Shown in pieces: positions 1 through 22,495 of a stretch of DNA of 22,495 nt (position 1 is its first letter; each line of letters opens with the position of its first letter). The DNA is from a virus. The position numbers were made by a program, and so were the translations under genes. Under the pieces are notes generated by a model, which was given only the letters and a program-made list of their open reading frames with translations, was not told the origin of the DNA and ran no database searches. The stretch covers positions 1-22,495 of IMG/VR virus record IMGVR_UViG_3300032456_000021; one strand, 5' to 3'.

Positions 1-90
1 GCCTGTGTCGCCGTTGATGCGAACCTGCAACGGGGTCACCTGCGTCACCGACCCCCAAGTCAGTCCAATCTTCGACAAAGGGACGGTCAT
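1..90 (-). CDS. Minor tail/baseplate protein, N-terminal 30 codons only (runs off the window)
   Basis: An open frame starts at ATG 90-88 and stays open for exactly 30 codons to the window edge. The start overlaps the stop of the preceding gene in an ATGA arrangement, as elsewhere in this operon. The visible residues include KIGLTWGSVTQVTPLQVRIN and then GDTG. A short beta-strand pattern ending in 'TPLxVRxxGD' is common at the N-terminus of actinophage tail-tip proteins, where it looks like the start of an OB-fold-like domain. That family link is my recollection and the sample is very short. Its position after the hub-like gene suggests a further tail-tip component. Most of the gene lies outside the window. 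Confidence 0.7.
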   Translation of the reverse strand, partial: MTVPLSKIGLTWGSVTQVTPLQVRINGDTG

Positions 91-1172
91 ATCGACTCCA
101 GCTTGATTGTCTCCAGCGCGCCGCCAAGGTCGAGCCGCCACTCAGCGACAGCCCAACTCCCGCTCGCCCCGAGCTGAGCGTCCACGTATGTCACCACATC
201 ATCATGCCAGTGCTCGGGGTTGGTCTGGGTGGATAGGTCAACGGAGGCCGCGACGCGGATGTCGGCTGCGACGATCTTGTCGCCCTGCGCGACCAGCGCT
301 GCCTGCGAGGCGGCCTGCAAGCGCTCCACCTTGTTGATCGTCCGGCCACGACCAGCGACCGACGTCGGGCCGTAAGCGGCGTTGGACACCGTGTAGATGC
401 CGGAACCTTCAGCGCCGATGGCCTCCCCAGCGTCGTCGCGAATGAACACCCAGCGGTTCGGGGTGGAGAAGAAGTCAGCGGAGGCGGTGCGGCTCTCGCC
501 GACAGTGGTGGTGTACCCGGCATCAGCGTCGTATGCCCACATCGGGGCCTTCGTCGACAGCACCACAATCGGGTCGGAGCGAAACCTTCCCTCGCGGTCG
601 CACCACAACGGCCCATACCCAATGCGCTCCAATAGGTCGTTGATGATCTTCAACGTCGTGTTGTCCTGGTCGATCGGCCAGGTCATCGCCGCCGGGAGGG
701 TCGTGGCGATCGCAGCCTGACTGATGGCGTTCGTTTCCCCGGCTGCCGTCAGAATTGCAGCGATCAACGTCAACGGCACCGACCCGGCCGCAGCGGAATA
801 GGTGGACCCGTACGGGGAATCAAACACCGTCAACAGGTCGTAACCCTGAACCCTCCAGATGGCCGGAGTTTCGCCAGCCTCACGGGTTGGGGTGGTCATC
901 GCGTACACCCCAAGGTTCCAGCGCGTCGTCGTCTCGCCATCAGCGGATATCTCCACCCACGGGCGCACCCTGTCCTTTCCCCACGCCAGTTGACGTTGCA
1001 TCGACAGATCACAGGTGCCGTGAATCTTGTTGCTCATATTGCGCGTCACCGATGAGCCATCAACTTGGAGGTCGGCGGAGATGTCTTCGACGAACACGTT
1101 GCCCGACGTCAGCAGGTCGAGGCCAGCAGAAACCTCAGTGACGGGGGACTGGATCAGTGTGATGACACTCAT
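87..1172 (-). CDS. Minor tail / baseplate hub-like protein
   Basis: A 361-residue protein that probably forms part of the tail tip. Near the N-terminus (about residues 30-110) it reads like the gpD/gp44-type hub proteins of actinophages: 'VEDISADLQVDGSSVTRN', then 'RPWVEIS', 'NLGVYAMTTPTRE' and 'VQGYDLLTVFDSPYG'. A second region around residues 165-200 has 'TTLKIINDLLERIGYGPLWC' followed by a conserved-looking 'DREGRFRSDP'. These patterns are known from minor tail proteins that sit downstream of the tape measure; the structural role here is inferred from them and from position. The start codon shares one base with the stop of the upstream gene (TGATG), so translation is probably coupled. The stop overlaps the next start (ATGA). 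No enzymatic motif is visible. Confidence 0.8.
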   Translation of the reverse strand: MSVITLIQSPVTEVSAGLDLLTSGNVFVEDISADLQVDGSSVTRNMSNKIHGTCDLSMQRQLAWGKDRVRPWVEISADGETTTRWNLGVYAMTTPTREAGETPAIWRVQGYDLLTVFDSPYGSTYSAAAGSVPLTLIAAILTAAGETNAISQAAIATTLPAAMTWPIDQDNTTLKIINDLLERIGYGPLWCDREGRFRSDPIVVLSTKAPMWAYDADAGYTTTVGESRTASADFFSTPNRWVFIRDDAGEAIGAEGSGIYTVSNAAYGPTSVAGRGRTINKVERLQAASQAALVAQGDKIVAADIRVAASVDLSTQTNPEHWHDDVVTYVDAQLGASGSWAVAEWRLDLGGALETIKLESI

Positions 1173-1561
1173 CAGACGATCTCACTATGCGACACCTCGG
1201 ACACCGACAGCGTCGAGACCACGGCGTACGTGCGACCGTTCGGTTCGGCCACCTCGACCTGCGCATACGACCCCCACAGCCGCTGGCCACGCGGGGAGCG
1301 GATCAACACCTGGCGGTTGACCTTCTCCTCCAGCCAGGACACCTGATCGCGGTCGGTGAGAATCACAGCAATGGTCGCCATTCGAGTGGTGCCGGGGCGC
1401 GAGACCCACACGGTGCGCCCTGCCGCCAAGCCGCGGGCCTGCCCTTGCCCGACAAGCGGCGAGTTCCAGCCGTTCGAGGCGAGGTCTAGCTCCAGGCTGT
1501 CCGACAAATCAGACGCCAGATGGAACCACACCCGTGTGAAATCTATTTCAGCCACCGTCAC
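1172..1561 (-). CDS. Minor tail protein, distal-tail-like
   Basis: A 129-residue protein encoded immediately after the tape measure. Its GTG start overlaps the tape-measure stop as GTGA, which supports this start and suggests coupled translation. The predicted secondary structure is mainly beta: 'WFHLASDLSDSLELDL', a central 'AGRTVWVSRPG' and 'VSWLEEKVNRQVLIRSPRG', with a turn-rich C-terminus. Position between the tape measure and a hub-like protein is where tailed phages encode a distal tail protein or a small minor tail protein. I recognise no specific domain, so the role rests mainly on synteny. Confidence 0.7.
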   Translation of the reverse strand: MTVAEIDFTRVWFHLASDLSDSLELDLASNGWNSPLVGQGQARGLAAGRTVWVSRPGTTRMATIAVILTDRDQVSWLEEKVNRQVLIRSPRGQRLWGSYAQVEVAEPNGRTYAVVSTLSVSEVSHSEIV

Positions 1562-4500
1562 CCACCTGCCCGTATCGCTTGCTGAATCACCTTAGCCAAC
1601 CCTGGGCCGACAGCGTTGATGAACGCCTGCGGGTCAGGGCCGCCCGACAAGCCAGAGCCCCCGCTCGTCGTGAGCATCCCAGAGTTGATCAACTGGGCGA
1701 CGAAGGCTGCGTTCGCTGCCGCGGACGCAGCGTCTTCAGCGGCGGTGGACGGGGTGAACGGGCCGGACGGAGCGGCGGCGGCAGGCGCGACAGGCGGACG
1801 GTACACGGGAATGGCGGCTGGGGGCAGTGCGTACACGGCCGCCGTGGCGGCGGCAGCGCCGGGGGCCGGAGCGGCGGCAGCAGCGGCAGCGGCAGCGGCA
1901 CCAGTGACGTAGCCGTCGATTGCCACGTTCGACAGTCCGAGCCCAGCAGCGACACCAGCAACAGTGCTGACGCTGAAGCCGAGGGCAGTGGCCTTCGCTG
2001 TAGCTGCCGCTGTCTGCTTCTTCAGTTCGGCCGCCACGTCAGCGGCAGAGGAACCCTGGCTGATCATCACTTGGCCGAGGTTCGCGATCGCGTCGAACGC
2101 GCCGGTCAGCGACGCCAGGTTCGCCGAACCGAGCACCGTCGTCGTGTCAGTTGAGAGCGCCTTGCCAGCCTTGATCTCATCGAAGAGTGCCTTATCGGCA
2201 GCGTTCAGCTTCGAGTAATCAGACGCGCCGAGTGTGAACACTTGGCCGATCTGCGTGTCGAAGTTGGACAACACCGACTGCACGGCGGTCGTCACCCCGG
2301 CCTGCGCTGAAGCAAGAGCGCCTGCGTTGCCGTTGGGGCCGGTCGCCTGAGAGCCGAACGACTTCTGATACAAGTCGGTGGCTGCCAGGTCGGCGGCGAT
2401 CTGCCTGATCTGCGCTGCGGCGTCGGCGGCAGTGGAGACGAACTGCCCGAGCGCAGCGCCCGAAAGGCCGAGCGAATCAGCCAGGCCCGCGACACCGGCC
2501 TGATCGAAACCCATCGACACAGCAAGCTGGGTGAGTACGTCCACCTGCTGTTGGAGCTGGATGGCGACCGTTGACGCGTCGACGCCCTGGCTAAGCATCA
2601 CCTGGCCGAACTCAGCGATCGCGTCGAACGCGCCGGTCAACTGTTGGATGTTCGCCACGCCGAGGGCGTCGTTGATGTCCAGCGTTGTCGTCGCCCCCTC
2701 ACCCGACAGTGAGTCGCGCAGGCTGCTGAATGCTGTAGTGAGCGCGCCGCGGGCTTGCAGCAACGAGTTGCCGGTGTTGAGTTCAGCGCCCGACCCAACC
2801 ATCCCAGCGAAGATGTCCGACCCGACACCCTTCAACGCGTCAGCCGCACCAGAACCAGCGGAGCGAGCCGCAGCGACGACGCGGTCGACGAGACGAGTGG
2901 CAGCGCCCGACACCAAGGCGGCCGTGCTTTGGAGGCCGACGGCGAGACCCTCGCCCATGAACACGCCGATCTGCCTGAACACCTTCGACGGCGACGCGAT
3001 GCCCGACTGTTTGCGCGCCGCGATGGCCATTTTCGACGCCATAATCACGGCTGCCGTCACCGGCTTGTAGGTGTTGGCGGTGACGCCCCTCGCCGCCCCC
3101 GTGGCGATGTCGGAACCAAACCTCCACCATTCACCCTGCGTCTTTGAGGAGGAAGGGATGTCGACCTTGGGGGCCTTGGGGGCCTCAATATCGCCAATCG
3201 GCCGATTGAACTTCCCCTTGCCAACGCCGAACAGGGTGACGCCTTCCAGGGCGGACTGGGCGTCCCTCTTCAGCTTGACCTTGTCCAACTCGGGCTTGAT
3301 TGTCGCGGGGATGCTGTCGAACAACGCGCGGATCGCGGCGGTGGCTTCTGGGTTGTCTTTCACTGCCGCCAACAGCGCGCTCTTGTACGAGTCGGTAGCG
3401 AATGCCGCCGCCTCGGGGGTTAGGATCGCCCCGCTCCCGACGCCCTCCGAAACAATTGTCCCAATCCTGCTACTGATGTCGTTCAGCGCCAGGTTGAACT
3501 CAGAGCTGCCAGCCCCCGACCGTAGTGCTTCTGCGAGTTGAGCGCCCTGACTCTTCGCCCCAACGACTGCCGTGTCGATCTGCAAACCAAGCGACCCGCC
3601 CTTGGGGCCGAACGCGGCGTTGATGTTGTCTTGCGCTCCCTTGACCGCAGCGGCGACGCCGTCGTACCCGTCGGCCAACCTCTTAGTGTCGTCGATATGC
3701 CTCTGAAAGGCCGGGTCGAGAGTCTCTATGGCATCTTTCATCCGGCCCAAGGTGTCGGTGGTGCCTGGCCCGCCGAGGGCGAGGAAGGCGGCAGCAGACC
3801 AGCGCTTTATCGGCCCGTCAGCACCGAACTGCGCCTTGACGTTGACAGACTCGATCTCCTTGGCCACGCCCACGAACACGGTACCGACATCAAAGGCAGC
3901 CTTTTGGATGTCGGTGAGTTTGCCGAACTCTCCAGAGCCCTTACTCCCGCCGATTGAGCTGAGCAGACGCTCCACGGCTGGCTGGCCTTCACGAAAAGCG
4001 GCGAACAACTCTCGACTGTTGACCCCAGCGTCCAGAAGGGTCTTCAGCGTCTCAGGCTTCAGCAGCTTAGTGATCTCGTCGGTAAGTCCAGCCTCCCCTT
4101 CCAGACTGAACGCGTCGCGCAGGTCAAGTACTGCATCTTTGCCCGCTTTGAGCGCCGCTTCCAACTTGCCACGAATGACGGACCCAATTTCAGCCAACCG
4201 CTCCTTGAACAGTTTCGCGGCCCGTTCAGCCTTGCCGAGCTGGGTGCCTAGCAGGGAGGCTCCCGCGGCGGCGACGCCAATCACTGGGTTCTGGGTAATC
4301 AGGCCCGCCGTCAGCCCGGCGGTAGCGGCGCTTAGTAGCCCACTTCCGCCAGCCGCGCCCTCGGCGCGGCCAGCCATGAATCCACCTAGTGCCGCCAGCC
4401 CCGCTTCAGCGCCTGTCCGCAGCCCGTTGACCAACGTGCGGCCGATGGACTTCCCCTGCGAAATAGAGAACTGCTCAACCGCCGACAACGCCGACCGAAA

Positions 4501-7500
4501 CCCGTCCTTGATCGCACCGCCGCCAGCACGGAAGGATTCGGCGAAAGCCTTCACGAATGCCTTGCCCCCCGACGTGCCGGGGCCGATGTAGGCGTTGGTC
4601 GCATTGAGCGCTGCGATGTACCCCTTCACTGGTGCCGCCAAAGCGGGGCCGAGACCCTTGCTGGCCTGGACTAGCCCGCCGAAGACGCCCCTGATGGCAA
4701 GGCCACCCTGCTGCAACGTGTCTCGCAGCCGAAGCCCGTTTATCTGAGCGGCGGTAAGCCCGGTGCTCAGCTCGCGGATACGATCGGTCGCCTCCCTCAT
4801 GGAGGTGGGGCTGCCGAATACTTGGCGAGGTTCCCCTAGAACGCGGAGTTGGTTGGCCAACCCTCGCGCCTCCCTCTCCGCCCCCCTGAAGAGGTTGCCG
4901 ATCGCCCGTCGGTCGGCGGCCCCAGCCCCACCGAACAGGCTGCTGAGGAAATCGCCACCGCGGCCGAATGACGCCTTCAGCCCCGATGCGAACGACGTCC
5001 CCGCAGTAGCCCCGCCAGTACGGAACAGCCCCAGCAGGCGTGGACCGAAGATAGCCGCAGCGAGGGCGATCCCAAGGACCACCCCGAGGTTGTCGAAGAT
5101 GAGCCCCAGCCCAGCCTGAAGGACGTCGCCGAAGGAAGGGAGGTTGGATGCGACACCCTCAATGAAGCCCTTGACGAAGCGGAAGCCGATCACCACGGCA
5201 GCGGCAGCGATGGCGGCGACGGCCTTCAAGAACAACGGGCTGGACACGATTGTGCCGATAGTGCGGCCAACCGCTTCCACGAAGTCGAGAACACCGGAGA
5301 TGTACCGCTTGATGTTCGGGCCGGAGAACAGCTCAGTGAAGAACTCCGCAACCCGCCGCCCGATCGGCTGGAGCGCCTTGCCGATGGCGGGGCCAACCAG
5401 CACCGCCGCGGCGGCCACAGCCCCGAGTATGGGGCCGCCGATCGCCAGGCCCGTCACCCCGGCGGTGAGGGCGATGAGTAGCTTCGTCTTCTGCTTCTCA
5501 AGGCCCGAGAAATCACCACTGAATGCCGCACCGATGGCGTTCGCTAGTTCGTGGAAACCGTCGATGGCAGTCTGGAGCCCCGGACGAACGTAGGTGTAAA
5601 TGCCTTTGGCAATATCGACAACCCGGTCAACGAGCCCCAACACCACGCCAACGGCGACAGAGACGGCTGGGACGAAGTTGCGGCCTACGAAGATCGCGAA
5701 CTCGGCAAGGGCTGGGATCACCTTCTCAACGATGAAAGAGGTGGCCGTGAACAGGGCACGCTTGATGGTGTCGCCGAGGTCGCGGAAGAACCGAGAGGCA
5801 GGCTTGACCTCTCGCTCTATGCGGTCGGCTGTGCCGCCAACCGCCTCCTTGGTCCGCGCGAACGCGTCGATGACGGTATGGACGGCGGTGATGATGCCAT
5901 CCCAGATGCGGCTGCCCTGTGTGACGAGGTAGCGCCCCAGAAGGGAGATGGCCTCGCGGAAGTCGGCAGAGCGGGTGCGCAGGACGTTGAACGCTGCACC
6001 CACGGTCGCCACGCCGACAAGCAGAAGGCCCATCGGCGAGAGGAGGAGCTGGGCGGAAACGGCCAGCAGCTTGAAGACCTCCACCGCACCCTTCGCCACA
6101 ACGACCGCCGTGAGCGCGACAGCCGCCCCGGTGAGGGCCTCGCGGAGAATGAGGAGAGGACCACTGAGCGCCTCGCCCTTGACAAAGTCAGCCAAACTCT
6201 GCAAGACGGTCTGAGCGCCCAAGACGGCGACCTTCAGTGGCCCTGCGATGGTGCCGATGATGGCCGCGCCGAAATCGTCGAACGATTCCTTGAGGTTGGC
6301 GACTCGACCGCCCAGGGTCTTGGCCAGATCGGCGCTCGCCCCCGCCAAGCGGGGGTCGCTGGCAAGGCCGGTGATGAGCCCGTTGACGACGGCGTCAGCG
6401 CTCAGCTCCCCGGCCTCCTGCAAGGCCACGAGCGCCTGGACGTCGCCGCCTGTGACCTGGTCGGCGAGAATCTGACGAATGTTCAGGCCCGGCAGGTTCT
6501 CGGCGAGCTGGTTGAGTTCGTCGCCTTGCAACCTGCCGGTCGAGACGATCTGGCCAAGCGCTCGCTGGATGCGGTTGAGTGAGTCGACCCCGCCGCCGGT
6601 CAAGGCGACGGCGTCGGCGATGGCCTGGACGCGAGGAAGAACCTGATCGACCGGGGTCTTGATGGCGAGGAAGCCCTTGGCGAGATCAGCGACACCAACG
6701 AGATCGAAGGGCGTCTCTTTGGCAAACTGCTTCACCTGGGCGAGCAGGGTGTTGGTGTCGTCGATGTTGCCAGTGAGGGCAAGGAACTGCTTGTTGATGC
6801 GCTCCAGATCAGAGAAGCGCCTGAAGCCAGAGGTCAGCAACGCCCCAATGCCAACGCCACCGGCGAGACCTCCTAGACCTATTCCGCCCCCAGCGCCCCG
6901 CCCGCTCACCGCTCCGAGCACACCCGTCGACGAGGCAGCTCGCGCCTGCTGGATGATGCGCTGCTGACGGATAGTTGACGACCGGAGTTCCTTCTCCTGG
7001 CGCGAGAATGACGACCGGATCAACGTCTCGCGCGTGCGTAACTCGCGAGGCAGCGTCTGATTGAACCCTGAGTCGGTACGGCGCAGAGAGCTGCCAAACT
7101 TGCTCAGGGTTGAGGTGAGCCCGCTGAACGACTTTGAGATCGCGCTGGTCGCGGTGCGGGCGATCCCAGCTATGGTCGCCCCGAGCGCCTTCTCCAACCG
7201 CCCAATAGTGCGCAAGACTTCCTGCACGATCAGTACCCGCTGCTTGCCCGCGTACCGAGCTGCAACCACCTGCTGCTGGGCGGCACCCTGGGCACCCGAC
7301 GCGGCGCGGGAGTTCTCGCCCTTCAGGGTCTCGATGCGGAGCTGGGCGTCACGCGAGAAGCGCTCCCGATCAGTGATGGCCCCCTGACGCTCCGTGGAGC
7401 GGGCGCGGTATTGGGCGGCGGCGATCGCCTTTTCAAGCTGCCCGATCCGCTGAAGCGCGTCGCCAAGATTGTACGCCTCCTGCGATGCGGCATTCAGATT

Positions 7501-7752
7501 CTTCGAGAAGACCTTGGCCCCATTGCCAGCCTGTACGGCGCTCTTGCCAGCAGCGTTCACCGCGTCTTGAATCTTCTTCACTCCATCGGCGGTAGCCGAA
7601 CTGTTGAAAATCTTCTTGAATTCGGCGAACCCCTGCGTGACGCCACGAGAGCAGGCCGCCTCAATAACCTTCGCGATGGCGTCGACTGAGTCCGCGTCGA
7701 GCTGAGCGCCGATGAAAACAGTGCCGTCAGAATTTGCGGTGAACCCAGCCAC
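1558..7752 (-). CDS. Tail tape measure protein
   Basis: A 2064-residue tape measure, the internal tail protein that sets tail length and is threaded into the cell at infection. The conserved N-terminal tape-measure domain lies around residues 335-470, with 'ETPFDLVGVADLAKGFL', 'LNRIQRALGQIVSTGRLQGD' and 'LNQLAENLPG'. Residues 1-260 are helical and Ser/Arg/Gln rich. Several long hydrophobic stretches follow (about 546-590, 688-708, 758-790, 840-857, 886-907 and 1135-1166), typical of proteins that insert in the host membrane. Near the C-terminus an approximately 130-residue unit occurs twice (cores at 1705 and 1882), then an Ala/Pro linker (about 1955-2030) and a short terminal helix. The GTG start at 7752 has no Shine-Dalgarno sequence but a TAGTCT box 6 nt upstream. 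No peptidase or lysozyme motif was seen. Confidence 0.95.
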   Translation of the reverse strand: MAGFTANSDGTVFIGAQLDADSVDAIAKVIEAACSRGVTQGFAEFKKIFNSSATADGVKKIQDAVNAAGKSAVQAGNGAKVFSKNLNAASQEAYNLGDALQRIGQLEKAIAAAQYRARSTERQGAITDRERFSRDAQLRIETLKGENSRAASGAQGAAQQQVVAARYAGKQRVLIVQEVLRTIGRLEKALGATIAGIARTATSAISKSFSGLTSTLSKFGSSLRRTDSGFNQTLPRELRTRETLIRSSFSRQEKELRSSTIRQQRIIQQARAASSTGVLGAVSGRGAGGGIGLGGLAGGVGIGALLTSGFRRFSDLERINKQFLALTGNIDDTNTLLAQVKQFAKETPFDLVGVADLAKGFLAIKTPVDQVLPRVQAIADAVALTGGGVDSLNRIQRALGQIVSTGRLQGDELNQLAENLPGLNIRQILADQVTGGDVQALVALQEAGELSADAVVNGLITGLASDPRLAGASADLAKTLGGRVANLKESFDDFGAAIIGTIAGPLKVAVLGAQTVLQSLADFVKGEALSGPLLILREALTGAAVALTAVVVAKGAVEVFKLLAVSAQLLLSPMGLLLVGVATVGAAFNVLRTRSADFREAISLLGRYLVTQGSRIWDGIITAVHTVIDAFARTKEAVGGTADRIEREVKPASRFFRDLGDTIKRALFTATSFIVEKVIPALAEFAIFVGRNFVPAVSVAVGVVLGLVDRVVDIAKGIYTYVRPGLQTAIDGFHELANAIGAAFSGDFSGLEKQKTKLLIALTAGVTGLAIGGPILGAVAAAAVLVGPAIGKALQPIGRRVAEFFTELFSGPNIKRYISGVLDFVEAVGRTIGTIVSSPLFLKAVAAIAAAAVVIGFRFVKGFIEGVASNLPSFGDVLQAGLGLIFDNLGVVLGIALAAAIFGPRLLGLFRTGGATAGTSFASGLKASFGRGGDFLSSLFGGAGAADRRAIGNLFRGAEREARGLANQLRVLGEPRQVFGSPTSMREATDRIRELSTGLTAAQINGLRLRDTLQQGGLAIRGVFGGLVQASKGLGPALAAPVKGYIAALNATNAYIGPGTSGGKAFVKAFAESFRAGGGAIKDGFRSALSAVEQFSISQGKSIGRTLVNGLRTGAEAGLAALGGFMAGRAEGAAGGSGLLSAATAGLTAGLITQNPVIGVAAAGASLLGTQLGKAERAAKLFKERLAEIGSVIRGKLEAALKAGKDAVLDLRDAFSLEGEAGLTDEITKLLKPETLKTLLDAGVNSRELFAAFREGQPAVERLLSSIGGSKGSGEFGKLTDIQKAAFDVGTVFVGVAKEIESVNVKAQFGADGPIKRWSAAAFLALGGPGTTDTLGRMKDAIETLDPAFQRHIDDTKRLADGYDGVAAAVKGAQDNINAAFGPKGGSLGLQIDTAVVGAKSQGAQLAEALRSGAGSSEFNLALNDISSRIGTIVSEGVGSGAILTPEAAAFATDSYKSALLAAVKDNPEATAAIRALFDSIPATIKPELDKVKLKRDAQSALEGVTLFGVGKGKFNRPIGDIEAPKAPKVDIPSSSKTQGEWWRFGSDIATGAARGVTANTYKPVTAAVIMASKMAIAARKQSGIASPSKVFRQIGVFMGEGLAVGLQSTAALVSGAATRLVDRVVAAARSAGSGAADALKGVGSDIFAGMVGSGAELNTGNSLLQARGALTTAFSSLRDSLSGEGATTTLDINDALGVANIQQLTGAFDAIAEFGQVMLSQGVDASTVAIQLQQQVDVLTQLAVSMGFDQAGVAGLADSLGLSGAALGQFVSTAADAAAQIRQIAADLAATDLYQKSFGSQATGPNGNAGALASAQAGVTTAVQSVLSNFDTQIGQVFTLGASDYSKLNAADKALFDEIKAGKALSTDTTTVLGSANLASLTGAFDAIANLGQVMISQGSSAADVAAELKKQTAAATAKATALGFSVSTVAGVAAGLGLSNVAIDGYVTGAAAAAAAAAAPAPGAAAATAAVYALPPAAIPVYRPPVAPAAAAPSGPFTPSTAAEDAASAAANAAFVAQLINSGMLTTSGGSGLSGGPDPQAFINAVGPGLAKVIQQAIRAGG

Positions 7753-7764
7753 GGCTGAAGACTA
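7753..7764 (-). promoter_or_regulatory. Candidate leaderless -10 box before the tape measure
   Basis: TAGTCT (7764-7759) fits TANNNT and is followed by exactly six bases and then the GTG start at 7752, so transcription could begin at the start codon. There is no Shine-Dalgarno sequence in the 52-nt gap after the chaperone gene. No convincing -35 box is present at 16-18 nt; the best hexamer there is CTCAAC. Confidence 0.4.
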
Positions 7765-7804
7765 GCCGACGACTAGGGCTGGTTGAGGCTTCGCGCCGAA
7801 AGGG

Positions 7805-8173
7805 TCAGCGCGTCGCGGTCTTGCGCGGAGGCTTTGGGCTGATGGGAGTGCGCCGGACGGGCGCTGGCGGAACAGGCGTGCTCGCAGCGTCGATCAGCGC
7901 TTCGAGCAACTTGCCCAACTTCTCACCATCAAGGTTCGGCACTTTCGAGAGCGCCTCAGCGAACGCGACCGATTCCTCTGGGACGATGATCCCGCGGATG
8001 AACCGAGCGATGCCGCCGGAATCGCCAGACATAATGTCGGAAACGGCGAACGAGTTGATGTCACACACGATCGTCCACTCCGCCCCGAGGAGGCGCACGG
8101 TCTTGGTGGGGGCGGGAGTGAGGTCGAACCCGAGCTGTGAGTCGAGGTCCAGAATCTTCTGCGGTGATGCCAT
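7805..8173 (-). CDS. Tail assembly chaperone
   Basis: A 122-residue protein just upstream of the tape measure, where siphoviruses encode the chaperone that binds the tape measure during tail assembly. The body has 'KTVRLLGAEWTIVCDIN', an acidic/helical middle and 'GEKLGKLLEALIDAAS', followed by a Pro/Lys/Arg-rich tail ('PVPPAPVRRTPISPKPPRK'). This layout fits known chaperones of this type. I place the start at ATG 8173 (reading MASPQK) rather than ATG 8182, because 8182 lies inside a strong -10 box (TAGTAT) and 8173 is 7 nt after it. Many such genes use a ribosomal frameshift; a CCCAAAG heptamer lies in the correct frame at 7838-7832, but the new frame closes after about 19 codons, just before the tape measure. 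Confidence 0.85.
   Translation of the reverse strand: MASPQKILDLDSQLGFDLTPAPTKTVRLLGAEWTIVCDINSFAVSDIMSGDSGGIARFIRGIIVPEESVAFAEALSKVPNLDGEKLGKLLEALIDAASTPVPPAPVRRTPISPKPPRKTATR
7832..7838 (-). promoter_or_regulatory. Candidate -1 frameshift heptamer CCCAAAG in the chaperone gene
   Basis: On the minus strand the heptamer reads C CCA AAG relative to the zero frame, matching the X XXY YYZ rule for -1 slippage. It lies nine codons before the normal stop. GC-rich sequence with CGCG repeats follows and could fold. A -1 shift would replace the last residues with a short alternative tail (ASAQDRDALTLSARSLNQP) ending at a TAG about 26 nt before the tape-measure start. The site is in the place where chaperone frameshifts normally occur, but the extension is unusually short. 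Confidence 0.35.
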
Positions 8174-8209
8174 GCCCGACATACTACGTCACGGAGCGCT
8201 CTGGCGCTA
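8174..8209 (-). promoter_or_regulatory. Promoter of the chaperone/tape-measure genes (TAGCGC-N17-TAGTAT)
   Basis: A -10 box TAGTAT (8186-8181) lies 17 nt from TAGCGC (8209-8204). The -10 region TGACGTAGTATGTC matches 13 of 14 bases of the region in front of the glycosyltransferase cassette at 16456, and the -35 boxes differ by one base (TAGCGC versus TTGCGC). The ATG at 8173 begins 7 nt after the -10, so the transcript would be nearly or fully leaderless. The element spans the gap after the stop at 8216. Confidence 0.65.
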
Positions 8210-8215
8210 GCACCA

Positions 8216-8812
8216 CTACTTGAAGGCCGCCCGGATCGCCCGCTCCATGCCGCGCTGGAGGAACCTGTATGGACGGTTGCCTGGGTGGTCGACCGATTTG
8301 GCTTTCACCAATTTCTGACGAGACAGGCGGTTGTTGTTCGCCAGGCCCTGGGCGCGTTGGCGCTTGGACGCTTTGCCGGACTCCAGCCGAATGATGGAAC
8401 CATCACCAGCCGTCTTCGTTGAGCGCGCGTCCCCCGAGGACGGGAAGACGAGAAAGGGCGCGTTCACGGCGTTGATCGGGTGTCCAGGGGAGCCGAACTC
8501 CAACGCCGCAGTCTTTTTCTGGTCGCCGATGACCTTGCCGGTCATGATGATCGGGAACGTGTTGACGCCGTTCGGAAAGTCCAACTCCACCTTGATGCCC
8601 CCCAACAGGTGACGGGCTCCCTTCTTGCGGCGCAGAGGCGGGCGGTCGTTGACCAGCTCCGACGAAACGATGCGCTTCGCCTCGGCAGCGGCCTCATCGA
8701 CCAAGGTCTTCAACTGGCGGTACGCCTGCTCCGCTGCCGCTGCCTCCACGGCCCGAGCGAAGCCAGAGCTACCCCTCAGCGAGCGAGTGATGCGTACTGG
8801 GCCTTGGGCCAT
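8216..8812 (-). CDS. HK97 gp10-like head-tail joining / tail completion protein
   Basis: A 198-residue basic protein of the HK97-gp10-like type, thought to act at the neck or tail top. Evidence: an N-terminal helix rich in Ala/Glu (about residues 15-52), then 'TAALEFGSPGHPI' near 103-115, 'APFLVFPSSG', and a C-terminal 'VDHPGNRPYRFLQRGMERAI', which corresponds to the 'hPGtrPxxFl' signature of that family. The middle has an unusually long Lys/Arg-rich insertion (about residues 140-170), possibly a disordered or nucleic-acid-contacting loop. The ATG start lies one base after the stop of the upstream gene (TGAcATG), so translation is probably coupled. It is followed by the promoter that drives the chaperone gene. 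Confidence 0.8.
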   Translation of the reverse strand: MAQGPVRITRSLRGSSGFARAVEAAAAEQAYRQLKTLVDEAAAEAKRIVSSELVNDRPPLRRKKGARHLLGGIKVELDFPNGVNTFPIIMTGKVIGDQKKTAALEFGSPGHPINAVNAPFLVFPSSGDARSTKTAGDGSIIRLESGKASKRQRAQGLANNNRLSRQKLVKAKSVDHPGNRPYRFLQRGMERAIRAAFK

Positions 8813-8813
8813 G

Positions 8814-9350
8814 TCAGTTCCACGGCAAGTCGATCGTCACCTGTGTCGTCCACCCGGCCACCCCACCCTGCGGAGCGAGGGGGGACAGTGATCCAACTGA
8901 ACCGTTCGAGCAGCGAACGCCAGCCGGGACGAGACCCCTGGAGGTGGAGAGGTGTGCGAGGCGACGGTGAATGGCTTCACCGCGACCCAGCATGTAGCGC
9001 GCTGCGGCGGCCTGGACCGCTGGGTCGGGGAGAACGATGGCCTTACCCTCGACAACGGCGGTCGGCCAGCCCGACTCTCGCAGTCGGACGTCGAAGGTGG
9101 CGCGATACAGGCTGAGCTGTCCGGCGCGGGTGTTCGGTGACGCCGTCGTCGAAAGGAACGCAACCGTCAGCGCATCAGAGATGCCATCGTCGCCGTTGCC
9201 CATCGTCACGTACGCAACGATGCCCTCGCAGGCGTCGACCCCGCATTCCGCCAGGGCATCGAAGGTCTCGGAGAGAAGGTGGTTGGCGATATCCGACAGG
9301 CTCACACAGCAAGGCTCGGGCGTGTTGTCGCATGGGGCCGCAGGAATCAT
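8814..9350 (-). CDS. Putative tail terminator / tail-connector protein
   Basis: A 178-residue protein between the tail tube and the gp10-like gene, where a tail terminator or connector subunit is expected. It has an N-terminal helix ('LSDIANHLLSETFDALAECG'), a central beta region with 'SLYRATFDVRLRESGWPT', a helix near 'AARYMLGRGEAIHRRL' and a C-terminal 'GGVAGWTTQVTIDLPW'. The 'YRATFDVRLRESGWP' pattern followed by a closing beta strand resembles actinophage tail terminators, but I am less sure of this than of its neighbours. Five cysteines fall in the first 41 residues. The ATG start has no Shine-Dalgarno sequence; it has a TATGGT box 6 nt upstream and follows a strong terminator, so a new leaderless transcript may start here. 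Confidence 0.6.
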   Translation of the reverse strand: MIPAAPCDNTPEPCCVSLSDIANHLLSETFDALAECGVDACEGIVAYVTMGNGDDGISDALTVAFLSTTASPNTRAGQLSLYRATFDVRLRESGWPTAVVEGKAIVLPDPAVQAAAARYMLGRGEAIHRRLAHLSTSRGLVPAGVRCSNGSVGSLSPLAPQGGVAGWTTQVTIDLPWN

Positions 9351-9362
9351 GCCTGAACCATA
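9351..9362 (-). promoter_or_regulatory. Candidate leaderless -10 box after the tail-tube terminator
   Basis: TATGGT (9362-9357) fits TANNNT and is followed by six bases and then the ATG at 9350. It lies downstream of the terminator at 9395-9422, where a fresh promoter would be needed for the rest of the tail genes. The -35 region is poor (TCGACC at 17 nt). Confidence 0.4.
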
Positions 9363-9394
9363 GCTGGTCGGCGTGAACTGGTCGATGAACGCAG

Positions 9395-9422
9395 CAAGCC
9401 CCCACCCGAAGGTGAGGGCTTG
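9395..9422 (-). terminator. Hairpin terminator after the tail tube gene (12-bp stem, UUCG loop)
   Basis: On the minus strand the RNA reads CAAGCCCUCACC, then UUCG, then GGUGGGGGCUUG. This pairs over 12 bp with one U-G wobble, and the loop is the very stable cUUCGg tetraloop. It begins 27 nt after the tail tube stop codon at 9449-9451. There is no long U tract after it (CUGCGUUC follows), so it may act as an attenuator or an mRNA 3'-end stabiliser as much as a full terminator. Confidence 0.8.
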
Positions 9423-9448
9423 AGCGGATGACTGTAGGAATGTGGAGG

Positions 9449-10171
9449 CTAGCTCCCGGTGGGGAGGTCTTGGTACCCGCAGTCGACCGTCGCCGCGATG
9501 GCGTTGAACTGAGCCTCGGTGTAGCCGACCGAGATGCTCGCGCTATTCGGGGCGTACCCGGCACCGGGGTAGTCATTCCACGGGCCGTTGAAGATGTTGG
9601 GGTTGTTCGTGCCCTTGCCGCTGAAGGCGATGCGCTTCACGTCATCAGCAAACGCCTTCGAGCCGGGGCGCAGCTTGACCTTGCCGAAGATGTGGCCGAT
9701 GGCGAACGGTGCCTCCGAGCCAGCGACGACACACGAGCCAGCGCCTTCGGTGATGGCGGTCGTGATGACCTCCAGGTAGACGCCGTTGCGTGGCGCTGCG
9801 GTGTAGAGCGGGTCGGCGTAGCCGATGACCTTGCCAGCGAACGCGCCGCCTGCCTTGCCCAGAATGACCGAGCCGCCGAAGAGGAGAGCCATCATCTCAA
9901 AGTCAGAGAAGCCCAGCTCGCCCGACAGGTTGTAACGCTTGATCTTGTCGTCCTTCTCGTAGGTGAACAAGATGTCGCCACAGGCATTCTTCTGCTCGTA
10001 GATCGTCCCTTCCTCCACGTCGGGGTCGGCGGTGAGCGTCACGAGGCCAGCGGTCACAAGACCGCCATTGACGCCACCCGTGGGGGTGCAGTCGGAGTCG
10101 AGGCGAGCGGCGCGCAAGATGCACGCTTGCAACTCACCTACACACACTCCACCGGCAAGGTTGGTAGCCAT
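9449..10171 (-). CDS. Major tail protein (tail tube subunit)
   Basis: A 240-residue protein that should polymerise into the tail tube. The pattern fits actinophage major tail proteins: 'LVTLTADPDVEEGTIYEQKN', 'CGDILFTYEKDDKIKRYNLS', 'GELGFSDFEMMALLFGGS', then 'GVYLEVITTAI', 'HIFGKVKLRPGSKAF' and a C-terminal 'NPNIFNGPWNDYPG'. The ATG start is preceded by AGGAGG 9 nt upstream, one of the best ribosome sites in the window, and a strong hairpin follows the stop; both suit a protein made in large amounts. The gene lies upstream of the terminator-like and gp10-like genes, an order less common than connector genes first. Function is assigned by family resemblance and context. Confidence 0.88.
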   Translation of the reverse strand: MATNLAGGVCVGELQACILRAARLDSDCTPTGGVNGGLVTAGLVTLTADPDVEEGTIYEQKNACGDILFTYEKDDKIKRYNLSGELGFSDFEMMALLFGGSVILGKAGGAFAGKVIGYADPLYTAAPRNGVYLEVITTAITEGAGSCVVAGSEAPFAIGHIFGKVKLRPGSKAFADDVKRIAFSGKGTNNPNIFNGPWNDYPGAGYAPNSASISVGYTEAQFNAIAATVDCGYQDLPTGS

Positions 10172-10186
10172 CTTTGTAATCCTCCT
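10172..10186 (-). promoter_or_regulatory. Strong ribosome binding site of the tail tube gene
   Basis: AGGAGG (10186-10181) lies 9 nt before the ATG at 10171. It is a full anti-16S match, whereas many other starts in the window rely on overlap or have no Shine-Dalgarno sequence. Confidence 0.85.
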
Positions 10187-10229
10187 GTTGCGAGATGCCG
10201 AGATCGTCGCAGACCGACAAGGGGAATGT

Positions 10230-10577
10230 CTATGGTTGACGCGGCCCTGAGGTTAGAAGCCACCCACGGGAGACTGACAGCTCCACGTTTGCATGAATGA
10301 ATAGGTGGCAGGGGTTGCAGACGTGCAAGGCATTCTCGGCGTCTGCTGCCCCGCCCTGCGACCGACGGCGACGGTGGTGCATCACGGTGGCTCTGCGGGT
10401 GCAGCCTGGGGCGTCAGCCTCACACCATCCCAGGGAGCGCCGCTCGACAGCGGCGCGGACCGACGGGTGGCACTCAGCCTTGGACTTCGACGGGTTGCGC
10501 TTCATGGCGGTGCGTCGCATCGACAGACGCTGCTTCGGGCCTCTGGGTGGGCCTTTGGGCTGCGGGGGGCCACTCAC
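10230..10577 (-). CDS. HNH endonuclease (small, between connector and tail genes)
   Basis: A 115-residue HNH nuclease if translation begins at the GTG at 10577, which overlaps the upstream stop as GTGA, the habit of this operon. The N-terminus is Pro/Arg/Lys rich (about residues 2-35). The nuclease core has C52 and C59, the HH pair at 67-68 ('TVMHHRRRRSQGG'), N82 and a 'CNPCHLFIH' block with C87, C90, H91 and H95, consistent with a zinc-supported beta-beta-alpha-metal fold. Such single-domain nucleases are common in phages; some are free-standing homing enzymes and others help packaging. Position away from the terminase genes fits a mobile or homing gene better, but this is inference. A later ATG at 10520 is the alternative start. 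Confidence 0.85.
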   Translation of the reverse strand: MSGPPQPKGPPRGPKQRLSMRRTAMKRNPSKSKAECHPSVRAAVERRSLGWCEADAPGCTRRATVMHHRRRRSQGGAADAENALHVCNPCHLFIHANVELSVSRGWLLTSGPRQP

Positions 10578-11296
10578 GACACCGTCACCAGCGACCAGTT
10601 GTTGTCCAGCTCTGGCGTCCACACTGCCAGCACCCCCATCCCGCGAGGGGCGAAGCGATCAAGGAACCGGCCCACGGCCGGGATGCCAAGCGCCTCTGCT
10701 TCCTCGGCAGCATCGAGCGACACGCTGACCCCTTGGACGTTCGCTGAGGTCACGCCTCGCAGTCGCGACAAGGTGGTGGGGTCTTTCATCATCTGGCAGA
10801 CCAGCTCGACAGTGGCCATCACCGTGATGCGAGAAGGCGCGTTGCCGAACGAGTGGGTGACGGTGAACGTGCCTTCTTCGGTGTTGGCCTTGGTGATGTC
10901 GTTCGACGTCGGCCATGAACCCACGCGCCGGAACAGGTAGCTCCCGTTGTAGATGCCGTACTCGCTCGCGTTGAGAGCGACACCGTTGATCTTCACCTGC
11001 GCCACCGACGCAGATGGTCCAGGCAGCGGGATGGGATTGAGCAGCATTTCACTGCTGTTGCCCCCGAACCCCATCCACCCGACCGGGCCACAGGGGTAGC
11101 CGCTGGAAATCGGATAGACGGTGCGCGTACACCGCCCATGCACTCGACCCCCAGAGGCGACGTACAAGAAGTCGCTGGCTTCGTCGATCAGCTCTTGAAT
11201 CAGCGCACCGTGGTCGCTGTCGGTGTACGCGCAGCCGCACGGCGCTTCGAGGACGTCGACGACGGTGGCGAACGATTGGCACGCTAGTTCGGGCAT
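10574..11296 (-). CDS. Head-to-tail adaptor/connector protein
   Basis: A 240-residue protein that probably joins the portal to the tail. The N-terminus has a helix pair with 'ALIQELIDEASDFLYVASGG', the usual signature of actinophage head-to-tail adaptors (helical domain in which the 'IDEASDxLY' stretch recurs). A beta-rich middle follows ('ASVAQVKINGVALNASEYGI', 'YLFRRVGSWP'), and a helical region 'ATVELVCQMMKDPTTLSRL' precedes the C-terminal strand region. The ATG start at 11296 lies 9 nt after the upstream stop, without a Shine-Dalgarno sequence. The stop overlaps the following HNH start. The gene is the first structural gene after the glycosyltransferase cassette, separating it from the portal by about 10 kb, which is unusually far. 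Confidence 0.8.
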   Translation of the reverse strand: MPELACQSFATVVDVLEAPCGCAYTDSDHGALIQELIDEASDFLYVASGGRVHGRCTRTVYPISSGYPCGPVGWMGFGGNSSEMLLNPIPLPGPSASVAQVKINGVALNASEYGIYNGSYLFRRVGSWPTSNDITKANTEEGTFTVTHSFGNAPSRITVMATVELVCQMMKDPTTLSRLRGVTSANVQGVSVSLDAAEEAEALGIPAVGRFLDRFAPRGMGVLAVWTPELDNNWSLVTVS

Positions 11297-11308
11297 GGCG
11301 GAAGGCTA
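11297..11308 (-). promoter_or_regulatory. Possible leaderless -10 box before the adaptor gene
   Basis: TAGCCT (11308-11303) is followed by six bases and the ATG at 11296. The TAG is also the stop codon of the upstream gene, so the match may be chance. The best -35 hexamer at 17 nt is TTACTG-like. It is listed because the gene lacks a Shine-Dalgarno sequence and follows the five-gene cassette. Confidence 0.25.
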
Positions 11309-12265
11309 CACCCCACCCACAAGGTCAGTAATCCACTGTGCGGCGCACTGGCTGGATGTCATCCCGGCGGGCGGCTTCGCGTAGGCATAGTCGGCGGCCA
11401 GTCGGCCCCCTTCCTTGCAGACACCCGCCAGTCGCGTGTCGTGGAGTAAATCCCACGGGTTGAGCGACAGCAACCGCTCCGGCCCCTCGACTTGGATGCC
11501 GGGGACGTACTCCCAGAACCTCAGACCGTGCTCGACGTCGCGCCGGTACCACGGAGCGTTGAGTGACACCACGGGGCGGCCGATGAGCGCGAACTCGTAG
11601 GCGAGCGAGCTGTTGTCCACCATCAAGATCGACGCCTGGGCGAAGACCTCTTCATCGGTGTAGAGAATCTCGACGTCGTAGTCTTCCCACATGCGGTTCA
11701 TTGCCCCGCGCCACTTCGGGTGCTCGTGGCCGAAAACCCTAAACCCCATCGACTTGTAGAGGTTGATGATCTCGTGGAGCTGCGGGCCGTAATGAAGGTA
11801 CGCCGACCTCGCTTCGGGTGCGGTAGAGCCGTTCCAGTGCCAGGCGAAACAGATCGACGGTTTCTCGGGCATCGGGGCATTGAGCCACTTGTCCATCTTT
11901 GGGCAGCCGACCGCCACTGACGGGGCCGACGTCCATCTCTCGGCCACCGTTTCGCTGGGGGCGATGAAGCCGATCACACCAGAGTGCCGACGGCCACCGG
12001 AGCCAGAGTACGACGGGTCATGAAGTGCGTCGACGTAGACCTGCCCGGCACCGTGCTCGACGTAGATCATCGGGCACTGACCACGTAGCGGGTTGACGTC
12101 CTGCCATCCAGCGACCATTGCAATGCGGCCCATCGGTGGGCGGGTTGCCTCGCCAGGCGGAGCCATCGGAAGTACGTTGCCGCGCAGGTGGTCGGGGAGC
12201 GCCTCGAAGATGGGCAGGAGATGACTCTGGTAGTGGCTCTCGCTAGAGACAACGTCGATCTTCAC
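11306..12265 (-). CDS. CDP-glycerol glycerophosphotransferase-like (teichoic-acid-type) transferase
   Basis: A 319-residue GT-B-fold protein resembling the TagB/TagF family, which transfers glycerol phosphate from CDP-glycerol in wall teichoic acid synthesis. Visible family marks: 'YVEHGAGQVY' with H71, 'VGCPKMDKW' (120-127, the counterpart of 'xGxPKxD'), 'CFAWHWNGS' (139-146), 'FGHEHPKW' with H180 and H182, and 'MVDNSSLAYEFALIGRPVV' (D217, S219, S220), the donor-site block. The two key histidine regions and the D-x-S-S block are kept, so it looks active. It lacks the membrane-associating N-terminal region of bacterial TagF and is shorter. The GTG start overlaps the upstream stop (GTGA). The substrate is unknown: glycerol phosphate on a virion glycan, or another polyol phosphate. 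It could also be a related polysialyl/hexose-phosphate transferase. Confidence 0.75.
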   Translation of the reverse strand: MKIDVVSSESHYQSHLLPIFEALPDHLRGNVLPMAPPGEATRPPMGRIAMVAGWQDVNPLRGQCPMIYVEHGAGQVYVDALHDPSYSGSGGRRHSGVIGFIAPSETVAERWTSAPSVAVGCPKMDKWLNAPMPEKPSICFAWHWNGSTAPEARSAYLHYGPQLHEIINLYKSMGFRVFGHEHPKWRGAMNRMWEDYDVEILYTDEEVFAQASILMVDNSSLAYEFALIGRPVVSLNAPWYRRDVEHGLRFWEYVPGIQVEGPERLLSLNPWDLLHDTRLAGVCKEGGRLAADYAYAKPPAGMTSSQCAAQWITDLVGGV

Positions 12266-13275
12266 AGCATGGACTCCATCTCGTCAAGGTAGCACTGACG
12301 CCAGTCAGCCCAGTATGGCACCATCCAACTTTGCTGTTCGCGTGCTGCTTTGAGGGCGGCGGGCTGGGCAAGATTATCTATCTCGGCAGCGAAGGAGGGG
12401 GTATTCACGTCGACGATCAGCACCGGCCCGCAGGCAAAGGACATAGGGCGGCGATGTTGGATGGCTGGACGAACGGCAGCCAACTCATCGTTGGGGGAGC
12501 AGTCGGGCATCATCACCACCAACCCAGAGGCTGCCGCTTCCAATGCGGGAAGGCAGAGCCCCCCGTACCGCCTCGGCATTACCAACACGTCAGCGCCCGC
12601 GTACAAGTCCCGCTTGTTGTCGACGCCATCTGGGTGGAGATCAAACTCAATGTTGCGCTGGCGACGGAACTCGGGAAGCTGCCCGTCGATGCCGAACACC
12701 GACAGCTTCACGTCGGCCCGGACGTACCGCATGATCTGGACCAGCAAATCGGTTCCGTTGCGGTCGGCGTAGGCGCGCTTGCCCACAACGTGGGTGAGGT
12801 GGAGCCGGTGGTCGTCGGTCGAGGCGGCGGGGGCTACGGGCGACATCGGGACGGGCATCACCTTCCCGGCTGGCAGTTGGTCGAGCCTCCACTTCGTCGG
12901 CCACCACCATGCGTCGGGGTGGGGAATCGAAGGGTCGGTGGTGTGACGCACGAACTCGGGGTTGCCTTGGATGATCAGCTTCACGCCCATCTCGCGACAC
13001 CACAGCGGCATACGCCAGTCGTTCGGGGTTTCGACGGTAAAGACGACGTCGAGGCCGTCCAGCCATTCCCTTACGAGCGTCTCGTCGAGTTGGTGGTTCT
13101 TGTCGTCGTAGCTGGCCCAGGTGGCGTTCTGGTACCAGTCGGGAGCTACTACGCAATCAGGGCGAGGCATCCGCACGAGCAACACGCGGTCGACAGGCAT
13201 GTTGTCGTAGAAGTTCTTGCTTTGGATCGCGATGCCGCGAGCGATCTCACACCTTGCGATTAGGCCGAGACGCAT
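12262..13275 (-). CDS. GT4-like glycosyltransferase (GT-B fold)
   Basis: A 337-residue glycosyltransferase. The N-terminus 'MRLGLIARCEIARGIAIQSK' and the following 'FYDNMPVDRVLLVRM' match phage and bacterial GT4-like enzymes. The C-terminal donor domain has 'THVVGKRAYADRNGTDLLVQ', 'VKLSVFGIDGQLPEF', and 'YAGADVLVMPRRYGGLCLP' leading into 'ALEAAASGLVVMMPDCSP' (about residues 225-260), which is the nucleotide-sugar region; the first acidic residue of the usual E-x7-E pair is not obvious. I choose ATG 13275 over the longer frame from 13392 because of the family-like N-terminus and an AGAGG Shine-Dalgarno 7 nt upstream. It overlaps the end of the HNH gene by 29 nt. Acceptor and sugar cannot be read from sequence. 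Confidence 0.82.
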   Translation of the reverse strand: MRLGLIARCEIARGIAIQSKNFYDNMPVDRVLLVRMPRPDCVVAPDWYQNATWASYDDKNHQLDETLVREWLDGLDVVFTVETPNDWRMPLWCREMGVKLIIQGNPEFVRHTTDPSIPHPDAWWWPTKWRLDQLPAGKVMPVPMSPVAPAASTDDHRLHLTHVVGKRAYADRNGTDLLVQIMRYVRADVKLSVFGIDGQLPEFRRQRNIEFDLHPDGVDNKRDLYAGADVLVMPRRYGGLCLPALEAAASGLVVMMPDCSPNDELAAVRPAIQHRRPMSFACGPVLIVDVNTPSFAAEIDNLAQPAALKAAREQQSWMVPYWADWRQCYLDEMESML

Positions 13276-13789
13276 TGACCCCACCTCTTTCCTCGCGATC
13301 GAGAACCCGACACTGACACGGATGAACCCGGTCGCGTCGCCGCCATTCACCACTACCGTTGCAGAGTTCGCAGTTGGAGTCAGCGTCGACAAGGCGACCC
13401 ATCAGGCGGGCGAGACGGCGATTCTCTTTCACTTCCACCCACTGGCGAACATCGGCTGGGCGGGAAGGGTTGGGGAGTTCCTGTCGCCTGATTTCCCCGC
13501 GCAGCATCCCCAGAGCGCAGTTGTCGGACATCACCGCCCGGAACTCAGCTTCGGTCAACATGTCCTTGCTCTTGTTGCACGAGTAGCAACAGATCGCGAT
13601 GTTGGCTCGCTCGTTGCTTCCGCCTCGGGCCTTCGGAATGCGATGGTCGCCGGTGGCCCTATTGCGTGCTGTGTTGACGACGTCGCCCGACACCTGCTGT
13701 CCGCAGTATTCGCAGAACACTTCGGCTGAGTTTTGGAACGCTTCACGCACGGCGACGCGGGTGATCGACTCGGTGTATTCGTAGGTCAT
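13247..13789 (-). CDS. HNH endonuclease with a second C-terminal zinc motif
   Basis: A 180-residue HNH nuclease inside the glycosyltransferase cassette. The core is complete: 'CEYCG' (C26, C29), 'GDHRIPKARGGSNERANIAI' (D48, H49, N63) and 'CYSCNKSK' (C68, C71, N72). A separate C-terminal module has 'CELCNGSGEW' and 'HPCQC' (C140, C143, C158, C160), a DnaJ-type CxxCxGxG zinc ribbon that may help DNA or partner binding. The start overlaps the stop of the upstream glycosyltransferase (ATGA) and the end overlaps the next glycosyltransferase start by 29 nt, so the gene is fully embedded in the operon. It may be a homing-type enzyme that moved with the cassette. A packaging role is less likely here. 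Confidence 0.88.
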   Translation of the reverse strand: MTYEYTESITRVAVREAFQNSAEVFCEYCGQQVSGDVVNTARNRATGDHRIPKARGGSNERANIAICCYSCNKSKDMLTEAEFRAVMSDNCALGMLRGEIRRQELPNPSRPADVRQWVEVKENRRLARLMGRLVDADSNCELCNGSGEWRRRDRVHPCQCRVLDREERGGVNASRPNRKV

Positions 13790-15450
13790 TGCCCGAACTC
13801 CATGTCGAACTTGCTTTCGTCACCGCGAGCATCCAGATGCTTGGACCTCAGGATGCTGCCTTCGGGGTGGTAGATCGCCAGGCGGTGGCCGGGCTGCCAT
13901 TGAACAACGGAGTGCATCTTGTCTTCGATCATGGTGCGCGATGTCAGCGGGAAATGGTCGCGCAGAATGCGACGGTAGTAGTTGGTGTTCGCGACGTGAG
14001 GGCGCTGAGACCATTGACGCGTGCGACGCAACGGCACCCCCAAGATGTCTTTCGTCCGATGGTCGGTCATCAGGTGCTCGTGGACGTCAAGGATGCAAGA
14101 CTCATGGTGGAACCTGAGCACGTCGAGGTGCCCGTTCGCTACGACGTCGACGACGTTGGCCCAGGGGATGAAGTCATCGGCGAGTGGGGTGTCGTGCTCC
14201 ATGAACAGAAGGCATGGGGACACGACGCGCACGAGCGCCCGCTTCGTCGTGTTGGCCTGATGCCCCCAAGACTCAGCGATCACCGGCAACACACTGTGGT
14301 AACGGCGCGCCCACATGCACAGGTTGTAGAGGTACTGCGCGTAGTCCCAGGCCATCTGCGCCTGCTCGGGGCGCACTCCGTCGCAAGCGATGAGAACGTC
14401 GACGCCAGGGAGCTGCCTCTCCACCGAGTCGAGGGTTGCGCGGATGATGTCGAGGCTCGGGTTGGAGGGAACGGGCGAGGTGACCATGACGACCTGCAAG
14501 TCGGGGGTCGCTTGGTCGATCTCGGCACCCAGTTGCGTGAGATCGCTAATGAGCTGGTCGAGCATCAGCGACTTCTGCAACTGCCACCACGCTGAGCACT
14601 TCGCAGCGAGAAGGTGACGGTCGGCGAGCGAGGCTTCGATGACCCCACCCACGTCTTCCCAGTTGATGATCTTGGGCATCGGGACATTCCCGTAGACGAA
14701 CGACCAGTAGTCGGTTTCGCCGTCAGGTGTGGCGGTGTCGACGAGCGGGATGCACCCAGCTTCCAGGGCCTCATACACCCTGAACGTGTCGACCGACTTC
14801 GGCCCCGACGGGCAGGGGACAATCCAGGTGTGGGCCAACTCCTGGGCGTACATCTCAGCGGGCAGCCCTTGGGCGAAACCACTGGTTGGGCGGAACCGCC
14901 CGGCGACACGAGCGCGAGCCTTCCTGAGACCGTTTGCAGCCTGTTTGCGGCGGGTGTTGGTGATCTGACCGGCGAACGACCACAAGATGTCCTTGTGGTC
15001 TGCCTCCGGCCAATGCTCGTCGATCAACTCGGGGGTTGCCGCCCCCCAGCCATTGCCGAAGAAGAACCCGAAGTCGGCCATGTCGGCGTAGTGCTTCGGG
15101 TCTGGCATCTGCACCCAGAAACGAATGTTGTCGTGCTTGATTCCCTTCCACGGAAATTGCCCCTCTTCGTCGCCGCACAAGATCAGCAGCACCCCGTCAT
15201 ATCGGGCGAGCTGACCGTTGAGCGCTGCGATGTCTTCTGGCGAGGTGTGGTGGCGGGCGGGGACTACGACGATCGCCGGGCCACCGATGCCGTCCCCGAC
15301 GGCGACATGCTCGAACTCAAGGTCGTGCCGCCACAGTGTGCCGCTGAACAACGCTTCGAGGATGCGGGTGTCCCACGGGCCGCGAGCGTCAATGTTGTCG
15401 TGGTTTGAGAACCAGACGACGGGAATGGGGCCGCTCGTGTCCTGCTTCAT
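13786..15450 (-). CDS. Two-domain glycosyltransferase: exostosin-like GT-B plus GT-A
   Basis: A 554-residue protein with two transferase-like halves. The first (about 1-310) ends in an exostosin/GT47-type donor region: 'CPSGPKSVDTFRVYEALEAG' then 'CIPLVDTATPD' (about 211-240). The second (about 315-554) looks like a GT-A enzyme: 'VVMVTSPVPSNPSLDIIRAT' with 'GVDVLIACDG' at its start and 'LLFMEHDTPLADDF' near 412-425, where 'EHDTP' sits in the position of the metal-binding DxD. A single chain could add two sugars in turn. I choose ATG 15450 (reading MKQDTSGP) since the longer upstream frame from 15621 overlaps the previous gene and has no family-like sequence. It starts 4 nt after the preceding stop and ends in an ATGA overlap with the HNH gene. 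Confidence 0.82.
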   Translation of the reverse strand: MKQDTSGPIPVVWFSNHDNIDARGPWDTRILEALFSGTLWRHDLEFEHVAVGDGIGGPAIVVVPARHHTSPEDIAALNGQLARYDGVLLILCGDEEGQFPWKGIKHDNIRFWVQMPDPKHYADMADFGFFFGNGWGAATPELIDEHWPEADHKDILWSFAGQITNTRRKQAANGLRKARARVAGRFRPTSGFAQGLPAEMYAQELAHTWIVPCPSGPKSVDTFRVYEALEAGCIPLVDTATPDGETDYWSFVYGNVPMPKIINWEDVGGVIEASLADRHLLAAKCSAWWQLQKSLMLDQLISDLTQLGAEIDQATPDLQVVMVTSPVPSNPSLDIIRATLDSVERQLPGVDVLIACDGVRPEQAQMAWDYAQYLYNLCMWARRYHSVLPVIAESWGHQANTTKRALVRVVSPCLLFMEHDTPLADDFIPWANVVDVVANGHLDVLRFHHESCILDVHEHLMTDHRTKDILGVPLRRTRQWSQRPHVANTNYYRRILRDHFPLTSRTMIEDKMHSVVQWQPGHRLAIYHPEGSILRSKHLDARGDESKFDMEFGQ

Positions 15451-15454
15451 GGGG

Positions 15455-16456
15455 TCACGTCCAAGCCGACCTTGTGAGCAGCTCCACGAGTTGCTCCATG
15501 CGGCGTTCGTAGGTGTGATGTTCAAGCACTTCAAGTCGCCCTCGCCACGTCGCTGCCGAGTTGTAGCCGTAGCGGTCGACGAGGCGTTTCTCGATGAGAG
15601 CGCCGAGCGCTTCCCAATCAAAGGCGGGCCAAGTAATCACCGACCCATGAAACGCTTCGACTAGACCGGGCACCTCGGGGTGAAGGAGAAGGCCACCGCG
15701 ACCGAGCGTTTCCGGCACGCGGTCACTCCAGTAATTGGGCAGGCCAGTGCCTGCGAAACACGAGTCGCCGATGACGATGTCGACGGAGGCGTACAGGTCT
15801 TGCAGGTCTCGGCCGCGCACCGCGTGGCAGCCCGGCTGCGGCCAGAAGGAGCAGTCGCGTCGGAAGTTCTTCTTCAACCAGGCGACCAGTTCGTGACGGT
15901 GCTCATGCTCTTTGTGGTAGCTGCCGTCATGGGAGCCGACGAAAGCCAGCTTCGAGTGGTACTCATCACGGGACGTCCCCACCTCGCATTCGGCTCGCGA
16001 CACGCCCGGTGGGAACCAGACGTGGTTGACGCCGTGCCCGGCAAACTCTTCATCGTGGCCGCCGTCGGCCGTGATGACGAGATCACTCTCGAAGAACGGC
16101 TCGCTGATCTGATGGACGCGAGGGAGCCCGAACCAGATGTCGAGGTGGTAGCTGACCGTCGGCACGGTGAGTAGCTTCGCCTGACCGAGCATCGCCCGCT
16201 GTAGGCCGTGAGCGATGGCTTCGCCGCCATCCCTGTAGATGGACTTCCAGTCCCAGCCGGTGCGAGTCCACAAGATGAAGTCGGGGTTCCCCGGCCAGGT
16301 GCGCCTGTTGCTCATGGCCAGGAAGGTGCCTGGGTCGTTCTCCTGCATCGGGATGACGACGTGCCCGTTTTCGATCAGTGCCCTGCGTAGGTGGTTCTCT
16401 GTCGAATGTTCAGGCTGGAAATTACCGATTTGGATGACGGTCGACGAGTTGGGCAT
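15455..16456 (-). CDS. Glycosyltransferase, GT-B (Glyco_trans_1_2/CgeB-like)
   Basis: First gene of the cassette, 333 residues. Visible features are a Rossmann-like start 'STVIQIGNFQPEHSTENHLR' (5-24), 'TVSYHLDIWFGLPRV' (100-114), 'KLAFVGSHDGSYHKEHEH' (169-186), which matches the mid-domain of CgeB-like proteins, and 'SDRVPETLGRGGLLLHPEVP' (244-263), the 'RxxExLxxGG' donor-site block. It therefore probably transfers a sugar from a nucleotide donor in the cytoplasm; acceptor unknown. The ATG has no Shine-Dalgarno sequence, but lies exactly six bases after a TAGTAT -10 box, so the mRNA is probably leaderless. A 179-nt gap separates it from the C1q-like gene upstream. Confidence 0.82.
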   Translation of the reverse strand: MPNSSTVIQIGNFQPEHSTENHLRRALIENGHVVIPMQENDPGTFLAMSNRRTWPGNPDFILWTRTGWDWKSIYRDGGEAIAHGLQRAMLGQAKLLTVPTVSYHLDIWFGLPRVHQISEPFFESDLVITADGGHDEEFAGHGVNHVWFPPGVSRAECEVGTSRDEYHSKLAFVGSHDGSYHKEHEHRHELVAWLKKNFRRDCSFWPQPGCHAVRGRDLQDLYASVDIVIGDSCFAGTGLPNYWSDRVPETLGRGGLLLHPEVPGLVEAFHGSVITWPAFDWEALGALIEKRLVDRYGYNSAATWRGRLEVLEHHTYERRMEQLVELLTRSAWT

Positions 16457-16637
16457 GGAGACATACTATGTCATCACGGCTGACGGCGCAACAGTCAGAT
16501 TTCAGGCGGGGTGTCCATGCCGCCGTGGCGGCCGCCGGATAGTGCGAGGAGGTTGCTCCCCGGACCGAGAACCCGCAGACGTACCCGCCGGGCGGGAGTC
16601 CTGTGACGGCATTGTTGAGTAGATCGCGTAGTTCTTC
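16422..16637 (-). other. Open frame continuing past the C1q-like gene stop, with no start codon
   Basis: In the +1 frame relative to the C1q-like gene, 71 codons are open from the overlapping base of its TGA to a TAA at 16424-16422. There is no ATG, GTG or TTG in this frame before it crosses into the glycosyltransferase. The encoded string looks protein-like ('EELRDLLNNAVTGLPPGGYV', 'CGFSVRGATSSHYP'), and codon third positions are GC-rich in the middle part. It may be a frameshift extension of the C1q-like protein, a decayed gene, or chance. It fills the gap 16457-16635, which otherwise holds only the cassette promoter and two short GC hairpins. Confidence 0.25.
16457..16491 (-). promoter_or_regulatory. 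Promoter of the glycosyltransferase cassette (TTGCGC-N17-TAGTAT), leaderless
   Basis: TTGCGC (16491-16486) and TAGTAT (16468-16463) are separated by 17 nt, and six bases separate the -10 from the ATG at 16456, placing +1 on the start codon. The -10 is the centre of a perfect palindrome, GACATAGTATGTC (16472-16460), which could be an operator. The -10 block nearly repeats that before the chaperone gene (13 of 14 bases). Confidence 0.7.
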
Positions 16638-17094
16638 AGGTGTATTTCGTAATGGCGATGTTGTAACCGTATGTGCCTGTGCGGGAGTCGCCGTTATAGA
16701 GTTCCAGTAGCACGTCGGTACTTTCAGGCACTGCTATCGTCGCTTGAATCGTCATCAGCAGGCTACTGGGCGCTCCACGTGGGGATTGGCTTCCCTTGAC
16801 TTCCATGTAGAAGCTGTCTCCTTCGGTCAAGATCATCTCAAGTGAGAAATTCACGGCTGAGTACGGGGTGGGGTAAACACTCCACGAAATATTGAAGAAG
16901 TACAGGCCCGCAGGTAGCAGTAGCTGGCCTGCGGCGGCGTCCCACCAACCACCAAGGTCTTCTGTGCTTGCAGTCGCTTCGTAAGCGAAAGTACCGCCAG
17001 GTAGAGCAAGACCGGTTGCGTCATCGGTGTACTCAGTGCCTGGGGCAATGGCTGAGCCTCCGGCCCCGCCACTGGGGAGTGCTCCGGTGGCCAT
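16636..17094 (-). CDS. C1q/TNF-like jelly-roll virion protein
   Basis: A 152-residue protein with an all-beta C-terminal part resembling the C1q/TNF-like fold: 'GQLLLPAGLYFFNISWSVYP' (the 'aGxYxFxxxvxf' block), 'SLEMILTEGDSFYMEV', 'LLMTIQATIAVPESTDVLLE' and a closing 'GTYGYNIAITKY'. The N-terminus is Gly/Ala-rich. In phages such domains often trimerise and are found on head fibres, decorations or tail fibres. I start at ATG 17094, since GGAGGG lies about 7 nt upstream and the start is one base after the preceding stop; a longer frame to 17241 overlaps the upstream gene. GC is about 51% in 16621-16860 (123 of 240 counted), well below neighbours near 62%, suggesting recent acquisition. Role inferred from fold and position. 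Confidence 0.65.
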   Translation of the reverse strand: MATGALPSGGAGGSAIAPGTEYTDDATGLALPGGTFAYEATASTEDLGGWWDAAAGQLLLPAGLYFFNISWSVYPTPYSAVNFSLEMILTEGDSFYMEVKGSQSPRGAPSSLLMTIQATIAVPESTDVLLELYNGDSRTGTYGYNIAITKYT

Positions 17095-17095
17095 C

Positions 17096-17980
17096 TCAAC
17101 CCTCCAGGGCGTAGGAGGCGAGCACGGCGGTGACGGGGCAGGGGTCGAAGACGAGAATTGCGTAGCCAGCAAGAAACTGGGCGAACGTATTGCGGTTCCA
17201 CGGGGTGGCGAGTGTGCCGTTGAGGGTTTCAGCCCCAACACCCACGAAGCCCGGTGCGGTCGTCGCGAACCAGACCGGGCCAGAAGCGTAAACCCAGTCC
17301 GTTGCGGCCGACGATGAGGCTTGCCCAGTGGGCTGAGTGGGGTTCAGGTACCCAGCATCGGAGACCAAGACATTGCCTGCGGGCGTCTCCCACATACCGT
17401 TGACGTTGACCGACAGACCGTAAGAGGTGACCGCCTGGGCGAGGAGGCCAGGGCTGAGGTGGATGATTCCCACGCCGCCTTGGAGGTTCTCGGCGATCTC
17501 TTCTTCGAGGATCGCCAGTGCATTCCAGACCGGAGTGGCCGCGACGCCAAAGGCCGCGCCGTTAGGCGCATGGGCTTCGCTTGACAGCGACATCCCGCTC
17601 GACCCGGTGCCGCCCAGAAGTTCGCGTGCCACAGCGGCTGAGACCATCTGTTCGTAGCGGACAGACAAGATGAGCTGCACGTCGCTGAGTTGGTAATCGA
17701 GCAGACTGCCCTTCATCGCGTCGATGATGCGGAACGGAGTCTGAGTAACCCACGGAACGCATTCCGACGGGACGACGGCGAATGAGCCATCGTCGCAAAC
17801 GATCTCACTGTCAACTTGCAGGCTACGGCACGGCCACGGCTCAAAGGTGACCCCGTCGAGCCAGCGCAACGGGTTGACACCCTCCTGGGTCGGCAGTGGG
17901 GACGCGATGTCCAGCAGGCGTCGCGGCTGGCGCGGGCCAAGGGGCAGAAAGATGGCGGGGGGGGCTGTTGACACGGGCAT
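17096..17980 (-). CDS. Virion structural protein, possibly a second capsid-like or vertex subunit
   Basis: A 294-residue protein in the head module. After a Pro-rich N-terminus ('MPVSTAPPAIFLPLGPRQP') come 'SVRYEQMVSAAVARELLGGT' (about 105-125), a helix 'VWNALAILEEEIAENLQGG', a strand region 'GIIHLSPGLLAQAVTSYGL' (about 170-190), and 'GNVLVSDAGYLNPTQPTGQA' with 'DWVYASGPVWFATT'. This sequence of helix, then 'xxIxxSPxxxxxL', then 'GxxxVxDxGY' is reminiscent of the HK97-fold proteins, so a second capsid-related subunit or head decoration protein is possible. I do not recognise a named family. The ATG is preceded by AAGGTG 7 nt upstream, 10 nt after the previous stop. Confidence 0.5.
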   Translation of the reverse strand: MPVSTAPPAIFLPLGPRQPRRLLDIASPLPTQEGVNPLRWLDGVTFEPWPCRSLQVDSEIVCDDGSFAVVPSECVPWVTQTPFRIIDAMKGSLLDYQLSDVQLILSVRYEQMVSAAVARELLGGTGSSGMSLSSEAHAPNGAAFGVAATPVWNALAILEEEIAENLQGGVGIIHLSPGLLAQAVTSYGLSVNVNGMWETPAGNVLVSDAGYLNPTQPTGQASSSAATDWVYASGPVWFATTAPGFVGVGAETLNGTLATPWNRNTFAQFLAGYAILVFDPCPVTAVLASYALEG

Positions 17981-17990
17981 AATGGCACCT

Positions 17991-18335
17991 TTATGGGCGG
18001 AGGATGGTCGAGTAGGTCTTGGGCTTGCCGCGAGCGCTGATCACCGAGCGGGCACTGCTCCCGCGACCGATGCGCTGCACGTTCACCTTCTGCGAGGTCT
18101 GCGTGTAACCGCGGGCGTGGCCCTGGGTGGTGACGCGGCGACCGACACGGGTGACCCCGCGCTGCCCCTTGACCCGAGCCGGACGGTTCCGTAGGGCTGG
18201 CCGTCCAGCGTAGGTCCGCGTGGAGCGCGCCTTGGCCCCACCGCTGCGACCGAGAGACCCACCACCACGCCTACTGCGACCACCGCCACCGCCACCGCCC
18301 GCAAAGCGGCCACGCCAATCCCTACCCTGCCCCAT
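17991..18335 (-). CDS. Small Gly/Arg-rich basic protein of the head module
   Basis: A 114-residue, strongly basic protein of low complexity: 'GQGRDWRGRFAGG' followed by a seven-Gly run, then 'RSRRGGGSLGRSGG', then a Arg/Thr/Ser-rich stretch and 'GRGSSARSVISARGKPKTYS'. No domain is recognised. The N-terminal 'RDWRGRFAG' is a short motif seen at the beginnings of several phage structural genes. Its charge suggests contact with packaged DNA or acidic proteins, but this is inference. It has a GGGAAGGG ribosome site about 9 nt upstream and lies after the MCP terminator and a candidate promoter. Confidence 0.7.
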   Translation of the reverse strand: MGQGRDWRGRFAGGGGGGGRSRRGGGSLGRSGGAKARSTRTYAGRPALRNRPARVKGQRGVTRVGRRVTTQGHARGYTQTSQKVNVQRIGRGSSARSVISARGKPKTYSTILRP

Positions 18336-18360
18336 GATGAAAGCCCTTCCCTGTGGTCAT

Positions 18361-18397
18361 GTTCAACATACTGCCACCCGGCGGGCCGTCAGGTCTA
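18361..18397 (-). promoter_or_regulatory. Candidate promoter between the MCP terminator and the basic-protein gene
   Basis: CAGTATGT (18373-18366) carries the AGTATGT core found in the two stronger promoters at 16463-16468 and 8181-8186; its -10 differs by one base (CAGTAT). A TAGACC hexamer lies 18 nt upstream. It follows the MCP terminator, so it could restart transcription. A short ATG frame (18360, 12 codons) begins 7 nt after the -10 and overlaps the ribosome site of the basic-protein gene. Confidence 0.4.
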
Positions 18398-18417
18398 CAT
18401 GCTGGCCCAGAACGGCA

Positions 18418-18447
18418 AAGGCCCCCGGACTGCCGACCGGGGGCCTT
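18418..18447 (-). terminator. Terminator after the major capsid gene (11-bp stem)
   Basis: AAGGCCCCCGG and CCGGGGGCCTT pair perfectly over 11 bp around an 8-nt loop, beginning about 18 nt after the capsid stop codon at 18466-18468. On the minus strand the stem is followed by TTTGCCGTT, a short U-rich run. A terminator or attenuator here would let the capsid protein be made in excess of downstream genes. Confidence 0.85.
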
Positions 18448-18465
18448 GCGCTGTGTAGCTGGGGA

Positions 18466-20169
18466 CTAGCTCTGGTACCCGACTTCGTCGCCGCCCTGGC
18501 AGTTGATGACGATGTCGTCGATCTGGGCACCGTTCCAGCAGACCGGGATGTCCAAGATGTGAGCCGGGCAGCTCGTGGTGTCAACGACGCCCTCGAAGTT
18601 CTCGAAGAAGAAGGTGAACTGGTTGCGCCGGTTCGACTCGTTGTCGCGGTAGATGTTGTTGCCGGTCACGCCGATGGCCAGTTCGCCACGGTCGATGGCG
18701 GCGAACTTGCCGGGAGGGGCAATCATCACCTGCACCGAGGCGGGGATGCGGTTCAGGGTGCTCGTGCCCGGACCAGGCACAGCCACCGCGTACGTCGGGG
18801 TGTCCATGAACCAGTGGGGGGTCACGCCGACATCGTTGAACATGCCGTTGATCTGAGCGTCCGACGGGATGCTGAAACCACCGTCGACACGGCGGCGGCG
18901 CAGAATGTCCATCTTCATGCCCCACTGCACGTGGCGGGGGAGCCATGCCTGCATGTTGCCGTTGATGCTCCAGCGCTCCGACTCCTGGTACAAGGCCAGG
19001 TAGTTGAGGATCGTCGAGGTGATCGTGACCGAAGCGCCGTAGCCGAGGCGGGGGGCGGCGAGAGTATCGCAGCCGGTGGCCATTGCGTTGAGCAGCAGCT
19101 CCTCGGCGAGACGGGCGTGGGCCGCACCCAGACGGTTGAGGTATGCCTCGACCAGTTCCGGGTAGGTCATCGCCAGCATGTTCTTGACGGTCAGGCAGCG
19201 GTACACGCCGTACATGGTGTACTCGGTCGGGCTGCCACACTCGATGGTCTGGCAGGCGTCCTTCACGGCGTTGGCGTTGGCGTCATCGGCCGCGGTCCAC
19301 TGGCCGTAGCCAGTGGTGATGCTCGACAGCGACGGGGACGACATGATCGACACCTTGCCGCGAGGTGCCTGGAAGCCGGGGAGGCTGTTGAACACCGGGC
19401 GGTCGAGGACGTTGGCGCAGGCCAGGTCGTAATGCGGGGTGGCCGGGGCACACAAGGTGGCGGTCATTTCGGCATCGTCGAACTTGGCGAGGTTCAACAT
19501 CACGTCGTCGCCGAGAATCTGCTCCGGGGCGTAGTTGCCACGGATGCGTGCGATCTCGAAACGCTCGCTGGTCGAGGGGTTCAGCGACTTCGCCCGGTCG
19601 GCGGCCGCGTCAGCGACCTCAGACCACGAAGCGAAGTTGTCGCCGGGGTTCTTGCCCTGCACGCCAGAGGTGGCGAACAGGTACTCGGGGGCGGTGCGCT
19701 TCACCGAGGGGGTGCCAGTGGCGGGCGGCACGGCGGGGGTGCCGAACGTGGTCGGTACCAGCTTGCCGGGCTTGCCAGCCAGCGCCTCTTCGGCGGCAGT
19801 CGCGGCTTCCGCAGCAGCGGTTGCTTCCGCAGCAGCAGCAGCAGCGGCGACCTCGTCGGCGACGGCCTGCTCGGCTTCCAATGCAGCAGCAGCAGCAGCA
19901 GTTGCAGCGGCTTCGGCAGTAGCGGCCGCGGCGGCCTCGTCGGCGTCGGCGGAGGCGTTGTCGGCTTCCAGCGCGGCGGCAGCGTCAGCGTCGATCGCCC
20001 AGGCCGACAGAGCGTCAGCCTTCGCGAGATACGCGTCGACTTCCTTGCGCTCGTCGCCAGTCACGCCGGAGCGCAACTTGGAGACCGCAAGAGTCTTGAT
20101 GGCCTTGACTAGCCCGCGGGCTGCGTCGGCGCTGAGTGAGTTGATGGCTTCGGGAACCTGGGGCCACAT
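18466..20169 (-). CDS. Major capsid protein with N-terminal Ala-rich scaffold region
   Basis: A 567-residue HK97-type capsid protein. The first about 130 residues form an Ala/Glu/Asp-rich coiled-coil (including a run of six GCA-type repeats in the DNA at 19883-19900), which resembles the scaffold-like delta domain that is cut off during maturation. A flexible 'GKPGKLVPTTFG' linker follows. The capsid body includes 'FEIARIRGNYAPEQILGDDV', 'GYGQWTAADDANANAVKDAC', 'TMYGVYRCLTVKNMLAMTYP', 'LNRLGAAHARLAEELLLNAM' and a C-terminal 'FTFFFENFEGVVDTTSCPAH', all typical of an encapsidating lattice subunit. I start at ATG 20169 because CGGAGG lies 9 nt upstream; a longer frame from 20235 lacks a ribosome site. 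Many cysteines are spread through the body. It is directly downstream of its protease. Confidence 0.9.
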   Translation of the reverse strand: MWPQVPEAINSLSADAARGLVKAIKTLAVSKLRSGVTGDERKEVDAYLAKADALSAWAIDADAAAALEADNASADADEAAAAATAEAAATAAAAAALEAEQAVADEVAAAAAAAEATAAAEAATAAEEALAGKPGKLVPTTFGTPAVPPATGTPSVKRTAPEYLFATSGVQGKNPGDNFASWSEVADAAADRAKSLNPSTSERFEIARIRGNYAPEQILGDDVMLNLAKFDDAEMTATLCAPATPHYDLACANVLDRPVFNSLPGFQAPRGKVSIMSSPSLSSITTGYGQWTAADDANANAVKDACQTIECGSPTEYTMYGVYRCLTVKNMLAMTYPELVEAYLNRLGAAHARLAEELLLNAMATGCDTLAAPRLGYGASVTITSTILNYLALYQESERWSINGNMQAWLPRHVQWGMKMDILRRRRVDGGFSIPSDAQINGMFNDVGVTPHWFMDTPTYAVAVPGPGTSTLNRIPASVQVMIAPPGKFAAIDRGELAIGVTGNNIYRDNESNRRNQFTFFFENFEGVVDTTSCPAHILDIPVCWNGAQIDDIVINCQGGDEVGYQS

Positions 20170-20184
20170 AGCGGGCAACCTCCG
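20170..20184 (-). promoter_or_regulatory. Ribosome binding site of the major capsid gene
   Basis: CGGAGG (20184-20179) lies 9 nt before ATG 20169. This is what decides the start, since the longer frame beginning at 20235 has no ribosome site and a Pro/Arg-rich N-terminus unlike a capsid protein. Confidence 0.75.
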
Positions 20185-20245
20185 GTAGATCAGTGGTGAG
20201 TCGCAGTGTTGCCGCCGGACGGGCGGTAAGTCCACACCTGACGGA

Positions 20246-21514
20246 TTAGTCGTCGTCGTCCATCAACAGGGCGAGCAACAGATCATCGTTGGTGCTGGCC
20301 TCTTCGGTCTGCGTCTCCGTGTCGTCAGCGCAGCTCGGGAACGAGGCGACCAGCTCTACGACACCCTCATCGTTGGTGTGGAATGCGAACCCCGCAACGA
20401 GGTCGCGCTCGGCCTCGGACAAGCCAGGGACATCGAAGCCCTCGGCATTCACCGACACCACGGCCTTCAAGCGCGGGCCGACCCAGTGGCCCGACAGTCG
20501 CGAAGCGTTGGCTGCGTAGATCGTCTCGTCAGAAACGCCGGGGCGCACGAACCCCGACATCCACGGGCCAAGACGGCCCTCGACAATACGAACGTCGCAC
20601 CACGCATTCTCGATGCCGCCGTAGGCGTCTTCGATGGTTGCTGCGGAACGCGACGGGCGGTGGCCGCCGAAAGCGAAGATCGGGCCGGTCTGAACGCGAC
20701 CGTTCTCCGTGATCGGGCCGGGCTTGTTGAACGACGCGTAGCCGTCGGCCGGGCGCGGAATGATGAGGCACTTGTCGGTGCGGCCGTCATGGCAGGTGTT
20801 CCACAGGCCGAGGTGACCTGCGACCCAGCCTTCGGAGGAGATGATCGTCTTCTGCGGCTCGTCCGGCTCGGGCTGAAAGAACGCGTCGTACGGAGCGAGC
20901 AACATGCCCGCCGTCATCTCGACATCGACGGTCGGCTCGCCGATGACGCGGATGCTGAACTGGCCGCCCGACGCCACAACCAAAGGCACCATCGGGTCGT
21001 CACCCATCGCGGCAGTCAGCTCATCGTCAGACATGCCCTCTGGGATGACTCCGTGAGCCGCGCCGAAGGCGGGGGTGGCAACACCTGTGGTGGCGGACAG
21101 ATTGAACTCAGTGAACTCAATCCACCATTCGTCGCTATCCATCTCTTCGACGAGACGGGCCTTGATCTCGGCAAGATCAACAGAGTTGCCGCGCATGGCC
21201 CCGGTGTGAACGTAGCGGGCGTGGTCGCGGCCGTTCTGGTCGTTCAGGAGGAAGCCCTTGCCTGACGCCTGCTTGGCTTCGGGGTCGATGGTGACCTCGA
21301 ACAACGCACCTGAGACCACAGCACCAGCGTGACCATCAGAGGCGGCGATCGCGAAACGGATCGTCAACGGCAAATCTCGCGTGCCAGCGCCCGCTGACGC
21401 GAGTAGCCGATGATCGCCGGTCTTAGTGTCGAGCAGGGCGAGCGTGGGGAACTCAATCGCCTTGAAGAAGCCTGCCGGGAGTGAGGTGGGCTGCTTTCCG
21501 AAAGTACGCAACAT
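20246..21514 (-). CDS. Capsid maturation protease
   Basis: A 422-residue protein of the actinophage capsid-maturation protease type, expected to cleave the N-terminal scaffold of the capsid protein. The protease-like core is 'EGWVAGHLGLWNTCHDG' (H234), 'QTGPIFAFGGHRPSRSAAT' (H285) and 'ASRLSGHWVGPRLKAVVSVN' followed by 'AEGFDVPG' (S341). The H/H/S pattern and the 'GxWxxCH' block are typical; catalytic roles are by analogy. The N-terminal about 220 residues carry a beta-rich domain ending in 'MLLAPYDAFFQPEPDEP'. The tail is very acidic ('LLLALLMDDDD'), perhaps for procapsid interaction. AAGGAG lies 7 nt before the ATG, and the gene starts 12 nt after the portal stop. Confidence 0.85.
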   Translation of the reverse strand: MLRTFGKQPTSLPAGFFKAIEFPTLALLDTKTGDHRLLASAGAGTRDLPLTIRFAIAASDGHAGAVVSGALFEVTIDPEAKQASGKGFLLNDQNGRDHARYVHTGAMRGNSVDLAEIKARLVEEMDSDEWWIEFTEFNLSATTGVATPAFGAAHGVIPEGMSDDELTAAMGDDPMVPLVVASGGQFSIRVIGEPTVDVEMTAGMLLAPYDAFFQPEPDEPQKTIISSEGWVAGHLGLWNTCHDGRTDKCLIIPRPADGYASFNKPGPITENGRVQTGPIFAFGGHRPSRSAATIEDAYGGIENAWCDVRIVEGRLGPWMSGFVRPGVSDETIYAANASRLSGHWVGPRLKAVVSVNAEGFDVPGLSEAERDLVAGFAFHTNDEGVVELVASFPSCADDTETQTEEASTNDDLLLALLMDDDD

Positions 21515-21526
21515 TGTGGTCTCCTT

Positions 21527-22495
21527 CTACGCCGGGCGTAGACGCTTGGGGGTGTCGGACTTACTATCACCAGGGGAGCCGGGGTTCCCCTGGCCGGGGG
21601 CAGATTCGGCGGGGGCGGCGGGCGAGTCGGCGCTCGGGCCAGGGGTAGCGGAGCCGATCTTCTCCCAGTCGAACGACTCAGCTTCGGTCATGCCGAACGT
21701 GGCGAGATACGGGTCGGCCATCTTGATGCCCAACCGGCGGATGTACTCGATGGGCGTCGGCGCGTCCTTCTCTTTGATGCCGTTCATGCGGCGCGTCGCT
21801 GCGGGGCCGATGAGGTTGCGATCGACGAGCTGGCGGGAATCTTCGGAGATGTTCATGTGCGAAGTCGCGTCGTCGAGGTCGTACCAGATGACGTGCTTCA
21901 TGATCGTGCCCGGCCTTGTACCGGCGTCCTGCATCTGCTTCCACAAGAACAAGCGAGTCAACGCCCAGCACCCGGTCTCCAGATCGGGCTTGATTGAAAC
22001 CTTCAGCTCGTCATCAGTCGCTGACCACGAACCCCAGTGGTTGGCGTCAGCGGCACCCTTCACCTGGGAAGGCTGAATGTCGAGGCCCATGAGAATGCGG
22101 TCGATCAGCTCGGCACGCAGTTTCATGTCGGTCTCGGCGAGAACCTGCTCCATGATGACGTGCCTGAACTGCTCGCCGTGGATGCCAGGGCCAGACATGA
22201 ACACCGGCAACCCAGCGGATGCTTCGCCTGGGCTGCGGGAGGCGTAGACGGCGGCCTTGATGAGTTCGTTCAGCACGGCGTTGTTGTGGAACTCGTTCTT
22301 CTCACCCGAGGGCGCGGTCGACTTCGCTTCAGTGACTTCGCTCGGGACGTAGAAGATGCCGTTCGACAACAACCGAGACATCAGCGTCGAGCGAATACCC
22401 ATCGTCAACAGGTGGAGAAGTTCGCACGTCGTATCGAGCGACTTCAGCGGGGAGTCAGGCAGGTCGACATACCGAGAGGAGGGCCGCCACACGCG
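21527..22495 (-). CDS. Portal protein, C-terminal part (5' end outside the window)
   Basis: The last 322 residues of a portal, the ring at the unique capsid vertex through which DNA is packaged and ejected. The frame is open to the window edge, so the N-terminus is missing. Recognisable actinophage portal blocks are 'VWRPSSRYVDLPDSPLKSL', 'LMSRLLSNGIFYVPSE', 'ASAGLPVFMSGPGIHGEQFR', 'LRAELIDRILMGLDIQPSQ', 'NHWGSWSATDDELKVSIKPD' and 'ALTRLFLWKQMQ', then 'WYDLDDATSHMN' and 'RRMNGIKEKDAPTPIEYIRR'. The C-terminus is a Pro/Gly/Ser-rich tail of about 45 residues. It precedes the protease by 12 nt with the ribosome site of the protease in between. Confidence 0.92.
   Translation of the reverse strand, partial: RVWRPSSRYVDLPDSPLKSLDTTCELLHLLTMGIRSTLMSRLLSNGIFYVPSEVTEAKSTAPSGEKNEFHNNAVLNELIKAAVYASRSPGEASAGLPVFMSGPGIHGEQFRHVIMEQVLAETDMKLRAELIDRILMGLDIQPSQVKGAADANHWGSWSATDDELKVSIKPDLETGCWALTRLFLWKQMQDAGTRPGTIMKHVIWYDLDDATSHMNISEDSRQLVDRNLIGPAATRRMNGIKEKDAPTPIEYIRRLGIKMADPYLATFGMTEAESFDWEKIGSATPGPSADSPAAPAESAPGQGNPGSPGDSKSDTPKRLRPA

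What the first reader, a model, noticed from the sequence alone, without database searches (positions are those of the whole stretch)
11306..16491. Self-contained sugar/glycerol-phosphate cassette with its own promoter inside a virion gene block
Four transferases (CgeB-like GT-B, exostosin-like plus GT-A fusion, GT4-like, teichoic-acid-type glycerophosphotransferase) and an HNH nuclease form one run of overlapping or closely abutting genes between the head genes and the head-tail adaptor, with a recognisable leaderless promoter at its head. Phage glycosyltransferases that decorate virion proteins are known in some mycobacteriophages. Adding a glycerol-phosphate-type step to three sugar steps would build a teichoic-acid-like glycan on the virion, and I know of no described system of that kind. 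A role in modifying the host surface is the alternative.
Basis: partly seen in the sequence, partly recalled or inferred. Interest (0 to 1): 0.78.

Follow-up and report, generated by a model that had tools for sequence, protein, structure and literature searches.

The report
Phage virion sugar-coating gene cassette
This phage carries a set of sugar-transferring enzymes among the genes that build its head, and the same set recurs in many uncultured phages with a varying last enzyme (here a relative of teichoic-acid makers), so it probably coats the virus particle with sugars.

Summary
Four transferase genes (CgeB-like GT, GT47 + GT-A-like fusion, GT4, TagF-like GT-B protein) run on the minus strand between the capsid genes and the head-tail adaptor. 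The HNH gene among them is probably an insertion. The claimed promoter is not supported.

Scans from three sides show a module. Of 79 loci found through the GT4, 71 also have the CgeB-like gene and 59 a recognised virion gene; all 187 virion hits lie on the GT4's strand. Order is fixed in this set (CgeB before GT4 70 of 70 on one strand, TagF-like after GT4 37 of 37). Within 6 kb after GT4 lies one of three transferases, never two: TagF-like (37), Che8 gp109-like (9), Che8 gp110-like (8). Che8 gp110 is reported essential for capsid glycosylation.

Best reading: a modular virion-glycosylation cassette using, in the window, a TagF/TarL-type enzyme. Virion decoration is well supported by inference but unproven. 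Glycerol-phosphate chemistry remains open: UDP-GlcNAc 2-epimerases match the fold almost as well, and a phage glycerophosphotransferase gene in print (SP-15) was assigned to DNA modification.

The parts
15455..16456 (-). CgeB-like GT-B glycosyltransferase, first gene of the cassette
   Evidence: PF13524 2.1e-7, phrog_28745 2.9e-36; present in 71 of 79 GT4 loci, once on the opposite strand
13786..15450 (-). two-domain transferase: N-terminal GT47/exostosin/RXYLT1-like domain (about 15450-14509) and C-terminal GT-A-like domain (about 14508-13789)
   Evidence: start revised by L003; PF24785 22.3 bits, below the 27 cut-off, in the window, 8 of 9 family members at E<=0.01; PDB profile hit to A075L 6e-4; C-domain has no Pfam or meaningful PDB hit
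12262..13275 (-). GT4-like glycosyltransferase
   Evidence: PF13692 3.6e-10; start revised; profile hit to a D-inositol 3-phosphate glycosyltransferase 0.003
11306..12265 (-). TagF/TarL-like GT-B transferase (PF04464-type); last gene of the cassette, at the position that varies between phages
13247..13789 (-). HNH endonuclease, probably a later insertion and not part of the module
   Evidence: PF01844 4.9e-10; matched in 2 of 83 TagF-like loci, the two nearest relatives
16457..16558 (-). 5' flank kept with the cassette: identical in relative L003 although the gene just upstream differs (recombination edge); not shown to be a promoter
10574..11296 (-). head-tail adaptor, starts 9 nt after the cassette
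   Evidence: phrog_783 2e-24
16636..17094 (-). small protein gene just upstream of the cassette, replaced by a different one in L003 apart from the first 40 bases or so; fold not determined (AF2 pLDDT 43)
17096..17980 (-). conserved capsid-block protein (phrog_779), the upstream structural neighbour in this lineage
18466..20235 (-). major capsid protein, a candidate acceptor
   Evidence: phrog_777 6.5e-43

Best explanation
The cassette is a virion-glycosylation module. It is expressed late, from within the head/neck gene block, and its soluble enzymes build a short glycan on one or more virion proteins while particles are assembled in the cytoplasm. A largely fixed part (CgeB-like GT, often a GT47 + GT-A-like fusion, GT4) adds sugars. 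The last position varies: in the window a TagF/TarL-type enzyme, in other phages with the same GT4 a Che8 gp109-like or gp110-like transferase; it either attaches the glycan to the protein or caps it. Extra methyltransferases or an epimerase vary the glycan between relatives. Shown: gene order, linkage, exchange at the last position, fold and conserved motifs. Inferred: late co-expression, acceptor, sugar identities, and the function itself.
For: (1) Module: GT4-found loci, 79 (all that were found): CgeB in 71, TagF-like in 37, GT47 in 31; CgeB-found loci, 80 kept of 102: GT4 in 58, TagF-like in 34, GT47 in 44. Order in the 79, same-strand hits: CgeB before GT4 70 of 70, GT47 before GT4 31 of 31, TagF-like after GT4 37 of 37; in the 152 loci of both sets, with many contigs counted twice, 119 of 121, 56 of 57 and 70 of 70. 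(2) Virion block: a recognised virion gene in 59 of 79 and 59 of 80 loci, 187 and 218 virion hits on the same strand and 0 opposite; in the TagF-like set 69 of 83 loci, 211 hits same strand and 2 opposite, capsid gene upstream in 41 of the 43 loci where one was recognised. (3) Last position: within 6 kb after GT4, TagF-like 37, gp109-like 9, gp110-like 8, none of these 22, contig cut 3, two together 0; 33 of 37, 9 of 9 and 7 of 8 start within 1.9 kb of the GT4 start. Non-redundant 65: 31/7/8/16/3, Fisher p 6e-6, label needs at least 7 changes on the GT4 tree. The gp110-like proteins are 39-54% identical to Che8 gp110, reported essential for capsid glycosylation (PMC12363180, passage). (4) gp109-like genes lie within 4.1 kb on the same strand in 26 of the 83 TagF-like loci (5.2 kb in one more), and a gp110-like gene directly upstream in one. 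(5) A Corndogvirus has an O-methyltransferase and three GTs between portal and capsid protease. (6) Nearest solved relatives of the GT47 half include A075L, which helps build the glycan of a chlorovirus capsid protein (abstract of PMC11571054). (7) No cassette protein has a membrane-like stretch (highest 1.58 against a 1.6 threshold, in GT4). (8) Close relative L003 has an FkbM methyltransferase inside the cassette.
Against: No virion protein has been analysed, and three GT4 proteins of the family found no match in the phage collection. In 14 of 83 TagF-like loci no virion gene was recognised; two (L075, L088) look non-structural by eye and one (L114) lies among transferase-like genes of a MAG. 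20 of 79 GT4 loci also lack a recognised virion gene. The three last-position families are exclusive only beside a GT4: among the 59 TagF-like loci without GT4, 27 also have a gp109-like gene and 1 a gp110-like gene, so these enzymes are not simply equivalent. 22 of 79 GT4 loci have none of the three. gp109 similarity is remote (22-31%). The loci are related and contigs recur between sets, so counts are not independent. The role of gp110 is taken from a citing paper, not the original. A phage glycerophosphotransferase gene in print (SP-15) was assigned to DNA hypermodification (PMC5977210, passages).
Confidence: 0.75

Rival explanations
1. Host-surface modification: the enzymes alter the host's wall or capsule glycan during infection to block superinfection or free progeny.
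For: TagF/TarL-like fold; one MAG homologue lies, by eye, among transferase-like genes (L114); GT4 and CgeB families are general polysaccharide enzymes (recalled).
Against: No membrane-like stretch in the cassette proteins, whereas seroconversion systems rely on membrane proteins (recalled); genes sit mostly inside the virion block on the same strand; the last position is shared with Che8 gp110-like proteins.
Confidence: 0.11
2. DNA hypermodification: the transferases decorate modified bases of phage DNA.
For: Bacillus phage SP-15 has a gene annotated as CDP-glycerol glycerophosphotransferase in a ten-gene cluster proposed to modify its DNA (passages of PMC5977210). Phage GTs that hypermodify DNA are cited in PMC12619734 (passage). 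DNA_methylase matches in 7 of 29 contigs, among them one inside the cassette of G003 and one beside the TagF-like gene of L075.
Against: Thymidylate-synthase-type genes in 0 of 29 contigs while the control rang in 9 of 14 genomes, whereas SP-15 is described with such synthases; Tet_JBP 0 of 29, but its control was silent, so inconclusive; placement in the head block. The contigs may be incomplete.
Confidence: 0.1
3. Passenger genes: GT genes accumulate in virion blocks by mosaic exchange without a virion role.
For: The cassette is absent from relatives: L013, L014 and L017 have one GT-A-like gene instead and Gordonia phage Kwekel shows no annotated transferase there.
Against: Conserved order, exclusive last position beside GT4 and invariant residues across 74 TagF-like proteins.
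Confidence: 0.04

Closest known systems
Virion glycosylation in mycobacteriophages Che8 and Corndog (Freeman et al. 2023, not held; seen only through passages of PMC12363180, PMC11256854 and PMC12619734)
   Same: Phage-encoded GT set; in a Corndogvirus (Krili) an O-methyltransferase and three GTs lie inside the head block; the Che8 gp110 and gp109 families occupy the same cassette position or neighbourhood in related phages.
   Different: The window has no gp110-like or gp109-like match but a TagF-like gene; the CgeB, GT47, GT-A, GT4 and TagF-like models do not match Che8 gp108, gp109 or gp110 (the rest of Che8 was not searched with them); Che8's GTs lie at the genome's right end.
Wall teichoic acid and capsule polymerases TagF, TarL, Cps3D (PF04464)
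   Same: Top fold matches: Foldseek 3l7j E 1.3e-8; VIA Z 19.7 TarL, 18.7 TagF; HP and D-x-S-S motifs align with TarL.
   Different: Only the catalytic GT-B part (aligned to TagF 353-721); window score below the Pfam cut-off; no membrane-like part; donor unknown; UDP-GlcNAc 2-epimerases follow at Z 18.3, a tie with TagF, and the GT SdgB is among the Foldseek hits at 6e-8.
Bacillus phage SP-15 gene 151, annotated CDP-glycerol glycerophosphotransferase (PMC5977210, passages)
   Same: A phage-encoded enzyme of that annotation near two glycosyl transferase genes.
   Different: Proposed by its authors to act in DNA hypermodification, with UDP-glucose dehydrogenase and other sugar genes; not compared with our family by sequence here.
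Chlorovirus PBCV-1 A075L, xylosyltransferase of the capsid-protein glycan
   Same: Virus-encoded exostosin-type GT among the nearest solved relatives of the GT47 half (E 6e-4); helps make the glycan of a major capsid protein (abstract).
   Different: N-glycan of an algal virus; the paper places A075L in family GT114; here the domain is fused to a GT-A-like domain in a tailed phage.
CgeB-like GT gene of Streptomyces phages Dryad and Yara
   Same: 33% and 32% identical CgeB-like protein with a methyltransferase two genes downstream.
   Different: Lies after the endolysin/lysin and next to a long hypothetical protein, beyond the tail genes; no GT4, GT47 or TagF-like match in the stretch read.
Virus Rctr41k hypothetical protein
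   Same: 32% identical TagF-like protein between a capsid/protease gene and head morphogenesis genes.
   Different: No other cassette gene matched in the stretch read; annotated as hypothetical.

Membership tests
PF04464 CDP-glycerol glycerophosphotransferase (TagF/TarL type) | score above the Pfam cut-off | tested here: not met
   window 19.2 vs 22.1 bits; 67 of 74 family members match at E<=0.01 and each of the three MAG genomes has a match over the cut-off
PF04464 CDP-glycerol glycerophosphotransferase (TagF/TarL type) | TagF/TarL GT-B fold | tested here: met
   AF2 pLDDT 95.5; top hits TagF/TarL, but UDP-GlcNAc 2-epimerases are within 1.4 Z of TarL and tied with TagF
PF04464 CDP-glycerol glycerophosphotransferase (TagF/TarL type) | conserved HG and HP-type histidines | tested here: met
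   H71-G72 and H182-P183 invariant in 74 sequences; HP aligned with TarL, HG with three MAG PF04464 proteins, which do not keep the HP proline; that these are catalytic in TagF/TarL is recalled, fitting the H444N and H300N structure titles
PF04464 CDP-glycerol glycerophosphotransferase (TagF/TarL type) | CDP-glycerol or CDP-ribitol as donor | not testable with these tools
   indirect: cytidylyltransferase-like gene 3.8-4.0 kb upstream of the TagF-like gene in 2 loci, matching TIGR01518 and the rfaE domain about equally and both far below their cut-offs
Che8/Corndog-type virion glycosylation | GT genes linked to virion genes | tested here: met
   (Che8's own GTs are not)
Che8/Corndog-type virion glycosylation | gp110-type transferase present | tested here: not met
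   no gp110-like or gp109-like match in the window's ORFs; gp110-like in 8 of 79 GT4 loci and 1 of 83 TagF-like loci
Che8/Corndog-type virion glycosylation | glycan on capsid or tail tube protein | not testable with these tools
   needs mass spectrometry
Exostosin GT47 / RXYLT1-like | Pfam score above cut-off | tested here: not met
   window: PF24785 22.3 vs 27 bits, PF03016 16.8 vs 33.4; the L015 homologue passes PF24785 with 29.2
Seroconversion-type host O-antigen modification | membrane flippase or polytopic transferase in the cluster | tested here: not met
   no 19-residue window reaches 1.6 in the five cassette proteins
DNA hypermodification GT cluster | base hydroxylase or dNMP hydroxymethylase in the genome | tested here: inconclusive
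   PF00303 0 of 29 with working control; PF12851 0 of 29 with silent control; contigs may be incomplete

The most novel reading that the evidence does not exclude
Tailed phages build a polyol-phosphate-containing, teichoic-acid-like glycan on their own virions. The TagF-like enzyme transfers glycerol- or ribitol-phosphate from a CDP-activated donor onto the cassette's glycan or onto a virion protein, at the cassette position where other phages use a Che8 gp110-type or gp109-type step; some relatives supply the donor with a cytidylyltransferase of their own.
Probability: 0.3. Interest if true: 0.82.

Novelty: new variant of a known kind. Interest (0 to 1): 0.62.

Why it matters
Virion glycosylation was reported from a few mycobacteriophages in the papers seen here. 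This analysis suggests it is a modular trait of many uncultured tailed phages, with an ordered cassette and a varying last transferase. The TagF-like family was found in 129 viral contigs against 3 loci in a collection of 84,980 bacterial and archaeal species genomes; both are lower bounds of a pattern scan. If confirmed, it would explain many orphan GT genes beside capsid genes, bear on how phages escape antibodies and surface recognition, and add a polyol-phosphate-type enzyme to virion decoration.

Tried and rejected
Nucleotide search of the cassette in 50,697 phage records gave nothing; protein searches gave Streptomyces CgeB relatives (9 records) and Rctr41k. The fusion and GT4 had no phage match, nor had two further GT4 proteins.

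Small upstream protein as a C1q-like head fibre and specific acceptor: rejected as unsupported. AF2 pLDDT 43 without an alignment, no Pfam match, and L003 keeps 97.6-99.7% identical transferases with a different protein there, so it is unlikely to be the sole acceptor.

Host: the capsid-family profile matched 3 of 296 sampled genomes of the phylum of G036 (the Solirubrobacteraceae MAG), without the cassette and nearly without other recognised phage genes. An actinobacterial host is suggested, not shown.

One scan with a single protein (17096) found only the 67-kb contig. Rfam: nothing in the window at gathering scores. Tet_JBP search is uninformative. Freeman et al. 2023 is not held; its results are cited through other papers' passages. 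In print: searches listed no paper that I recognised as describing a TagF-like virion enzyme; one listed paper (PMC5977210) describes a phage glycerophosphotransferase gene, for DNA. I opened only the papers named in this report. Subscription papers are mostly missing from that library.

Full report
WHAT IS THERE. The window is a whole IMG/VR virus record of 22,495 bases, possibly a fragment. Its main genes run on the minus strand: a protein cut by the contig end (portal side, by position), protease-like protein, major capsid protein (phrog_777), a conserved capsid-block protein (phrog_779), a small protein, the cassette, head-tail adaptor (phrog_783), a second HNH gene, a tail-tube-like protein, tape measure and tail genes (portal, protease, tail tube and tape measure are named by position and look, not by a call). 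The cassette is CgeB-like GT (16456-15455), a fusion of an exostosin/RXYLT1-like domain with a GT-A-like domain (15450-13786), an HNH gene (13789-13247), a GT4 (13275-12262) and a TagF-like protein (12265-11306), ending 9 nt before the adaptor.

CORRECTIONS TO THE FINDING. Two start sites are shorter than the longest ORFs. The promoter is not supported: 0 consensus sites in 10500-18500 against 1.3 expected by chance, and no terminator-like site between head genes and cassette or between cassette and adaptor. The 102 bases upstream of the CgeB start are, however, identical in a close relative (L003) in which the DNA further upstream is different, so the cassette edge is a recombination edge. 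The HNH protein was matched in 2 of 83 TagF-like loci, the two nearest relatives, so it is best seen as an insertion.

RELATIVES OF THE SAME PHAGE LINEAGE. Thirteen viral loci carry a close relative of the capsid protein. The 67-kb contig (L002/L004/L006) is 99-100% identical protein by protein. L003 (capsid 97%, transferases 97.6-99.7%) has an extra FkbM methyltransferase between CgeB and the fusion and another small upstream protein. L007 with its contig G003 (capsid 73%), L015 (44%) and L018 with its contig G009 (54%) carry the cassette in the same order with extra methyltransferase-like, GT-like or epimerase genes. L013, L014 and L017 have capsid and adaptor but one GT-A-like gene between them (weak Pfam matches only), and Gordonia phage Kwekel of the same capsid family shows no annotated transferase there. 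So the cassette is an optional, ordered unit.

THE TAGF-LIKE FAMILY. From a four-member profile, 129 viral contigs encode a relative (best 80 kept), against 3 loci in genome contigs of 84,980 species. In 74 aligned members H71, G72, G74, G120, H182, P183, D217, E224, R241, R249 and W251 are invariant, and 67 of 74 match PF04464 at E<=0.01; 9 also match UDP-GlcNAc 2-epimerase and 8 a GT4 model, with weaker best E-values. AlphaFold2 on 73 rows gave pLDDT 95.5. The top fold hits are TagF and TarL (Foldseek 1.3e-8; VIA Z 19.7 for TarL, 18.7 for TagF); non-hydrolysing UDP-GlcNAc 2-epimerases follow at 18.3, so the fold alone does not fix the donor. A profile search of PDB sequences aligned the HP and D-x-S-S motifs with TarL (0.0024), and the HG motif aligns with PF04464 proteins of a Desulfonatronum MAG. 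Two relatives carry a cytidylyltransferase-like gene 3.8-4.0 kb upstream of the TagF-like gene; it matches glycerol-3-phosphate cytidylyltransferase and the heptose adenylyltransferase domain about equally, both below cut-off, and by PDB sequence ethanolamine-phosphate and glycerol-3-phosphate cytidylyltransferases best. PF01467 was found in 3 of 29 contigs searched, not in the window's own 67-kb relative.

CONTEXT ACROSS PHAGES. I mapped in-house models of virion and transferase families on the 83 TagF-like loci. 69 have at least one recognised virion gene; 211 virion hits lie on the same strand and 2 on the opposite; a capsid gene, where recognised (43), is upstream in 41. Portal, terminase and capsid proteins of different PHROG families are involved. 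Fourteen loci have no recognised virion gene, three of them under 6 kb long; I looked at 12 of the 14: by eye some show other capsid or portal types, L075 and L088 do not look structural, and L114 lies among transferase-like genes. In this set GT4 is present in 24, CgeB in 21 (all with GT4) and GT47 in 10 (all with both). On the TagF-like tree the loci with and without GT4 need only 3 changes against 18.5 in shuffles.

INDEPENDENT ASCERTAINMENT. Starting from GT4 instead: 79 loci, of which 71 have CgeB (one only on the opposite strand), 37 TagF-like, 31 GT47, 59 a virion gene. Starting from CgeB: 80 loci (of 102 found), with GT4 in 58, TagF-like in 34, GT47 in 44, virion gene in 59. Order in the 79, same-strand hits: CgeB before GT4 70 of 70, GT47 before GT4 31 of 31, TagF-like after GT4 37 of 37. 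In the 152 loci of both sets, where many contigs count twice, 119 of 121, 56 of 57 and 70 of 70. The module lies between capsid genes and adaptor in some lineages, after the adaptor and before the tape measure in others, and before the terminase in most of the gp110-type ones.

THE LAST POSITION. Within 6 kb after GT4 lies a TagF-like gene in 37 of 79 loci, a Che8 gp109-like in 9, a Che8 gp110-like in 8, none of these in 22 (some of which show another GT-A-like gene by eye), and the contig is cut in 3; none has two. 33 of 37, 9 of 9 and 7 of 8 begin within 1.9 kb of the GT4 start. After removal of near-copies: 65 loci, 31/7/8/16/3, Fisher p 6e-6 (loci are related, so this is only a guide), and at least 7 label changes on the GT4 tree against 28 in shuffles. 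The gp110-like proteins are 39-54% identical to Che8 gp110 over most of its length. A passage of PMC12363180 names Che8 gp110 and Corndog gp38 as the two essential GTs for capsid glycosylation; passages of PMC11256854 and PMC12619734 describe glycans on virion proteins acting as a shield. Against simple equivalence: among the 59 TagF-like loci that lack a GT4, 27 also have a gp109-like gene and 1 a gp110-like gene, while 0 of the 24 with GT4 have either. In Krili, a Corndogvirus, an O-methyltransferase and three GT genes lie between portal and capsid protease, so the architecture has a precedent.

MECHANISM. Shown: composition, order, linkage to virion genes, exchange at the last position, conserved motifs, absence of membrane-like stretches. 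Inferred: late expression with the structural genes; assembly of a short glycan on a virion protein in the cytoplasm; the last gene as attaching or capping transferase. The fusion's first half is nearest to exostosin-type enzymes such as A075L, a xylosyltransferase of a chlorovirus capsid glycan, and to RXYLT1 (8 of 9 members at E<=0.01), which hints at, but does not show, xylose. The acceptor is unknown; because L003 keeps the cassette with a different small upstream protein, a conserved protein such as the capsid or tail-tube protein is more likely.

RIVALS. Host-surface modification is weakened by the position, soluble proteins and shared last position. Against it here: thymidylate-synthase-type genes in 0 of 29 contigs with a working control; DNA_methylase in 7 of 29; Tet_JBP uninformative. 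Pure passengers do not explain order and exclusivity.

NOVELTY. Virion glycosylation by phage GTs, also from inside the head block, is known, and a phage gene of this annotation is in print in a DNA context. What looks new, judged by the searches named under Tried and rejected, is the ordered cassette with a varying last transferase across many uncultured phages, and a TagF/TarL-type enzyme linked to virion genes. I therefore call it a new variant of a known kind, with the teichoic-acid-like chemistry as the bold but open case.

Noticed in passing
L101:6012-6446, L109:5936-6388: Cytidylyltransferase-like genes (TagD/rfaE type, below cut-off) 3.8-4.0 kb upstream of the TagF-like gene, downstream of the capsid gene.
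   Followed up: partly
L003:5940-6662: FkbM methyltransferase between CgeB and the fusion in a close relative of the window; a natural gain/loss pair.
   Followed up: partly
L029:1219-2172 (contig G003): C5-cytosine DNA methyltransferase-like gene (PF00145 2.2e-7) between GT4 and the TagF-like gene.
   Followed up: partly
window 13789-14508: C-terminal domain of the GT47 fusion: conserved in 10 members, invariant E-x-D, but no Pfam or meaningful PDB match; possibly an undescribed GT-A family.
   Followed up: partly
window 10230-10622: Second HNH gene overlapping the adaptor gene; matched in 4 of 83 TagF-like loci.
   Followed up: no
L009:12481-13197, L018:12705-13382: Collagen-like proteins (weak Pfam matches; BclA_C in L009) after the capsid-block genes in relatives; possibly head fibres.
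   Followed up: no
L013:12000-12668, L017:7562-8236: A single GT-A-like gene between capsid block and adaptor in relatives without the cassette; same place, minimal version.
   Followed up: partly
L126, L127, L128: Capsid-like genes of the window's family in genomes of the phylum of G036 (Solirubrobacteraceae MAG) with no other recognised phage gene except a terminase-like hit in L126.
   Followed up: partly
window 17991-18335: Small Gly/Arg-rich basic protein after the capsid gene; similar-looking basic proteins follow the capsid gene in L008, L009, L013 and L018.
   Followed up: no
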